Shown here piece by piece: positions 1-64,000 of a DNA stretch of 64,000 bases; positions within the stretch are counted from its first letter, which is position 1; each line of letters begins with the position of its first letter. The DNA lies in assembly GCF_020164595.1 (NCBI RefSeq), contig NZ_JAIQZE010000004.1, positions 1 to 64,000 of the forward strand, given 5' to 3'. Origin of the DNA: Psychroflexus longus. GTDB taxonomy: Bacteria > Bacteroidota > Bacteroidia > Flavobacteriales > Flavobacteriaceae. The position numbers and the translations under genes were made by a program. The notes under the pieces are model-generated. The model saw only the letters and a list, made by a program, of their open reading frames with translations. It was not told where the DNA came from and did no database searches.

Positions 1-129
1 AGGCAAGAATAAAATGAGTGTTTTAAATGCTGTCAGAAATAAAATAATACATATTGTTTTTGCACTTATAAAAAATCAAACTTTGTATCAAAATCGTTTG
101 GTTACGTCATAGAAATCGAAGTGACAAGC

Positions 130-164
130 TTCTCGACCACTGTCAGTTCGAGCGGAGTCGAGAA
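130..164. repeat. Palindromic repeat with TTCTCGAC/GTCGAGAA arms
   Basis: Perfect 8-base arms at 130-137 and 157-164 enclose a 19-base centre containing GTTCGAGCGGAGTCG. Similar TTCGAGCGGAGTCGAGAA pieces are, from memory, scattered in intergenic DNA of many flavobacteria. A degenerate fragment, GACTGCGCTCGAC, also occurs near 45309 in this window. Confidence 0.5.
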
Positions 165-263
165 CTCGACCCAACGCAAGACTTTTTTCTAGTTATTTCA
201 TGCTTTGAGTCCAAACCAGTTCTCGATACAATTTAGTGAATAATAAAAAATAACTGAAACAAG

Positions 264-286
264 CCTCTTCCCTCAGAGGGAAGAGG
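264..286. repeat. Perfect 11-bp inverted repeat, CCTCTTCCCTC/GAGGGAAGAGG
   Basis: The two 11-base arms (264-274 and 276-286) are separated by one base. There is no T-tract and no gene ending nearby, so this is more likely a dispersed palindromic repeat than a terminator. A weaker relative (TTTCCCT ... AGGGAAA) lies at 347-363. Confidence 0.5.
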
Positions 287-425
287 GGAGAAGGGTGTTT
301 ATCAAGCGCATTTTAATCACGGAATAACACCCTTTGCCTATCGGCATTTCCCTCAAAGGGAAAACTTTTAAGAGTACATTAAATTACAGAAATGGGACTA
401 GTTATAAAAAAAAAGCCATTAGTAG

Positions 426-443
426 TCCCGATAGAAATTGGGA
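426..443. repeat. REP-like palindrome, copy 1 of 3
   Basis: TCCCGATAGAAATTGGGA matches 16 of 18 bases of a palindrome lying inside the RNase P RNA gene (14844-14861) and is related to the palindrome at 43831-43848. Here it sits in gene-free DNA. Confidence 0.5.
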
Positions 444-947
444 TTGTACCTCCCTGCGTTACCTTGGAAGGTAGACCTGCCCGCGTGCCCGCCTGAGGCG
501 GACAGTCTCGAAGTGAAATGGACGTTATTACTTTAAGCTTTCATTCTTTTTTGCATTGCCCAAAAAAGAACCAAAAAACGCTAGGCTTACAAAAATAATA
601 TAAGAAAATCTAAAGGAACCCTCCACCACAGATGAAAAATAACTCAATCGACTAACGTCGATCTCAAACAGATTTTCATCTTCCAGCCAAGCTGCTTCCT
701 GGATTTTCAATATTCTTTTTGATATGCCATTTTTAAACGATTTACTTCTTAGATCTGATTGCATTAAAATTTGACAAGCAAATATCATCAATTTTATTTT
801 TTTCACTAATCACCACTCACTACTCACTCAAAAACTCAGGTACCGATTCTAAATTATTAAAAGAAAAACAGCACACAAACAACGTGCAACCAAAAACGAA
901 AAAAAATTACGTAAATTCATCACCAGAATTTTAAAAATCAATAGCAC

Positions 948-3038
948 ATGAACCGACTTATACTCAGTTTCAGTTTACTCGCAGGACTTACCCTGCAAGC
1001 ACAAGACCTCACCGGATACAGCGCTAAAGGCGCCAAAACACAAGAAAAACTAGAGACTCAGTTTCGGGAAAGCATCGATAAAAGCCGGTTCAAAACCCAT
1101 CTGAAAACCTTAACCGAGAACCCACACATTGCTGGCACGCCAGCCAATGAAAAGGTAAAAGATTACATTATGGGAAGCATGAGTCAGGCAGGTTTGGACG
1201 TGAAATCTTATCCTTACGAAGTCTATATGAGTAGCGGGCCAGGAGAATCTTTAGTAGAACTAATTTCTCCGGAAACTATGATGTTAGATCAGCAGGAAAA
1301 CGCTCTGGAAGAGGATCCGTACTCCAGTCATCCTGAACTGGTGAAAGGCTGGAATGCTTATTCTGGAAATGGAGATGTCACTGCTGAGGTGGTGTATGCC
1401 AATTACGGCACCAAAGCTGACTTTGAACAACTCGAAGAACTCGGTGTGTCCATCGAAGGTAAAATCGTTATTGCCCGCTACGGTGGCAACTTCCGCGGTT
1501 ATAAAGCCAAATTTGCCGAAGCTCATGGCGCTGCCGGACTCATTATTTATACCGACCCCAAGGATTCAGGATTTACCCGCGGATTGGTCTTTCCAGAAGG
1601 CGTGTATTACAACGATAGTGGAATTCAGCGGGGGTCTTTGCTTACTGCCGATTGGACCGGGGATCCCTTAACGCCTTACGAAGCGGCTTTGCCCCGAAAT
1701 CGAAAAGACTCTCCGGAGCGTCTTGACCCCAAAGACGCGGGATTGCATACCATTCCCGTGACGCCCATTTCCTATGGTGCAGCCGATCATATTTTTAAAC
1801 ACATGCAAGGTGATGCTGTACCCAATGGCTGGCAGGGCGGTTTGCCTTATACCTACAGGCTTCAGGGCGGCTCCGATTTGAAAGTCAGATTGAAAGTCGA
1901 GCAGCCTAAAGAGTTTACCAAAGTCTACAATATCGTTGGCACACTGAAGGGGAAAACCCATCCCGATGAGTGGATTATACTGGGTTGCCATTACGATGCC
2001 TGGGCCTTTGGGGCGACAGATCCCAATTCGGGAACCGCCATGCTGTTGAGTCTGTCCGAAACTTTGGGCAAGATGGCCAAAAATGGCGACCGACCAGACC
2101 GCTCTATCCTCATTGCCCACTGGGATGCTGAGGAACACGGTGTGATTGGCTCCAGTGAATGGGCGGAGCAGTTCAAGGATGAGCTCAAAGCCAAGGCTGT
2201 GGCTTACATCAATCTTGATGCCGCGGTTTCGGGCAAAAATTTTGGCGCTTCTTCGGCTCCAAGTCTTAAAACCATCCTTGCCGATGCGACCAAACAGGTG
2301 GATTATCCATACACCGATGAAACGGTTTACGAGCACTGGTCGAGAGGAAACGACGAGCCAAGAATCGGTAATCTAGGCGGCGGATCAGATCATATTGCGT
2401 TTTACATGCACGCCGGTGTTCCTTCCTTAAGCGGAGGTGCCAGCGGACCTACCCTATACCACACCAACTACGATGACTTCTTTTTTTACGAGAATTTCGT
2501 CGACCCCGAATTCCAAATGGGACCAACCGTGGAGGCGGTGATGGGGACACTCAGTTTACGCCTGGCCAATGCCCGGTTGATTCCCTACGACCTCGTGAAG
2601 TACGCTACCGACCTGGAGATACACTTTGAGAACGCAACACAGCAGGTGAAACATTTTTCTTCGGATTTTGCTGGGTTCAAAGCTTCAAGCTCTGCGATAT
2701 CCAGCTTAAAACCCACTGCTGAATCGGTGGCGAAAGCCCTTGAGGAACTCCTTAACACCGAGCGACTTAGCAAAAAGAAAACGAGACAACTGAATGCGAA
2801 GCTGCTCGCTCTGGAAAAAAGTTTCCTTGATTCTGAAGGCATGCCTTACGGCGACTGGTACAAATCACTTTATGCGTCCTCCGATCCGTTTAGCGGCTAC
2901 GCTTCCTGGATTTTGCCAGGCATTCAATACCAAATCGAAATGCAAAACCAATACCAACTTGATGCTATGGACCAGCGCTACGCTAAAGCCATCACGAGTT
3001 TGGAAGCCAAGATGAAAGAGATATTGGAGAGTTTGTAG
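948..3038 (+). CDS. Secreted M28 family metallopeptidase (glutamate carboxypeptidase II-like)
   Basis: This is a two-zinc exopeptidase of the PSMA/glutamate carboxypeptidase II type, probably trimming peptides in the periplasm or outside the cell. An N-terminal signal peptide ends near AQ19. A PA domain follows (about 145-230), then the M28 catalytic domain, where the expected ligands are visible: H348 (GCHYDAW), D358 (TDPNSG), the E395/E396 pair (WDAEEHG), D424 and H505 (YHTNYDD). Residues 575-696 correspond to the TFR-type dimerisation domain. The length of 696 fits the family. The gene stands alone and is clearly GC-richer than its neighbours (sampled lines 53-60% GC against about 42% in katG), which may point to horizontal transfer. 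Substrate is unknown. Confidence 0.93.
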   Translation: MNRLILSFSLLAGLTLQAQDLTGYSAKGAKTQEKLETQFRESIDKSRFKTHLKTLTENPHIAGTPANEKVKDYIMGSMSQAGLDVKSYPYEVYMSSGPGESLVELISPETMMLDQQENALEEDPYSSHPELVKGWNAYSGNGDVTAEVVYANYGTKADFEQLEELGVSIEGKIVIARYGGNFRGYKAKFAEAHGAAGLIIYTDPKDSGFTRGLVFPEGVYYNDSGIQRGSLLTADWTGDPLTPYEAALPRNRKDSPERLDPKDAGLHTIPVTPISYGAADHIFKHMQGDAVPNGWQGGLPYTYRLQGGSDLKVRLKVEQPKEFTKVYNIVGTLKGKTHPDEWIILGCHYDAWAFGATDPNSGTAMLLSLSETLGKMAKNGDRPDRSILIAHWDAEEHGVIGSSEWAEQFKDELKAKAVAYINLDAAVSGKNFGASSAPSLKTILADATKQVDYPYTDETVYEHWSRGNDEPRIGNLGGGSDHIAFYMHAGVPSLSGGASGPTLYHTNYDDFFFYENFVDPEFQMGPTVEAVMGTLSLRLANARLIPYDLVKYATDLEIHFENATQQVKHFSSDFAGFKASSSAISSLKPTAESVAKALEELLNTERLSKKKTRQLNAKLLALEKSFLDSEGMPYGDWYKSLYASSDPFSGYASWILPGIQYQIEMQNQYQLDAMDQRYAKAITSLEAKMKEILESL

Positions 3039-3137
3039 ACGGTTGTCGGCTGTCGGTTCACAGTTGACTGTTCACTGTTGACGATTGTAGGTTGACCGTT
3101 TACTGAAAACTAAAAACGGTAAACTGATAACTGAAAA

Positions 3138-3557
3138 CTACCCCAACTTTTTCGTTTTAACCGTTCTGATCATAAAATACAGCAGATAACCAACGGGGCC
3201 AAACATAAAGCAAAGCAGCAAACAGGGGATGATGAGGAAATGGCTAATGTTTTCTTTTTGGGATTGTTTCAATATCCAATGACCAACCAACAAATCGAAT
3301 ACTAAATAATGCACCCAGCCAGTGACCACTGCTTCGTCGGAGGTAAACATGGCTTTGATGCCTTCAAGTTTACTGAAGGATTCCATGTCGAAGTCACCAA
3401 GTCCCTGGATGACGTAAATGGCGTAAACCACCGACATGGCAGCGGCAAACGTATAAATGACAGGAGTTTTCCAGTGCTTATTCGGGAAAAAAATTAATAT
3501 CAACCAGGCAGGTAAGACGATGGTATTGACGATTTGAAAAACTACAGATGGAGACAT
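3138..3557 (-). CDS. ABA4-like (DUF4281) integral membrane protein
   Basis: A 139-residue membrane protein with four hydrophobic segments (about 5-24, 33-50, 80-96 and 109-130). The conserved family motifs are visible as GWVHYLVFDLLVGHWI (80-95) and the PCLLLCFMFGPVGYLLYF stretch (111-128). The family is named after plant ABA4, needed for neoxanthin formation. The bacterial role is not established, though a link with carotenoids is often suggested. No carotenoid gene is nearby. It is convergent with the M28 gene across about 100 bases of simple, directly repetitive sequence (GTTGACTGTTCACTGTTGAC-like). Confidence 0.8.
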   Translation of the reverse strand: MSPSVVFQIVNTIVLPAWLILIFFPNKHWKTPVIYTFAAAMSVVYAIYVIQGLGDFDMESFSKLEGIKAMFTSDEAVVTGWVHYLVFDLLVGHWILKQSQKENISHFLIIPCLLLCFMFGPVGYLLYFMIRTVKTKKLG

Positions 3558-3729
3558 ATAAATGATTTTTAAAATAAAGTTAGCATTGATTTCAACCTCA
3601 ATATTAGACTTTAATTGAAGGATTTATTACGAACAATACATAAAATTAGTATTTTTATAAAAGCAGTGAATTATAAATGTGAATGAATTACATGTAAATG
3701 CTTGAATTATAGCCATATCTGATTTTGGG

Positions 3730-3756
3730 TTATAATAACTATAGGATAAACCTATA
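3730..3756 (+). promoter_or_regulatory. Candidate regulator sites upstream of katG
   Basis: TTATAATAACTATAG at 3730-3744 resembles a Fur-family PerR box (7-1-7 arrangement, 5 of 7 positions symmetrical in the right half). It overlaps a perfect inverted repeat TATAGG (3740-3745)/CCTATA (3751-3756). The site lies about 55 bases upstream of the likely katG promoter. Peroxide control by a PerR-like repressor is an inference, as no regulator gene is present. Confidence 0.3.
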
Positions 3757-3787
3757 TATCAATTAGAACTACTAATTCAGTTTTGTG

Positions 3788-3816
3788 TTGATGAGAGCAT
3801 TCTCACTGTATCTTTG
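3788..3816 (+). promoter_or_regulatory. Probable katG promoter with internal palindrome
   Basis: TATCTTTG (3809-3816) fits the Bacteroidota -7 consensus TAnnTTTG, and TTG at 3788-3790 lies 18 bases upstream as a -33 element. The spacer contains TGAGA (3792-3796) and TCTCA (3801-3805), a perfect hyphenated palindrome placed where a repressor would block polymerase. The ATG chosen for katG lies 28 bases downstream of the -7 box, which supports that start over the earlier one at 3814. Confidence 0.5.
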
Positions 3817-3843
3817 ATATTGATAACACTTAAATATATATCT

Positions 3844-6165
3844 ATGAAAAATTTATTAATCGCAGTATTCAGTTTGTTTACAGTAGCTGTGTTTGCTCAA
3901 CAGAGTGCTGAAGCTGAATACAAAACCTGTCCGGTTACAGGTATTAAAATCAAAGTAAAGGATGGCGAAAATCCTCACGCCAGCATGCAGGCCAATGCAA
4001 AGCAAGAGCCAGCTGAAAATGACAAAACCAAAAGAACTGGAGGAAAAGACTGGTGGCCAAATAGTTTGGACTTGAGTGTATTGAGACAACACACTTCAAA
4101 ATCCAACCCAATGGGTGAAGATTTCAATTACAGAGAAGCTTTTGCTGCTTTGGATTATGAACAGCTAAAAGCAGATCTAGTGGAAGTCATGACCACTTCT
4201 CAAGACTGGTGGCCAGCAGATTACGGTCATTACGGTCCGTTTTTTATTCGTATGTCCTGGCACAGTGCTGGTACTTACCGTACAGCAGATGGTCGTGGTG
4301 GATCACGTGATGGTCAGCAGCGTTTTGCACCCATCAACTCCTGGCCAGACAATGCTAACCTGGATAAAGCGAGAAGATTGCTATGGCCAATTAAGCAGAA
4401 ATATGGTAAGAGCCTTTCCTGGGCAGACTTGATGATTCTTGCTGGTACTGTAGCTTATGAAGATATGGGATTAGAAATCGCAGGATTCAGCGGTGGTCGT
4501 GAAGATACTTGGGAACCTGCAAGTAGTGTTTACTGGGGTCCAGAAAATGAAATGCTGGCTAATGATAAGCGCTATGATGTAGAAGGAAACTTAGAACGTC
4601 CACTAGCCGCTGTGCAAATGGGATTGATTTATGTGAACCCAGAAGGCCCGGATGGAAAACCAGATCCAGCAATGGCTGCAAATGGTATTCGTGAGACCTT
4701 CGGTCGTATGGGTATGAATGATAAGGAGACTGTAGCTTTGATCGCAGGTGGTCATACCATAGGTAAATCCCATGGTGCTGGTGATGCTTCCAACGTTGGA
4801 CCTGAGCCAGAAGCCGCAGCTATTGAGGAACAAGGTTTAGGCTGGATGAGTTCTTACGAGTCTGGTAAAGCTGAGCATACTATTACTTCAGGACTTGAAG
4901 TAGTATGGACAAAAACGCCAACGCAGTGGAGTCAGGGATATTTTAAGTCTTTATTCGAAAACGAATGGGAATTGACTAAAAGTCCTGCTGGAGGTTACCA
5001 GTGGATTGCAAGCGATGCCAAAGCAGATTATCCGGATGCACATATTGAAGGTAAGTTTCACAAGCCAACGATGTTTACTACCGACTTGACCATGATCAGG
5101 GATCCTGAATACAGAAAAATCTCAAAGTTCTTTTATGAGAATCCAGAGGAATTCAACAAAACTTTCGCTCAGGCCTGGTTTAAGCTAACCCACAGAGATA
5201 TGGGGCCAAATTCAACTTATATTGGACCTGAAGCTCCAAAAGAAGATTTCATATGGCAAGACCCAATTCCAGAAGCAGATTATGAAATGATCACTGCATC
5301 TGACATTGATGCTTTGAAAGCTGAAATTTTAAATTCTGGTTTAACGACTTCAGAATTGGTGACCACAGCCTGGAATTCTGCTTCAACTTATAGAGATTCA
5401 GATCGAAGAGGTGGAGCCAATGGTGCCAGAATAAGATTAGAGCCGATGCGAAGCTGGGAAGCAAACAATCCAAAACAATTGGATAAAGTGCTTTCAAAAT
5501 TAGAGTCTATTCAGAAGAAATTCAACAAGAATAACTCTAGTAAAAAAGTGTCTATTGCAGATTTGATTGTGCTAGGAGGTAATGCGGCTATTGAAGATGC
5601 TGCGGAAAAAGCTGGTCATACTGTATCAGTGCCATTCACTCCAGGGAGAACAGATGCTTTACAAGAGCAAACCGATGTTGAATCTATGCAATTGTTGAAG
5701 CCTATGGCAGACGGATTTACCAACTATCAAGGAAAGCGGTACACGCTAACCACTGAAGAGTTGTTGGTAGATAAAGCTCAGTTATTAACATTGACTGCAC
5801 CAGAAATGACCGTATTGGTTGGTGGAATGAGAGCTCTTGGTGCAAATCATAACAATACAGACCATGGTGTATTCACTGATAGAGAAGGGCAGTTAACGAA
5901 TGATTATTTTGTGAACTTATTGGACATGAGTACCAAATGGGAACCAAAAGATGAGTTCAGACAGGTTTTTATCGGAAAAGATAAAAATACTGGTGAAATG
6001 AAATGGACGGCCACTCGTGCGGATTTGATTTTCGGATCCAACTCAGAGTTAAGAGCACTCGCTGAAGTTTATGCTACTGATGATGCTAAAGACAAATTCA
6101 TAACCGATTTTGTTAGCGCATGGTCCAAAGTGATGGAACTTGATCGATTTGATATAAAAATGTAA
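3844..6165 (+). CDS. katG: Catalase-peroxidase KatG, exported form
   Basis: A bifunctional haem enzyme that removes hydrogen peroxide. The distal haem residues R136, W139 and H140 lie in [13 protein letters not shown]230 ([10 protein letters not shown]) and M259 (AAVQMGLIY) complete the W-Y-M crosslink needed for catalase activity, and H304 (GGHTIGK) is the proximal ligand. The second, non-haem half is also complete. Unlike the cytoplasmic E. coli enzyme, this one begins with a clear signal peptide ([19 protein letters not shown]), so it probably works in the periplasm. I chose the ATG at 3844 because an in-frame start at 3814 would overlap the promoter and bury the signal peptide. A strong terminator follows. 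Confidence 0.97.
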
Positions 6166-6186
6166 GTTGATTTCATTTGATTATCT

Positions 6187-6213
6187 AAAAACCCTGCATT
6201 TGCAGGGTTTTTT
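6187..6213 (+). terminator. Rho-independent terminator after katG
   Basis: AAACCCTGCA and TGCAGGGTTT form a compact stem around a short T loop and run straight into a T-tract. It lies about 20 bases after the katG stop codon. Confidence 0.85.
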
Positions 6214-6399
6214 ATGTTTAAGACATTTCCATTTGTACACAATTAAATTATCCTCATTTGTTATAATTTAAAATTTGATTAGATACTTTGAATCATATTC
6301 AATATAAGGGGGGGTGTTGTTCAAAAATCATGTTTTAGTAATTATTAAATTAAAAAAATAAGGGGTTGTTGATTACATATTGTCATAAATTTTATATTT

Positions 6400-6419
6400 A
6401 CCCCTAAATAAATAGGGGT
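6400..6419 (+). promoter_or_regulatory. Operator-like palindrome upstream of ald
   Basis: ACCCCTA (6400-6406) and TAGGGGT (6413-6419) form a perfect 7-base inverted repeat with a 6-base AT spacer. It lies directly after a possible -7 box (TATATTTA, 6393-6400) and 21 bases before the ald start codon, where a repressor or a 5'-UTR hairpin would act. Confidence 0.4.
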
Positions 6420-6440
6420 GTAATCTTAAAATAATGATTT

Positions 6441-7529
6441 ATGAAAATAGGTGTTCCAATTGAAGTCAAAAATAATGAGAGCAGAGTATCAATTACGCCG
6501 GCTGGTGTTTTTGAACTATCAAAGCTAAATCATCAGATATACGTTCAAGCTGAAGCAGGACTCGCCAGTGGATTTACAGATTTGGATTATAGAGAAGCAG
6601 GGGCTGAGATTTTACCGGATATTGCATCGGTTTATGAGGTGGCAGAAATGATCGTCAAAGTAAAAGAACCGATTAAAGAGGAATATAAGTTAGCCAGAAA
6701 AGGTCAGATTATTTTCACTTATTTTCATTTTGCCTCTAGTAAAAAACTTACGGATGCCATGATAGCTTCTGAAGCTATATGCATCGCCTACGAAACCGTA
6801 CAGGACGCCGACGGAAGTTTACCACTTCTCACTCCAATGTCTGAAGTTGCCGGCAGAATGGCCACCCAGCAGGGCGCTAAATATCTTGAAAAGCCTACAC
6901 GTGGAAAGGGAATTCTTTTAGGTGGAGTTCCGGGAGTCACCCCTGGTAAAGTTCTTGTACTAGGTGCTGGTGTTGTTGGGATTCAGGCTGCTAAAATGGC
7001 CGCAGGTCTTGGTGCACATGTCATCATTTTTGATATCAGTATGAAAAGACTGCGTTACGTTAATGATATCATGCCAAGTCATGTAACTACTGCCTTCTCC
7101 AACGAATATAATATCAGAAAGCATATTAAAGATGCTGATTTAATTATTGGCGCCGTTTTAATAGCTGGAGCCAAAGCACCTAAATTGATTACCAAAGATA
7201 TGTTGAAAGACATGCAGCCTGGAACGGTCATGGTTGATGTGGCGGTAGATCAGGGCGGTTGTTTTGAAACTACCCGACCAACCACACACGAAGACCCTAC
7301 TTATATCATAGATGATGTGGTGCATTACTGTGTGACCAATATGCCCGGGGCAGTCCCTTACACATCAACATTGGCCCTGACTAACGTGACCTTTCCATTT
7401 ATATTCGAAATCGCCAACAAAGGCTGGAAAGAGGCCTGTGCTTTCAATCCCGCATTGGCGAAAGGATTGAGTTTAGATGAAGGTGAAATCATCTGCAAGG
7501 AGATTTTGAAAGACAGAGCCATGGCATAA
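6441..7529 (+). CDS. ald: Alanine dehydrogenase
   Basis: Catalyses reversible NAD-dependent oxidative deamination of L-alanine to pyruvate and ammonia in the cytoplasm. The 362-residue protein aligns along its whole length. K75 (VKVKEP) and H96 (YFHFAS) bind pyruvate, the NAD-binding glycine motif VLVLGAGVVG covers 171-180, and D270 is in VDQGG. The gene stands alone, preceded by an AT-rich leader with a striking palindrome. The neighbours do not suggest an operon. I see nothing odd in the coding sequence. Confidence 0.96.
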   Translation: MKIGVPIEVKNNESRVSITPAGVFELSKLNHQIYVQAEAGLASGFTDLDYREAGAEILPDIASVYEVAEMIVKVKEPIKEEYKLARKGQIIFTYFHFASSKKLTDAMIASEAICIAYETVQDADGSLPLLTPMSEVAGRMATQQGAKYLEKPTRGKGILLGGVPGVTPGKVLVLGAGVVGIQAAKMAAGLGAHVIIFDISMKRLRYVNDIMPSHVTTAFSNEYNIRKHIKDADLIIGAVLIAGAKAPKLITKDMLKDMQPGTVMVDVAVDQGGCFETTRPTTHEDPTYIIDDVVHYCVTNMPGAVPYTSTLALTNVTFPFIFEIANKGWKEACAFNPALAKGLSLDEGEIICKEILKDRAMA

Positions 7530-7678
7530 AAACAAGCACTTGCAGGGAAGCGATTTTATCAGGTTTTGAGCAAAATTTACTGTAAGCAATTCTATATCTC
7601 AACAAACTTAAACTTTTCATGATACAGGCTTAACCTTAAATAAAGTGAAACTTGATTTATTTAAGCAAAATTAGTGTC

Positions 7679-8692
7679 ATGAAAAAACTTAGCTACAGCT
7701 TGATAATTATTGTAATCTCTTTTTTAGGATTTTATGTGTGGGCAACTTCAGGTGAATACAGTTCAAATGAAGAGCGTTATGTGATCTATGACTATCAAAA
7801 CACTATAGAAGCAGAAAAGGATATATTTTCTATCATGACCTTTAATATTGGATATTTATCCGGAATGACCAATAATAAGGCCGTTGAGAGAAGCAAAAAT
7901 ATGTTTGATACTCATGCCAATTATTTATTAGATCTATTGGATAAAGAATCTGTCGATATATTAGCGTTACAAGAAATCGATTTTGCGAGTTCCAGGAGTT
8001 TTGAAATCGATCAACTTGAACTTATTCAGAACCAGGGAAATTTTAATTATGGAGCAAAAGCCATAAATTGGGATAAAAACTATGTTCCTTTTCCCTATTG
8101 GCCCATATCACTTCAGTATGGGAAAATACAATCGGGACAAGCGATTGCTAGTCAATTCAAAATTTTGACAAATGATATTGATATACTCCAAAAGCCAATA
8201 GATCAGCCCTTTTATTACAATGATTTCTATCTGGATAGATTGATACAGACTTCAAAAATTTCATTAAACGGAAGAGAATTGACAGTGATGAATATTCACC
8301 TTGAGGCTTTCAGTGAAAAAACAAGGGCGGTTCATTTAGATATTGTTTTTGATGAATTTAAAAAACTTGCTTCACAAGGTCCTACCATACTTTTAGGCGA
8401 TTTTAATGAACCTTTACATCCTTTGGCGTCTTCGCTGATGAGTCCTTTTTATAAGGAGCCCAATTTTGGTCATACTATTTCAACAGATCAGTTATCCAAT
8501 TTTAAAGAAGAACATTACACTTTCAGTGCAGAAGATCCCGACAGGAAGATAGATTACATTTTTTTCTCTAAAGAATTCATTCAGATCGTAGATTCAAAAA
8601 CCATAACAAAAACTCATTTACTTTCAGATCACTTAGCAGTGATGATGCGGTTTAAATTTAGAAATGTAAATAAAAATTTAAGCTTACGTTAA
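7679..8692 (+). CDS. Exported endonuclease/exonuclease/phosphatase (EEP) family protein
   Basis: A 337-residue EEP-fold hydrolase with an N-terminal membrane anchor or signal (MKKLSYSLIIIVISFLGFYV). Family landmarks are N in MTFNIG, the metal-binding E in ALQEID, N in MNIHLEAF, the GDFNEP motif, and the C-terminal SDH (LLSDHLAVM). The fold includes DNases, sphingomyelinases and inositol phosphatases, so the substrate cannot be read directly. Export and the downstream TonB receptor, hydrolase and GDPD genes favour a phosphodiester or phospholipid substrate. The start is placed at the ATG at 7679, because the earlier in-frame start at 7652 adds nine residues before the signal. Confidence 0.8.
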   Translation: MKKLSYSLIIIVISFLGFYVWATSGEYSSNEERYVIYDYQNTIEAEKDIFSIMTFNIGYLSGMTNNKAVERSKNMFDTHANYLLDLLDKESVDILALQEIDFASSRSFEIDQLELIQNQGNFNYGAKAINWDKNYVPFPYWPISLQYGKIQSGQAIASQFKILTNDIDILQKPIDQPFYYNDFYLDRLIQTSKISLNGRELTVMNIHLEAFSEKTRAVHLDIVFDEFKKLASQGPTILLGDFNEPLHPLASSLMSPFYKEPNFGHTISTDQLSNFKEEHYTFSAEDPDRKIDYIFFSKEFIQIVDSKTITKTHLLSDHLAVMMRFKFRNVNKNLSLR

Positions 8693-8788
8693 TGAATTTA
8701 GTAATAAAATCAAATACTCTTAAAGTGCTTAACGCTTATATAATCTCTACTCTATTTCTGTTAACGGTTTAATGCTTTTCTCTTAATG

Positions 8789-8816
8789 TTTGCTCAGTTT
8801 TGTCCAAGTACTTTTG
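8789..8816 (+). promoter_or_regulatory. Probable promoter of the TonB receptor gene
   Basis: TACTTTTG (8809-8816) is a perfect TAnnTTTG -7 box, 15 bases before the ATG. TTTG at 8789-8792 could be the -33 element, with a slightly short 16-base spacer. Confidence 0.45.
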
Positions 8817-8831
8817 GGAAAAACATAAACA

Positions 8832-11336
8832 ATGATGAAAAAGATTTACCTGTTAACACTATTATTAAGCTTCTTCAGCTTATCAGGCTTTTCTCAATCC
8901 TATTCCATCTCTGGTGAGGTGATGGATTCCAATCAAAATTTAATTCCTGGAGCAAATGTGATGATTCCAGAATTAAACAAAGGTGCTGTTACCAATGCCA
9001 ATGGTAAGTATGAACTTAAAAACATTACTGAGGGTAGCTATATTTTAAAGATAACTTATCTAGGCTTTAAGACCGTTGAACAGCAGATAGAAGTCTCTGA
9101 AAACATGGAATTATCCTTTCAACTAGAAGAAGCCAGTTATATGCTGGATGGCATTATGGTGTCTGCTCAAAAACGTGAACAGATGAATAAGGATGTACCC
9201 ATTGCGATTACATCTTATGGTGGTAAATTTTTGGACAATACCAATACATTTGAATATGATGCCCTCTCTGAATTTGTTCCAGGCCTTCAAATACAAATCC
9301 AGAGTGTCAATAATCCGGGTATTGTGATTCGTGGAATTACTTCAGATAGTGGCGACTCTAGAGTAGAACCTCGTGTTTCTGTCTTTCAGGATGGTGTATC
9401 TATCAGTAAATCCAGAGGATCGGTAGTAGAGCTTTATGATTTGGAGCGGGTGGAAGTTTTAAAAGGACCACAAGGAACCTTATTTGGTCGTGGTGCACAA
9501 ATAGGCGCCGTGCATTTGATTCAGAATAAAGCTAAAAACGAAAATTCAGGCTATCTAAAAGCTGCTTACGGGAATTATAATCAACGTATTCTCACAGGAC
9601 ATGTGAATACACCGTTGATAGAAGATAAGTTATTTGTAAGAGTCGCTGGGATTTACAACGCCAGAGACGGATTTTTAGAAAACCGCTCAGGTGGTGATTT
9701 GAATGGTAAAGAGACTTTAGCCTTCAGGACGTCTTTAAAATACCTTATTGGCGATAATACTACTTTAGATTTTATTGCTAACTGGCAAAGAGACACACCT
9801 CCTGGAACTTCTTTTAAAAGTGGACGTTTTGCGCCATTGGGGGGCGATACTAATCCCAACACCTATGCAGATTTAGAACGAGGAGAAGAGCTTGGAGTCG
9901 ATAGAGATGTTTGGGGGCTTACGGCTATTCTTAAGCATAACTTCAATGAAAACTGGGATTTCACTTCCATTTCTGCATATAGAGAATTTGATTCGGATGA
10001 AGCTTTTGATGCTGATGGTACAGCTGCTCCAGTTTTATTTTTTAGAGAACAGTCTAAAGGTGATCAATTTAGCCAAGAACTAAGGTTCAATTTTGATACT
10101 AATGATCGCTTCAGAGGTTTTTTTGGCGCCAATTTTTTTGCTGAAGACGGTTCTCAATCGGTTCCTTTAGAAATCAATGAACAGAGTTATGCCGCTTTAC
10201 TTCTAGCAGGTGACAATTTTGTGGTAAATGGTGTTCCAACATTAATTCCTAACATCCCAAATGATCCGGCAACTTTCGGCCCTCTAGCTGGTGCACCTTT
10301 GCAAGAATTCAACTCTGAGCGATCTACCAATTTTGGAAAAAATTATTCTGGCGATATATTTATTGACGGTTCTTACGATGTTACTGATAAGTTAACGGCA
10401 ACTCTGGGGTTACGCGCTACCTGGGAGAACATCAATGCTGCTTTGGAAGTGGAAGATGCACCTGTTCCTGGCTTGTTGGGTAATTTCATTGGAAGCTTTC
10501 CTAACAATATTTTTGCTTCAACCAACAATGAACGAAGAAAAGCCAGTGAAAACTTTACGTCGGCTGTAGGCCGTTTTGCGCTAGATTATAAATTTAATGA
10601 GCAGGTGTCTGCTTTTGGAAATATTGCTCGTGGGCGAAGACCTAATGTGATCAATGTAACTGCTACAGATGTAAATGTTTTATCAGATGAAACCGTTTGG
10701 TCTTACGAATTGGGCTTAAAAACCTTGTTTATGGATAACAGGCTTCAGTTTGATGCCAATGCGTATTATTACGATTACCAAAATTTTCAAACCACTATCG
10801 CTACTTTAGACCCTGAACTCGGGCTTATAGCAGTTCCAAATGATAGTGGTAGTGCTACCGCTTATGGATTTGAAACCTCTTTGCAATATGCCTTAAGTGA
10901 AAATGTAAGCTTCTTTGCCAATTATGCTTACACAGATGCTACTTTTGATGACACAGATGAAGATGGAAATCCACAAGCACTTGCCGGGAATCGATTTAGA
11001 TTAACCCCAGAGCATTCTTATTCTATAGGAGGAAATATTTCAGTACCTATTTCTAACCGACTAGAAGCCTTCTTTTTACCTACTTACTCTTATAAATCAA
11101 AAGTATTTTTCCAGGAAGATAATTTAGAAGCTATTTCTCAGGACGGCTATGGCTTGTTGAATTTAAGGTTAGGTGCTAGATTGGATCAAACTAAAGAATT
11201 GACCTTTTTTGTCACCAATGCCTTGGATGAAGAATTCATTATCGATGCGGGTAACACAGGTCAAGCTTTTGGTATCCCCACATTTATAGCGGGGCCACCT
11301 AGATTCTTTGGAGCTCAATTTTCAATTAGATTTTAA
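8832..11336 (+). CDS. TonB-dependent outer-membrane receptor
   Basis: An 834-residue outer-membrane importer energised by TonB. A signal peptide (about 1-21, ending SGFSQ) is followed by a CarboxypepD_reg-like domain (about 24-110), a plug domain containing RVEVLKGPQGTLFGRG, and a long beta barrel ending in FGAQFSIRF, with the terminal phenylalanine used for barrel assembly. No SusD partner follows, so this is not a standard glycan locus. It is followed by an exported alpha/beta hydrolase and a GDPD, which suggests lipid or glycerophosphodiester-related cargo, but the ligand cannot be read from the sequence. Confidence 0.93.
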   Translation: MMKKIYLLTLLLSFFSLSGFSQSYSISGEVMDSNQNLIPGANVMIPELNKGAVTNANGKYELKNITEGSYILKITYLGFKTVEQQIEVSENMELSFQLEEASYMLDGIMVSAQKREQMNKDVPIAITSYGGKFLDNTNTFEYDALSEFVPGLQIQIQSVNNPGIVIRGITSDSGDSRVEPRVSVFQDGVSISKSRGSVVELYDLERVEVLKGPQGTLFGRGAQIGAVHLIQNKAKNENSGYLKAAYGNYNQRILTGHVNTPLIEDKLFVRVAGIYNARDGFLENRSGGDLNGKETLAFRTSLKYLIGDNTTLDFIANWQRDTPPGTSFKSGRFAPLGGDTNPNTYADLERGEELGVDRDVWGLTAILKHNFNENWDFTSISAYREFDSDEAFDADGTAAPVLFFREQSKGDQFSQELRFNFDTNDRFRGFFGANFFAEDGSQSVPLEINEQSYAALLLAGDNFVVNGVPTLIPNIPNDPATFGPLAGAPLQEFNSERSTNFGKNYSGDIFIDGSYDVTDKLTATLGLRATWENINAALEVEDAPVPGLLGNFIGSFPNNIFASTNNERRKASENFTSAVGRFALDYKFNEQVSAFGNIARGRRPNVINVTATDVNVLSDETVWSYELGLKTLFMDNRLQFDANAYYYDYQNFQTTIATLDPELGLIAVPNDSGSATAYGFETSLQYALSENVSFFANYAYTDATFDDTDEDGNPQALAGNRFRLTPEHSYSIGGNISVPISNRLEAFFLPTYSYKSKVFFQEDNLEAISQDGYGLLNLRLGARLDQTKELTFFVTNALDEEFIIDAGNTGQAFGIPTFIAGPPRFFGAQFSIRF

Positions 11337-11360
11337 GTAGTTTTATAAGAAAATTCAGAC

Positions 11361-12317
11361 ATGAAAAACAGCTTTAAAATTATAGTTATGATGAGTTGGA
11401 TGCTGTGGATTTCTCCACAGCTTTCTGCTCAATCTTCCTCAGATTATTCCTTGGAAACTATTGAACAATGGATTCAGGAACAAGAGTCAAAAGTCCTGGA
11501 TTTAAAAACCGACAATAATGCTATGATTTCCTGGTCAGGTGAGTCAGGCGTTCAAACTGATATTGCTTTTGTTTATTTACATGGCTTTGGTGCTAGTAGG
11601 ATGGAAGCAGAGCCTGTAGTTTCTAAATTGGCTGAAGAATACAATGCTAACGTGTATTACTCAAGACTCAAAGGTCATGGTAGAAGTGGAGTTGAGGGTT
11701 TTGAGGAACTGACCAAAGAAAAATACTTGGATTCCGCCGAAGACGCTTTAAAGGTCGGTAGGCTTTTAGGAAAAAAAATAGTGCTGATAAGTACATCAAC
11801 TGGTGGAACCTTGAGTTTGCATTTAGCTTCCAAACATAAAGATATCGCAGGATTGCTTTTGTACTCGCCATTTGTTGGACTCAAAAATCCAATGATGGGA
11901 CAAATCACAACGCCTAAAGGTCGTGAGATGTTCAAATCGATGATTGGCGGCGAAGTACAACATATGGATAGAAAAGAGCCAGAAAATAAATACTGGTCGA
12001 CTGAATATCATATTAACGCCTACGTGGCTTTGATTGGCATGTTGCAGGAAACAATGACAAAAGAGACTTTTGAAGCAGTGACCTGTCCTGTATTTTTGGC
12101 CTACTATTATAAAAATGAAGAAGAGCAAGATCAAGTCGTCTCGGTTGCGGCTATGCTCTCTATGTTTGATCAACTTGGAACTTCTGTTGATGACAAACAG
12201 AAAGAAGCTTTTCCAAATGCTGCAAATCATGTCATTGCCAGTGAGCTGAGGTCCAAAGATTGGGAATCGGTACTAAATTCTAGTCAGAAATTCATTGATC
12301 ATAAAATACTGCAGTAA
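11361..12317 (+). CDS. Exported alpha/beta hydrolase
   Basis: A 318-residue serine hydrolase with a signal peptide (cleavage near LSAQ24). The oxyanion region YLHGFGAS (72-79), nucleophile S146 in ISTSTGG and probable catalytic H290 in AANHVIAS are visible. The nucleophile elbow has S in place of the usual first glycine (STSTG rather than GxSxG). The fold fits an esterase or lipase. The stop codon overlaps the next start (TAATG), indicating translational coupling with the GDPD gene, and it lies 24 bases after the TonB receptor gene. Release of acyl groups from lipids is an inference from this context. Confidence 0.8.
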   Translation: MKNSFKIIVMMSWMLWISPQLSAQSSSDYSLETIEQWIQEQESKVLDLKTDNNAMISWSGESGVQTDIAFVYLHGFGASRMEAEPVVSKLAEEYNANVYYSRLKGHGRSGVEGFEELTKEKYLDSAEDALKVGRLLGKKIVLISTSTGGTLSLHLASKHKDIAGLLLYSPFVGLKNPMMGQITTPKGREMFKSMIGGEVQHMDRKEPENKYWSTEYHINAYVALIGMLQETMTKETFEAVTCPVFLAYYYKNEEEQDQVVSVAAMLSMFDQLGTSVDDKQKEAFPNAANHVIASELRSKDWESVLNSSQKFIDHKILQ

Positions 12318-13225
12318 TGAAATATATCCTCATGTTATTACTTACCTTACCACTAATAGAAACTCAGGCACAAAACGATAAAGGTATTTCTAAATCAACC
12401 ATATATAAATTTGATCTGCAAGGCCACAGAGGCGCCAGAGGTTTAGCCCCAGAAAACACTTTACAAGCTTTTAGGAAAGCGATAGATATTGGTGTGAACA
12501 CCCTGGAACTTGACGTGGTGGTTACAAAAGACCGTCAATTGGTAGTCTCTCACGAGCCCTGGATGAATGCGGACATTTGTAAAAATCCTGAAGGAAATAC
12601 TATCGATAAAGGAACTGAAAAAAAGCTTAACATCTTTCAGATGACTTATGAAGAAGTGAAAACTTACGACTGCGGAAGCAAATACTACTCTGCATTTCCT
12701 GAACAAAAACTCGAGTCGGCCTACAAGCCTTTACTGAAAGAAGTGCTAAATATGGCTGACAATATTAGTCGAAATCACGGCAAGAAAATCAAGTATAATA
12801 TTGAATTGAAAAGTTTGCTAGAAGGAGATGATATCTATCATCCAAAACCTGCTGAATTTGTCAAATTAATGATGGATTTGCTTCAATCAGAAACCAAATT
12901 GAAGCGTGTGAATTTACAGAGTTTTGATTTTAGAATTTTAAAAGAACTTCACCAATCCTATCCAGACGTTAGCTTAGCGGCACTGGTGTATGATATGGAT
13001 TTTGATACCGCTATAAATGAACTTGGCTTTTTTCCTGAAATTTATAGTCCATATTTTCCATTAGTTAGCAAAGACTTGGTGAAAGACGCTCATAAAGAAG
13101 GGATGAAGGTGATTCCATGGACCGTTAACGAACCTGACCAAATGAAAAACCTTTTAAAAATGGGCGTGGATGGATTGATCACTGATTATCCGGATCGGGC
13201 GCTAAAGTTTAAAAAAACGGACTAA
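12317..13225 (+). CDS. Exported glycerophosphodiester phosphodiesterase
   Basis: Hydrolyses glycerophosphodiesters to glycerol 3-phosphate and an alcohol. The GDPD signature is clear: QGHRGARGLAPENT (35-48) with H37 and R38, metal ligands E64 and D66 in LELDVVV, and H79 in SHEPW. The C-terminal motif GVDGLITDYPD is also typical. A short signal peptide ends near ETQAQ19, so it is probably periplasmic. Its start overlaps the stop of the alpha/beta hydrolase by one base. Together with the upstream receptor and EEP hydrolase it could take apart imported phospholipid headgroups. Confidence 0.9.
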   Translation: MKYILMLLLTLPLIETQAQNDKGISKSTIYKFDLQGHRGARGLAPENTLQAFRKAIDIGVNTLELDVVVTKDRQLVVSHEPWMNADICKNPEGNTIDKGTEKKLNIFQMTYEEVKTYDCGSKYYSAFPEQKLESAYKPLLKEVLNMADNISRNHGKKIKYNIELKSLLEGDDIYHPKPAEFVKLMMDLLQSETKLKRVNLQSFDFRILKELHQSYPDVSLAALVYDMDFDTAINELGFFPEIYSPYFPLVSKDLVKDAHKEGMKVIPWTVNEPDQMKNLLKMGVDGLITDYPDRALKFKKTD

Positions 13226-13407
13226 TCAGTTTATTAGTTAGTGAGCTTTTGAGGAGGTTTTTAGGTTGTAGGAATTAAGTTTTAGGAAGGATAAATCATA
13301 ATTATTAATTCAAAATTTAAAATTATTTACTTTAGTCCACCAGCAAGTAATTTTCCCACAATCAAAGAAATCCTTAACTTTCGAATCGAATATTCAAAAA
13401 CAATCCA
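13226..13407. repeat. Degenerate direct repeat block left of the SMP-30 gene
   Basis: The sequence contains a TTAGTGAG-TTTTGAGGAGG-TTTTTAGG-TAGGAA-type series followed by AATTCAAAATTTAAAATTA. Related copies recur at about 14330-14400, 14440-14530 and 14600-14660 on the far side of the next gene. These look like copies of one simple intergenic repeat. Confidence 0.4.
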
Positions 13408-14328
13408 ATGAAAACCATTACCTATTCACTTATAGCTTTAGTCCTTTTTTCTTGTAACCAAAAAGGCAAGGAAAAACCCACTGATTCTGAGGCGAAAACC
13501 CAAGCCCAGTCAGAAATTGAAGTCACTAGTGAAATTGAGCAGCTGGCAACTGACTTTAAATTCACGGAAGGCCCAGCGGTCGACAAAGATGGTCATGTGT
13601 ACTTTACAGATATTCCAGAAAGTAGAATATACAAATGGAGGACTTCAGACAGTTTGGAATTGCATAAAGAAAACACTAACGGAGCTAATGGGTTGTATTT
13701 TGACAAAGATCAAAATCTATGGGCGTGCGAAGGTGGCAAAGCACAAATCACACTAACGACTCCGGAGGGAGAACGTTCTATAGTTGCCTCAGAATACAAT
13801 GACAATCCTTTCAACACAACCAACGATATCTGGCCAGATGCTAAAGGCGGTGCTTATTTTACCGATCCCAGATACGGCGGAGATTTAGAAAATCTACCTC
13901 AGGGAAGCATGCAGGTGTATTATATTACACCAGATAAAAATTCTGTGATTCGAGTCACCGATGACTTAGTGAAACCCAATGGTCTGATTGGAACCCCAGA
14001 TGGAACAATGCTTTATATCACTGACCCAGGTGCAGAAAAAACGTATAACTACAACATTGAAAGTGACGGCACCTTATCCAACAAAAAATTATTTGTAGAG
14101 TTTGGGGGCGATGGTATGACCATCGACCAGCAAGGAAATGTGTATTTAACTACAAGTGGTAAACCTCAGGTGGATATCTTTTCACCCCAAGGAGAATTAC
14201 TAAAAACCATTAAGGTCCCCGAGCAACCTTCAAATGTGACTTTTGGCGGCAAAGACCGCAATGAGTTATACATTACCGCTCGTACTTCACTTTATCGTGT
14301 AGGATTGAATCGGGAAGGAGTTCAGTAG
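13408..14328 (+). CDS. SMP-30/gluconolactonase-type lipoprotein
   Basis: A 306-residue six-bladed propeller protein of the SMP-30/Gluconolactonase/LRE family. The leader MKTITYSLIALVLFSCNQ carries a lipobox with C16, so it is a lipoprotein facing the periplasm or surface. Visible landmarks are the metal-binding E in TEGPAVD, the N in GANGLYFD and KPNGLIG, and the D in YITDPG. Family members hydrolyse sugar lactones such as gluconolactone. The physiological substrate here is unknown. The gene stands alone, flanked on both sides by related degenerate repeats. Confidence 0.85.
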   Translation: MKTITYSLIALVLFSCNQKGKEKPTDSEAKTQAQSEIEVTSEIEQLATDFKFTEGPAVDKDGHVYFTDIPESRIYKWRTSDSLELHKENTNGANGLYFDKDQNLWACEGGKAQITLTTPEGERSIVASEYNDNPFNTTNDIWPDAKGGAYFTDPRYGGDLENLPQGSMQVYYITPDKNSVIRVTDDLVKPNGLIGTPDGTMLYITDPGAEKTYNYNIESDGTLSNKKLFVEFGGDGMTIDQQGNVYLTTSGKPQVDIFSPQGELLKTIKVPEQPSNVTFGGKDRNELYITARTSLYRVGLNREGVQ

Positions 14329-14740
14329 TTCTTGAGTTTTTGAGTCCTTGAAGAGGTTTTAGAGAATAGGGATTTGTCTGTAGGAATGATAAATTAATAA
14401 TTTTAATGTTAGTCAACCAGTCAACCAGTTGATTAGCATGTGGGTTAGTGAGTCTTTTAGTAGGTTTTAGGGAATAGGATGTAGGAAGTTCAAAAAATTA
14501 ATAATTTATAATTCTAAATTTTCAATTAATATATAAGATGGTAGCTGAGCCTGCCCGACGATCTCATTCAGTCCGGTGATTTCGATAGTTTCGTAGGAAT
14601 TGCATCGAAGCTAAGTTTTTAGGAAAATTCAAAATCTTCAATTCAAAATTTAAAATTACATTTTCATTCCACCAGTCCACAAATAAACGACTAATCGATT
14701 ACACGACTAAACAAACAAACGAATATCCCAAAATTAACCC
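14329..14740. other. Repeat-containing intergenic DNA before rnpB
   Basis: No gene is supported here. It contains two or three degenerate copies of the repeat seen left of 13408, a direct duplication GTCAACCA-GTCAACCA near 14413, and AT-rich tracts. The end carries the rnpB promoter. Confidence 0.5.
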
Positions 14741-14748
14741 TACTTTTG
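14741..14748 (+). promoter_or_regulatory. -7 promoter box of rnpB
   Basis: TACTTTTG is a perfect match to the Bacteroidota TAnnTTTG box and ends a few bases before the 5' strand of helix P1 of RNase P RNA, at the distance expected for a transcription start. I see no clear TTG -33 element. Confidence 0.55.
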
Positions 14749-14750
14749 CA

Positions 14751-15076
14751 CCGCAGGTCGCCCTATCGCTGTCTCGAACAATCGGGAGAGAGGAAAGTCC
14801 GGACACCATAGCACAAACATAGCGGGTAACACCCGTCGTCCCGTCCCGATAGCTATTGGGATGGGAAAGGACTAGTGCAACAGAAAGCAAGTACAGTTCG
14901 GCTGTAGTGAAATCGGTAAACTCTATGTGGTGAAATGTTATGTAAACCAAGGCTCGAGGGTTGTGCGCCCAATCTTGGAGGGTAAACAGATGGAGGTTTT
15001 TGGCGACAAAAATCCTAGATAAATGATAGGGACCCGATCTTATCGGGTACAAAATCCGGCTTATAGACCTGCTTTT
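14751..15076 (+). ncRNA. rnpB: RNase P RNA, bacterial class A
   Basis: The catalytic RNA of RNase P, which matures tRNA 5' ends. Helix P1 closes the molecule: GCAGGTC (14753-14759) pairs perfectly with GACCTGC (15066-15072). The universally conserved GAGGAAAGTCCGGAC lies at about 14790-14804, GTGCAACAGAAAGC follows at about 14876, and the conserved 3' region reads AATCCGGCTTATAGACC. A T-run (15073 on) ends it. A hairpin at 15033-15050 (ACCCGAT/ATCGGGT) is in the position of P18. The helix in the P9 position is enlarged by a REP-like palindrome (14844-14861). Exact ends are approximate. Confidence 0.95.
14844..14861. repeat. REP-like palindrome inside rnpB, copy 2 of 3
   Basis: TCCCGATAGCTATTGGGA lies in the apical part of the hairpin that takes the P9 position (stem 14840-14865). 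It matches 16 of 18 bases of the intergenic copy at 426-443 and 14 of 18 of that at 43831-43848, so it may be an inserted repeat tolerated in a variable helix. Confidence 0.5.
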
Positions 15077-15204
15077 TTTTTTTGATTTTGCGTAGAAGAA
15101 ATTTTAAATCTTTACGACAACCCCTTAACCCCCGTAAAACTTGAATGCGGATACTTGGTAAGGAAGACATATAAAAATTTTTTAAAAAATATTTCAACAT
15201 TCAG

Positions 15205-15232
15205 GCAACACTAAAGGCTTTATTTTCGTCTA
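15205..15232 (+). promoter_or_regulatory. ECF-type promoter of the first sigma operon
   Basis: GCAACA (15205-15210), a 16-base spacer, then CGTCTA (15227-15232) has the layout of an ECF sigma promoter and closely matches the element before the second ECF operon (51395-51421). It lies 24 bases upstream of the sigma gene, suggesting autoregulation. Confidence 0.5.
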
Positions 15233-15256
15233 TATGTACAGACACACATCCCAATC

Positions 15257-15820
15257 GTGAAACTAATCAACTTACATAAGGATCTTGAGCAAACCATAAA
15301 GGAAGCAAAGCGCCATAATCAAAAGGCTCAGTATCAGCTTTACAAAAAATTTGCGCCCAAGATGTTGTCGGTTTGCAGGATGTATATTTCAGACCTGCAT
15401 CATGCCGAAGATGTGATGTCCTCAGGATTTGTGAAAGTCTTCAAGAATCTAAAGCAGTACGAAAACAAAGGAAGTTTTGAAGGCTGGATCCGCCGGATTA
15501 TGGTAACCACCGCCATAGATTTCCTACGACAACAAAAAAAACTAGAGTTTTCAACCGACAGCTTCGATCAGTACGAGGAAGTACAGATGCCTGGCTTAAC
15601 CGAATGGTCTGTCGAGGAGCTACAGAAGATGATTGATGAATTGCCGGAAGGCTATAAGTTAGTATTTACCATGCACGTCATTGAAGATTATTCGCACAAA
15701 GCCATCGCTAAAACGCTCAACATTACAGAAGCGACTTCAAGGTCTCAGCTATTTAAAGCCAAGCGAATGCTCAAAACCAAATTACAAACGATTAGATCGG
15801 AATCTCATGGACAAGTTTAA
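15257..15820 (+). CDS. ECF-type RNA polymerase sigma factor
   Basis: A 187-residue sigma-70 family factor with region 2 (about 28-92, including the HHAEDVMSSGFVKVFKNL core) and region 4 (about 120-175, with the HTH YSHKAIAKTLNITEATSRSQ). Region 3 is missing, as in other ECF factors. It overlaps the next gene by 14 bases, which is the usual arrangement of a sigma factor and its membrane anti-sigma partner. The start is a GTG at 15257, reading MKLINLHKDL. What it senses is unknown. Confidence 0.93.
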   Translation: MKLINLHKDLEQTIKEAKRHNQKAQYQLYKKFAPKMLSVCRMYISDLHHAEDVMSSGFVKVFKNLKQYENKGSFEGWIRRIMVTTAIDFLRQQKKLEFSTDSFDQYEEVQMPGLTEWSVEELQKMIDELPEGYKLVFTMHVIEDYSHKAIAKTLNITEATSRSQLFKAKRMLKTKLQTIRSESHGQV

Positions 15821-16460
15821 AAACGATATACAGCATAAATTCAATCAGCGGGAGATTCAACCGACGGATGAAGCCTGGGGAAAAATAACGGGAGAATTAG
15901 CCACTTCCTGCACAAGCAAAACTAAAAGTCTTTGGCTATGGAGCGTTATTGCTGCTGGGTTCATCGGGCTTTTAGTTTTACTTACACCATTGTATTTATC
16001 GGAAAAAGATAGTTTACCTGTGGTAAATTCAGAAGAAAAGGAAACTCAGACTATTGAAATTAAACAAGAAATTATTGTTTCGGTCAACCAACTTCAAAGT
16101 AGAGGGATAGAGGTTTTACCAATTCAGATTTCAAAATCAACATTTAATGTCATTGAACCTTCTACTTTTCAAAATCAAACCCCTACACAGCTTAAAGCCA
16201 AAACATTATTAGCTGAGGTGGAGCAGGAAATAGAACACGAGCGGTTTAGTCAGCAAAATATTGATGAGGTCGATAACTTACTAGCACAAGCCAGATCAGA
16301 ATTATCATCCAAAAAGGATCAGCAAATTTTCGACCAACTCTCTGCTCAACAGCTTTTGGCTGAGATCGATCTTAAAGATTCAAATTCCTTTCGAGATAAA
16401 ATCTGGACGCTTATCGAAGTGAATTTTAAAGAATTAAAAACCAGCTTAGGAACCAGATAG
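15807..16460 (+). CDS. Probable membrane anti-sigma factor
   Basis: A 217-residue single-pass membrane protein with a cytoplasmic N-terminus of about 45 residues, one hydrophobic segment (LWLWSVIAAGFIGLLVLL), and an acidic, glutamine-rich outside part. It shows no family motif that I recognise. The role is inferred from topology and from its 14-base overlap with the ECF sigma gene. I chose the ATG at 15807. A longer frame from 15681 would lie inside the sigma gene and encode only a basic shadow sequence. Confidence 0.7.
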   Translation: MDKFKNDIQHKFNQREIQPTDEAWGKITGELATSCTSKTKSLWLWSVIAAGFIGLLVLLTPLYLSEKDSLPVVNSEEKETQTIEIKQEIIVSVNQLQSRGIEVLPIQISKSTFNVIEPSTFQNQTPTQLKAKTLLAEVEQEIEHERFSQQNIDEVDNLLAQARSELSSKKDQQIFDQLSAQQLLAEIDLKDSNSFRDKIWTLIEVNFKELKTSLGTR

Positions 16461-16543
16461 CTTATGAAAAATAAGTATGGTCTGCGACATTATAAAGACA
16501 ATACTGCCAATTTAATTAATCGTTCAACTTAAAAAAAACAAGC

Positions 16544-17692
16544 ATGTCTGTAAAAATTACCTTTATTTTAGCCCTCTTAGCAAGTATATGGAGCCAGCAG
16601 CTTCTTGCGCAAGACCGGGATTTCTCTGCTTTTAACGAAGAGGAAACAATTGAACTCAAAGCCTTACTCTCACGAATTGAAAGTGAAGAAAAAGAGCTTC
16701 TTAAGACGACAGTAAAGCGTATCAATTCAAAATTAGAAAACGGTAACCTTTCTGAAGCTGAAGCTCAAGATCAAAAACTGGAAGCTGCAGAAGACTCGGC
16801 TCAGAATATTGAAGAAGCACAGGAGGTAGTTTACAATTGGGCGTCGTTTCAGAAGCGAAAATATGGTCAGTTTGATTTGGAACAATTTGAAGACTATGAC
16901 TCTTATATGACGGTGATAAATGAGCTTGGGCTTAGTCCGTCTGAATTAAATTTTGAATTTGACCTTTTCAGCAGTAAAAAATCAAAGGAGAAGTCGAGTA
17001 AAACACCTCTAAAAGAAAGAGATTTACCTTATTCTAACAGAACATTCAGCGATATATTCATCAGTATTTCTTTCAATAATGCCATGCTGGATGGGGGAAG
17101 TATAGATGACACGCCGTTTAAATTCGGGGGTAGCCGTAGTTTTGAGATTGGTTACGAGTGGAGTACTCGTGTTTTTAAAGAAACTAACTTCCTGAGAATC
17201 AATTATGGTTTCTCTTTTCAGTTTAATGGCTTAAAGCCAAAAGACAATCAGATTTTTGTAGAAAATGGGGATCAAACAATATTGGAAACCTTTGAGTTTG
17301 ATTTAGATAAATCAAAGTTCAGAATGGATAATTTGATTCTTCCTGTTCACCTGCAGTTCGGAAGCTCCGAAACAACTGTTTTGGATAATGGTAATAAACG
17401 ATTTACCGATCACGACTTTAAAGTGGGGCTTGGTGGTTTTGTAGGCTTTAATTTACTCAACACCCAAAAATTGAAATTTGATGATGGTCGTAGAGACGAA
17501 AAACTTAAACAACGCGATGATTTTAATACTAATAACCTCCTCTACGGCTTAAGTGCTTACGTAGGTTGGGAAACGTTTTCCATCTTTGCTCAGTATAACT
17601 TAAATCCAATTTTCACCGATAATGTGAGAGATTTAAATAACTTCCAAATCGGGGTAAGATTATTGATGGATAGAAGGCATCAATACGATTAA
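16544..17692 (+). CDS. Outer-membrane beta-barrel protein of the ECF operon
   Basis: A 382-residue exported protein. The signal peptide (to about LLAQ23) is followed by an acidic, helical, probably coiled-coil region (about 30-105, rich in E, K and A) and a C-terminal region of alternating strands, with GYEWSTRVF, YGLSAYVGWETFSIFAQY and NNFQIGVRLLM typical of an outer-membrane porin-type barrel. I recognise no specific family. It follows the anti-sigma gene by 83 bases and is probably part of the same unit, perhaps a target of the sigma factor. Confidence 0.6.
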   Translation: MSVKITFILALLASIWSQQLLAQDRDFSAFNEEETIELKALLSRIESEEKELLKTTVKRINSKLENGNLSEAEAQDQKLEAAEDSAQNIEEAQEVVYNWASFQKRKYGQFDLEQFEDYDSYMTVINELGLSPSELNFEFDLFSSKKSKEKSSKTPLKERDLPYSNRTFSDIFISISFNNAMLDGGSIDDTPFKFGGSRSFEIGYEWSTRVFKETNFLRINYGFSFQFNGLKPKDNQIFVENGDQTILETFEFDLDKSKFRMDNLILPVHLQFGSSETTVLDNGNKRFTDHDFKVGLGGFVGFNLLNTQKLKFDDGRRDEKLKQRDDFNTNNLLYGLSAYVGWETFSIFAQYNLNPIFTDNVRDLNNFQIGVRLLMDRRHQYD

Positions 17693-17732
17693 GGACTTTT
17701 TAAGGATTTAAATTTAGTATGATCTACAAATT

Positions 17733-17765
17733 AGACCTGTGAGGTTTTTAAAACCCCGCAGGTCT
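17733..17765. repeat. Palindromic repeat AGACCTGTGAGG.../...CCGCAGGTCT
   Basis: Imperfect 16-base arms (14 of 16 complementary) meet at a central TTTTTAAAA. A relative lies at 29749-29780. Both follow plus-strand gene ends and could act as terminators, but the T-tract is short (TTTG). It is followed by two copies of an AGATTCTTCATT...CAGAATGACA repeat (about 17783-17809 and 17861-17897). Confidence 0.5.
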
Positions 17766-17902
17766 TTGCTTTGCGATAAAATAGATTCTTCATTTCATTC
17801 AGAATGACATCATCGTTTATAATTTCGACGATAGGAAGAATCTTTGCTTTACAGTAAGAGAGATTCTTCATTACGCTTCTCTACTTTCAGAATGACACAA
17901 AA

Positions 17903-19369
17903 TTATCCTTTCTTCGGAATCTGATTCAAAACTTCTTTGGTTAATTTCCAGAATTTTTGAGTGCTGGAAATGCTGGCACGTTCATCTGGCGAGTGGGCTC
18001 CGCGAATGGTCGGGCCAAAGGAGATCATATCCATTTCCGGGTAATGGCTTCCTAGAATTCCACATTCCAAGCCAGCGTGACAAGCGGCGACATTGGCTTT
18101 CTCCTGATTTTGTTCCTGGTAAATGCGATCGACAACCTTTAATATGTCTGAAGATGGATCAGGAGACCAACCAGGGTAATCTCCAGATAAATTGACCTGA
18201 AATCCCGCCAGATCGAAGGCTGAGGATAAGGAATTTACCAAATCATCTTTTGAGGAATCTACAGAAGATCGGGTAAGGCACAAGACTTCAACTTTGCCTT
18301 CACCAAGTGAAATTTTAGCGATATTATTGGACGTCTCCACCAAGCCTTCGATGTCAGGACTCATTCTGTACACACCATTATGAGCTGCATAAATGGATTT
18401 TAAGAACGCATCCTGCACATCGCTACTCATGATTTTCTTAGGCAATTCGGTTTGTTCCATACGGAACTTCATATCAGGTTCCAGACTGGCAAATTCTGAT
18501 TTGATTTCGTGAAAAACACGTTCCAATTCATTTTCGAATTTAGCTTTCTGATCCTGATGTAAAATCACTACAGCTTCACTTTCGCGTGGGATGGCGTTTC
18601 TTAATCCACCACCTTCAATAGAGGCAACTCTAGAGTTGACAGATTTATAGCCTGAATAAAGCAACCTATTCATCAATACATTGGCATTGGCCAAACCTTT
18701 GATGATGTCCATACCTGAGTGACCGCCTTGCAAACCATTTAGTTTTAATTTGTAAGCTAAAGAATTTTCCGGGATGGATTCCTCAATGTAAAAGCGAGTA
18801 GCGGTTAAGTCCACACCACCAGCACAACCGATACCGATTTCATCATCTTCTTCGGTGTCGAGATTTAGCAGAATTTCTCCGTTCAAAATACTTCCGTCTA
18901 GTTCTTTTGCACCAGTCATTCCTGTTTCTTCATCAATGGTGAATAAAGCTTCTAAAGCAGGATGGGGGAGATCTTTGCTTTCCAGAATCGCCATAATGGT
19001 AGCGACTCCAAGTCCGTTGTCCGCACCAAGCGTAGTCCCATCTGCCTTCACCCAATCGCCATCCACATGCATACGTATGCCTTCAGTGGCGAAATCAAAC
19101 TCTGTATCGTTATTTTTTTGATGCACCATATCAAGGTGAGATTGCAAAACGGTGGTTTTACGATCTTCCATACCTGGAGTCGCTGGCTTCTTGATGATGA
19201 CGTTGCCAACTTTATCCTGTAAGGTGGTTTCCAGACCTAAAGACTTACCGAACTGCATCATGAATTCGATGACTTGTTCTTCTTTTTTGGAAGCTCTCGG
19301 TACTGCATTGAGTTTTGAAAAGTGTTTCCAAATCGCTTTAGGTTCAAGATCTTGTATAGTGGTGCTCAT
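17903..19369 (-). CDS. pepD: Aminoacyl-histidine dipeptidase (M20 family)
   Basis: A cytosolic zinc dipeptidase of the PepD (carnosinase-like) type. The 488-residue protein has metal ligands H78 and bridging D117 (TTLGADNG), catalytic D80 (SHLDMVH), general base E147 with E148 (IDEETG), D171 (LNLDTEE), and a late histidine in RGAHSPDER. A lid/dimerisation domain occupies roughly 190-390. It recycles X-His and other dipeptides. The gene is divergent from a sodium symporter gene 160 bases away. Its 3' end lies close to the AGATTCTTCATT repeats. Confidence 0.93.
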   Translation of the reverse strand: MSTTIQDLEPKAIWKHFSKLNAVPRASKKEEQVIEFMMQFGKSLGLETTLQDKVGNVIIKKPATPGMEDRKTTVLQSHLDMVHQKNNDTEFDFATEGIRMHVDGDWVKADGTTLGADNGLGVATIMAILESKDLPHPALEALFTIDEETGMTGAKELDGSILNGEILLNLDTEEDDEIGIGCAGGVDLTATRFYIEESIPENSLAYKLKLNGLQGGHSGMDIIKGLANANVLMNRLLYSGYKSVNSRVASIEGGGLRNAIPRESEAVVILHQDQKAKFENELERVFHEIKSEFASLEPDMKFRMEQTELPKKIMSSDVQDAFLKSIYAAHNGVYRMSPDIEGLVETSNNIAKISLGEGKVEVLCLTRSSVDSSKDDLVNSLSSAFDLAGFQVNLSGDYPGWSPDPSSDILKVVDRIYQEQNQEKANVAACHAGLECGILGSHYPEMDMISFGPTIRGAHSPDERASISSTQKFWKLTKEVLNQIPKKG

Positions 19370-19528
19370 AATTAAATTTTGTTTTTCACAAAGTTAGTCA
19401 GCTGCACTTAAAACCATGATAAGAAAGTGATAAAATTAGATTCCTGGTAATGTTCAAAAATCAGATGGATCAAAAAGCTTTTTTGTTTCTAAAGTGTATT
19501 TTAGTGCTTGAAATTTAAACTGAAGTTG

Positions 19529-21022
19529 ATGTTAGCCAAAATTATAGCCCTCAGTATTTATGTTTTAATCCTTTTTCTAATCGGTTACGTCGCCTCCAAG
19601 CGCATCAAGAATATAAGTGATTTTTATGTGGGTGGTAAAAAAATTGGCTATTGGGCGGTAGCGTTTTCTGCACGGGCAACCGGTGAATCGGGATGGATTC
19701 TTATCGGTCTTACAGGCATGGGGGCCATGGCAGGACTTTCGGCTTACTGGGTTGTTGTAGGTGAAGTACTGGGTGTCGCTATTTCCTGGTTATTTATGGC
19801 CAAACCTTTTAAACGTCTAACCGATAAATACGATTCTGTAACCGTACCAGATTATCTGGAAAGCCATTTTGAAACCAAGACCCACTGGTTAAGAGGAATA
19901 TCAGCGACAGTCCTTTCTATTTTTGTGGTGATTTATGTAAGTTCTCAAATTGATGCGACCGGTATTGCTTTTGAATCCATGCTGGATATGAACTATTATC
20001 ATGGAGCGATTTTAGGTTTTTTAATTGTCCTGGTTTACATTTTTATTGGTGGTTTTGTAGCTGTAGTCTGGTCTGATTTATTTCAGGGGTTTTTGATGTT
20101 TTTGGGATTGGTCATTCTACCCATTGTTGTTTGGTTCAGTATGGATTTAGGTGATGGAATTATCCCTGAACTCCATAAAATCGATCCTGCTTTGGTTAAT
20201 ATTTGGGGTGGACAATCTGATGTTTGGCTTAATGTAGCCACTATACTAGGATTTGCAGCCATTGGACTTGGTTTTCTAGGATCTCCACAGGTTTATGTGC
20301 GATTCATGTCGATCAAAAACGAAACGGAGATCACTAAAGGAAGCCGAGTAGCTATATTATTTACCTTGCTTACTGATTTTGCTGCAGTAAGTATAGGTAT
20401 TTTAGCCAGAGTCTTTTTTACTGACTCTGGTCAGGATGCCGAAGCTATTCTAGGGATTGGAGGCGCGGATGTTCTGGGAATGATGACAGAATTCTTTCTA
20501 CCATTGGTGCTGACTGCAATTTATGTGGCTATCATCTTATCAGCTATAATGTCTACTATTGATTCACTTTTAGTGATGGCTTCGAGTGCCATTGTGAGAG
20601 ACTTTTATCAAAAAATCTTCAGACCCGATTTAACCAATAGTCAACTGACCAAGACTTCAAGGTTGGTGACTTTGGTTATAGCTTTATTGGCCTTAGGCCT
20701 GGCTATGATTATTGCTATCGTAGCTCCAGAACGGCAGGTGTTTTGGGTGATCATTTTTGGCTGGTCGGGAATTGCAGCCACCTTCTGTCCGGTTATTATA
20801 TTATCTCTATTTTGGAAAGCTTATTCTGAAGCTGGGGCTATTGCATCCATGATTTCAGGCTTTATCAGTGTAGCGATGGTGAAATTCGTTTTACAGGAAT
20901 CTGAAACTTACGGCGCTTACTTTGAAAAGATAGATGTACTGCTTCCTTCTTTTCTTATTGCTTTAGGCTTCGGTTGGTTGTTTACTAAACTGTTTCCTAG
21001 AGGTACTAATCCAGTTGACTGA
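19529..21022 (+). CDS. Sodium:solute symporter, PutP-like
   Basis: A Na+-coupled membrane transporter of the SSS family with about 13 membrane segments. Typical features are the N-terminal YVASKRIKNISDFYVGGKKI loop, SARATGESGWILIGLTGMG in segment 2, and LSAIMSTIDSLLVMASSAI with the conserved S-T pair of the Na2 site. It resembles proline permeases, but the solute cannot be fixed from sequence. I prefer the ATG at 19529. A TTG at 19508 would add seven basic residues. Confidence 0.88.
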   Translation: MLAKIIALSIYVLILFLIGYVASKRIKNISDFYVGGKKIGYWAVAFSARATGESGWILIGLTGMGAMAGLSAYWVVVGEVLGVAISWLFMAKPFKRLTDKYDSVTVPDYLESHFETKTHWLRGISATVLSIFVVIYVSSQIDATGIAFESMLDMNYYHGAILGFLIVLVYIFIGGFVAVVWSDLFQGFLMFLGLVILPIVVWFSMDLGDGIIPELHKIDPALVNIWGGQSDVWLNVATILGFAAIGLGFLGSPQVYVRFMSIKNETEITKGSRVAILFTLLTDFAAVSIGILARVFFTDSGQDAEAILGIGGADVLGMMTEFFLPLVLTAIYVAIILSAIMSTIDSLLVMASSAIVRDFYQKIFRPDLTNSQLTKTSRLVTLVIALLALGLAMIIAIVAPERQVFWVIIFGWSGIAATFCPVIILSLFWKAYSEAGAIASMISGFISVAMVKFVLQESETYGAYFEKIDVLLPSFLIALGFGWLFTKLFPRGTNPVD

Positions 21023-21219
21023 ATAAGTAATGAGTTGCGCTAATGACATAAATTTAAGCTAGCTCACGAATTAACTTCAGATGAGTACAATGCTGGAGTT
21101 AAAACTTTAATCATCAGTTTCAGTTCAAACTTCAGCTACAAACATTAAGTCAACTTAAAGGTTTTAAGCTGGTGATATCGTTAAATCCATAAGCTAATTT
21201 TACTCAAATTCAATAGAAA

Positions 21220-21975
21220 TTATTCTGCTTTTTTCACCATGGTACTGCTGGCCTGGGCGGTAGGCATCACAACTAAATCAGCGATGTTGACGTGGTAGGG
21301 GCGGGTAACCGTAAAGTGAATAATGTCGGCGATGTCTTCGGGTTGCAGGGCTTTGAAGCCTTTATATACCTGTTCTGCTCGATCGTCGTCGCCCTTGAAT
21401 CTAACTTTGCTAAATTCGGTTTCGACCAGGCCTGGGTTAATAGCGCCCACGCGAATACCGTGTTGATTGAGGTCCATGCGCATACCTTGGTTGATGGCAT
21501 CTACCGCGTGCTTGCTAGCGCAGTAGACGTTGCCTTTGGGGTAGACTTCTTTACCCGCCGTAGAGCCAATGTTGATAATGTGACCGTTTTTATTTTCAAT
21601 CATGGTTTGAATAACTGGTTGTGATACATAGAGCAAGCCTTTGACGTTGATGTCCAGCATGGCATCCCAGTCGGTTGACGAGCCATCCTGAATGAAATCC
21701 AGTCCGTGGGCGTTGCCGGCATTGTTGATAAGAATGCTAATTTTTTTAAATTCTGAAGGCAGTGAGTCTAAAGCCTCGTTGACCGCTTTTTGATCTCTCA
21801 CATCGAAGTTGAGCGTCGTGATTTTGGTATGTGAAGAAAGCTCAGATTTTAATTGGTCTAAGCGTTCCTGGCGGCGACCGCAAAGTATAAGGTTAAATTT
21901 TTCCTTTGCAAATCGTTGAGCTGTAGCTAAGCCTATTCCGCTGGTGGCTCCTGTAATAAGTACTATGTCGGACAT
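21220..21975 (-). CDS. SDR family NADP-dependent oxidoreductase (YdfG-like)
   Basis: A 251-residue classical short-chain dehydrogenase. The nucleotide-binding motif TGATSGIG (8-15), NNAG (84-87) and catalytic S138, Y151 and K155 (YCASK) are complete. The C-terminal sequence RPYHVNIADLVVMPTAQAS resembles YdfG-type 3-hydroxy acid or serine dehydrogenases. The gene stands alone and is GC-richer than its neighbours (about 55% in the line sampled), as is the M28 gene at the start of the window. Confidence 0.9.
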   Translation of the reverse strand: MSDIVLITGATSGIGLATAQRFAKEKFNLILCGRRQERLDQLKSELSSHTKITTLNFDVRDQKAVNEALDSLPSEFKKISILINNAGNAHGLDFIQDGSSTDWDAMLDINVKGLLYVSQPVIQTMIENKNGHIINIGSTAGKEVYPKGNVYCASKHAVDAINQGMRMDLNQHGIRVGAINPGLVETEFSKVRFKGDDDRAEQVYKGFKALQPEDIADIIHFTVTRPYHVNIADLVVMPTAQASSTMVKKAE

Positions 21976-22075
21976 GAATTTGTTTTCAATAAAAGTAAGA
22001 AAAAGCTTTTTAATATTTGAGTGGATATGATTTTTGAATGTAAATTCAGACTAATTTAGCTGTATAAAAAAAGTA

Positions 22076-23026
22076 ATGTTAGTAGAAATAGGTTTGGTGA
22101 TTTTAGGCTTTGTCCTGTTGATTTTTGGTGCAGATGCTCTCGTAAAAGGAGCTTCGGCTCTGGCCAAAAAGTTAAACATGTCCGACCTAGCAATTGGACT
22201 AACCATAGTGGCCTTTGGAACTTCTGCACCAGAGTTGGTGGTCAGTTCGGTAGCCTCGGTAAAGGAACAATCTGATTTGATTTTGGGAAATGTGCTGGGG
22301 AGTAATCTTTTTAACCTGATGATGATTATGGGTATTGTCGCTTTGATCAAGCCGATAACTGTTCAAAAAAGTATGGTTTGGATTGAAATCCCGATTTCAC
22401 TGGTTGTTATTATAGTTCTTTATGTTTTAAGCAATTCTTTTTTTGACAGTGATCTGGCTTCTGTGTCCCGATTTGATGGAGTGATCTTACTTCTCTTATT
22501 CGCTGGTTTTATGTTTTACATCTATAAAGGTCTTTCAAATGAGATCCCCTCCGAAACACAAAAAACACCTTCGTATTCCAATTTTAAAATGACGCTTTTG
22601 ATTGTACTTGGCTTAGGTGGATTGGTCTACGGCGGCCATTTGGTTGTGACCAATGCTTCAGACATCGCTTTAGAGTTTGGCGTAACTGAAAAAGTGATTG
22701 GCTTAACGATAGTTGCAGCGGGAACCTCATTGCCAGAATTGGTGACTTCAGTGGTGGCAGCGATCAAGAAAAATGCGGACATTGCTATTGGTAATGTAAT
22801 TGGGTCCAATATTTTTAATGTTCTTTTGATCGTTCCTATCAGCGCACTGATTAAACCTATAACTTATAATTCTTCTTTCAATTTTGAAATGTATCTGTTA
22901 GCCAGTGCTACACTATTCTTGTTTTTGGCAATGTTTAGCGGCAAAGCGAAAAGATTGGATCGTTGGGAGGCCTTGATTCTTCTGGTAGGATTTATAGTAT
23001 ATACTAGTTATATGATACTTAATTAA
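22076..23026 (+). CDS. Calcium/sodium antiporter, YrbG family
   Basis: A 316-residue inner-membrane exchanger of the CaCA family with two homologous halves. The alpha-repeats are visible as IGLTIVAFGTSAPELVVS in the N-terminal half and IGLTIVAAGTSLPELVTS in the C-terminal half, each with the cation-binding GTS-PE motif and followed by LGNVLGSNLFN and IGNVIGSNIFN. About ten membrane segments. Probably exports Ca2+ in exchange for Na+. Monocistronic as far as can be seen. Confidence 0.93.
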   Translation: MLVEIGLVILGFVLLIFGADALVKGASALAKKLNMSDLAIGLTIVAFGTSAPELVVSSVASVKEQSDLILGNVLGSNLFNLMMIMGIVALIKPITVQKSMVWIEIPISLVVIIVLYVLSNSFFDSDLASVSRFDGVILLLLFAGFMFYIYKGLSNEIPSETQKTPSYSNFKMTLLIVLGLGGLVYGGHLVVTNASDIALEFGVTEKVIGLTIVAAGTSLPELVTSVVAAIKKNADIAIGNVIGSNIFNVLLIVPISALIKPITYNSSFNFEMYLLASATLFLFLAMFSGKAKRLDRWEALILLVGFIVYTSYMILN

Positions 23027-23060
23027 TCTTCTAATTTTTGAATTTCAATTTTGAAAGGAT

Positions 23061-23091
23061 GTTTTGGTTTAGCTAACTTGTGAACCAAAAC
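23061..23091 (+). promoter_or_regulatory. Inverted repeat in the leader of the DUF2891-NRAMP operon
   Basis: GTTTTGGTT (23061-23069) and AACCAAAAC (23083-23091) form a perfect 9-base stem with a 13-base loop, ending 7 bases before the ATG of the DUF2891 gene. There is no T-tract, so it is not a normal terminator of the upstream antiporter gene. It could be an operator or an mRNA hairpin affecting translation. Confidence 0.35.
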
Positions 23092-23098
23092 AAAACTT

Positions 23099-24205
23099 AT
23101 GAAACGGATTCTATTTTTATTGTTGCCTCTTGTATTTTGGAGTTGCCAGAATTCGCCAGAAACTAAAGGCGGAAGCAAATCTCCTTTTGAGAACAAAAAT
23201 TTTCCTGAATTTGGTATTATTGAAGCTGAACAACTAGCAGAACTTCCTTTGGAATGTATTACTCAGGAATTTCCCAACAAATTGGGTCAGGTGTTGGGGT
23301 CTGAAGAGGATTTAGCCAGACCTAAAGACTTAAGACCAGCGTTTTATGGCTGCTTTGACTGGCATTCTGCAGTGCACAGTCAGTGGTCTTTGGTGAAATT
23401 GTTAAAGGAGTTTCCTAAACTTAAACAAGCCGATAGCATCAGAAGCGCTTTGTCTCTAAGGCTAACTGAAGAAAATATTCAGAAAGAAATAGAATTTTTT
23501 GAAACTGAACATAACAAAAATTTCGAACGTACTTACGGCTGGGCCTGGTTATTTACTTTAGCTAAAGAATTAAAAACCTGGAAGGATCCACAAGCTCAGG
23601 TATGGTTTGAAAATTTGATGCCTTTAGTGGAGGTTTTAGAAGGAAAAATGATTGAATTTCTTCCCAAATTAGTGTATCCTATTCGAGTAGGCGAGCATCC
23701 CAATACCGCTTTTGCGTTGTCATTGACTTTGGATTATGCGGAGGTGTTTCAGAAAGAGGAGCTGAATGCATTGATTATCAAGCGTTCGAAAGCATTTTAT
23801 TTAAATGACAAGAACTGTCCTATCGAGTGGGAGCCTAGCGGCTATGATTTCTTATCACCGTGTCTGGAAGAAGTTGCTCTGATGGCTAAAGTTTTGCCAG
23901 AATCTGAATTTGAACCTTGGGCTAGAACGTTTATGCCGGGTTTATTTTCAAAATATTTTTTATTGGATGTGGCTGAGGTGAGCGATCGAAGTGATGGAAA
24001 ATTGGTGCATCTGGACGGGCTTAATTTCAGCAGAGCCTGGAATCTTTATCAGTTGGCCGATCGCTACGAAGCGCTTTATCATTTAAAAACTACAGCAGAT
24101 AAGCATTTCATAAAAGCCTATCCCAATTTATTTGGAGACACTTACGAAGGCGCGCATTGGTTGGGAACTTTTGCTTTATACGCTCTAGATAACCGACCTG
24201 AATGA
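23099..24205 (+). CDS. DUF2891 lipoprotein
   Basis: A 368-residue protein of the DUF2891 family, recognised by FYGCFDWHSAVHSQWSL and the conserved YGWAWLFTLAKEL, PNTAFALSLTLDYAE and NDKNCPIEWEPSGYDFLSPC stretches. The pattern of paired helices with conserved aromatic and acidic residues suggests an alpha/alpha-toroid, glycosidase-like fold, but the activity is unknown. The leader MKRILFLLLPLVFWSCQN has a lipobox. It overlaps the NRAMP-like gene by 4 bases (ATGA), so the two are translationally coupled and may act together. Confidence 0.85.
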   Translation: MKRILFLLLPLVFWSCQNSPETKGGSKSPFENKNFPEFGIIEAEQLAELPLECITQEFPNKLGQVLGSEEDLARPKDLRPAFYGCFDWHSAVHSQWSLVKLLKEFPKLKQADSIRSALSLRLTEENIQKEIEFFETEHNKNFERTYGWAWLFTLAKELKTWKDPQAQVWFENLMPLVEVLEGKMIEFLPKLVYPIRVGEHPNTAFALSLTLDYAEVFQKEELNALIIKRSKAFYLNDKNCPIEWEPSGYDFLSPCLEEVALMAKVLPESEFEPWARTFMPGLFSKYFLLDVAEVSDRSDGKLVHLDGLNFSRAWNLYQLADRYEALYHLKTTADKHFIKAYPNLFGDTYEGAHWLGTFALYALDNRPE

Positions 24206-25422
24206 TCAAAAAACTAGCGTCTTATTTTGGTCCGGGTACTTTTGTAGCAGCCGCTTTTATAGGGCCTGGTACTATTACAATTTGCTCCCTGGCTGGTGTC
24301 AGGTTTGGAACTGATTTACTGTGGGCTCTGGTCTTATCTATTATTGCAACCATAATTTTGCAAAACATGTCAGCTAGAGTAGGCTTGGTGACTCAGAAGG
24401 ATTTAGGCACAGCCATGCGGCATATTGTTAAACATCGGGTATTGAAAGGCATTTTGATGGTGTTGGTCGTTATTGCCATTGTGTTTGGTAACGCTGCTTA
24501 TGAAGCTGGAAACATCAGCGGAGCTGTGATGGGATTTTCAGTGATTTATGCGGAGACGCAAGTGAGCTTGGGTGGTTTTAGAGTAGATTATTTACCCCTG
24601 ATTATTGGAACGATATGCTTTCTTATTCTGAATTTGAATAGTTATAAGAAAATTGAAAACGTTCTAATTGTTTTGGTGGTGCTCATGAGTTTGTCTTTCC
24701 TGGCTACAGCAATCATCACTTCACCAGATTATCTCGGAATAATTTCAGGAATATTTAGTTTTAGATTGCCATCAGAATCTTTAACGACGGTGTTGGCTAT
24801 CGTAGGAACGACGATTGTACCTTATAATTTGTTTCTGCATTCCTCCATTGTTCAGGAAAAATGGCAAGGTTTAAAGGGTTTAAAAGCAGCCAAATTGGAT
24901 TCGACTATAGCTATAGGCTTAGGCGGTTTGGTATCAATTGCCGTTGTGGTTTCGGCATCTAGATTACCAAAAGAGGAGTTGAGTTCTATCTTGGAGATGG
25001 CACAAACCCTGGAACCACTTTATGGCGTATATGCTAAGTATCTTCTAGGCTTTGGATTTTTTGCCGCAGGAATTACATCCACTTTGACGGCTGCTTTGGC
25101 AGCAGCTTATGTTTTGAAAGGCTGTTTGGGATGGAAAGTCGATAAGACACATCCCAAATTCAAATGGACCTGGCGATTGATTTTACTACTCGGTGTCGCG
25201 TTTTCCTCTTTAGGCATTAATCCTATTGAATTGATACAGGTTGCTCAAGTCAGCAACGCGATTTTACTTCCGTTCATCGCCGTTATTTTGTTGTTTATCG
25301 TTTCCAACCAAAATTTGATGGGTAAGTTCAAAAACTCGTGGTTTCAAAATTTACTGGGTATTTTGATTGTCTTGTTTTGCTTATTTCTGAGTGTGAAGAG
25401 TTTAGTTGGAGTGTTTATCTAA
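24202..25422 (+). CDS. NRAMP-family transporter with atypical metal site
   Basis: A 406-residue, 11-segment membrane protein of the NRAMP (SLC11) fold. Canonical members bind Mn2+/Fe2+ through DPGN in segment 1 and MPH in segment 6. Here the matching positions read GPGT (FIGPGTITICSLAG) and VPYN (GTTIVPYNLFLHSS), so the metal-binding D, N, M and H are all absent. The rest of the fold is well kept. Transport of a different ion or substrate, perhaps Mg2+-like or non-metal, is possible. It is translationally coupled to the DUF2891 lipoprotein gene. Confidence 0.82.
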   Translation: MIKKLASYFGPGTFVAAAFIGPGTITICSLAGVRFGTDLLWALVLSIIATIILQNMSARVGLVTQKDLGTAMRHIVKHRVLKGILMVLVVIAIVFGNAAYEAGNISGAVMGFSVIYAETQVSLGGFRVDYLPLIIGTICFLILNLNSYKKIENVLIVLVVLMSLSFLATAIITSPDYLGIISGIFSFRLPSESLTTVLAIVGTTIVPYNLFLHSSIVQEKWQGLKGLKAAKLDSTIAIGLGGLVSIAVVVSASRLPKEELSSILEMAQTLEPLYGVYAKYLLGFGFFAAGITSTLTAALAAAYVLKGCLGWKVDKTHPKFKWTWRLILLLGVAFSSLGINPIELIQVAQVSNAILLPFIAVILLFIVSNQNLMGKFKNSWFQNLLGILIVLFCLFLSVKSLVGVFI

Positions 25423-25450
25423 CTTTAGTGATTTGAATTTTTGGCTAGCT

Positions 25451-26656
25451 TTAGAATAATCTATAGCCTAAAATTAGTTGAGAGGATGTGAAAGTAGACT
25501 TCTTAGCGGCGTATTCCCCTAACAAATCCCTACCTGTTTGTAATCGATATTCAAAACTGAATTTATCCATAAATCTGAATCCAATTCCGAACATGGGATT
25601 TAAAGAACCTTTAAGGTCCAATCTTGCGCCTCGATTGCCATTAACTTCATTATCGCCAATGCCAATATCCCAAGCCATTCCTGCATTGACGAACACTTGA
25701 CTTTTTTTATTTAAAAACATATAGTATCGGACACCAAATGGGATTTCAATCGACGCATACTCAGCTTCTCGAAAAGTGGGGAAAAATCCATCTACCAAAA
25801 CATCAACTCTTGAAGAGTATTCCTGATAAGTAGGTTCCAATATTAGTGCCCATTTTTTATTATTTAAAGGGAGAATAAACTCAAATTCTATACCTACCCG
25901 GAAACTAGTCTCGTAATCAAATGTAGTTCCACTACTATTATTTACGCCTTCTTTAGTCTCAAAAGTAGCGAATTGAATACCTGGTCGGATGGCTAAATGA
26001 AAAGATGTTTTTGAGTCTCTGATTTCATAACTATAAGTTGAATTATTCGAGCAGGAATTGTATTTGGACACTATTTTTCTTAAACTTTTTTCTTTGTATT
26101 TGAGATCTGAAAACTCACTTTCCGAAAGCTCATCACATTTCAAAGCATTTAGTAACTGCTGCCTAAAATTGTTATTTTCTCTGATTCTGTAATACTTATT
26201 CAAGTACCTTTTGTAAATGAGTTGTTGTAAATCAGCGTCATCAGTTTCTATAAAATAGCGTACTAATGAACCTTCTGTATACTGATATAAGTTCGCCTCT
26301 CCTTCTTCAAGAACTTTGAGAAAAAGATGTTTCTTTTCAAATTGAGGAAGTCTTTTTTTACTCAGATCCGAAATGCTATTTTCAGAAACATCGACATCGA
26401 TATTGGCTGATTTATACTTTACTTTATTAAATATCTCAAAAAAACTGATGTCTTCTGGTTTTAAGTTTTTTATTCTTGATGCTGAATTTGTCTTAAACTG
26501 AATTTCGTCTGGATTTGTTTTCCAGTCCAAATCTTTGATCAGTCCTTGAATGCTGTCACCTGAATTATTCACATAATAACCGTCTTTGAATGTGCTTTGA
26601 GCGTTAATTTTAAAGCAAAACAAAAGGATGAAAATGGTTGAAATGGTTGTTTTCAT
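25451..26656 (-). CDS. Outer-membrane beta-barrel protein, unknown function
   Basis: A 401-residue exported protein with a signal peptide ending FKINAQ19. The N-terminal half (about 20-190) opens with FKDGYYVNNSGDSIQGLIKD, a motif common at the start of uncharacterised Bacteroidota proteins, and then an AT-rich, charged region. Residues 215-401 form a small porin-like barrel with strands such as FRVGIEFEFILPL, SIEIPFGVRYYMFL and ending SQLILGYRLF. I do not recognise a specific function. It is convergent with the NRAMP-like gene 28 bases away. Confidence 0.6.
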   Translation of the reverse strand: MKTTISTIFILLFCFKINAQSTFKDGYYVNNSGDSIQGLIKDLDWKTNPDEIQFKTNSASRIKNLKPEDISFFEIFNKVKYKSANIDVDVSENSISDLSKKRLPQFEKKHLFLKVLEEGEANLYQYTEGSLVRYFIETDDADLQQLIYKRYLNKYYRIRENNNFRQQLLNALKCDELSESEFSDLKYKEKSLRKIVSKYNSCSNNSTYSYEIRDSKTSFHLAIRPGIQFATFETKEGVNNSSGTTFDYETSFRVGIEFEFILPLNNKKWALILEPTYQEYSSRVDVLVDGFFPTFREAEYASIEIPFGVRYYMFLNKKSQVFVNAGMAWDIGIGDNEVNGNRGARLDLKGSLNPMFGIGFRFMDKFSFEYRLQTGRDLLGEYAAKKSTFTSSQLILGYRLF

Positions 26657-26711
26657 TAATAGCGGTATAGTTTAATTTTTCAGAAAATAAATATATTTAG
26701 TCTATTTAGAT

Positions 26712-27620
26712 TTATTGATTATTAACAAATTTAAAATTTAGCTTTAAATCGTCGAATACTGCTGGGATAAACGGATTTTCTAACTGTATAAGCTGTCGGT
26801 TTTTTAAATTCAGTTTTTCGACTAAATTTCCGTAGTACTTATCAAAAATAGCATCTAAAGTGCCGTTTTTTTCAATAATTGATAATCCTTTTTCCAGGCG
26901 CATAGCCAATTCTGATTGATCAGGATTGACATAGAATACCAAAGGAAAAGGATAAAAAAACATCAGTTCGTCCTCGATGATAAGTCCTTCAATCTTGGAG
27001 GCTCTGTTTTCAAAAATACTCTTGACTTCATTGGCTCCTAAAGTGACATAATCAAAGCTATCATTGGCTAGTCTATAAAAAATATCATCAAATGTTCCTT
27101 CCTCACTTACATTGAATCCATTATGTCTGAATATATTGGCGTCGCTCCAGGTTTCAGGAATACCTTGAGTGAGTTGTTTGATGTTGGCTTCCGAAATCTT
27201 AGGGAATTTCAATGCATCTTTTTGGTTGATAATAGGAACACGGTAGCCCAAAAGATTTTTTGCTAAAGGTTTATTAATCACAATCACTTCATCATCATTG
27301 AACTTTTGATTACCTGCAATGGTGACTAAGACATCATGATTCTTTTGGCTAAATGCTTTAGATTCTTCATCTCCGGGATATTCTTCACAACTTTCTTTAA
27401 TCTTCCAAGGGCCAAATTCAGCAAAGGTAGCTTCAAGAATAGCTTCCAAAATTTCTCTTTCGTGATCTTGTCTGATTTCAGACCGGTTTCCATTCCAAAA
27501 ATCAACCGTTAGAGTATCTACATTAGAGTCAGCAGTTTCATGAGTATTCTTTTTCTCTGGATTGGATTGACAAGAAAACAAACAGAAAAATATCGTCAAC
27601 ATAAGCAAAGGTTTCAGCAT
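26712..27620 (-). CDS. Solute-binding-protein-like lipoprotein
   Basis: A 302-residue protein with a lipoprotein leader (lipobox LFSCQ) and the overall pattern of family 3 periplasmic binding proteins, including the late block ELAMRLEKGLSIIEKNGTLDAIFDKYYG. There is no ABC permease or ATPase nearby, so it may be an orphan sensor or a redeployed binding fold. I placed the start at the ATG at 27620 (MLKPLLMLTIFFCLFSC), as a start at 27638 would add six residues before the signal. It follows the divergent ggt gene by about 145 bases. Confidence 0.6.
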   Translation of the reverse strand: MLKPLLMLTIFFCLFSCQSNPEKKNTHETADSNVDTLTVDFWNGNRSEIRQDHEREILEAILEATFAEFGPWKIKESCEEYPGDEESKAFSQKNHDVLVTIAGNQKFNDDEVIVINKPLAKNLLGYRVPIINQKDALKFPKISEANIKQLTQGIPETWSDANIFRHNGFNVSEEGTFDDIFYRLANDSFDYVTLGANEVKSIFENRASKIEGLIIEDELMFFYPFPLVFYVNPDQSELAMRLEKGLSIIEKNGTLDAIFDKYYGNLVEKLNLKNRQLIQLENPFIPAVFDDLKLNFKFVNNQ

Positions 27621-27765
27621 TATTGTATTTCTTGGCAAGTTAGAGAATTGTATTTATTTGTTGGTATTTAGTTTAAACTTGAATTAGAATTCATATATAC
27701 TTTATTCATTTTGATTTATTATACACTTATATTTAACCTTTTAATTCATTTAAAACAATTCAGAT

Positions 27766-29502
27766 ATGCCGCTTTCTTCAAAAGTTTTTAGCCTTATAAT
27801 GTCAGTCATGATTTTTTGTTCTATGTTCTCATTTGCCCAAGCTGATAGAGAAGCAAATGGTCTTAATTTTGCGTCCAGATCTGAAGTGATAGGACAACAC
27901 GGTATGGTGGCTACTAGTCATCCACTAGCCACTCAGATTGGGTTGGATATTTTGAAAAAGGGGGGGAATGCCATTGATGCTGCTATTGCTGCCAACGCGG
28001 CAACCGGACTTATGGAACCAACAGGTAATGGGATAGGAGGTGACTTGTTTGCCATCATTTGGCATGAGAAAAGTCAGAAGTTATATGCCATCAATGCCAG
28101 TGGTCGTTCGCCAAGAGGCTTATCTTATGATAACTTGATGAAAGAACTGGATAAGATTGATAGTGAAACTATTCCGCCTTATCACTTACTATCTGTTTCA
28201 GTCCCTGGAGTGGTAGATGGATGGTTTGAGCTGCATAAAAAGTTTGGCTCTTTACCGATGAAGGAGATTTTAAAATCTCCAATTCATTATGCGGAAAACG
28301 GATTTCCTGTCACCGAAGCGATATCCTACAGATGGCGAAATAGTGTTCCATTTTTAAAATCGCAGCCCGGCGCTTTTGAAAGTACATTTACCATTGACGG
28401 GGAAGGCCCAAAGAAAGGTCAAATCTTCAAAAATCCCGATTTGGGAAAGACTCTGAGTTTGTTGGCCAAAAGTGGAAGGGATGCTTATTATAAAGGAGAA
28501 ATCGCCAAAAAAATAGACAAATGGATGAAAGAAAATAATGGCTATTTGCGATATAAAGATTTTGCAAATCACAAATCAGAATGGATTGAACCGGTTACCA
28601 CCAATTATAGAGGTTACGATGTATACCAAGTAGGAGGGAACGTCCAGGGCACAGCAGTATTACAAATGCTGAATATACTGGAAGGCTACGATTTGAAATC
28701 AATGGGGTATGGAACTGTTGAAACTCTACATGCTTTTATTGAAACCAAAAAGCTGGTTTACGAAGATAGAGCCAAGCATTATGCTGATGCTGATTTTCAG
28801 GATGTACCATATGATATTTTACTCTCAAAAGACTATGCAGAACAGCGACGACAATTAATTGGTGAAACAGCGATGAGCGATGTCAGTACTGGTGTTGAAG
28901 TCATTGAAGATGGCGATACGGTTTATCTCACAACAGCAGATAGCGAAGGGAATATGGTGTCTTTAATTCAAAGTAACTTTAGAGGAATGGGGACAGGTTT
29001 TGTTGTGCCAGGACTTGGATTCAGTTTTCAAAATCGAGGGGAATTGTTTTCTACCGATCCTCAACATCCTAATGTTTACGAACCAGGAAAACGCCCTTTT
29101 CACACTATCATTCCTGGTTTTGTGATGAAAGATGGCAAGCCATTTTTTAGTTATGGCAATATGGGAGGAGCCTATCAACCTATTGGTCATGTGAGTATTC
29201 TAACCAACATCATCGATTTTGGGATGAATATACAGGAAGCAGGAGATGCAGCGCGCTGGGATCATTCCGGCTCTTCGGAACCAACCGGGAAAATAACCGA
29301 CCAGTTGAATTCTTCGGGACAAGTCAATCTAGAGTCTGGAATTCCTTACGAAGTGGTTCGTCAACTTAGAGCTAAAGGGCATAAGGTTGAGGTTGGGAAT
29401 AGTTTCTTCGGAAGATACCAAGGCATTATGCGCGATCATGATAAAGAAATTTATTATGGTGCTTCAGAGTCGAGAGTCGATGGTCAAGCTGCAGGATATT
29501 AG
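27766..29502 (+). CDS. ggt: Gamma-glutamyltransferase
   Basis: A periplasmic Ntn-hydrolase that cleaves or transfers gamma-glutamyl groups from glutathione and related peptides. A signal peptide (to about FAQA) is followed by the large-subunit region with GMVATSHPLATQIGLDILKKGGNAIDAAIAAN signature pieces and the catalytic threonine at T385 in DGDTVYLTTAD, where autoproteolysis yields the small subunit. The gly-rich YGNMGG and RWDHSG blocks are present. The length of 578 residues fits. It stands alone; an in-frame ATG at 27799 is an alternative start. Confidence 0.95.
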   Translation: MPLSSKVFSLIMSVMIFCSMFSFAQADREANGLNFASRSEVIGQHGMVATSHPLATQIGLDILKKGGNAIDAAIAANAATGLMEPTGNGIGGDLFAIIWHEKSQKLYAINASGRSPRGLSYDNLMKELDKIDSETIPPYHLLSVSVPGVVDGWFELHKKFGSLPMKEILKSPIHYAENGFPVTEAISYRWRNSVPFLKSQPGAFESTFTIDGEGPKKGQIFKNPDLGKTLSLLAKSGRDAYYKGEIAKKIDKWMKENNGYLRYKDFANHKSEWIEPVTTNYRGYDVYQVGGNVQGTAVLQMLNILEGYDLKSMGYGTVETLHAFIETKKLVYEDRAKHYADADFQDVPYDILLSKDYAEQRRQLIGETAMSDVSTGVEVIEDGDTVYLTTADSEGNMVSLIQSNFRGMGTGFVVPGLGFSFQNRGELFSTDPQHPNVYEPGKRPFHTIIPGFVMKDGKPFFSYGNMGGAYQPIGHVSILTNIIDFGMNIQEAGDAARWDHSGSSEPTGKITDQLNSSGQVNLESGIPYEVVRQLRAKGHKVEVGNSFFGRYQGIMRDHDKEIYYGASESRVDGQAAGY

Positions 29503-29912
29503 GTGTAATGAAAATAAGTTTATTATAAAATTCCCGATGTCTTTTTCATGCTAAGAGCTTTAAGTTTCTCGCAAAGACCACAAAGGAGAAGATGCAAAAA
29601 AATATAAAGTTTTATTTATGGGTTTCCAATTTTAGGTATCTAAAGATTTTGAAGAGCAAGCTGACAAATCAATCGATTAATTGCTTCTCCGTTCAGTTTA
29701 CTAATTATTTAATTTAGCTTATATTTTAAATATGAATAATCATCCATAAGATCTCACAGGTTTTAAAATCTGCGAGGTCTTAAAATTAATTTTAAATAAA
29801 ATAAAATAATAAGTAAAAAAGTTCATTTTCCTATTGAATCCTAGATTCAAAAGAAACACTAACAAAAAATTTATGTTTTAAGATACGTTTTGCTTTTAGC
29901 TCTATCGATTCT
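29503..29912. other. Intergenic repeat-containing stretch after ggt
   Basis: No gene is supported. A TCGCAAAGACCACAAAGGAG-like piece (about 29569-29588) resembles a common flavobacterial intergenic repeat, and the palindrome at 29749-29780 belongs to the family seen at 17733-17765. The rest is AT-rich. Confidence 0.5.
29749..29780. repeat. Palindromic repeat AGATCTCACAGG.../...CTGCGAGGTCT
   Basis: Imperfect 16-base arms (13 of 16 complementary) around a central TTTTAAAA. It is related to the palindrome at 17733-17765. It lies well over 200 bases after the ggt stop codon and about 130 bases from the end of the convergent DUF5916 gene. Confidence 0.5.
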
Positions 29913-32117
29913 TTAAATATTCAACCAATATGTCAACTTTAAATTGATCGACCTAAATTTAGGTTGAAAGGAATTCACAAAGTAGTTGTCATTATAAACA
30001 ATAAAAAGATCAGACAAAGGGGCGAAGCGCCACTGAAGTCTTGAGTTAATTCCTAAATTATCACGCTGGTTGGCGTATTGAAAGACCGTAGACCAGAAAA
30101 TAGATTTCGTAAAAGTGAATCCAATTCTCGGAGAGACAAGCCATAAGTCGGCACTTGGTAAGGGGTTGGGCATTTCAATCCTATCATAATTTACACTTAA
30201 GCTAAGTCTTAGAACAGGCTGTAGTCTCAAAACTGCTTCTCCACCAACCGAATACCGATACCCGTTGAAAAACTCTCCAAATCCAGCGTCGCTTCTAAAC
30301 GAAAATACGTCAGCGTTATTACTTCTGTAATTAAAGTCTACAGCATTAAAGTTATATCCTCGGTTGGCCTCAAGTTGTTCGCCTCCCTCTGTTCCTGTAG
30401 GGTCAAAAGGTTCATTTAGAAAAATGTAGTTATTGGTGATGTTCAAACCAAATTCTGTAAAGTCTTTCATCCTCACCCGGTAACCTAGTCTAAACTCATG
30501 ATCTGATTTTTGATAATCCAGTTTGGGTCTCCAGATGACCGTTGGATTAAAATCAATCCTGTGATTGTTGACTTTTCCTTCCTTTGGCCAAAACAACCTG
30601 CTGACAGTAGTTGTTGATCTTAGGATGTCTTTTCGTAAGATAAATCCTAAATCTGAACGGAAATCATCTTCAATAAATGAAAGATCTGAAGATACATTCC
30701 AGTTTTTTGTATTTCTCCCTAATAATACCCCTGCAGAATGTCCATCGCGTTCTTCTGCCTGAAAAGATTTATGGCCGTAAAACTTGCCAAACCACACATT
30801 ATCATTGGTCGCCAGGTTATAATCTAGCCCAACAACTCTGTTGTATTTATCATTGGAATCTATAAAGTTATCAGAATCAAAGGTTTGCCGATTGATCATA
30901 AAAACACCAATGTTGGATCTGCTAAACACCTTTTGTTGTAAAGCAAACATCATGTTATTGTTTGAAGCGACTTCCTGTTCTTCGCTTTTGGCTGTTTGCA
31001 GATTAAGAAAGCCTAGTCTCAAGTCCTTATTGACTTTCCCACTTAGGCGAACACCACCTATAATATCATTTTCAACTCTGTTACCAAAACGATCTGTGGC
31101 AATACCTATCCGGCGTGAAAAAAAAGGATTAGCTAGGTTGGTATTTCCAAAATTTCCAAACAAATCATTGTTATCGATGAAAAATTGACGGCGTTCGGGC
31201 AGATTAACTTCAAACCGAGTTAGGTTTGTAAAAATATCATCTACTTCTACGTTAGAAAAATCGGGATTGAGGGTTATATCCAGATTCATGCTGTTCCCCA
31301 GTGATATTTTGGCATCACCACCGAATGTAAAATTGCTACTAGATTCATCAGCTGTGAAGTCTTTTTCGGTGATACCATTTATGAACGGTATTATCGCCAA
31401 AGGAGTTCTTGATCTGCCAAGTGGTTTTTCAAAATACATGTCGCCCATAAAGGCCAGGTTAATTACACTTTGGTTTTGAGGGACATTATACCAAACACTG
31501 CGTTCATTTGCTTGCATGTCGTAGCGATAGCTCTGAAAACGCCACTTGGTTTCCCCTTCTGCAAACTTAAAGGAGGTGAGCGGGATGGCCATTTCTGCAG
31601 TGTAGTATCCATCATAAATTTTGGATTCTCCAGTCCATTTTACATCCCAGGAAGTGGTGAAGCCACCAATGCTTTGACCACCTCCAGAAATGAAAACTTC
31701 ACGTCTCACTCCAAGGGGGTTGATTCCAAAAAGAAAAACGTTGTTTCCATCATTGAATGTGTCAAACAAAACACTGATGTTATCACTTCCTCCGGACCTC
31801 CAGTCACGTTCAAGCGAAGGAATCACATAGTCATTCCCAGGAGTGTAAACTTTTATACCCACATATAAAGTTTCGTCGTCTACCAACATTCGAATGTCAG
31901 TTTGGTATTTCGCAGGAATATCATCATTGGGAAAATACTCCTGAAACGGTCCAACGCTTTCTCCACTTTCCCAGGCACTTTCATCCAAAATGCCGTCAAT
32001 AGTAAAGTCTGCTTCTGTGTATTTTACAGTAAAACTTTTATCCAAATCTTGAGCGTTGGAAACTATAAACGATGAGCAACAAATTATAAAATAAAGGAAC
32101 GTAAAGAAACGATTCAT
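29913..32117 (-). CDS. DUF5916 outer-membrane protein with CBM9-like domain
   Basis: A 734-residue exported protein. After the signal peptide (to about SNAQ22), residues 30-220 form a carbohydrate-binding family 9-like domain (IDGILDESAWESGESVGPFQEYFP, TLYVGIKVY and FDTFNDG pieces), followed by the DUF5916 region, a large predicted barrel with ERRQFFIDNNDLFG and FFSRRIG motifs and a final strand LKLTYWLNI. Such proteins are frequent in Bacteroidota and probably sit in the outer membrane, but their substrate is unknown. It stands alone, convergent with ggt. Confidence 0.85.
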   Translation of the reverse strand: MNRFFTFLYFIICCSSFIVSNAQDLDKSFTVKYTEADFTIDGILDESAWESGESVGPFQEYFPNDDIPAKYQTDIRMLVDDETLYVGIKVYTPGNDYVIPSLERDWRSGGSDNISVLFDTFNDGNNVFLFGINPLGVRREVFISGGGQSIGGFTTSWDVKWTGESKIYDGYYTAEMAIPLTSFKFAEGETKWRFQSYRYDMQANERSVWYNVPQNQSVINLAFMGDMYFEKPLGRSRTPLAIIPFINGITEKDFTADESSSNFTFGGDAKISLGNSMNLDITLNPDFSNVEVDDIFTNLTRFEVNLPERRQFFIDNNDLFGNFGNTNLANPFFSRRIGIATDRFGNRVENDIIGGVRLSGKVNKDLRLGFLNLQTAKSEEQEVASNNNMMFALQQKVFSRSNIGVFMINRQTFDSDNFIDSNDKYNRVVGLDYNLATNDNVWFGKFYGHKSFQAEERDGHSAGVLLGRNTKNWNVSSDLSFIEDDFRSDLGFILRKDILRSTTTVSRLFWPKEGKVNNHRIDFNPTVIWRPKLDYQKSDHEFRLGYRVRMKDFTEFGLNITNNYIFLNEPFDPTGTEGGEQLEANRGYNFNAVDFNYRSNNADVFSFRSDAGFGEFFNGYRYSVGGEAVLRLQPVLRLSLSVNYDRIEMPNPLPSADLWLVSPRIGFTFTKSIFWSTVFQYANQRDNLGINSRLQWRFAPLSDLFIVYNDNYFVNSFQPKFRSINLKLTYWLNI

Positions 32118-32822
32118 TGAGTCTTATATTATTTCGTGTAATAAGAATATTTAAACTGTAATTTTAAAGAATCAATTGGTAAAATAAATCCATTTTTATC
32201 TAAAATCTGTAATTCAGACTTTACATTAATTCAAAAGTAAAATTTGCAATGCTATTAAGGAAACTTTAGGTTTCAACCTAAATGAAAAAACATAACAGTT
32301 TTACTGGTTTAGGTTAACACAAATATTTTGAGGCATAACTGTTAGAATCAATTTTGAATCATGATTAGTTTTAAATATGTATAAGTGTTTTCGATGCAAA
32401 CACTTTAAATCCGTTGTTTTCTAAATATTCTACACCTGATTGGATAGATGTAATTATATTTTGAAGTGATTTGTTCTAGTCAACTAATGCCTTTAGGTTA
32501 GCACCATTGAACATATAAAAATCTAAGATTCCATTTAATCGATATTCATTTAGTGAGAAATATGTTACAATGAAATTTCTTAATTTTATATTAAAATATT
32601 TAAGATATTTGCAGTACACTTTTAAAGAAAAATAATTCAATATCAATCCAAAATTAAAATAACTTATTACCAATGTTAATTCCTTTCGTTTTATTAATTA
32701 TCTGTAAATAATCACTAAGTAATTTTGATTAATGAAATATAATCGTATATTGTTTATATCCAAACAAGTTTTTATTTACGACAGATTCTAATAAATCATT
32801 CTCAATTGATACTAATAATTTA
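32118..32822. other. AT-rich 705-base gap upstream of the decarboxylase cluster
   Basis: I support no gene here. A minus-strand frame at 32476-32673 (65 codons, hydrophobic and aromatic, very AT-rich) looks spurious. A shorter minus-strand frame ending at 32371 reads SGVEYLENNGFKVFASKT, which looks protein-like and may be the remnant of a lost gene. The last 120 bases presumably hold the promoter of the cluster at 32823, where TTTTG (near 32722) and TATATTGT (near 32745) are only weak matches to the -33/-7 consensus. Confidence 0.4.
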
Positions 32823-34172
32823 ATGACTAAAATGCATACAAAATCTCAAGAGCTCCTTGACAGGAGAAAAAATATAGTCGCCAATGGTGTTGGGGTTTTT
32901 AATACAGCCACTGTAAGTGATGCAAAAGGAGCAATTATAACCGACGTTGATGGAAATGAGTTAATTGATTTTGCAGGTGGAATCGGTGTGGTTAATGCGG
33001 GTCATTGTCCTGCTCCTGTAGTCAAAGCAATACGCGAACAAGCTGGTAAATATTTGCACACCAGTTTCAATGTCGTTACCTATGAGCCATATATCGAATT
33101 ATGTGAAGAACTTGCAGAAATCCTTCCTCACGGTGATCATACGAAGGTCATGCTCATAAGTACTGGCGCTGAAGCTGTAGAGAATGCAATCAAAATTGCT
33201 AGACAAGCTACACAACGACCAGCAGTATTATGTTTTAGCGAAGCTTATCACGGTAGAACATTAATGGGAATGACTTTAACAAGTAAAGTGAATTACAAAT
33301 TTTCTTGTGGTCCATTCGCTCCAGAAGTTTATAGATTGCCATTTCCAAATTTCTATAAAAATGCAGGAAATCTTTCTATGGATGAATTTGTGGAAAACGA
33401 GTTGAGAAATCTCCGTGAAAGTGCCAAGACTTTGGTTGACATCAATACTGTAGCAGCTATTATTGTTGAACCAATACAAGGGGAAGGTGGTTTTAATCCT
33501 ATTCCGCAAAAATACCTCGAGGGTTTGCGAAAGTTTTGTGACGAATATGGCGTGATGTTGATTTGTGATGAAATCCAAAGTGGTTTTTGTAGAACCGGAC
33601 ACTGGGCTAGCTGGCAATACTACGGTGTACAACCAGATCTAAGCACCTACGCCAAATCTATGGGGTCTGGATTACCAATTGCAGCAGTCGTTGGTAAAGC
33701 TAAAATTATGGACGCTGCATTACCTGGAACCATAGGTGGAACCTATATTGGCAGTCCAGTTTGTTGTGCTGCTTCTTTAGCAACCATAAAATATATGAAA
33801 GAAATAAATCTTAATGAAAGAGCCATACATATTGGCCAAATCGTAATGCAGCGCATGAAAGATTTGCAAGAAGAGGTTTCAGAAATTGGAGAGGTAAGAG
33901 GAATTGGAGCCATGATTGGTATCGAATTTATTAAAGATGAAAATCCTAATTCTCCAAATACTGAACTTTGCGATCAAATTGTTAAAGGCTGTGCAAACGA
34001 TGGCCTTATACTTTTAAGTGCAGGTACCTATAAAAATGTGATCCGGATACTTTCCCCTCTAGTCATAACTGATGACGAATTAAATAAAGGCCTGGATATT
34101 TTAGAAAAGCATATTTTGAAAAATACCCGGAGCACAACTCAAAAAGTCTTGAGTTGGTTCAAAAAAAATTAA
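32823..34172 (+). CDS. Class III aminotransferase, GABA transaminase-like
   Basis: A PLP-dependent omega-aminotransferase of 449 residues, closest in motif content to 4-aminobutyrate-2-oxoglutarate transaminases. FAGGIGVVNAGHC lies near the N-terminus, STGAEAVENAIK binds the cofactor phosphate, LICDEIQSGFCRTG holds the PLP-contacting Asp, and K278 (TYAKSMGSG) forms the Schiff base. It would convert a terminal primary amine to an aldehyde. It opens the seven-gene cluster, which also contains a decarboxylase able to supply an amine and a semialdehyde dehydrogenase able to take the product. The true substrate need not be GABA. Confidence 0.88.
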   Translation: MTKMHTKSQELLDRRKNIVANGVGVFNTATVSDAKGAIITDVDGNELIDFAGGIGVVNAGHCPAPVVKAIREQAGKYLHTSFNVVTYEPYIELCEELAEILPHGDHTKVMLISTGAEAVENAIKIARQATQRPAVLCFSEAYHGRTLMGMTLTSKVNYKFSCGPFAPEVYRLPFPNFYKNAGNLSMDEFVENELRNLRESAKTLVDINTVAAIIVEPIQGEGGFNPIPQKYLEGLRKFCDEYGVMLICDEIQSGFCRTGHWASWQYYGVQPDLSTYAKSMGSGLPIAAVVGKAKIMDAALPGTIGGTYIGSPVCCAASLATIKYMKEINLNERAIHIGQIVMQRMKDLQEEVSEIGEVRGIGAMIGIEFIKDENPNSPNTELCDQIVKGCANDGLILLSAGTYKNVIRILSPLVITDDELNKGLDILEKHILKNTRSTTQKVLSWFKKN

Positions 34173-34233
34173 TAACAATATAATAAACTGGTTATTCATA
34201 ATGAATAGCTACTCACAATTAATAAATCAATAA

Positions 34234-35172
34234 ATGAGACCATTTGCAATAGCAGGAATACAAATGAAAGTTTCAGCGGTTAATTCTAATGTAGAATTGA
34301 TGAAGTTGAAACTAGATATAACAATGAGCCTTTATCCATGGGTAGAAATGGTAGTTTTTAGCGAGTTATGTGGTTACGGACCTCTTACTCATACAGCAAC
34401 AGAAATACCAGGATCGTTTGAGGAAGAAATGCAGGCTGCAGCAAAAAAGCACGGCATTTGGTTACTACCAGGGACCATTTTTGAAAAGAGTGAAGGGCAT
34501 ATTTACAATACAGCAACGGTAATCAATCCACAAGGTGAAGTTGTAACTAGATACAGAAAAATGTTCCCCTTTTACCCTTACGAAGTTGGCGTAACACCAG
34601 GTTCTGGATTTTGCGTATTTGATGTACCCGGAGTCGCGAAATTTGGTCTATCCGTTTGTTACGACATGTGGTTTCCAGAAACAGTAAGGACTTTGGCAGT
34701 TATGGGAGCCGAAGTAATTATTCACCCTACAATGACTGGAACAATAGATCGTGATATTGAACTTTCTATAGTTCGTGCGATGGCAGCTTGCAATCAATGC
34801 TATTTCTTTGATGTCAATGGGCTGGAATCCGGAGGTAATGGAAAATCTCTGGTTTGTGGACCAGATGGACGAGTCATTTATCAAGCTGAAGGAAACGAAG
34901 AGATTTTCCCTATAGAGTTAAATATAGAACGCGTTAAGCGAAGCCGAGAATTAGGTGTCCTTAGGTTAGGACAACCTCTAAAAAGTTTCAGAGACCATAT
35001 TGGTGAATTTAATATTTATCAACAAGGTGTTCAATTGCCTTATTTGGATTCGTTAGGACCTTTAATTAAGCCTACAAAAATGGATACTTTAGCAAAACTG
35101 AAGTTGCAAGAACACGAATACGAGAAGAATAATCCTATACAATCACAGGGATATAAAGGATTTTCAAAATAA
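34234..35172 (+). CDS. Carbon-nitrogen hydrolase (nitrilase superfamily amidase)
   Basis: A 312-residue amidase-fold enzyme with the complete triad E44 (FSELCGYGP), K109 (RYRKMFPF) and C142 (SVCYDMWFPE). The CYDMWFPE form resembles amidases and N-carbamoyl-amine hydrolases rather than true nitrilases. It could release ammonia or a carbamoyl or acyl group from an amine intermediate made by the cluster. It follows the transaminase gene by 61 bases and precedes a VOC gene by 15, so it is very likely co-transcribed. Confidence 0.85.
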   Translation: MRPFAIAGIQMKVSAVNSNVELMKLKLDITMSLYPWVEMVVFSELCGYGPLTHTATEIPGSFEEEMQAAAKKHGIWLLPGTIFEKSEGHIYNTATVINPQGEVVTRYRKMFPFYPYEVGVTPGSGFCVFDVPGVAKFGLSVCYDMWFPETVRTLAVMGAEVIIHPTMTGTIDRDIELSIVRAMAACNQCYFFDVNGLESGGNGKSLVCGPDGRVIYQAEGNEEIFPIELNIERVKRSRELGVLRLGQPLKSFRDHIGEFNIYQQGVQLPYLDSLGPLIKPTKMDTLAKLKLQEHEYEKNNPIQSQGYKGFSK

Positions 35173-35187
35173 TAAAAAACAATAGAT

Positions 35188-35592
35188 ATGGGCGGTACAG
35201 CACCGAAACACAAGAAAAAAGAAAGTATGAAAGATGCAGTGAGCTGGTTTGAAATACCTGCGCTTAATTTTCAACAGTCAGTCAATTTTTACAATCAAAT
35301 TTTTGGTATCGATATGGAAACCAAACTTGATGATAATTATGCAATGGCATTTTTTCCTGTAAAAAACGGTGTTGGAGGTTCCATAGTCGCTGGACCGGGG
35401 TCAACTCCAGGTGAGGCGGGTCCTTTGGTATATCTTAATGCAGGTGAGGATTTGAATCCAGTTCTTAATCAAGTAGAGCTAGCTGGTGGTCGAATTGTTA
35501 TGCCAAAGACTTTTATAAGTGATGATGCTGGATACTTTGCTATTTTTATAGATCCAGAAGGAAATAAGTTAGCTCTGCATTCAAGTAATTAA
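35188..35592 (+). CDS. VOC (glyoxalase/bleomycin-resistance fold) protein
   Basis: A 134-residue single-module VOC protein. The paired beta-alpha-beta-beta-beta halves are recognisable from VSWFEIPALNFQQSVNFYNQIFGI and the late FAIFIDPEGNKLALHS, whose E is a usual metal ligand. Members of this fold include lyases, isomerases, dioxygenases and binding proteins, so no reaction can be assigned. It lies 15 bases after the amidase gene and 3 bases before the decarboxylase gene. A basic N-terminus (MGGTAPKHKKKES) precedes the fold. An internal ATG at 35227 is an alternative start. Confidence 0.75.
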   Translation: MGGTAPKHKKKESMKDAVSWFEIPALNFQQSVNFYNQIFGIDMETKLDDNYAMAFFPVKNGVGGSIVAGPGSTPGEAGPLVYLNAGEDLNPVLNQVELAGGRIVMPKTFISDDAGYFAIFIDPEGNKLALHSSN

Positions 35593-35595
35593 ACT

Positions 35596-38343
35596 ATGAT
35601 AAAAAACAAGCAAAAGAGTTCGAGTCATTATAATATCAATCAATTAAGGTTAGAATCATGGAATGAGCTTAAAAGTGAATGTTCCCATTTGGAAACTTTA
35701 AAACGAAATACTCCTGAAAATAAAAAGCAAAAGGAATTTGTTAAATCCCTTTTTAAAAAACTTGAAACTGTTGAAAGTTATTTTGCATTACCAGGGATTT
35801 CTAAAATGGGAATGCTTCAAGATATGCTCGAAAGGAACGAGTTTACATCTTTAGCACATAAAATTATTGAAATTACTAAGTTGCTGGTAAGTGATAGATA
35901 CCGAAGCAATCCAGATGTTTTTGATGATGATGATACGAATGGTGAGTTGATTGAGAATTCTGGTAATAGTGATGAAAAAAGCAAAAATTATTTTGAAGTA
36001 TTATTTGTAGAGGACATCTCTATAAAAGAGGAACTAAAATTAAAGTCAGATTTAAATGAAGTATCCACTGAAAACGATGAATTTGATTATAAAATCATTG
36101 TTCAAAGAAGTTTTCAAGATGCATTGATTGCCTTGTATTTCAACAGTAATATTCAAGCAGTAGTCATTCGTTACGCACCTCCTTTTAGGTCAAAAAAAAT
36201 CAGATCGGTTATAGAACCCTTTATACAAAATGTGTTAAGCTTGGACATGGCTTCCAAGCCTGAAAGTGAACTTGGTCCTTTACTCGGTCGGCTTGTGAAA
36301 AAATTCAGACCCGAATTGGATACCTATTACGTAACCGATACATCGCTTGGAAATTTAAAAGATAATACTTTAAAAACCTTTAATCGAATATTTTACAGAG
36401 CAGAAGATGTTCAGGAATTGCATCTAACGATACTAAGGGGTATCTACGAACGTTACCAAACTCCATTTTTCACAGCTGTAAAAGAATACAGTAAAAAACC
36501 GACGGGCGTTTTTCACGCTATGCCTATTTCACGAGGAAATTCAGTTTTTAAATCCAGATGGATCAATGATTTCGGAAAGTTTTATGGCCGAAACATGTTT
36601 TTGGCAGAAACCTCTTCTACTAAAGGAGGATTGGATTCTCTTTTGCAACCTACGGGGACTCTAAAAAAAGCACAAGAAATGGCAAGTGACGCCTATGGCT
36701 CGCTCAATACTTTCTTTGTTACCAATGGAACGTCAACTTCCAATAAAATTGTTGTGCAAGCGCTGGTGAAGCCTGGTGATGTTATTTTGATCGACAGAGA
36801 TTGTCATAAATCTCATCATTACGGACTCGTTTTGGCTGGTGCATATCCAGTTTATCTGGATTCATATCCTATCGAGAAATACTCTATGTACGGTGCCGTT
36901 CCTTTGGAACAGATGAAAGAAAAATTACTTCAACTTAAAGAAGCTGGCCGGCTTAATCTGGTTAAGATGTTATTGTTGACCAATTGTACGTTTGATGGGT
37001 TAGTTTATAACGTAGAAAAAGTCATGGAAGAAATTCTTGCGATCAAACCTGATATGATTTTTCTTTGGGATGAAGCCTGGTTTGCTTTTGCCGGATTCAC
37101 ATACAATTATAAGCAAAGATCGGGAATGTTTGTGGCCAGTAAACTTCATAAGAAATACAAAAGCTCAAAATATAGAATAGAATACGAAGAACACATTAAG
37201 AGTCTTAAGAAAGGAGAAATACCTAAACTTCCAGACCCAGATCAAGTTCGAATACGTGTCTATTCTACTCAAAGTACACATAAAACCTTAAGCAGTTTTA
37301 GGCAAGGGTCTATGATTCATGTTTGGGACGAAGATTTTAGAAAGAAAAGTCAGAACACTTTTATGGAAGCTTATATGACTCACAGTTCTACCTCTCCAAA
37401 TTACCAGATTTTAGCATCGCTAGACGCTGGAAGAAGGCAGGTTCAATTTGAAGGTTACGAGCTTGTTGAAAAGAGCATTGAACTGGCGATGGTTTTAAGG
37501 GCTAAGATCAATGATCACCCAAAACTGAATAAATACTTTGATGTTTTGACTGTAGGTGATTTTATTCCTGACAAATACAGAGCATCTGGTTTAGCAGAAT
37601 ATTACAAACCCAACGTTGGCTGGAACAGAATGGAAACGGCTTGGAAAGAGGATGAGTTTGTGTTAGATCCTACCAAAGTCACCTTGCATATAGGAAAAAC
37701 AGGAGTTGATGGCGATACCTTTAAGAATAAGTATCTCATGGATAAGTTTAGTATTCAAATCAATAAAACGTCAAGGAATACGGTTTTATTCATGACCAAT
37801 ATTGGAACCACGAGAAGTAGTATAACCTATCTTTATAATGCATTGCTGAAAATTGCAGATGAGTTGGATGCCGAGCAGTTATCTCATTCTTCAAAAGAAC
37901 AGACTATCTTAAAAAATAGAGTAAACTCCCTAATACAAGATTTCCCACCATTGCCAGACTTTAGTTACTTTCATAGTTCATTTCAGGCAGTTCCTGGTGT
38001 ACCGGGGGGGAATATTAGAGGAGCATTTACTTTGGCTTATGATGAGGAAAATTATGAATATGTTCCACTTGAGGAATGTTTACCATCCATGAGTGAAGGT
38101 AGAACTCTAGTTGCTTCTTCATTTATTATACCATATCCTCCTGGATTTCCAGTACTCGTTCCTGGTCAGGTTGTAAGTGAGGAAATCATTCATTTCTTAA
38201 CAGCTTTAGATGTTTCTGAAATTCACGGCTACCAACCTGAATTGGGACTACGTGTGTTCAAGGATAACATTTTGAACAGACAAAAAACAGTGTCTTCTAT
38301 GGGAAGCAATGGAAGTTTCAAAAAAAAGAATTTAACTGAATAA
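35596..38343 (+). CDS. Orn/Lys/Arg decarboxylase family PLP enzyme, long form
   Basis: A 915-residue fold-type I decarboxylase. The core matches E. coli LdcI/AdiA-type enzymes: VTNGTSTSNKIV, IDRDCHKSHHYGL with the PLP-stacking His, LWDEAWFAFAG with the cofactor Asp, K563 in STQSTHKTLSSFRQGSMIH, and the C-terminal LPYPPG-like IPYPPGFPVLVPG. It is about 160-200 residues longer than the E. coli enzymes. There is a divergent N-terminal region (1-300) and an insertion of about 30 basic residues before the PLP lysine (around SKLHKKYKSSKYRIEYEEH). It likely decarboxylates a basic amino acid, but which one is unknown. It is tightly packed with its neighbours. Confidence 0.88.
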   Translation: MIKNKQKSSSHYNINQLRLESWNELKSECSHLETLKRNTPENKKQKEFVKSLFKKLETVESYFALPGISKMGMLQDMLERNEFTSLAHKIIEITKLLVSDRYRSNPDVFDDDDTNGELIENSGNSDEKSKNYFEVLFVEDISIKEELKLKSDLNEVSTENDEFDYKIIVQRSFQDALIALYFNSNIQAVVIRYAPPFRSKKIRSVIEPFIQNVLSLDMASKPESELGPLLGRLVKKFRPELDTYYVTDTSLGNLKDNTLKTFNRIFYRAEDVQELHLTILRGIYERYQTPFFTAVKEYSKKPTGVFHAMPISRGNSVFKSRWINDFGKFYGRNMFLAETSSTKGGLDSLLQPTGTLKKAQEMASDAYGSLNTFFVTNGTSTSNKIVVQALVKPGDVILIDRDCHKSHHYGLVLAGAYPVYLDSYPIEKYSMYGAVPLEQMKEKLLQLKEAGRLNLVKMLLLTNCTFDGLVYNVEKVMEEILAIKPDMIFLWDEAWFAFAGFTYNYKQRSGMFVASKLHKKYKSSKYRIEYEEHIKSLKKGEIPKLPDPDQVRIRVYSTQSTHKTLSSFRQGSMIHVWDEDFRKKSQNTFMEAYMTHSSTSPNYQILASLDAGRRQVQFEGYELVEKSIELAMVLRAKINDHPKLNKYFDVLTVGDFIPDKYRASGLAEYYKPNVGWNRMETAWKEDEFVLDPTKVTLHIGKTGVDGDTFKNKYLMDKFSIQINKTSRNTVLFMTNIGTTRSSITYLYNALLKIADELDAEQLSHSSKEQTILKNRVNSLIQDFPPLPDFSYFHSSFQAVPGVPGGNIRGAFTLAYDEENYEYVPLEECLPSMSEGRTLVASSFIIPYPPGFPVLVPGQVVSEEIIHFLTALDVSEIHGYQPELGLRVFKDNILNRQKTVSSMGSNGSFKKKNLTE

Positions 38344-38350
38344 AAATATT

Positions 38351-39997
38351 ATGGATTCAAACGATAAAAATACATCAACAAATAAAGAAGATCAAACCCC
38401 TAAACATGCTACTGTTACAGGAAAGGATGAGACAAAAATTCCCCGCCGGGGAAAGTCAAATAAAACCAAAAAAGTATCTGTAGCCAAAAAATCTGGGGCT
38501 AAACCTATAGCTACTAACATACCTAAAAAGCGGGGAAGACCTAAAAAAGGAGAGTTGAAAGGAGTTTCAGATATCCGTAGGGCCTTTCATAAAAATGAAG
38601 AACCACTTTATTTTATAAGTGCTACCAATTTTAATCTACTTGGTGCAGATGAATGGATCAAAGGTTTTCGATTTATCACTTATATTGAATGTTTTGATGG
38701 TCAACATCCCAACGTATTTTCCCCTAAAAATGAAATTCCACATGATGATTTTGAAGGGATAGAAGACATCAATAATTATTTGCTTCAGCATCCAGAAGTT
38801 CAAGACTATATTAAAACACGATCTGTTGATGGAAGAGCCGGCAAAGCGATGTTCCTCATGTTTAATGAAGAAACGGAGCGCCTGGCAGAAAAACTGGGTT
38901 TAGAAATCATGTTTCCTAAGGCAGAAATGCGAACTTTTCTAGACAATAAAGTCAATACCAATCGTATTGCAGAAAAAGCAGGAGTCGCGTGTGTTCCTTA
39001 CGTTCTTTCCAAGGTGAATGATTATCAGCATTTAAGTGAAATCTCTAAACATCTAGGTCATCAACTGGTAATACAAACTCCTTTTGGAGATTCCGGGCAT
39101 ACCACCTTCTTTATATCTAATGAAGAAGAATATGATGAATATGCTGAAGAAATTGAAGCTGAAGAGGAAGTGAAAATCATGAAGCGTATCCGTTGTAAAG
39201 GAACTGCTATTGAAGCCTGTGTTACTCGCCACGGAACTATTGTTGCTCCTCTGATGACCGAATTGGTAGGATTTGAAGAGCTGACACCTTACGAAGGAGG
39301 ATGGTGTGGTAATGAAATCTATCCGGATGCGTTTACACCAGAACTAAGAAAAAAAGCAGCAGAATTTACTCAGCTTTTTGGAAATCAATTGCGTGAAGAA
39401 GGTTATAAAGGCTACTTTGAACTTGACTTTTTAATCGATCAGGACAATGGAGAAATCTATTTAGGAGAATTGAATCCAAGAGTCACTGGAGCGAGTTCAA
39501 TTACAAATCATGCTGTATTTGCACTAGCTGATGCTCCATTATTCGTATTTCACATTTTAGAGTGGATGAATTTAGATTACGCTTTAGATGTTGAAGAAAT
39601 CAATAAGCGTTGGGCTAATCAAGACAATATTGATGGCTGGAGCCAACTGATTGTAAAACATACAACCGATTCGATAGAATATGTTACCGAATCAGCAAAA
39701 TCTGGTATTTGGAGATTGTACGATACTGGTCATATTCAATTTGACAGAATGGATACCCATAGACGTGCTGTCCAAAATGAAGGGGAAGCCTTTTTTATGA
39801 GAATTGCAAAAAAAGGAGATTACCTTTATGAAGGAGCAGACATGGGGATTTTGGTAACCCGAGGTCGAATGATGACAGACGATTTCAAACTAAATGATAG
39901 AGCAAAAGCTTGGATAAAAGCGATCCGTAATCAATTTTCTTCGGTTATGGTAGAAGATAAGCGAAAGTCAAATTTATCCGGATCCCTTACAAAATAA
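38351..39997 (+). CDS. ATP-grasp ligase with N-terminal AT-hook tail
   Basis: A 548-residue ATP-grasp protein. From about residue 75 it shows a biotin-carboxylase-like ATP-grasp fold: DNKVNTNRIAEKAGV, the QLVIQTPFGDSGHTTFF nucleotide loop, and YFELDFLIDQDNGEIYLGELNPRVTGAS with metal-binding E and N. No biotin-carrier or transcarboxylase gene is present, so amide-bond ligation is more plausible than carboxylation. Residues 1-75 are a basic, low-complexity tail containing a classic AT-hook, PKKRGRPKKGE (58-68), which binds DNA minor grooves in other proteins and is unusual on a metabolic ligase. It starts 7 bases after the decarboxylase gene. Confidence 0.82.
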   Translation: MDSNDKNTSTNKEDQTPKHATVTGKDETKIPRRGKSNKTKKVSVAKKSGAKPIATNIPKKRGRPKKGELKGVSDIRRAFHKNEEPLYFISATNFNLLGADEWIKGFRFITYIECFDGQHPNVFSPKNEIPHDDFEGIEDINNYLLQHPEVQDYIKTRSVDGRAGKAMFLMFNEETERLAEKLGLEIMFPKAEMRTFLDNKVNTNRIAEKAGVACVPYVLSKVNDYQHLSEISKHLGHQLVIQTPFGDSGHTTFFISNEEEYDEYAEEIEAEEEVKIMKRIRCKGTAIEACVTRHGTIVAPLMTELVGFEELTPYEGGWCGNEIYPDAFTPELRKKAAEFTQLFGNQLREEGYKGYFELDFLIDQDNGEIYLGELNPRVTGASSITNHAVFALADAPLFVFHILEWMNLDYALDVEEINKRWANQDNIDGWSQLIVKHTTDSIEYVTESAKSGIWRLYDTGHIQFDRMDTHRRAVQNEGEAFFMRIAKKGDYLYEGADMGILVTRGRMMTDDFKLNDRAKAWIKAIRNQFSSVMVEDKRKSNLSGSLTK

Positions 39998-40000
39998 TTT

Positions 40001-40034
40001 TTAAGCCTGTCGATATTTTTGTTGATAGGCTTAA
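40001..40034 (+). terminator. Possible internal terminator or processing hairpin
   Basis: TTAAGCCTGTCGA (40001-40013) and TTGATAGGCTTAA (40022-40034) pair over 13 positions with two G-U wobbles. The following bases are only moderately T-rich. It lies just after the ATP-grasp stop codon and could reduce expression of the last two cluster genes or stabilise the upstream mRNA. Confidence 0.5.
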
Positions 40035-40059
40035 TTGTATTAATATTTTAAATCTCTAT

Positions 40060-41202
40060 ATGCAGATTAATTTTAAGACCATTTCAGAACCTAGTTTACC
40101 AGGCTTAAAGTGGCAAAACTTGTTCTTTACGCATTGGGAGGCTTATAAAAAGTGGTTAATCGAAAATGAAAAAGAAGTTCCAACTTCAGATTTAAAAACT
40201 TCTCAATCAGCTCTCAAGACATACATGCCCGAATCGTGGGACACTTATGAGCGGCTTTGTCAACTTGCAGATACAGATGAGTTGGCAGCCAAATTTCTGA
40301 CGGGTTATCAGCCGCCATTTTACGTCAGTGGTTGTTCAAATGCAATATTAAAAGGTGATGATTTTCAGCTTGTTCGAAATTATGATCATCATCCAGACTT
40401 GTTTGAAGGTGTTCAAATACTTACAAAATGGAACCAGAAAAGGGTTATTGCAGTTAGTGATTGTCTGATTGGTGTCCTTGACGGGATCAATGAAGATGGA
40501 TTAGTAGTTTCCTTAACTTTTGGGGGTAGAAAAATTACAGGACAAGGTTTTGGAATTCCTTTTATTTTAAGATATATCCTTGAGTTTTGCTCTGATGTGG
40601 AAGAGGCGATTGAAGTTCTAATCAGAATTCCTTCCCATATGGCTTATAACGTGAGTATCGCTGATAAGTCGGGGAGCTATAAAACTGTGAGAGTGGCACC
40701 TGGAGAAAAAGCAGTTATTACAAATTCAGCTTACACGACCAACCATCAAAAGAAAGTGGACTGGCCAGAGAATGCTAGATTTAACAAAACAATTGAACGT
40801 TCTCTATTTTTAAGTCACCTGTTGGAAGAACAAGATCTATCAACAGAAAATTTAGTCTCTGCCTTTCTTAGGAAACCTCTTTATAATGATCTTTTCAGAG
40901 AAGGTTTTGGCACTTTATTTACCGCGTCATATTTTCCAAAATTGGGAGAAGTGGACTTGCATTGGCCCAATAAAAAAATAAGGCAAAGTTTTGATAATTT
41001 TGAAGAGAAGGATGAAATCATCACCCTCCAACAGAGAAGGAAAAAGCGATCCAAAAATAATCAGTTTTCAATTCCTTATCAGGGTTATACTGCCAAAACT
41101 ATAACCTATTCTAACCCTATTCTGAATAAAGCAGTTTCTAAAAAGCCTAAAGAAATTACAAACGAGTTTTTAAAAGAAGTTTGGTCAATTACAAAATCTT
41201 GA
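40060..41202 (+). CDS. C45-family Ntn hydrolase/acyltransferase-like protein
   Basis: A 380-residue protein of the peptidase C45 family (isopenicillin N acyltransferase/Tan-like). The presumed autoprocessing site is G91-C92 in YVSGCSNAIL, after which C92 would be the N-terminal nucleophile. NYDHHP, GVLDGINEDGLVVSLTFGG and ITNSAYTT are further family blocks. Known relatives hydrolyse or transfer small-molecule amides, for example beta-alanyl amides. In this cluster it could cleave the amide formed by the ATP-grasp enzyme. There is no signal peptide, so it is probably cytoplasmic. It follows a hairpin and a 62-base gap. Confidence 0.8.
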   Translation: MQINFKTISEPSLPGLKWQNLFFTHWEAYKKWLIENEKEVPTSDLKTSQSALKTYMPESWDTYERLCQLADTDELAAKFLTGYQPPFYVSGCSNAILKGDDFQLVRNYDHHPDLFEGVQILTKWNQKRVIAVSDCLIGVLDGINEDGLVVSLTFGGRKITGQGFGIPFILRYILEFCSDVEEAIEVLIRIPSHMAYNVSIADKSGSYKTVRVAPGEKAVITNSAYTTNHQKKVDWPENARFNKTIERSLFLSHLLEEQDLSTENLVSAFLRKPLYNDLFREGFGTLFTASYFPKLGEVDLHWPNKKIRQSFDNFEEKDEIITLQQRRKKRSKNNQFSIPYQGYTAKTITYSNPILNKAVSKKPKEITNEFLKEVWSITKS

Positions 41203-41272
41203 TCATGTCTTTTAATAAGAAGACTTTATATTCAATTTCTATATTGAATGAATCTCATAAAAATCTATACAA

Positions 41273-42631
41273 ATGAAATTTCAAAGTAAAAATCCCTTCA
41301 ATGGTAACCATATTGCCGAATATACTGCACTTACTTCTGAAGAGCTCCATGGAAAACTCAAAGCTTCAGCAGAAGCATTTAAACATTGGAAAACAACTCC
41401 TTTAACTGAAAGAACTAATCTTCTTAAAAAGACAGGACAGATACTTAGAGATAATGTAGATGAATACGCTGAGATTATAACTTTAGAAATGGGTAAACCT
41501 ATTTCAGAATCAAAGTCTGAAGTCAATAAATGTGCTTGGGTGTGCGATTATTATGCAGAACACGCTGAAGAGTTTCTTGCTATCGAAAGCATTGAAACTG
41601 ATGCTTCTAAAAGTTTTGTTCGTCACGACCCGATTGGAGCAGTTTTCGCCGTGATGCCCTGGAATTTTCCATTTTGGCAAGTATTTCGTTTTGCCGCACC
41701 TACCTTGACAGCGGGAAATACGGGACTATTAAAACATGCCCCAAATGTCTTTGGCTGTGCTCAAAAAATAGAAGAAATCTTTTTAAAAGCAGGTTACCCT
41801 AAAGGTGTTTTTCAGAATTTGATTGTTCATCACGATGAAACTGAAAAAATTGTGTCACATGATGCTGTTCGGGCTATAACTTTAACTGGCAGTGAAGCTG
41901 CAGGCTCTGCTGTTTCACAAATTGCTAGCAAATACATCAAAAAAAGTTTGCTGGAACTTGGAGGGAGCAATTCGTTTATCGTTTTAGATGATTCTGACTT
42001 AGATCAAGCCGTAAATACGGCAGTTCAGGCTAGAATGATGAATAGTGGTCAAAGCTGTATTGCAGCTAAACGTTTTATGGTGATGGATTCCATTTATGAT
42101 GAGTTTGTATCTAGGTTTATTGAAAAAGCAAAACAATTAAAAGTGGGAGATCCCATTTCAGAAGATACTCAAATTGGAACTTTGGCACGTAAAGATTTGG
42201 CAGATCAACTTCAAAAGCAAGTCCAGGACTCCATTAAACAAGGTGCTAAATTATTACTTGGAGGGAAACAAAATGAATGCTTCCATGAGCCCACAGTTTT
42301 AGGGGAAGTAACCTCTGAAATGTCTGCTTTTAAGGAAGAAACCTTTGGTCCACTGGCTGCAATGGTCAAGGTAAAATCTGCAGATGAGGCTTTTGAATTA
42401 GCTGAACAATCTAAGTTTGGACTTGGATTAAGTGTGTTTACTAAAAATATTGATAAAGCTTTGAGTTATGCTGAGAAAGTCAGCGACGGTGCATTTTTCA
42501 TTAATGAGTTGGTAAAATCAGATCCCCGTTTGCCTTTTGGTGGAACAAAAACTTCTGGTTTTGGTCGTGAATTAGCTAAAGATGGTATAATGGAATTTAT
42601 CAATCGTAAAACAGTTTATGTAAAAGCATAA
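41273..42631 (+). CDS. Succinate-semialdehyde dehydrogenase-like aldehyde dehydrogenase
   Basis: A 452-residue NAD(P)-dependent aldehyde dehydrogenase. The catalytic C262 (MNSGQSCIAAKR) and general base E228 (LLELGGSN) are present, with the oxyanion PWNFPFW motif. Its length and sequence fit the short succinate-semialdehyde dehydrogenase group. It would oxidise the semialdehyde made by the transaminase at the other end of the cluster. It is the last clear cluster gene; yjjX follows after a 38-base gap. Confidence 0.9.
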   Translation: MKFQSKNPFNGNHIAEYTALTSEELHGKLKASAEAFKHWKTTPLTERTNLLKKTGQILRDNVDEYAEIITLEMGKPISESKSEVNKCAWVCDYYAEHAEEFLAIESIETDASKSFVRHDPIGAVFAVMPWNFPFWQVFRFAAPTLTAGNTGLLKHAPNVFGCAQKIEEIFLKAGYPKGVFQNLIVHHDETEKIVSHDAVRAITLTGSEAAGSAVSQIASKYIKKSLLELGGSNSFIVLDDSDLDQAVNTAVQARMMNSGQSCIAAKRFMVMDSIYDEFVSRFIEKAKQLKVGDPISEDTQIGTLARKDLADQLQKQVQDSIKQGAKLLLGGKQNECFHEPTVLGEVTSEMSAFKEETFGPLAAMVKVKSADEAFELAEQSKFGLGLSVFTKNIDKALSYAEKVSDGAFFINELVKSDPRLPFGGTKTSGFGRELAKDGIMEFINRKTVYVKA

Positions 42632-42669
42632 CGGAATATTTTAATAATGTTTTCGCATTGAGTAGATTC

Positions 42670-43197
42670 ATGAAAAAAGTAATTATTGCTTCGAAAAATC
42701 CTGTAAAGATACAAGCTGCCAAAAATGGTTTGAAAAAGACGTTTCCTAGCCAGGAATTTCAGTGTATCGGAGTTTCTGTGCCTTCCAACGTATCCGATCA
42801 GCCTATGAGCGACGATGAGACTTTTCTTGGAGCAAAAAATAGAGCTGATAACGCTTCTAAAACATATGAAGGCGCTGACTTTTATATTGGCATTGAAGGA
42901 GGTATAGAAATTACTGGTGGTGAAATGCAGGCCTTTGCCTGGATAGTTATTAAATCGAATGGCAAGTACGGTAAGTCTAGAACAGGCACGTTCTTTCTAC
43001 CCAAACAAGTAGTTGATTTGATCAAAGAAGGTAAGGAGCTTGGTGAAGCTGATGACATTGTTTTTAAACGCGATAATTCTAAACAAAAAAGCGGAGCAGT
43101 GGGGATTTTGACAGGAGATATTATTGACAGAACAACTTATTATACTGAAGCTGTCATTTTAGCTTTGATTCCTTTTAGGAATGTGGATTTATATTAA
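42670..43197 (+). CDS. yjjX: Inosine/xanthosine triphosphatase
   Basis: A 175-residue house-cleaning nucleotidase of the YjjX/NTPase family, which hydrolyses non-canonical ITP and XTP. Recognisable from MKKVIIASKNPVKIQAAKNG, the QPMSDDETFLGAKNRA block, IGIEGGIE and RTGTFFLP. I start it at the ATG at 42670. An upstream TTG at 42658 adds four residues. It may be read through from the preceding dehydrogenase gene. Its 3' end faces the tmRNA gene. Confidence 0.9.
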   Translation: MKKVIIASKNPVKIQAAKNGLKKTFPSQEFQCIGVSVPSNVSDQPMSDDETFLGAKNRADNASKTYEGADFYIGIEGGIEITGGEMQAFAWIVIKSNGKYGKSRTGTFFLPKQVVDLIKEGKELGEADDIVFKRDNSKQKSGAVGILTGDIIDRTTYYTEAVILALIPFRNVDLY

Positions 43198-43286
43198 CCT
43201 CTCTATATCCTTTTCAGGGTTTAGTTGATTTTATTTCTTGACTAAGTTGTTGTAACAACAACCTAATTTTTCGCCAAAAATACAAA

Positions 43287-43315
43287 ACCCTCATATACAC
43301 TGGGTATATGAGGGT
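43287..43315 (-). terminator. Terminator of ssrA
   Basis: ACCCTCATATAC (43287-43298) and GTATATGAGGGT (43304-43315) form a perfect 12-base stem with a 5-base loop. Read on the minus strand it lies just after the tmRNA 3' end and runs into a T-rich stretch. Confidence 0.85.
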
Positions 43316-43320
43316 ATATT

Positions 43321-43720
43321 GTGGAGTCGGGGAGACTCGAACTCCCGTCCAAACAAGCAATTCAACAGCCTTCTACACGCTTAGTTTTCTCTTGGGTTTT
43401 CGAGATAAGACTGGCTGAAAACCACCTACCTTATCCTTATCCTCGATTAAATTTCACCAAAGCATCAAGGCCCTGCTTTAGCTATATTTACTTTACCGGT
43501 GCCTCTGTTGCAAACGCCGTAAATCAAGGCTTTTGCGAGACATCTTAGCTCCCAACCTTGTTGGGATTAAGCATATCCTACTGTGATTCGGATTATGCAG
43601 CCAAGGCGTAGTTATCTTCGCCGTTTAAAAAAGTGTGAAATATGAGATTTACGAGCTATATCCCAGCGCTCGGCGTGCTTACCATTCAATTGGTCTTGCT
43701 GTCAAAACCAAATCGACCCC
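43321..43720 (-). ncRNA. ssrA: tmRNA
   Basis: Rescues stalled ribosomes by trans-translation. On the minus strand it begins GGGGTCGATTTGG and ends GGGAGTTCGAGTCTCC then CGACTCCA. The 5' GGGGTCG pairs with 3' CGACTCC to form the acceptor stem, and GTTCGAGTC is the T-arm. The terminal CCA does not appear to be encoded completely. The resume frame at 43593-43622 encodes the tag GEDNYALAA followed by TAA, so the full tag is probably AGEDNYALAA, a Bacteroidota-like form. Several pseudoknot stretches lie between the tag and the 3' domain. Reading frames called inside this gene are artefacts. Confidence 0.96.
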
Positions 43721-43770
43721 ATAAAAAATGAGTGAAGCATTATAACTAGCTATCACGTCAATGAACATGG

Positions 43771-43875
43771 TTTGGGCGTTGCCTCTTATGTTCGCTATCG
43801 CTTCCATAAGTGCCGGGCTATTCGCTGTATCCCCGATAGTTATCGGGGGATGCCGCTTCTATCCCTAACGCAGAC
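43771..43875. repeat. Structured intergenic repeat element with REP-like palindrome (copy 3 of 3)
   Basis: GGGCGTT near the left end and AACGC near the right end could pair. Inside are CTTATG/CATAAG arms around 43784-43808 and a perfect palindrome CCCCGATAGTTATCGGGG (43831-43848), followed by GATGCCGCTTCTATCCCTAACGC-like sequence. From memory, elements with GGGCGTTACC ... GCCGCTTC ... CCCTAACGC ends recur in many flavobacterial genomes. Whether it is transcribed or mobile is unknown. It sits between the tmRNA 5' end and the saccharopine dehydrogenase gene. Confidence 0.5.
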
Positions 43876-43989
43876 TGGTCAACTCACTTTAAGCCAAAAC
43901 TTAAAACAAACACAACCTTCCCAAAACAGGAATGCAAAAGTAGATATAAATACTATATTTGAAGTCAAAATCATCTTAAAATATAATCT

Positions 43990-45195
43990 ATGAAAATTGG
44001 ACTTATCAAAGAGCGCAAAAACCCACCAGATCGCCGAGTTGTCTTTTTACCACAAAAAGCAGCCGAAGTCCAAAGTCAGTTTAAGGGTTTACAATTTGTC
44101 GTAGAGCCTTCAGACATTCGTATATTTTCAGATGAAGCCTACGCCAAAGCAGGTCTTGATGTTTCAGAAGATCTATCAGCTTGTGATGTACTTTTAGGGG
44201 TCAAGGAAGTTCCCATAGAGGCACTGATTCCAAATAAATCCTACTTTTTCTTCTCCCATACCATCAAAAAACAACCCTATAACAGAGACTTACTCAAAGC
44301 CGTTTTAGATAAAAACATAGAATTGTATGATCATGAGGTCATCACAGGAATCAATGGCAACCGGTTGATAGGTTTTGGGCGATATGCAGGATTGGTTGGC
44401 GCTTACAATGGTTTTAGAGCCTTGGGTTTACGCGACGAACTTTTTGACTTACCCAAAGTTGAAAATCTTCCAGATTTGGATGCTTTAAAGCAAGAACTCG
44501 ACAACATCAAAATTCCTAACCTCAAAATCTGTCTCTCGGGACTTGGAAAAGTTGCTAGAGGAGCAAAAGAAATTCTAGATTATCTTCAAATTAAAGAAGT
44601 TGGAGTAGAGGAATACCTTCATTTAACATTCGATGAAGCAGTTTATACAGTGATAGACGTCTTAGATTACAACAAGCGTAAAGATGGTCAGCAAGGAAAA
44701 ATTTCAGAATTTTTCTTAGATCCAACTCCTTACGAATCTAATTTCATGCGTTTTGCTAAAGTGACTGATTATTTTATAGCTGGTCATTTCTATGGCGATA
44801 ATGCACCGTATTTGTTCACCAGAGAAGATGCAAAAAAACCAGATTTTAAAATTGATTTGATCGCCGATATTAGTTGTGATATCGATGGACCAGTAGCATC
44901 CACCATTCGGCCGTCTACTATCGCCGAGCCTTTTTACGGCTATAATGCTAAAACCGAATCTGAAGTTGACTTTGATGCTGAAGGAGCCATAACAGTTATG
45001 GCCGTCGATAATTTACCTTGTGAATTACCCAAAGATGCCAGTGAAGGCTTTGGAGAAATGTTCGCCGAGCATGTCATTCCAGCTTTTTTCAATGGAGATT
45101 TAGATGGGATTTTAGATCGGGCAAGAATGACTAAACATGGAAAACTGACATCTAGATATACTTATTTAAAAGATTTTGTCGACGAAAAAGAATAG
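43990..45195 (+). CDS. Saccharopine dehydrogenase (NAD, lysine-forming type)-like
   Basis: A 401-residue protein with an AlaDh/PNT N-terminal domain (MKIGLIKERKNPPDRRVVFLPQKA) and a Rossmann C-terminal domain. The order of motifs, including SHTIKKQPYNRDLLKAVLDKNIELYDHEVI, SGLGKVARGAKEIL and DISCDIDGPVASTIRPSTIAEPFYGY, fits the LYS1-type enzyme that links lysine, 2-oxoglutarate and saccharopine. It therefore probably works in lysine degradation or interconversion. It stands alone, though the basic-amino-acid decarboxylase cluster lies a few kilobases upstream. Confidence 0.82.
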   Translation: MKIGLIKERKNPPDRRVVFLPQKAAEVQSQFKGLQFVVEPSDIRIFSDEAYAKAGLDVSEDLSACDVLLGVKEVPIEALIPNKSYFFFSHTIKKQPYNRDLLKAVLDKNIELYDHEVITGINGNRLIGFGRYAGLVGAYNGFRALGLRDELFDLPKVENLPDLDALKQELDNIKIPNLKICLSGLGKVARGAKEILDYLQIKEVGVEEYLHLTFDEAVYTVIDVLDYNKRKDGQQGKISEFFLDPTPYESNFMRFAKVTDYFIAGHFYGDNAPYLFTREDAKKPDFKIDLIADISCDIDGPVASTIRPSTIAEPFYGYNAKTESEVDFDAEGAITVMAVDNLPCELPKDASEGFGEMFAEHVIPAFFNGDLDGILDRARMTKHGKLTSRYTYLKDFVDEKE

Positions 45196-45403
45196 TTGAA
45201 AATCATTAATTTTGAATTAACAATTTCAAAATTGACTCCTGAACAATGTTTAGAAGCCCTGATTCAATTTAATGAAGTTTTTACTAAGTGTTTTATCCAT
45301 AGGTTTTGACTGCGCTCGACCTACCATAATCCTGAATCAATATTCTTTTTTTGAATTTCTTAATAAATCGAATCTCTATTATCTGAAATCTAACTTCTAA
45401 ACT

Positions 45404-46027
45404 TTAGTATTCAATTATAGTTTCCTCCTGAGAACGTCTTACTTTTTTGAAGTCAGCAAATTTGTCATCTTTGGCACGATATCCAATTGGTAAAACCAAT
45501 GCTGAAGACAAATCCTTTTCCTTTAATCCTAAGATATCATCGTAAGCAGAGCTTACAAATCCTTCCATTGGGCAAGCATCAATTTTTTCAGCAGCACAAA
45601 CAGTCAAAAGATTACCCATTGCTAAATAAGCTTGGTTTTTGCCCCATTCCTTTATGTCTTGCTCGCTTCTTTTGTCAAAATCTTTAATGAGAAATTCACG
45701 AAAGGGATTAACTATTTCATCTTTTACATTTCTGATTTCTTTTTGTAATTCAAAAATGTGTCTGATGAACTTCTCATCTATAGTGTTTTCAATACAAATA
45801 ACTAAAACATGAGAAGCTGTTTTGACTTGAATTTGATTATAACTATGTTCGAATAATTTATTTTTTAGTTCTTGGCTTTTTATAACAACCAACTTTAAAG
45901 GCTGAAGCCCGTATGAAGTTGGAGTTAAATTAAAAGCATTTTTTAAAAGCTCGATCTTATCTGAATCTATGATTTTAGACTCATCAAATTTCTTAGTTGC
46001 ATACCTCCACTCTAATGCATTAATCAT
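45404..46027 (-). CDS. Nitroreductase-family NAD(P)H-dependent oxidoreductase
   Basis: A flavin-dependent reductase of about 207 residues, of the NfsB/YfkO-like nitroreductase group. It starts MINALEWRYATKKFDESK, with the FMN-phosphate RYATKKF motif, and has TPTSYGLQPLKLVVI and a late CPMEGFVSSAYDDILGL block. Such enzymes reduce quinones, nitro compounds or pterin-like molecules. I start at the ATG at 46027 rather than at 46045, which adds six residues before the family's normal beginning. The next gene on this strand, upstream, is a pterin dehydratase. Confidence 0.88.
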   Translation of the reverse strand: MINALEWRYATKKFDESKIIDSDKIELLKNAFNLTPTSYGLQPLKLVVIKSQELKNKLFEHSYNQIQVKTASHVLVICIENTIDEKFIRHIFELQKEIRNVKDEIVNPFREFLIKDFDKRSEQDIKEWGKNQAYLAMGNLLTVCAAEKIDACPMEGFVSSAYDDILGLKEKDLSSALVLPIGYRAKDDKFADFKKVRRSQEETIIEY

Positions 46028-46108
46028 ATCCAATCTTTTTGGCAAATATAGAATTATGATTTTTACAGTGTTTAACTTTTGAAATAATTAACTCAACTTT
46101 TGTTAAAA

Positions 46109-46393
46109 CTAGGCAGAGATGATTTCTTCTATCTTTTCAGCTAATTTAAAATCTTTGTCAGTAACTCCACCTGCATCGTGTGTAGATAAAGAAATTTCCA
46201 AATTATTGTAAACATTAAACCAGTTGGGATGGTGTTGCTGAGCTTCAGCTTCAAAAGCAATTCTTGTCATGGCAGAGAAGGCTTCTTTAAAGTTTTCAAA
46301 TTCTAGTTTGGTGTGGATGGCATTTTCATTGTAAGTCCAACCTTCAAACTTTTCTAATCTTGCTTCTATTTCTGCGTCTTGTAACGGTTTCAT
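46109..46393 (-). CDS. phhB: 4a-hydroxytetrahydrobiopterin dehydratase
   Basis: A 94-residue pterin-4a-carbinolamine dehydratase, which regenerates pterin cofactor after aromatic amino acid hydroxylation. The signature QQHHPNWFNVYNNLEISLSTHD with the two histidines and the following GGVTDKDF is complete. No phenylalanine hydroxylase gene is in the window. It is on the same strand as the RmlD-like gene and may be part of a loose minus-strand operon. Confidence 0.93.
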   Translation of the reverse strand: MKPLQDAEIEARLEKFEGWTYNENAIHTKLEFENFKEAFSAMTRIAFEAEAQQHHPNWFNVYNNLEISLSTHDAGGVTDKDFKLAEKIEEIISA

Positions 46394-46441
46394 ATCTTTT
46401 TATTTACAATTTACAATATTCAACGGGGAACAAACTAGTGT

Positions 46442-47248
46442 TTATGAAAGTTTCACAGAATTTTTTAACACTTCGTCTATACTAATTTGCAAGTTTTTTG
46501 GGAGTATATTTTCTTTCGGAATTACAGCAATGTATCGATCTTCATTAGAATTATAAACGCTCTTGAAAATCGGATTTTCAAGATGTAATCCTTTTAAGAT
46601 TTCATACACTAATTCTTTATGGTGTATCAAATCTTTACTGCCGAGATGAAAAACCCCTTCTAGGTCTCTGTTAATTATATAATGTACTTGCTGAACAAAC
46701 TTATCATGAGTTGTTGCATTCATCACTACATTGGGGAAAACTTCAATAGCTTCTTTGATATTATGAAGAACGTTTAATTCTTTTACTCTGGGAGAGTTAT
46801 GACCATATATCATTGGTAACCTCACTATGTTGTAGAGATGATTAGGCAGCCTTAGTAAAGCATTTTCAATTTTGATTTTAAATCTTCCATAAACACTGTC
46901 AGACAGCGTTTTATCATATTCATATGAAGGATAATTGGTGAAGACATCAAATACGTTTGCAGATGATATGAAGATCAATTTTTTCTGAAATCTGATCAGG
47001 TAATCAATGATTTCAAAATGACTATGTACTTGTGCTGTAAAATCACCTCTTATAGCGGAGATAATTATATCTGGAGCAAGTTCATTAAGCAGTAGACTAA
47101 CAGATTCAGTTTCTGTATCCCACTGGAACATGCGTTTGTTTTTATCCAATGTAGAATTGTCTCTGGAGTATGTTCCGTAGACATCATAATATGGCGATAA
47201 TTCTTTGAATAAAGCGTTTCCTAGGAAGCCGCTGGCTCCCAAAATCAA
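46442..47248 (-). CDS. RmlD/SDR-like NAD-dependent sugar epimerase or reductase
   Basis: An extended SDR protein of about 268 residues with the nucleotide-binding LGASGFLGNALF, a serine in FISSANVFDV, and YGRFKIKIE holding the YxxxK catalytic pair. It resembles dTDP-4-dehydrorhamnose reductase-like proteins, but no sugar-nucleotide genes are near. Its start is unclear. No ATG lies in frame upstream before a stop; the frame continues back as KHSKKILILGASGF, and the TTG at 47248 would cut off the first beta strand. A non-AUG start or a mutated start codon are the options. Confidence 0.72.
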   Translation of the reverse strand: MILGASGFLGNALFKELSPYYDVYGTYSRDNSTLDKNKRMFQWDTETESVSLLLNELAPDIIISAIRGDFTAQVHSHFEIIDYLIRFQKKLIFISSANVFDVFTNYPSYEYDKTLSDSVYGRFKIKIENALLRLPNHLYNIVRLPMIYGHNSPRVKELNVLHNIKEAIEVFPNVVMNATTHDKFVQQVHYIINRDLEGVFHLGSKDLIHHKELVYEILKGLHLENPIFKSVYNSNEDRYIAVIPKENILPKNLQISIDEVLKNSVKLS

Positions 47249-47288
47249 TATTTTTTTAGAATGTTTGATAATCCTTGTTTTTCTAAAT

Positions 47289-47325
47289 GAATTGAGCCAT
47301 TCCTAAACTAGAAATGGCTCAATTC
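47289..47325. terminator. Long hairpin between gcvT and the RmlD-like gene
   Basis: GAATTGAGCCATT (47289-47301) and AATGGCTCAATTC (47313-47325) form a perfect 13-base stem with an 11-base loop. A T-run follows on the plus strand (CTTTTTTT) and an A-run precedes it on the minus strand. It probably ends or attenuates minus-strand transcription from gcvT, although the T-tract there is poor. Confidence 0.5.
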
Positions 47326-47342
47326 TCTAGCTTTTTTTAAAG

Positions 47343-48425
47343 CTATTTCTTGTAAAATGGCGGTTTTACAATAATAGCTTTCACTTGTTTTTTTCTAATT
47401 TGTATGAAAATTTTATTTCCAAATTTTGCCTCTTCTGCGGTAACATAACCCATGCCAATTGCTTTTTTGAGGCTAGGTGACATAGTTCCAGAGGTGACAT
47501 GTCCTATACTATCTCCATCTGAATTTACCAATTCATATCCATGTCTTGGAATTCCCTTTTCTAAGACTTCAAAAGCAACCAATTTTCTTGATGGCCCACT
47601 TTCTTTTTCTTTTTTAAGAGCTTCCGCATTGATAAAGTCTTTGGTGAATTTGGTAATCCAGCCCAATTTTGCTTCTATTGGAGAAGTAGTTTCGTCAATA
47701 TCGTTACCATAAAGACACATTCCCATTTCTAATCTCAAAGTGTCTCTTGCAGCCAGACCTATAGGTTGAATACCATAGTCTTTACCAGCTTCCAGGACAG
47801 AAGCCCAGATTTGTTCCGCGTCTTTATTTTTGAAATAAATCTCGAAACCACCACTTCCTGTGTAACCAGTGGCTGAAATAATTACTTCCTCAGCACCACC
47901 GAATTCTCCGACTTCAAAATGATAAAATTTAATATCTGATAAATTATGTGGTGAAATGCTCTGCATGGCTTCCACTGCTTTAGGTCCTTGTATGGCCAAA
48001 AGTGAATACTCATCAGATAGGTCTGATAATTTTGCATCAAAAGAGTTGTGAGAATTGACCCACTCCCAGTCTTTCTGAATATTGGAAGCGTTCACAACCA
48101 TCATGAATTTTTCATCATTGAATTTATAGATGATAAGGTCATCTATAATTCCCCCTGATGTATTTGGCATACAAGTATATTGCGCCTGACCGTCTACAAG
48201 CTTCGATGCATCGTTGGTTGTAACTTTTTGAATAAGATTTAAAGCTTCATTGCCTTCAACAAAAAATTCTCCCATGTGTGATACATCAAACACGCCTAGG
48301 TGTTTGCGAACAGTTTCATGTTCTTCATTGACACCTGTGTAAGATACTGGCATTTCATAACCTGCAAATGGAACCATTTTGGCACCTAATTGTTGATGTA
48401 TATGATTGAGTGCTGTAGTTTTCAT
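47343..48425 (-). CDS. gcvT: Glycine cleavage system T protein (aminomethyltransferase)
   Basis: Transfers the methylene group from the aminomethyl-lipoyl H protein to tetrahydrofolate, releasing ammonia. The 360-residue product has the expected landmarks: [40 protein letters not shown] with the folate-contacting Asp, and [13 protein letters not shown]-like [19 protein letters not shown] start at the ATG at 48425 ([12 protein letters not shown]). An upstream frame from 48473 adds 16 residues, including part of the promoter region. I looked for a glycine riboswitch in the leader but the space is too short. Confidence 0.95.
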
Positions 48426-48594
48426 ATGTTTTTTTTCGTTCGCAAATTTAAGATTAAAATAAAGATTGAGCACTTTTCAATTAGATTTCATTTCCAGATG
48501 AGCACCTTGAAATAATAATTGCAAAGTATTTAAATAAAAATGTAGTTTTATTTCTACTTTTTGTATTTTGGTACTACCAAACCGTCAATCTAAA

Positions 48595-49242
48595 TTGAAG
48601 AAAATAACAAAAATTATTCTAGCCGATGATCACGATGTTGTAAAACATGGGGTTGAAGCCATCATTCGTCAGAATATTTCCGGACCAATCGTTATTAAGG
48701 TAGCTTCAACGAACGAGTTGAGAAACCAACTTTTAGCTCATAAAGACATTGACCTGGTTATTCTTGACATTAAAATGCCAGGAGGAAACACCGTAGATAT
48801 TGTAAAAGATATTAAAGCGAACCATGAAAACATCAAAATACTGATGTATTCTGCTCACGATGAGCCTCAGTATGCTGTAAACTTCATTAGAAATGGAGCT
48901 GATGGTTATCTAAGTAAATCTCAACCTCTAGAGAAAATAGCTTTGGCTATCAAGGTATTGGAAAATGGAAAGCGGTTTGTAGATGAAGCATTTGATGAGG
49001 ATCTCATCAACAGAAAAGGAGAAAAAGACCTTTCCTTATCAAATTTACTTTCTCACAGAGAGTTTCAAATATTGTCTTTGCTTGCCACAGGTAAATCCAA
49101 TATAGATATTTCAGAAGAGCTTAATTTACAAAAATCTACAGTGAGCACTTACAAAAAGAGAATTATGCAAAAACTTAATATTGATAATAATATTGGTTTG
49201 GTAGATGCTTATCGAACTGATTTTAAAATCAGTTCTAACTAA
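48595..49242 (+). CDS. LuxR/NarL-type response regulator
   Basis: A two-domain regulator. The receiver (about 1-125) has the acidic pair ADDHD, phosphoacceptor D in DLVILDIKMP, and the conserved YSA and K in YLSKSQ. The output domain is LuxR-type (LSHREFQILSLLATGKSNIDISEELNLQKSTVSTYKKR pattern). No ATG is available; the TTG at 48595 (reading KKITKIILADDHD) is the best start, with another TTG at 48568. No complete histidine kinase is adjacent. The convergent neighbour, overlapping by 8 bases, is a kinase-dead HisKA protein that could feed it. Confidence 0.88.
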   Translation: MKKITKIILADDHDVVKHGVEAIIRQNISGPIVIKVASTNELRNQLLAHKDIDLVILDIKMPGGNTVDIVKDIKANHENIKILMYSAHDEPQYAVNFIRNGADGYLSKSQPLEKIALAIKVLENGKRFVDEAFDEDLINRKGEKDLSLSNLLSHREFQILSLLATGKSNIDISEELNLQKSTVSTYKKRIMQKLNIDNNIGLVDAYRTDFKISSN

Positions 49243-49918
49243 GTAGATTGTAACTTATCCTGATCACTGATTTTTTCTTACATAAATTTATTTCCACATT
49301 CAAATATTTGCATACATCACTAAAAATTTCTTTCTGTTTCAAAGCTTTTAGCTTATTCTCTAATAATTCAAAGTTTGGGGATTTCTTCTCTAAAATATCT
49401 AAGTTAACTATCATCATCTCATCCAATTCGACAATTTGAATCGAATTAACACCTACTTCCTGCTCAGATAACATGGTAAGTATAAAGCTTATCAAATAGT
49501 TGTTGAGAACAAGATCTGATTTTAATTCTGCTTCAATTTTTCCGATGATGCGATCTTCGGCTAATTTAATTTTAAAATCTTTAAAGCTTGTAATAAGCAT
49601 ATCTTTAATTAGCCAAGATTTTTTCTGCTTTTCAAGTTTTAATTTTGCATCACTGATAATTTGTATAGCATCCTCACTCAATTTGAATGTCGAATTGGCT
49701 ATAACCCTCGTAGTTTCTTTTATGTCATCATTAACATCATCTCCTAGTTGTGAGGTAAGAATATCTGTTGAAAATTTCAGGTAACCTAAAGGTGAAGTTA
49801 AATCATGAGAAACCGTAGAAACTAGAGACTTATAATCATCTTGAATTTTTAAATAGCTGATTCTTAAACTTATATAGTTTTCAAGTTGTGTTTGTGTATC
49901 GAGTTTTTTAGAAATCAA
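49235..49918 (-). CDS. HisKA protein lacking a working ATPase domain (ChpT-like phosphotransferase?)
   Basis: A 227-residue cytoplasmic protein. Residues 25-95 form a dimerisation and phosphotransfer helix pair with H38 in the H-box STVSHDLTSPLGYLKFS. The C-terminal half has the helix-strand order of a HATPase domain, but I find no N-box asparagine, no DxGxG, and no second glycine motif. This layout recalls ChpT-type histidine phosphotransferases, which keep the fold but not ATP binding. It starts at TTG, overlapping the S41 protease stop by 4 bases. Its 3' end overlaps that of the response regulator gene by 8 bases. Confidence 0.7.
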   Translation of the reverse strand: MISKKLDTQTQLENYISLRISYLKIQDDYKSLVSTVSHDLTSPLGYLKFSTDILTSQLGDDVNDDIKETTRVIANSTFKLSEDAIQIISDAKLKLEKQKKSWLIKDMLITSFKDFKIKLAEDRIIGKIEAELKSDLVLNNYLISFILTMLSEQEVGVNSIQIVELDEMMIVNLDILEKKSPNFELLENKLKALKQKEIFSDVCKYLNVEINLCKKKSVIRISYNLLS

Positions 49919-51339
49919 AATGATAATGAATTTGAATCTATATACATACGTTGGTATGTTGGATCAAACATTTGGTTCTCTCCAATTCTATTAACAGGAA
50001 CTTGATTTTTTTCTTGAGATAAAGAAGAGGGAGCAAAACCAGGACTAATTTCCTGTAAAGCTCTATTGAGTAAAAGTTCTTCAGGATCGCCAAGCTTACC
50101 TAGGTTTTCAAAATTTTCTTTTTGTAAAATATCAGGTTCAAGCCCATTAAAAAAATCGGTGAAACCTACTTTATTTGCTGTTTTTAAGATTAAAGGTTGG
50201 ATCGCATAGGTGTGATTTAAGTTGACATCCCTTCTCGTAAAGTCCGGGGAATCATATAAAGTAGCTGAACCTTCAAATTTTCCTTCGGTTGTATCGCCAA
50301 TTTGAATAACGTCGATGTAAGGATTTAGAGCATTGATCAATAGCTCACTCGCAGAGGCGGAGGATGGTGAAGTAAGAACATAAACTCGAGTAAGGTTTAA
50401 GCTGTTAATCGTTTCTCCTGTAGAAATTTCATTATCAAATATGATATCCTCAGGTGAAAAATTTTCATTAAATAGTTGCTTTGCAAAAACTTCACCATTG
50501 AACTGACCCGTGATCATGCTGGATAGATCTTTACAGGTCTCGATACTACCACCAGAATTGTATCTTAAATCCAGAACCAAATCTGTAATACCTTCTGAAG
50601 CAAAATTTGAAAATATTGAATTCAATTCAGCATTAAATGGAGTTCTGAAATTGTTATACATCAAGTATCCAACTTTTTGACCATCCACATCCAGAACCTT
50701 ATGTTCATGAATCGGATTTTCAGTGAGTTGAACTTTATTTAAGCTTATTTCCTGATCTATAGATGTCAAATTACGGTTTTGCAGCTCCGCTATACCAATA
50801 GTATAAGTGTTTGGAGATAAAAGAAGATTAAAATTTGATTCTATTGTCAGCAAATTTCCATCTATTCTATTAAAGATGACACCACGCTCCAAGCCTGCTA
50901 CGTCCGCAGGAGACCCTGGTACAACATATCTTACATATCCAAAAACAGCATTTGTCGTTCCTAATTGATTCAATCCAAAAGCCATACCATTAGACCTGGA
51001 AATACCATCCAGGCTTTGTTCCAAGGTTACAAAATCTGATACGATAAAGCTAAAACGATCTTGCCTTGCAAGAAGAGAGAAGAAAAAGTCTATAGGTGAG
51101 TCTATTCTATTGAGAAAGTCCCTGTAATCCGGTGTGTTTTCAAAACGGTCATCAGCCAAATCTGGAGCATTACTTTTGTAGACATAAAAAACATTCATAG
51201 CCTTCCATATAAAATCTTTTATATTCTCTTGGTTGGCTAACTCATTTATGTTTGAAATGTTATCATCTCTATCGTCCTGGCAGGAAGTTAAAACTAAAGC
51301 ACTAATAAAGCTTATTAGCAGAAATTTATTCATTTTCAT
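49915..51339 (-). CDS. S41-family (tail-specific) protease, lipoprotein
   Basis: A C-terminal-processing-type serine protease of about 474 residues. The leader has a lipobox (LTSCQ). A PDZ-like domain covers roughly 115-205 with VRYVVPGSPADVAGLERG, then the catalytic core: LVLDLRYNSGGSIETC, the nucleophile serine in LTSPSSASASELL, and the general base lysine in TTEGKFEGSAT. It probably acts in the periplasm, perhaps cutting a sensor or outer-membrane protein. It is translationally coupled to the HisKA protein and divergent from the ECF sigma gene. Of two ATGs (51339, 51333) I give the first. Confidence 0.88.
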   Translation of the reverse strand: MKMNKFLLISFISALVLTSCQDDRDDNISNINELANQENIKDFIWKAMNVFYVYKSNAPDLADDRFENTPDYRDFLNRIDSPIDFFFSLLARQDRFSFIVSDFVTLEQSLDGISRSNGMAFGLNQLGTTNAVFGYVRYVVPGSPADVAGLERGVIFNRIDGNLLTIESNFNLLLSPNTYTIGIAELQNRNLTSIDQEISLNKVQLTENPIHEHKVLDVDGQKVGYLMYNNFRTPFNAELNSIFSNFASEGITDLVLDLRYNSGGSIETCKDLSSMITGQFNGEVFAKQLFNENFSPEDIIFDNEISTGETINSLNLTRVYVLTSPSSASASELLINALNPYIDVIQIGDTTEGKFEGSATLYDSPDFTRRDVNLNHTYAIQPLILKTANKVGFTDFFNGLEPDILQKENFENLGKLGDPEELLLNRALQEISPGFAPSSLSQEKNQVPVNRIGENQMFDPTYQRMYIDSNSLSF

Positions 51340-51394
51340 ATACAATCCGAATTTGAGATAAAAATAATCAAATTTGTTTTAGAAATAAGATGAT

Positions 51395-51421
51395 GTAACA
51401 AATCCTTTGTTGTATCGTCTT
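51395..51421 (+). promoter_or_regulatory. ECF-type promoter of the second sigma operon, with palindrome
   Basis: GTAACA (51395-51400), a 15-base spacer and CGTCTT (51416-51421) mirror the element before the first ECF operon. The spacer region also forms the palindrome AACAAA-TCC-TTTGTT (51397-51411). It lies 16 bases upstream of the sigma gene start and within 60 bases of the divergent protease start. Confidence 0.5.
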
Positions 51422-51437
51422 CTTTCAAATAGGTTTT

Positions 51438-51947
51438 ATGACTTCTGAAATTTATTCTCGACAAGTATTACCGCTACAAGATAAAATCTTTAGGTTTTCT
51501 CGTCGTCTTTTATCTTCAGAAGTCACTGCTAAAGATGCGACTCAAGATGTGCTTTTGAAGTTGTGGAAATTGCGAAAACAACTAAACGATATAAAAAACA
51601 TTGAAGCATATGCTATGACAATGACCAAAAACCATTGTTATGACCTTCTTAAATCAAAGCACAGCAGGACTTTAGAGCTTGTTCATAGCAATTATACAAA
51701 GCCAGGTTCTTCCTTAGATTCACAAATTGAAGCTAGAGATGAAGCTAGCATAGTTTCAAAATTGATCAATGAGTTACCAGAACAGCAAAGAGCGATTATT
51801 CAGTTGAGAGATGTGGAGCAATTCTCCAATCAGGAAATAGAAGAAATAATGGGTTTGAACTCAACTTCTGTTCGCGTAGCGCTCTCTAGAGCAAGAAAGA
51901 AAATCATGAATGAATTGAAAAAAACATCAGCTTATGGAATTCAATAA
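51438..51947 (+). CDS. ECF-type RNA polymerase sigma factor
   Basis: A 169-residue sigma-70 family factor with region 2 (about 12-75, ATQDVLLKLWKLRKQL) and region 4 (about 105-160, ELPEQQRAIIQLRDVEQFSNQEIEEIMGLNSTSVRVALSRARKK). It overlaps the following membrane-protein gene by 14 bases, the same overlap as in the operon at 15257, which suggests the two are related modules. It is followed by two DUF4252 genes. Autoregulation through the upstream ECF-type promoter is inferred. Confidence 0.94.
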   Translation: MTSEIYSRQVLPLQDKIFRFSRRLLSSEVTAKDATQDVLLKLWKLRKQLNDIKNIEAYAMTMTKNHCYDLLKSKHSRTLELVHSNYTKPGSSLDSQIEARDEASIVSKLINELPEQQRAIIQLRDVEQFSNQEIEEIMGLNSTSVRVALSRARKKIMNELKKTSAYGIQ

Positions 51948-52365
51948 AGACTATATAAGTGAATTATTGAACTTATATGAAGAGGGAGAGACAAGTCTCA
52001 AGCAGGAGCAGGAGTTGAAGTTATACTTTTCTTCTGAAGTTTATGACAAGGAGTTTGAACCTTATGCAAAGCTTTTTAAGTTTTTTGAACTTGAATCTAA
52101 AACTGAAATGGAAGATCAGGTTACAGGCAATGAAAAAACATCCAGTTCTTTCTGGATCAATATCGCAGCAACACTATGTATTGCCCTGGGAGGACTTTGG
52201 TTTTACGACCACTATCAAACTCAACAGGAAATGAAAGAAGCCAGACAAGCCTTTGAAACTACTCAAAATGCTCTCAATCTCTTATCTAGCAATATGAATG
52301 ATGGTTTGGAAAAATTGGAATATGTCGAAGTATTCAGAACACAGAAAAATAAATTAATAAAATAA
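51934..52365 (+). CDS. Probable membrane anti-sigma factor
   Basis: A 143-residue single-pass protein: acidic cytoplasmic N-terminus (about 1-68, with YISELLNLYEEGETSLKQEQEL), one membrane segment (WINIAATLCIALGGLWFY), and a helical, probably coiled-coil outer part. ATG overlaps the sigma gene by 14 bases. No conserved family motif is obvious to me. The assignment rests on position, size and topology, and on the parallel with the 15807 gene. Confidence 0.7.
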   Translation: MEFNKDYISELLNLYEEGETSLKQEQELKLYFSSEVYDKEFEPYAKLFKFFELESKTEMEDQVTGNEKTSSSFWINIAATLCIALGGLWFYDHYQTQQEMKEARQAFETTQNALNLLSSNMNDGLEKLEYVEVFRTQKNKLIK

Positions 52366-52371
52366 AAAACT

Positions 52372-52905
52372 ATGAAACAAATTAAATTATTGGGTCTTAT
52401 AATGGCCACCGCTTTTATGAGCAAAACAGTGGTTGCTCAAGATTTTAGTAAATATGACAGTGTGAGAGAAGTCAATGCGGTTGTCATAAGCAAAAGCATG
52501 TTTAAACTCATGAGTAAACTGGATTTAGACAGTGAAGATGAAGATATAAAAGCTTATCTCGAACTTGTTGACAATCTTGATGATATTAGAATTTACATGA
52601 CTGAAAGCCCCAAGTATGGTAAACAGCTACAGGGAGATTTTGATGCTTTGAAATCAAAAAACAATTTAGTAGAGTTGATGAAAGTGAAAAGCGAAGGTAA
52701 AAATGTAAATTTTTACATTAAACCTGGCAAGTCAGATGATTTTGTGAATCAACTTTTAATGTTCATTAATTCTACAGAGACCTCAGATACAGAATCTGTT
52801 TTGATGCTCATCAACGGGAATATCGACCTTAAAAATATATCAAAACTTACGAGCCAAATGAATATTCCTGGAGGCAAGTCTTTGGAAAATCTCAAAAATC
52901 AATAG
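52372..52905 (+). CDS. DUF4252 protein, first of a tandem pair
   Basis: A 177-residue exported protein with a signal peptide ending VVAQ23. The DUF4252 pattern is seen in VVISKSMFKLMSKLDLD, LDDIRIYMTES and the late VLMLINGNIDLKNISKLTSQM. The function of the family is unknown, but it is regularly found behind ECF sigma/anti-sigma pairs in Bacteroidota. It starts 6 bases after the anti-sigma gene and ends 2 bases before a second DUF4252-like gene, so all four genes form one operon. Confidence 0.85.
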   Translation: MKQIKLLGLIMATAFMSKTVVAQDFSKYDSVREVNAVVISKSMFKLMSKLDLDSEDEDIKAYLELVDNLDDIRIYMTESPKYGKQLQGDFDALKSKNNLVELMKVKSEGKNVNFYIKPGKSDDFVNQLLMFINSTETSDTESVLMLINGNIDLKNISKLTSQMNIPGGKSLENLKNQ

Positions 52906-52907
52906 AT

Positions 52908-53444
52908 ATGAAAAAGTTGATATGCTTATTATCCTGTATTTTTATTGTTGGCGCTTGTAACAACAAAAAGAGTTTGCAAGAGTATCTTGTGGAAAAGGAA
53001 AATTCAGCACAATTTATATCTGCGAGTCTTCCAGCAGGAACTTTATTTCAGAATTTGGATAGCTTATCTGCAGAACAAAATAATAGCTTGAAGAAAATTG
53101 AAAAAATAAATCTGCTCGCACTTTCCAAAAACAAAGATTCAGTTTTACTCCAAAAAGAAAGGCGTGATCTTAAATTGATTCTGAATCAACCAGATTATGA
53201 GCCTCTGATAAGCTTTAGCAGTGGTAATAGAGAAGCTAAGTTGCTTTATGTGGGAACGGAGAATGAAATTGATGAACTCATATTTTTTGGATTTGATTCT
53301 GAATTAGGATTATTGCTATTGAGAATGAGAGGTGATGATGTGAATGCTAGTGATATTTATCAAATCAGTCAATCTACTCAAAACTTAAATATGGGTGCCC
53401 TGCCTCAGGATTTTGGAAATATTTTTGAAAATTTAGAGAAATAA
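52908..53444 (+). CDS. DUF4252-like lipoprotein, second of the pair
   Basis: A 178-residue lipoprotein (MKKLICLLSCIFIVGACNN, lipobox with C17). It is shorter in recognisable motif content than its neighbour, but the organisation is the same, with a central acidic segment and LLLLRMRGDDVNASDIYQIS in the position of the LINGNIDLKNIS motif. The pair may form a complex, one soluble in the periplasm and one membrane-anchored. It is the last gene of the ECF operon; an 80-base AT-rich gap follows. Confidence 0.75.
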   Translation: MKKLICLLSCIFIVGACNNKKSLQEYLVEKENSAQFISASLPAGTLFQNLDSLSAEQNNSLKKIEKINLLALSKNKDSVLLQKERRDLKLILNQPDYEPLISFSSGNREAKLLYVGTENEIDELIFFGFDSELGLLLLRMRGDDVNASDIYQISQSTQNLNMGALPQDFGNIFENLEK

Positions 53445-53524
53445 GAAATTTCACATTAAAGTTATGTTAGATTACTTTATTTTCTAACTATATTTAAGAT
53501 ATTTAACCAAAACTAAATTTAATT

Positions 53525-53893
53525 ATGAGTACACTAATTATAATATTTAAAGTTATTATTGCTTTAGGAATATTAAACGTCTGGCTGTTAAGATTCAATA
53601 AAAAGACAGAATGGCGTGGAGGTGGTGCCGGGAGTATGAATGAAGAATTTGAAAAGTATGGTTTACCCGTTTGGTTTGTACCAGTTATTGGTTTTCTAAA
53701 ACTATTATTTGCAATCCTACTTGTTATCAGTATATTTAAAACAGGCTATAATTTAGCGCTTATCGGATCTATTGGTATGGGAGTTTTAATGATTGGGGCC
53801 ATCGGCATGCACATTAAAGTCAATGACGAATTAAAGCGCTCATTACCAGCCTTTTTAATGTTGGTAATGTCTGCAGTTATAGCCTTTTCTTAA
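53525..53893 (+). CDS. DoxX-like membrane protein
   Basis: A 122-residue protein with four membrane segments, of the DoxX/DoxD-like group. N-terminal ALGILNVWLLRFNKKTEWRGG with FEKYGLPVWFVPVIGFLKLLFAILLV is typical. The role of these proteins is poorly known; quinone- or redox-linked functions are suggested for some. Its stop codon overlaps the stop of the convergent gene by 4 bases. Confidence 0.8.
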   Translation: MSTLIIIFKVIIALGILNVWLLRFNKKTEWRGGGAGSMNEEFEKYGLPVWFVPVIGFLKLLFAILLVISIFKTGYNLALIGSIGMGVLMIGAIGMHIKVNDELKRSLPAFLMLVMSAVIAFS

Positions 53894-54582
53894 GGCTTAG
53901 TTTCTAAATTTGTAATATCGATAGGTATTCCGAAGACACTTTTTTGAGTAGATACAATCATTCCAGACTGGGTTTCTACCCAGTCTTTCCATTTTGCTTC
54001 AATCCCACCCACAGGGATAATTGAAACCCACATTTTAAAAGATTTAGGTCTGTTATTTTCATCTACTGTCCATAAATAAGAATCTCCAGGTGTTGATCCT
54101 CCAGAGGTGTATGTGATCAACAAGCCTTTATTCCCATTTTCCTCAACAATTCTTCTTTCTACATTGTCTTCCATCAATTTATAGGGGGCAATCAACCAGA
54201 ATGAATCGTTATTGAAGTTTTTGATGGAGGACTTAATGAGTTTATCATCATCTGATTTTTTTGATGAAATTACTTCACTATTTGAATAGTCCTTTAAATC
54301 AAGTTTTACTTGATAGTCATCTGATTTTACAATAACGAAGTTTTCAGCTTTATGCCATTCGTAAGAATGAATTCCTGCGAATGTCCAACTTATTACTTTC
54401 GTGTTTTTATAGGCTTCATAATTTAATTCTTCCAAAATTTTTTCTGCAAGCTTATCTGCCTCGTTACCTTGTTGGCCTTCTGGTAATTTTTCTGATAAGA
54501 AATAGCCTGTAATTGTTATTATTAAAATGAGACTAAGTAAGGCTATTCCAATAACCTTTAATATTTTAAGTAAGAGTTTCAT
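53890..54582 (-). CDS. Membrane-anchored protein of unknown function
   Basis: A 230-residue protein with one N-terminal membrane segment (LLLKILKVIGIALLSLILIITITGYFL) and a 195-residue outside domain. The conserved-looking pieces are SWTFAGIHSYEWHK, NDSFWLIAPYKLM, ITYTSGGSTPGDSYLWTVDENNRPKSFKMWVSIIPVGG. The domain pattern is beta-rich, and I recognise no family. It lies 5 bases downstream of acpH and is probably co-transcribed with it. Periplasmic location inferred. Confidence 0.65.
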   Translation of the reverse strand: MKLLLKILKVIGIALLSLILIITITGYFLSEKLPEGQQGNEADKLAEKILEELNYEAYKNTKVISWTFAGIHSYEWHKAENFVIVKSDDYQVKLDLKDYSNSEVISSKKSDDDKLIKSSIKNFNNDSFWLIAPYKLMEDNVERRIVEENGNKGLLITYTSGGSTPGDSYLWTVDENNRPKSFKMWVSIIPVGGIEAKWKDWVETQSGMIVSTQKSVFGIPIDITNLETKP

Positions 54583-54587
54583 AACTG

Positions 54588-55175
54588 TTATTTCTGTTCA
54601 TTAATCTTTTTCATGCAAAATGCTCTTATATCTTCAAAGAAACTTTTGAACTCTGCTTCAAATTCATTTTGATGCAATAAATAGATGTCAACGCCTTTGT
54701 GAAGCTGAGTTTCATGTTTGGTTTTGTTGTTCATCTGTTTTAAAATCCTAGTTAAGTTGTCAAGGTCAGCATAACTGAGAAGCCAGTTGTGTTCTATCAT
54801 GTAAGGAACAACTTTGCTAATTTTTTCTGGCAGCAAATGCTGATTACTATCCAGCAGAAGATAGAATTCTTCGGCGAAGCTAGATAATTTCACATCACAA
54901 TACTTATCCCAATTTTTAGCTAGAATATGATCATAAATCATATCGATAACAACGCCATTGTAATGTCTAAGTTCATGAAAAAAGCGGTGAGCTCCCTTGG
55001 AAACTAATGGGTGATGATCGGTAAAGTCGTCAATAGCTCTATGCAGCAAAATTCCTTTCTGAATTTCTTCAGGATATTTTAAGTAAGACTTCCCTTTGAT
55101 TTCATCTGCCATGAAGTTTCCAAGCTTCAGCAAATCGTTATTTCCGGAAAGATAGATGTGAGCCAAATAATTCAT
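54588..55175 (-). CDS. acpH: Acyl carrier protein phosphodiesterase
   Basis: A 195-residue HD-domain-like metal-dependent enzyme that removes the 4'-phosphopantetheine arm from acyl carrier protein. MNYLAHIYLSGNNDLLKLGNF, MADEIKG, and GILLHRAIDDFTDHHP with the conserved H and D residues, then FHELRHYNGVVIDMIYDHIL, are clear family hallmarks. It is divergent from glmM. Confidence 0.92.
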   Translation of the reverse strand: MNYLAHIYLSGNNDLLKLGNFMADEIKGKSYLKYPEEIQKGILLHRAIDDFTDHHPLVSKGAHRFFHELRHYNGVVIDMIYDHILAKNWDKYCDVKLSSFAEEFYLLLDSNQHLLPEKISKVVPYMIEHNWLLSYADLDNLTRILKQMNNKTKHETQLHKGVDIYLLHQNEFEAEFKSFFEDIRAFCMKKINEQK

Positions 55176-55276
55176 TGCTCTAAAGTATATTATTAAGCAG
55201 TTTTAGCAAATATTTTATGAGTTAAATCTTTTGACTTGTATCTTTACCCCACAAAAATTTCATCAAAACCAAAATT

Positions 55277-56662
55277 ATGACACTTATCAAATCTATATCT
55301 GGAATCCGAGGAACTATTGGCGGAAGAGTGGGAGACAATCTTACCCCTCTCGACGTCGTAAAATTCTCGGCAGCTTATGGCCAATGGATAAAGACTCAAA
55401 GGAATAAAGAAAACTACAAAGTTGTCGTTGGAAGGGATGCAAGAATTTCTGGTAAAATGGTTCAATCTCTTGTTATGCAAACTTTGTCTGGAATGGGCAT
55501 TCATGTTGTCGATTTAGAACTTTCTACTACCCCAACAGTGGAAGTAGCTGTAAAAATGGAACATGCAGACGGAGGTATTATTCTAACAGCCAGTCATAAT
55601 CCTAAACAATGGAACGCTTTAAAGCTCCTAAATAAGGATGGCGAGTTTTTGAATGCAGAGGAGGGCGAACAGATTTTAAAATTTGTAGATGAAGAAGATT
55701 TTGAATTTTCGGACGTAGACGATTTGGGTAAGATCACCTATCACAATGCTTACATCGATCTTCATATTGAAGAAATATTAGATTTGGAATTAGTAGAGGT
55801 AGATCGTATCAAAGAAGCTAACATAAAAGTTGTGGTAGATGCGGTCAATTCCACTGGTGGGATTTCCATTCCACCACTTTTAGAGATGCTTGGTGTTGAG
55901 GTAGTTAAGCTTTATTGTGAACCCAATGGAGAATTTCCTCATAACCCAGAGCCACTTGCCAAACATCTTTCTGAATTGTCTGAAAAGGTAAAAGATCAAC
56001 ATGCAGATTTTGGGATCGCCGTAGACCCCGATGTGGATAGACTAGCATTTGTTGACGAAAATGGTGAAATGTTTGGTGAAGAGTATACTTTGGTAAGCAT
56101 AGCAGACTATGTTCTGAGCAGAAAAAAAGGTGCTACGGTTAGTAATTTATCATCGTCCAGAGCGCTAAGAGATATTACTGAAAAACATGGATGCGAGTAC
56201 TTTGCTAGTGCTGTTGGTGAAGTGAATGTCGTTGCTAAAATGAAGGAAGTCAATGCCGTGATAGGAGGAGAAGGAAACGGAGGTGTCATATATCCTGAAC
56301 TGCACTACGGAAGGGATAGTTTGGTTGGTGTTGCTTTGTTTCTGAGTTTGTTAACTGAGAAACAAATGAAAGTGTCTGTACTAAGACAAACCTATACTTC
56401 TTATTACATGGCCAAAGAAAAGATAGAATTAACTCCGGATCTTAATGTTGATTTATTACTGGATAAAATTCAGGAAAAATATAAAAACGAGGATATAACA
56501 ACGATTGATGGTGTAAAAATTGACTTTCCAGATAACTGGGTTCACCTAAGAAAATCGAATACTGAGCCTATTGTTAGAATATATACTGAAGCTAAAAGTC
56601 AAAAAGAAGCCGATGAGCTAGCTCAGCGTTTTATATCTGAACTTGAAGAACTAAGCAAGTAA
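55277..56662 (+). CDS. glmM: Phosphoglucosamine mutase
   Basis: Converts glucosamine 6-phosphate to glucosamine 1-phosphate for peptidoglycan and lipopolysaccharide synthesis. The 461-residue protein has the active-site phosphoserine S106 in TASHNP, the Mg-binding DPDVDR loop, the sugar-specificity block GEGNGGVIYP, and the phosphate-binding RKSNTEPIVRIY loop near the C-terminus. A start motif ISGIRGTIGG is typical. A weak hairpin (ACCTGA/TCAGGT, 56666-56684) follows without a T-tract. The family includes phosphomannomutase, so a PGM/PMM role is a less likely alternative. Confidence 0.93.
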   Translation: MTLIKSISGIRGTIGGRVGDNLTPLDVVKFSAAYGQWIKTQRNKENYKVVVGRDARISGKMVQSLVMQTLSGMGIHVVDLELSTTPTVEVAVKMEHADGGIILTASHNPKQWNALKLLNKDGEFLNAEEGEQILKFVDEEDFEFSDVDDLGKITYHNAYIDLHIEEILDLELVEVDRIKEANIKVVVDAVNSTGGISIPPLLEMLGVEVVKLYCEPNGEFPHNPEPLAKHLSELSEKVKDQHADFGIAVDPDVDRLAFVDENGEMFGEEYTLVSIADYVLSRKKGATVSNLSSSRALRDITEKHGCEYFASAVGEVNVVAKMKEVNAVIGGEGNGGVIYPELHYGRDSLVGVALFLSLLTEKQMKVSVLRQTYTSYYMAKEKIELTPDLNVDLLLDKIQEKYKNEDITTIDGVKIDFPDNWVHLRKSNTEPIVRIYTEAKSQKEADELAQRFISELEELSK

Positions 56663-56866
56663 AAAACCTGATAAGACTTCAGGTGAACGCAGAGTTTTAA
56701 GGTCTTCTGAATAGATGATTTTCTTTTAAATCAGACGCTAGCTTTCAATTCATTTTCTGCTTTAATACTTTACTTCTATATAGTTTGGTGTTAACTATGG
56801 CAAAATCAGAAAAAATTAGAGGATGGTTAGCTGGGAATGCAGTTTAGGTAAAAGATATGATTGAAT

Positions 56867-57742
56867 TTATACCTTCCTGTGTTTCCAGCGCTTGTGGGTC
56901 CAGAGGTAATATGCGGGTTCCTCATGTATTTGTTGTTCCAGCAAATTTAGAAACTGATCAGTGATTTTGTAGTCAGGAACATTCTTAGGTTGATTGGTGA
57001 TCAGCTCAAAACTACATTTGTAGTGCCCACGTTTCACTTTAGAGATTTTTGTAAATACAACGGCATGGTCTAGTTTTTTGGCCATCATCTCGGCACCTGT
57101 GTAAACTGGGACCTCTACTCCCATAAATTTCTGCCAATGATGGGCTTTATCTCTTTTTGGAGATTGGTCCGAAATAAAACCGCTAACTGTGAGTTCCCCT
57201 TTTGCATTGACTTCGTTTAATACTTTCACTGTTTCCTTTGTAGTGATGAGGTAAGTATCATATTTTGCTCTTATACGTTTTACTAATCTATCAAAATACT
57301 TGTTTTTCAATCGCTTATAAATACCGTAACCTTTATGATTTATGAAGGTTTGTAAAATGAAAATCCATTCCCAATTTCCATAATGTCCTAAAATTAAAAT
57401 TGCACTTTTATTTTTCTTTTCCAAATCTGAAAAAATGGAGAGGTTTTCCAACTGAAAACGCTTTTGGGCTTCTTCTTTTGAAATTGAAATCGATTTTATT
57501 GCCTCGAAAATCATGTCGCACAAATGCTTATAAAATTTCTTAGCGATAGCTTCTTGTTGTGATTTTGAATAGTTAGGGAATGCGAGTTCTAAATTACTGA
57601 GAACTACTTTTTTGCGATAAGCGAATATGTTGTAAACCAATATGTAAACTGCATCGGAGAGAAGGTAAATAAGTTTGAAAGGAAGTTTTGAAATGACCCA
57701 CAAAAAAGGGTACACTATTACATAAATCAATAATTGCATCAA
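56867..57742 (-). CDS. Lysophospholipid/lipid A acyltransferase (LpxL/HtrB family)
   Basis: A 291-residue membrane-associated acyltransferase. One N-terminal membrane segment precedes the conserved core with H120 and E125 in ILGHYGNWEW (the HX4E motif), and the later LSGFISDQSPK-like and GVEVPVYTGAEMMAKK blocks. It probably adds a secondary acyl chain to lipid A. The usual stop-side motif YYLWTHKRWKHR is present. It is divergent from a rhomboid gene, and the two share a short 52-base promoter region. Confidence 0.9.
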   Translation of the reverse strand: MMQLLIYVIVYPFLWVISKLPFKLIYLLSDAVYILVYNIFAYRKKVVLSNLELAFPNYSKSQQEAIAKKFYKHLCDMIFEAIKSISISKEEAQKRFQLENLSIFSDLEKKNKSAILILGHYGNWEWIFILQTFINHKGYGIYKRLKNKYFDRLVKRIRAKYDTYLITTKETVKVLNEVNAKGELTVSGFISDQSPKRDKAHHWQKFMGVEVPVYTGAEMMAKKLDHAVVFTKISKVKRGHYKCSFELITNQPKNVPDYKITDQFLNLLEQQIHEEPAYYLWTHKRWKHRKV

Positions 57743-57794
57743 GGCTAATTTTGGGCAAAGATAGGTATATTTGGCTTTTTGAGTTTTGAAAATT

Positions 57795-58442
57795 ATGGGA
57801 GGATTAGATTTTATTGTTATTGCGATTATTGCAGCAAATGTGTTGATTTCCTTTAAAGGATTTAATGATTACGAATTCTTTAATCGTTATAAATTCGAAA
57901 TCTCCTCGATTAAGGGAGGAGATAAAATCAGGATTCTGAGTTCAGCATTTCTTCATGTAGATACTACTCACCTTTTTGTAAACATGTTGACTTTATATTT
58001 TTTTGCCTCCAGTGTGGTGAGTTTTATTGGGACAGGTGGTTTCCTTCTGGTTTACTTTGGAAGCCTTGCTCTGGGGAATTTGCTTTCATTGCAATTCCAT
58101 AAAAATGAACCTCACTATACAGCAGTGGGAGCGAGTGGTGCTGTTGTGGGTGTTTTGTATGCTGCTATACTTCTTCAGCCCGACATGATGCTTGGTCTAT
58201 TTTTCATCATTCCAATTCCAGCTTATGTTTTCGGGATTGGGTATTTATTTTATTCCATATGGGCTATGAAAGCACGAAGAGACAATGTTGGACATGACGC
58301 GCATTTTGGAGGAGCTATGGGAGGATATTTCATTACCTTATTGCTATCTCCATGGGTTTTACAGGAACATTTATTGATGGTAGTTTTACTGGCCTTGCCT
58401 ATTGCTGTTCTTTTTGTTTTGCAAAAGATGGGAAAACTATAA
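57795..58442 (+). CDS. Rhomboid family intramembrane serine protease
   Basis: A six- or seven-segment membrane protease of 215 residues. Catalytic S114 lies in AVGASGAVVG and the partner H170 in HDAHFGGAMGG. The HLFVNMLTLYFF segment contains the conserved H60 and N63 of the oxyanion site. The substrate is unknown. The start is set at the ATG at 57795. A TTG at 57786 adds three residues. It precedes the PASTA protein gene by about 70 bases. Confidence 0.92.
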   Translation: MGGLDFIVIAIIAANVLISFKGFNDYEFFNRYKFEISSIKGGDKIRILSSAFLHVDTTHLFVNMLTLYFFASSVVSFIGTGGFLLVYFGSLALGNLLSLQFHKNEPHYTAVGASGAVVGVLYAAILLQPDMMLGLFFIIPIPAYVFGIGYLFYSIWAMKARRDNVGHDAHFGGAMGGYFITLLLSPWVLQEHLLMVVLLALPIAVLFVLQKMGKL

Positions 58443-58513
58443 TTTTATATATTCACTTGCGTTATTTTTTATTCTAGGTTGGTCATCACCTATATTTGCA
58501 AATATTTTTATCT

Positions 58514-59068
58514 ATGAAATTTTTCAAGTTTATTTTTAGTAAAGCTTTTTTGCTTCAGTTGATAATCGCTGCAGTTGTTACTGTTGTTATGGTTTTTGGG
58601 ACTCTAAAATATTTAGATATTAAGACTGATCATAACGAAACAGTCGAAGTTCCAGACTTATCAAAATTTGAGCTGGACATCGTTGATAAAAAATTGGAAG
58701 AAATGAATTTAAGACGTGAAGTTTTAGATTCTGCTAATTATAATCCAAACTACCCACCATACTCCGTTTTGGATCAAGTTCCAAAACCTGGAAAACAGGT
58801 AAAGGAAAATCGTAAAATTTACCTAACACTCAATCCATCTGGATTTATCGATGTCGAAATACCTCAAGGTTTGATAAGGCAGACCAGGAGACAAGTTGAG
58901 CCAACTCTCATAGCCTTAGGATTTCAGATTGGCGATGTTATCATGAAACCTGACATTGCTAAAGGTGCAATTTTAGAATTGAGACATAAAGGAGAAACCA
59001 TAAAGGCTGGTGATAAGTTGCCTAAAACGAGTACAATAGACTTAGTAGTGGGAGACGGCAGTTTATAA
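58514..59068 (+). CDS. Membrane-anchored PASTA-domain protein
   Basis: A 184-residue protein with one N-terminal membrane segment (about 9-29) and two PASTA domains (about 37-105 and 106-184), recognised from VEVPDLSKFELDIVDKKLEEMNL, VLDQVPKPGKQVKENRKIYLTLN and IDVEIPQGLIRQTRRQVEPTLIALGF. PASTA domains bind peptidoglycan or beta-lactams. Here there is no kinase or transpeptidase domain, so it is a stand-alone sensor or scaffold. I start at the ATG at 58514. It is followed by the pseudouridine synthase gene in the same orientation. Confidence 0.85.
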   Translation: MKFFKFIFSKAFLLQLIIAAVVTVVMVFGTLKYLDIKTDHNETVEVPDLSKFELDIVDKKLEEMNLRREVLDSANYNPNYPPYSVLDQVPKPGKQVKENRKIYLTLNPSGFIDVEIPQGLIRQTRRQVEPTLIALGFQIGDVIMKPDIAKGAILELRHKGETIKAGDKLPKTSTIDLVVGDGSL

Positions 59069-59106
59069 ACTGTTTTTTTCTTAAAATGTTCCAAACCACA
59101 ATCACA

Positions 59107-60144
59107 ATGCAAGCACACGATAATCTAGATGAGAATGATGACCTTTATGAACATCATAGATTTACAGCAACCAAAGGCCAAGAGCCACTGCGTGTAGACA
59201 AGTTTTTGATGAACTTCATTGAAAATGCCACACGTAATAAAGTACAACAGGCGGCTAAAGACGGCAACATCTATGTTAACGGCATTGCTGTTAAACAAAA
59301 CTATAAAGTGAAAGCGGGTGACGAAGTAAAAGTTCTTTTGGCGTATCCGCCTTATGAAAACTTGCTTACTCCAGAAAATATACCTTTGGATATTGTTTAT
59401 GAGGATGAAGCACTTCTTGTAGTTAATAAACCAACTGGTATGGTAGTCCATCCAGGCCATGGAAATTATTCAGGAACGCTTATAAATGCGCTGATTTATC
59501 ATTTTGATAATTTGCCAAACAACAGTAGTGATCGCCCAGGGCTAGTCCATCGTATTGATAAAGACACAAGTGGTTTACTAGTGGTTGCCAAAACAGAATC
59601 TGCGATGGCTCATCTCACAAATCAATTTTTCCATAAAACAAGTAAGCGAGAGTATGTTGCTCTAGTTTGGGGAAATATGAATGAAGATGAAGGAACTATT
59701 GAAGGAAATATTGGTAGAAATCCTAAGAATAGACTTCAAAATATTGTCTATTCTGGAGACGAAGTCGATCAGGGAAAGCCTGCAGTTACTCATTACAAAG
59801 TCATAGAACGTTTAGGCTATGTCACTTTAATATCCTGCCAACTCGAAACAGGCAGAACTCACCAAATTCGTGTACATCTCAAACACATTGGTCATACACT
59901 TTTCAATGATGAGCGCTATGGAGGAGATAGGATATTGAAAGGAACAACCTTTACAAAATATAAACAATTTGTAGATAATTGTTTTAAAATTCTTCCTCGT
60001 CAAGCTCTGCACGCAAAAACTTTAGCCTTTGAGCATCCAGTTTCCAAAGAGTGGATGGAATTTGATTCTGAAGTGCCTTCAGATATTTCAGATTGTATAG
60101 AACGGTGGAGAAATTATGCTAAAAATAGTAAAGAAAATATTTGA
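59107..60144 (+). CDS. rluD: RluA/RluD-family pseudouridine synthase
   Basis: A 345-residue enzyme that makes pseudouridines in 23S rRNA. An N-terminal S4 RNA-binding domain (LRVDKFLMNFIENATRNKVQQAAKDG) is followed by the catalytic domain with the Asp in HRIDKDTSGL and the later LETGRTHQIRVHLKHIGH. The assignment to the RluD branch rests on size and context with PASTA/rhomboid genes, a common flavobacterial order. Starts are possible at 59086 and 59107; the latter gives an N-terminus like its relatives. Confidence 0.88.
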   Translation: MQAHDNLDENDDLYEHHRFTATKGQEPLRVDKFLMNFIENATRNKVQQAAKDGNIYVNGIAVKQNYKVKAGDEVKVLLAYPPYENLLTPENIPLDIVYEDEALLVVNKPTGMVVHPGHGNYSGTLINALIYHFDNLPNNSSDRPGLVHRIDKDTSGLLVVAKTESAMAHLTNQFFHKTSKREYVALVWGNMNEDEGTIEGNIGRNPKNRLQNIVYSGDEVDQGKPAVTHYKVIERLGYVTLISCQLETGRTHQIRVHLKHIGHTLFNDERYGGDRILKGTTFTKYKQFVDNCFKILPRQALHAKTLAFEHPVSKEWMEFDSEVPSDISDCIERWRNYAKNSKENI

Positions 60145-60229
60145 AATAAGATAAAGCTATAGTGTTATCTGAAATTATTAGTTAACTATATATATTACCT
60201 TTTGAAATTATTTTAAATTTAAATAAAAA

Positions 60230-60991
60230 ATGAAATTAGTTGTATCCCCCGCAAAATCATTAAATCAAGAATCCAAACTTCCTACCAGCAAATATACAAG
60301 ACCCGTTTTTGAAGAATTGGCAGGACAAGTCAATCGTAAATTATCGAGAATGACAAAGGATGAGATTGGAGAGCTTATGAATATAAGCGATAAACTTGCA
60401 GATCTCAATTACGGCAGGTATCAAGAATTTGAACAAGAACATTCTCCGCAAAATTCTAGACCTGCTATTTATATGTTTGATGGTGATGTATATTCTGGGA
60501 TTGATGCCTATTCTATTCCCGAAGATAAAATCAATCGTTTACAAAATTCATTGAGAATTTTATCCGGCATGTACGGAATCTTAAAACCACTTGACTTGAT
60601 ACAGCCTTATAGATTGGAAATGGGAACAAAACTCTCTATTGAATCTAATAATGATTTGTATGAGTTGTGGAAAGATAAAGTTACAGCACAACTTAACTCT
60701 GAATTGGATAAAGATGAGCTTTTTGTCAACCTGGCAAGTCAAGAATATTTTAAAGCTATAGATTCCAAAACGCTCAACGCTAAAATTATCAGTCCTGTTT
60801 TTAAAGATTTTAAAAACGGAAAACTTAAAATTATAAGTTTTTATGCCAAGAAAGCTAGAGGACTTATGGTAAGATATATTTTGGACCAAAACATAGACTC
60901 CCTAGAAGATATCAAAGGTTTTGATTATGACGATTATCGCTTTTCTGAGGAACATACGACAAACGCAAATGAGCCTGTATTCATAAGATAA
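60230..60991 (+). CDS. yaaA: Peroxide stress protein YaaA
   Basis: A 253-residue DNA-binding/iron-limiting protein of the YaaA (DUF328) family. [52 protein letters not shown] and [13 protein letters not shown] are near-invariant family motifs. In E. coli the protein lowers free iron and protects against hydrogen peroxide. It ends 10 bases before the PH-domain gene, so the two may be co-transcribed. Confidence 0.93.
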
Positions 60992-61001
60992 TTATTAGCC
61001 A

Positions 61002-61454
61002 GTGAAATTTAAGAGCAAAAAAGATACCAGTTCTCGATATATTCTAGCAGGATTCTCTTTGCTTTTTACAATTCTAATCAGTGAAAGTTTTTTATTCGTT
61101 GATTTTTCTGTACCATATTTAATTGTATTTGATTCAATTATAGTATTGATATGGTTGACTATCCTGTGGATTTATTTTGGAACCAATTACAAAATAAAAA
61201 ACAAAAAACTATATATTAGAAGTGGTCCTTTTCGGAATAAAATAAAAATTGAATGCATCAAAAAAATTCTTGTCGGTAAAACTTCACCGTCTGGCTCACA
61301 GCTCGGAACTTCAAGACAGGGACTTATTCTTTTTGATAACAAGGGAAAGGAAACTTATATATCTCCAAAAAGTAATGATAAATTTGTTGATTATATCAAA
61401 GAAATTAAACCTTCCATTGAAGTTGAAATTTACGAACGTCACATATTGAAATAA
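61002..61454 (+). CDS. PH-domain membrane protein
   Basis: A 150-residue protein with two membrane segments (about 12-28 and 38-60) and a bacterial PH-like domain (about 63-140, with YKIKNKKLYIRSGPFRNKI, SRQGLILFDNKG and YISPKSNDKFVDYIKEIKP). It starts with GTG and follows yaaA by 10 bases. Its 3' end overlaps that of the convergent DUF779 gene by 16 bases. Function unknown. Confidence 0.75.
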   Translation: MKFKSKKDTSSRYILAGFSLLFTILISESFLFVDFSVPYLIVFDSIIVLIWLTILWIYFGTNYKIKNKKLYIRSGPFRNKIKIECIKKILVGKTSPSGSQLGTSRQGLILFDNKGKETYISPKSNDKFVDYIKEIKPSIEVEIYERHILK

Positions 61455-61798
61455 TGTTCTTCTTCTTTGGAAAGAAGTCTGGATTTTACAATAAATCTAA
61501 AGCCTTCTGGAATTTCTAAAGAAAAACTAGAGCCTCTTCCTTCTGTAATGTCTACGGTAAGGTGAGTGTGTTTCCAATACTCAAATTGAGCTTCGTTCAT
61601 ATAGAATTTAACGCCTCCGATTTCTCCCATAAAAATATCGGATTCATCCAGATAAAAATCTTCTTTGGGAAGAAGCATAGGTGAGGAGCCATCACAACAA
61701 CCACCGCTTTGGTGGAAAATAACGTTTCCGTGTTTTTCCTTCAATTCTTCTAAAACTTTTTCGGCTTTTTCAGTTATATCTACTCGTGTGTATGCCAT
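61439..61798 (-). CDS. DUF779 protein
   Basis: A 119-residue protein recognised by the conserved FHQSGGCCDGSSPM motif and the later LTVDITEGRGSSFSLE. The paired cysteines and acidic residues suggest metal binding. The family is regularly encoded beside aldehyde dehydrogenases such as ExaC, as here, where the gene follows the dehydrogenase gene on the same strand by 122 bases. No biochemical role is established. Confidence 0.88.
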   Translation of the reverse strand: MAYTRVDITEKAEKVLEELKEKHGNVIFHQSGGCCDGSSPMLLPKEDFYLDESDIFMGEIGGVKFYMNEAQFEYWKHTHLTVDITEGRGSSFSLEIPEGFRFIVKSRLLSKEEEHYFNM

Positions 61799-61920
61799 GG
61801 TAATCTTATTTTAAATTTAAAAACCAAACATCTCAATCTTTTAAATTAGCAGTATTGAATTCAGCATAAAGTAAAAAATAAAGATGTTGGGTAGGAATTA
61901 TTTAAACTGATCTTCTTATT

Positions 61921-63420
61921 CTAAAAGAAGCCAAGTTTGTTCTTATCGTAAGAGATGAGCATATTCTTGGCTTGGCGATAGTGATTGAGCATCATCAAGT
62001 GGTTTTCACGACCAAATCCAGATTTTTTATAACCACCAAATGGAGCATGAGCTGGATAATCGTGGTAACAATTGACCCAAACTCTTCCAGCTTTGATTGC
62101 TCTTGGGATTTGATAAAGTTGGTGAGCATCTCTTGTCCAAACTCCGGCTCCAAGACCATAAAGAGTGTCATTTGCAATTTCTAATGCTTCGGCTTCATTT
62201 TTGAACTTACATACTGTTAACACAGGTCCAAAAATTTCTTCCTGAAACACTCTCATTTTATTATGACCTTCCAAAATGGTTGGCTGAATATAAAAGCCGT
62301 CGGCATATTCTCCACCGGCTTTGAAGGCTTCTCCGCCACAAAGAACTTTTGCACCTTCTTCTTTACCTATGTCCATGTACGATAAAATCTTCTCGTATTG
62401 ATCATGAGATGCTTGAGCACCAATCTGGGTGTTCATATCGAAAGGGTCGCCCTGGATGATGGCTTTAGTTCTTTCGACAACGCGTTTCATGAACTTATCG
62501 TAAATATCTTCTTGAACCAAAAGGCGAGACGGACAGGTACAAACCTCGCCTTGGTTGAAAGCAAAAAGAACAGCTCCTTCAATGCATTTGTCTAGGAATT
62601 CATCATCATGATCCATAACAGAATTGAAGAAAACATTGGGTGATTTACCACCTAGTTCCATTGTCACTGGATTCAGGTTTTTGGAAGCATATTGCATGAT
62701 GAGTTGACCCGTAGTAGTTTCTCCTGTAAAAGCTACTTTGTTTACTTTAGAACTGGAAGCCAAAGGTTTTCCTGCTTCTGGTCCAAATCCATGGATGACA
62801 TTTAAGACTCCGGGAGGAAGTAAATGACCTATTTTTTCCATGAGGAATGTTGCAGAACTTGGAGTTTGTTCTGCTGGTTTTAGAACCACACAATTACCAG
62901 AGGCTAGGGCAGGCGCTACTTTCCAGGCTAGCATGAGCATTGGGAAGTTCCAGGGAATGATTTGAGCGACTACACCCAAAGGTTCTTTGATGATTAGAGA
63001 AAGGGTATTTTCATTGAGCTCTGTAGCACTGCCCTCCTCAGCTCTTATAGCTGAAGCAAAATATCTGAAGTGATCTACAGCTAGAGGAATATCTGCATTT
63101 ACTGTTTCTCTGATGGCTTTACCATTATCGTAAGTGTCAATCGCAGCGAAATCGTTTAAGTTTTCTTCTATAACATCAGCTATTTTTTGCAAAATAGAAG
63201 CTCTGTGAGCAGCTGATGTATTTCCCCAGGCTACTTTTGCTGCATTGGCAGCATCTACAGCCTTTTCTACATCTTCTTTTTGAGACCTTGGATATTTTGC
63301 GATTAGCTGATTATTGGTTGGAGATGTATTCTCAAAATATTGACCACCAATGGGGTCTACAAATTCTCCGTTGATATAATTACCATACTTTTCTTTGAAT
63401 TTTGGTTTTGTGTGATTCAT
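61921..63420 (-). CDS. Aldehyde dehydrogenase, ExaC/AldB-like
   Basis: A 499-residue NAD-dependent aldehyde dehydrogenase. General base E255 (MELGGKSPN), nucleophile C294 and a second cysteine C296 ([11 protein letters not shown]), PWNFPMLM and the C-terminal [15 protein letters not shown] block are complete. The C-T-C arrangement and the DUF779 partner fit the ethanol/acetaldehyde oxidising ExaC/AldB type. It is divergent from an AraC-type regulator gene, 105 bases away, that probably controls it. Confidence 0.93.
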
Positions 63421-63525
63421 AATATAATGTATTTAAAAATTAGAATTAGTTAAATTTAGAGTATTACAGTTGATTATAATATAATAATACTACTTTTAAA
63501 TATCATTATTCTCCTTTGTTTAAGA

Positions 63526-64000
63526 ATGTCTATGAACTCCATTTTACATACTCATAAAAGTCTAAGGAAGATTGAAACTCTAGTAGAAAACAGAACAATT
63601 TATTCTGCTGAATTTGCTGAGATGAATATTTATGAAACACATCAAAAAGCAGAGCAAGTCTATTTAGAATTTGATTTTCCTATTATAGCAACAATGATTT
63701 CAGGTAGAAAAATCATGTATTTGAAAAATAAGGCGACTTTTGATTTTTTGCCTGGCGAGTCTGTTGTTTTACCAGCAAAAAATAAAATGATTATTGATTT
63801 TCCTGAAGCAACTATAGATTCTCCAACGCGATGCATGGCATTAGGAATCGATTCAGAGAAAATTCAAGAAACTATAGATATTTATCAAAATGCTACTGAG
63901 ATTGAAGAAAGTTTTGCAATGAGCTCTAATTTGAATCTTTCTCCATTACATCTGAATAACAATTATCAAGTTCAACACCTTGTTGATAGACTTTTGCAAA
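63526..64000 (+). CDS. AraC-type transcriptional regulator, N-terminal part (cut by window end)
   Basis: An open frame from the ATG at 63526 to the window end, 158 codons with no stop. The sequence MSMNSILHTHKSLRKIETLV, then FPIIATMISGRKIMYLK, FDFLPGESVVLPAKNKMIIDFPEA and PTRCMALGI fits the AraC_N cupin-like sensing domain. The DNA-binding HTH domain must lie outside the window. It is divergent from the aldehyde dehydrogenase gene and is its probable activator. Confidence 0.8.
   Translation, partial: MSMNSILHTHKSLRKIETLVENRTIYSAEFAEMNIYETHQKAEQVYLEFDFPIIATMISGRKIMYLKNKATFDFLPGESVVLPAKNKMIIDFPEATIDSPTRCMALGIDSEKIQETIDIYQNATEIEESFAMSSNLNLSPLHLNNNYQVQHLVDRLLQ

What the first reader, a model, noticed from the sequence alone, without database searches (positions are those of the whole stretch)
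32823..42631. Seven-gene decarboxylase/ATP-grasp/Ntn-hydrolase cluster of unknown pathway
Seen: seven co-directional genes, several separated by 3-15 bases, encode a GABA-type transaminase, a nitrilase-family amidase, a VOC protein, an Orn/Lys/Arg decarboxylase, an ATP-grasp enzyme, a C45 Ntn hydrolase and a succinate-semialdehyde-type dehydrogenase. Known: the gamma-glutamyl-putrescine (Puu) route and the protected side-chain steps of butirosin synthesis both attach an amine to an acyl group, process it and then cut the amide. Inference: this cluster could be an analogous but non-homologous route. The decarboxylase makes a diamine or agmatine-like amine, the ATP-grasp enzyme ligates it, transaminase and dehydrogenase convert the free end, and the amidase or C45 enzyme releases the product. 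Biosynthesis of an acylated polyamine is the alternative.
Basis: partly seen in the sequence, partly recalled or inferred. Interest (0 to 1): 0.78.

Follow-up and report, generated by a model that had tools for sequence, protein, structure and literature searches.

The report
Conserved GABA-linked seven-gene bacterial cluster
Seven neighbouring genes in a salt-loving bacterium form a conserved, apparently undescribed pathway that most likely makes GABA, couples it to something with ATP, cuts the product again and burns the GABA, rather than making lysine- or arginine-type amines as first suggested.

Summary
Seven intact co-directional genes (T transaminase, N nitrilase, V VOC, D decarboxylase, A ATP-grasp, C C45 hydrolase, S dehydrogenase) lie at 32823-42631. 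They are a true unit: 79 of 80 related genome loci keep the order T-N-V-D-A-C-S, and in 27 genomes of the genus the transaminase occurs only where A does. D keeps the PLP residues of Orn/Lys/Arg decarboxylases, but the Glu that (from recall) binds the substrate's distal amine in CadA/SpeF is Asn in 84 of 84 D proteins, an Arg appears nearby in 83 of 84, and PGE is PGQ in 84 of 84. D without A nearby sits beside an aspartate/alanine antiporter gene in 5 of 7 loci read. T keeps the five GABA-transaminase positions checked; one relative has an enzyme over the SSADH cut-off in the S slot; in one plasmid cluster type D is replaced by arginine-to-GABA genes. So the hub is most likely GABA from glutamate. 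A, C and N then probably join GABA to an unknown partner and release it, like the insect black/ebony/tan cycle. That step is inference: the 50 best fold matches of A are carboxylases and PurK. No description was found in the paper searches made.

The parts
32823..34172 (+). T: class-III aminotransferase, GABA transaminase type
   Evidence: Best NCBIfam match 4-aminobutyrate transaminase PRK06918, 514.2 bits, below its cut-off 676. Closest solved chains are GABA transaminases. I54, R145, E221, K278 and R408 conserved in 55 of 55 relatives.
34234..35172 (+). N: carbon-nitrogen hydrolase, no named subfamily
   Evidence: PF00795, 113.2 bits; no NCBIfam model over cut-off. Triad E44 60/60, K109 60/60, C142 59/60 with one gap.
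35188..35592 (+). V: small VOC/glyoxalase-fold protein, role unknown
   Evidence: PF00903, 30.4 bits. With D and A it forms the smallest version of the unit.
35596..38343 (+). D: PLP decarboxylase of the OKR superfamily, Rv2531c-like branch, predicted acidic (glutamate) substrate
   Evidence: Match to PDB 9n0n over residues 13-898, E 7.8e-242. H404, D492 and K563 84/84; N723 84/84; R727 83/84; Q858 84/84.
38351..39997 (+). A: ATP-grasp enzyme annotated as biotin carboxylase (NF005096)
   Evidence: 825.7 bits over cut-off 684. K200, E357, D359, E373, N375 and R377 conserved 80/80. Model pLDDT 78.1; residues 1-65 below 50.
40001..40034 (+). terminator-like hairpin between A and C, 15 pairs, weak T tail; possible transcript boundary or attenuator
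   Evidence: Consensus scan only; 17 terminator-like sites in the region against 7.1 (sd 2.7) in shuffles.
40060..41202 (+). C: C45 family Ntn acyltransferase/hydrolase; predicted nucleophile Cys92 after Gly91
   Evidence: NF040521, 152.7 bits over cut-off 85. C92, R106 and D109 conserved 56/56. Model nearest to isopenicillin N acyltransferase 2x1c, E 8.0e-13, TM 0.62/0.66.
41273..42631 (+). S: succinate-semialdehyde-type aldehyde dehydrogenase
   Evidence: Closest solved chain succinate-semialdehyde dehydrogenase 4it9, E 1.7e-127; below the NCBIfam cut-offs. C262 and E228 conserved 58/58.

Best explanation
The cluster is a GABA-centred conjugation and recovery module. D decarboxylates glutamate to GABA (inferred). 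A uses ATP to join GABA to an unknown partner, most likely as an amide (inferred). C, a predicted self-cleaving Cys hydrolase, and N, a nitrilase-family amidase, release GABA from that or a related amide (inferred from family). T and S turn GABA into succinate semialdehyde and succinate (supported by family, residues and one independent replacement). V-D-A is the synthetic core; N, C, T and S are the recovery half, present in most but not all loci. Shown: the genes, their conservation as a unit, catalytic residues and contexts. Inferred: every substrate. Component estimates: GABA/succinate semialdehyde as hub 0.65; D acts on an acidic amino acid, glutamate first, 0.55; A makes a GABA amide 0.35.
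For: (1) T keeps five GABA-transaminase positions in 55/55 (roles recalled). S is nearest to solved succinate-semialdehyde dehydrogenases, and in L098 the S slot holds a 34%-identical enzyme over the SSADH TIGR01780 cut-off (723.6 over 646.35). (2) D: CadA E526/SpeF E532 is Asn in 84/84, Arg727 in 83/84, PGE to PGQ in 84/84, PLP residues kept. (3) D without A nearby lies directly beside aspT in L137, L138, L144, L159 and L160, 5 of the 7 such loci read; a Glu/Leu/Phe/Val or glutamate dehydrogenase lies upstream of D-A in 3 of 6 annotated rhizobial D-A loci, L133, L161, L162. (4) In L130, L135 and L141 N, A and C occur without D, with genes for an arginine-to-GABA route; their A proteins are nested within D-linked ones in a midpoint-rooted tree. 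(5) In 27 genus genomes T is found in 8, each with A on the same contig; a ninth has V-D-A only. (6) C belongs to the family of insect Tan, which cleaves beta-alanyl amides, and carnosine synthase, titled an ATP-grasp protein, accepts GABA.
Against: The 50 fold matches listed for A (of 581 with E <= 0.001) are carboxylases and PurK, no peptide ligase. C was not found in 7 of 11 whole genomes searched for it, 4 of which hold most of the other genes, so it is not essential. The PDB relative of D has Ile where D has Arg727, and Rv2531c's activity is unknown. PF00282 decarboxylases are over cut-off in 26 of 27 genus genomes, so D need not be the GABA source. Of 7 low-identity S-slot enzymes tested only L098's passes an SSADH cut-off, and 13 of 58 S proteins lack R139. 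Two of seven A-free D loci (L132, L136) show no aspT. The arginine-route evidence is a single cluster type. The MocR regulators beside two Cupriavidus clusters pass the PdxR cut-off, not GabR.
Confidence: 0.4

Rival explanations
1. Reversed order: A joins the side-chain carboxyl of glutamate to an amine, D decarboxylates this gamma-glutamyl amide to a GABA amide, and N or C frees GABA for T and S.
For: D has a neutral Asn instead of the basic-substrate Glu, which would suit an amide side chain; D precedes A in 78 of 80 loci; N and C are amide hydrolases by family.
Against: D occurs without A beside aspT and N-A-C occurs without D in L130, L135, L141, L142, so each seems to work without the other.
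Confidence: 0.18
2. One reading: D makes cadaverine, putrescine or agmatine, A acylates it, T and S oxidise the free end, and N or C releases the product, as in the gamma-glutamyl-putrescine pathway.
For: D belongs to the OKR superfamily (PF01276, 259.6 bits); T and S resemble PuuE and Sad.
Against: Pocket residues changed in 84/84; T and S look like omega-amino acid and semialdehyde-acid enzymes; antiporter and glutamate-gene neighbours; no PuuA, PuuB or PuuD family member among the ten window proteins scanned.
Confidence: 0.12
3. The same design with beta-alanine: D makes beta-alanine from aspartate, and T and S handle it through malonate semialdehyde.
For: aspT and an aspartate 4-decarboxylase gene lie near D in L137 and L160; the insect cycle uses beta-alanine.
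Against: The S slot of L098 holds an enzyme over the SSADH cut-off; the arginine route in L130 ends in GABA (pathway recalled).
Confidence: 0.1
4. A is a carboxylating ATP-grasp enzyme (biotin carboxylase or PurK-like), so no amide conjugate is made.
For: All 50 listed Foldseek matches are carboxylases or PurK; all 25 profile hits in the PDB at E <= 0.01 are biotin-dependent carboxylases.
Against: The biotin carboxylase stretch EMNTRIQVEHPV aligns with ELNPRVTGASSI in A; no carrier or carboxyltransferase gene among the seven recurring families; sequence similarity is at most 35 bits.
Confidence: 0.12

Closest known systems
GABA shunt (glutamate decarboxylase, GABA transaminase, succinate-semialdehyde dehydrogenase)
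   Same: T and S by family and residues; D predicted to supply GABA
   Different: D is from the OKR superfamily, not the GadB family; A, C, N and V have no place in the shunt
Insect black/ebony/tan beta-alanine cycle
   Same: decarboxylase, ATP-dependent conjugation (predicted here), C45 hydrolase
   Different: Ebony is titled a nonribosomal peptide synthetase (reference), A is ATP-grasp; GABA rather than beta-alanine predicted; the partner is unknown
Carnosine synthase CARNS1 (carnosine, homocarnosine)
   Same: ATP-grasp enzyme that can take GABA
   Different: A was not compared with CARNS1 directly; its only ligase-type sequence matches are weak D-Ala-D-Ala ligase ones and no peptide ligase is among its 50 listed fold matches
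Gamma-glutamyl-putrescine (Puu) pathway
   Same: transaminase and dehydrogenase resemble PuuE and Sad; amide logic
   Different: no PuuA, PuuB or PuuD family member found; D's pocket is not that of a diamine maker
5-aminovalerate (DavBATD) lysine pathway (recalled)
   Same: nitrilase amidase, class-III transaminase and semialdehyde dehydrogenase in one set
   Different: no lysine monooxygenase; contains D, A and C
Rv2531c, probable amino acid decarboxylase (PDB 9n0o)
   Same: nearly full-length homologue of D
   Different: activity unknown in print; Ile in place of Arg727

Membership tests
OKR (Orn/Lys/Arg) decarboxylase superfamily | PF01276 fold with PLP lysine, stacking His and Asp | tested here: met
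   259.6 bits; H404, D492, K563 in 84/84
OKR enzymes acting on lysine or ornithine | acid at CadA E526/SpeF E532 and the PGE motif (AdiA, for arginine, has Thr at the first place) | tested here: not met
   Asn 84/84 and PGQ 84/84; the role of E526/E532 is recalled, not from a call
GABA shunt | GABA transaminase | tested here: met
   Residues 55/55 and nearest solved chains; score below the NCBIfam cut-offs
GABA shunt | succinate-semialdehyde dehydrogenase | tested here: inconclusive
   Window S nearest to solved SSADH but below NCBIfam cut-offs; the L098 enzyme in the same slot is over TIGR01780
GABA shunt | glutamate decarboxylase activity | not testable with these tools
   Inferred from pocket and neighbours only
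Puu pathway | PuuA (glutamine synthetase fold), PuuB oxidase, PuuD hydrolase | tested here: not met
   None in the Pfam scan of the seven genes and three neighbours; the rest of the genome was not searched for them
5-aminovalerate (Dav) pathway | lysine 2-monooxygenase | tested here: not met
   Not among the seven recurring families or the ten window proteins scanned; genome not searched
Biotin carboxylase | carboxylation motif and partner carrier/transferase genes | tested here: not met
   Motif differs in the alignment; no partner gene among the recurring families
Peptidase C45 (IAT/Tan) | PF03417 with Gly-Cys autocleavage site | tested here: met
   Cys92 56/56; IAT is the top fold match; cleavage itself not tested
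Black/ebony/tan-like cycle | ATP-dependent conjugation of an omega-amino acid by A | not testable with these tools
   A's substrates unknown; the fold search does not favour a peptide ligase

The most novel reading that the evidence does not exclude
A widespread, undescribed bacterial GABA-conjugate cycle: an OKR-superfamily enzyme that decarboxylates glutamate (an acidic-substrate branch), an ATP-grasp GABA ligase and a C45 hydrolase that together parallel the insect black/ebony/tan cycle, found across Bacteroidota and relatives and beside nitrogenase genes on rhizobial plasmids.
Probability: 0.3. Interest if true: 0.82.

Novelty: new variant of a known kind. Interest (0 to 1): 0.62.

Why it matters
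If right, it assigns a function to three proteins now carried under generic or misleading names (biotin carboxylase, Orn/Lys/Arg decarboxylase, C45 peptidase), shows how an OKR decarboxylase can move from basic to acidic substrates, and predicts a new GABA-containing metabolite in many bacteria, rhizobia included. It also gives a lead for the unknown activity of the solved Rv2531c-type decarboxylases. It is directly testable with purified enzymes.

Tried and rejected
Rejected: agmatine, putrescine or cadaverine route (pocket and partner evidence); Dav pathway (no monooxygenase seen); N as N-carbamoylputrescine amidase (80.1 bits, cut-off 410); biotin carboxylase as A's real role (motif). Led nowhere: PDB profile searches for A and C gave only remote matches. 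Nine paper searches were answered; none listed a description of the cluster, and only looked for it or its parts. The promoter scan was at chance level (36 found, 39.7 expected). PF00282 did not track the cluster.

Some genomes appear twice under a G handle and a named locus (for example G301 and L048, G053 and L108). The D alignment used the window D, the 71 D proteins and 12 plasmid D proteins; the 9 loci with D fragments and the frame-broken D of L139 were left out, and L159-L162 were read later. I read contexts for 21 plasmid loci (D matches in 398 records, A matches in 32): 10 with D and A, 7 with D and no A nearby, 4 with A and no D. L131, L134, L141, L142 and L143 carry no annotation; parts of L131, L134 and L142 were scanned. 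A first A tree had a frame slip for L128 and was replaced (44 A proteins).
Full report
OBSERVATION. The window's genome (G000) is in the same genus as G301, whose contig length equals that of Psychroflexus lacisalsi contig NZ_JAIQYZ010000001.1, so the organism is a Psychroflexus by inference.

CONSERVATION. On the strand of A, A is in 80, D in 78, N 64, T 62, S 60, C 56 and V 55; 35 hold all seven, and 79 of 80 keep the order T-N-V-D-A-C-S. L122, the exception, has only 53% of S at 23% identity upstream; L092 has a C copy on the other strand upstream. Clustering of ORFs in 83 loci (these 80 plus L041, L042, L044) gave only these seven families at 53 or more loci; fragments of D reach 9 and unrelated families at most 8. 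Pairwise distances of the seven families correlate at r 0.62 to 0.89, which fits co-inheritance but is not corrected for species phylogeny. The unit is patchy: in 296 genomes of the phylum A passes its cut-off in 4 and D matches in 5, the fifth with D at a contig edge. In 27 genomes of the genus, 8 hold T (E <= 1e-60), each with A on the same contig; a ninth, G315, has A with D and V only; and G319 has a decayed remnant in which S is still nearly full length.

MODULES. V-D-A alone occurs in L044, L121, L126 and L127. In the genomes of the last three, C was not found and the best N matches were 26-37% identical. All four loci have a divergent protein of one family; the L121 copy matches a urea-transporter model at 96.4 bits, below the cut-off 274.6. 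C was sought in 11 whole genomes: found in 3, a weak 29% match in 1, none in 7, of which L063, L065, L072 and L083 lie in genomes that keep T-N-D-A (gene sets). So V-D-A is the smallest unit seen, and C and the T/N/S set are separable from it.

DECARBOXYLASE. D matches PDB 9n0n over residues 13-898 (E 7.8e-242) and 9n0o likewise. A review lists 9N0O as Rv2531c, activity not clarified (passages of PMC12910592; the structure paper was not held). Aligned with E. coli AdiA, CadA and SpeF, 84 of 84 D proteins (window included; 79 linked to A, 5 not) keep the stacking His, the Asp and the PLP Lys. At CadA E526/SpeF E532 all 84 have Asn; 83 of 84 have Arg at position 727 (AdiA Asp, CadA Pro, SpeF Leu); 84 of 84 read PGQ instead of PGE. 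That E526/E532 binds the distal amine is recalled, not shown here. Loss of an acid and gain of an Arg point to an acidic or at least non-basic substrate. The PDB relative has Ile at the Arg place, which weakens this for the wider family.

NEIGHBOURS OF D AND A ELSEWHERE. Of 21 plasmid loci read, seven hold D without A nearby. In five, D is directly beside aspT, annotated aspartate-alanine antiporter: L137, L138, L144, L159, L160 (the L137 protein is over its model cut-off). L132 and L136 show no aspT. Of six annotated rhizobial D-A loci, L133, L161 and L162 have a Glu/Leu/Phe/Val or glutamate dehydrogenase upstream, L129 and L140 stand beside nifHDKEN, and L139 has neither. Roseobacter L128 has gabT and an FMN glutamate synthase near N-D-A-C. 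In Shinella L130 and Roseateles sp. XES5 L135, N, A and C occur without D in the locus, with a racemase, a D-amino acid dehydrogenase, 5-guanidino-2-oxopentanoate decarboxylase, an aldehyde dehydrogenase and an agmatinase-family enzyme (L130 scored: decarboxylase 737 over 500, agmatinase 212.3 over 174.3, D-amino acid dehydrogenase 473.5 over 383, racemase below its cut-off). Unannotated Sinorhizobium sp. RAC02 L141 has the same twelve genes. All three are over 90% identical gene by gene, so they are one cluster type, not three independent cases. These enzymes lead from arginine to GABA by recalled biochemistry. In the midpoint-rooted A tree the three form a clade nested within D-linked ones. 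L142 has N-A-C with a peptide-type ABC importer and no D. I read this as D and the arginine route being interchangeable suppliers of a common product, GABA.

T AND S. T's closest solved relatives are GABA transaminases, and five positions are invariant in 55 of 55. S is closest to succinate-semialdehyde dehydrogenases but under the NCBIfam cut-offs. In L098 the same slot holds a 34%-identical dehydrogenase over the SSADH cut-off: an independent replacement with the same predicted role. Six other low-identity S-slot enzymes score best to a lactaldehyde dehydrogenase model, below cut-off, which is neutral.

A, C AND N. The catalytic positions checked are conserved. A has no close solved relative. 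Its model (pLDDT 78.1) is nearest to biotin carboxylases and PurK (50 matches listed of 581 with E <= 0.001; TM 0.43-0.54 over the query, up to 0.67 over the target), so the fold does not single out an amide ligase. The biotin carboxylase motif is not kept. C's model (pLDDT 85.5) is nearest to isopenicillin N acyltransferase, ranks 1-7. The same Pfam family includes insect Tan, described as self-cleaving at Gly-Cys and hydrolysing carcinine to histamine and beta-alanine (passages of PMC10194958 and PMC5555718). Carnosine synthase makes homocarnosine from GABA and histidine, and a cited title calls it an ATP-grasp protein (passages of PMC7367687). These precedents make the conjugate-and-release reading reasonable, but nothing here shows the partner molecule.

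CONCLUSION. A real, conserved unit, not found described in the papers searched. GABA as its hub is supported; glutamate as D's substrate is likely; the conjugate made by A and cut by C and N is a proposal.

Noticed in passing
L129 and L140 (Rhizobium leguminosarum plasmids): D-A-C with a dipeptide-type ABC importer lies directly beside nifHDKEN on plasmids typed conjugative, with an amidase after the importer in L129; suggests a role in nodules.
   Followed up: partly
L044 14728-16703; L121 4268-6481; L126 4042-6249; L127 4309-6519: A protein of one family is divergent to V-D-A in all four V-D-A-only loci; the L121 copy weakly matches a urea transporter and peptidoglycan hydrolase models.
   Followed up: partly
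L045 9138-11770 (G319): Decayed copy of the cluster in another genome of the genus: fragments of T, A and C, while S is nearly full length.
   Followed up: no
window 40001-40034: Hairpin of 15 pairs with a weak T tail between A and C may split the cluster into two transcripts.
   Followed up: no
L106 8414-9898; L111 8387-9829; L073 13454-14899: An amino acid permease family (L073 copy scored, below cut-offs) sits between D and A (L106, L111) or after S (L073).
   Followed up: partly
L120 5835-9873; L125 5791-9841: The same two large genes of unknown role are inserted between D and A in both loci.
   Followed up: no
L062 11589-14071; L064 11657-14038: Two adjacent copies of C in two Brumimicrobium genomes.
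   Followed up: no
L142 11609-13213; L131 4088-5665: MocR-type regulators beside the cluster in Cupriavidus; best model rhizopine MocR (below cut-off), over the cut-off only for PdxR, below it for GabR.
   Followed up: partly
window 38351-38550: A carries a lysine-rich N-terminal extension, low confidence in the model and absent from the shorter relatives.
   Followed up: no
L135 and L130: Roseateles sp. XES5, filed as a betaproteobacterium but marked UNVERIFIED_ORG, carries twelve genes over 90% identical to those of Shinella, an alphaproteobacterium; possible misassignment of the record or recent transfer.
   Followed up: no
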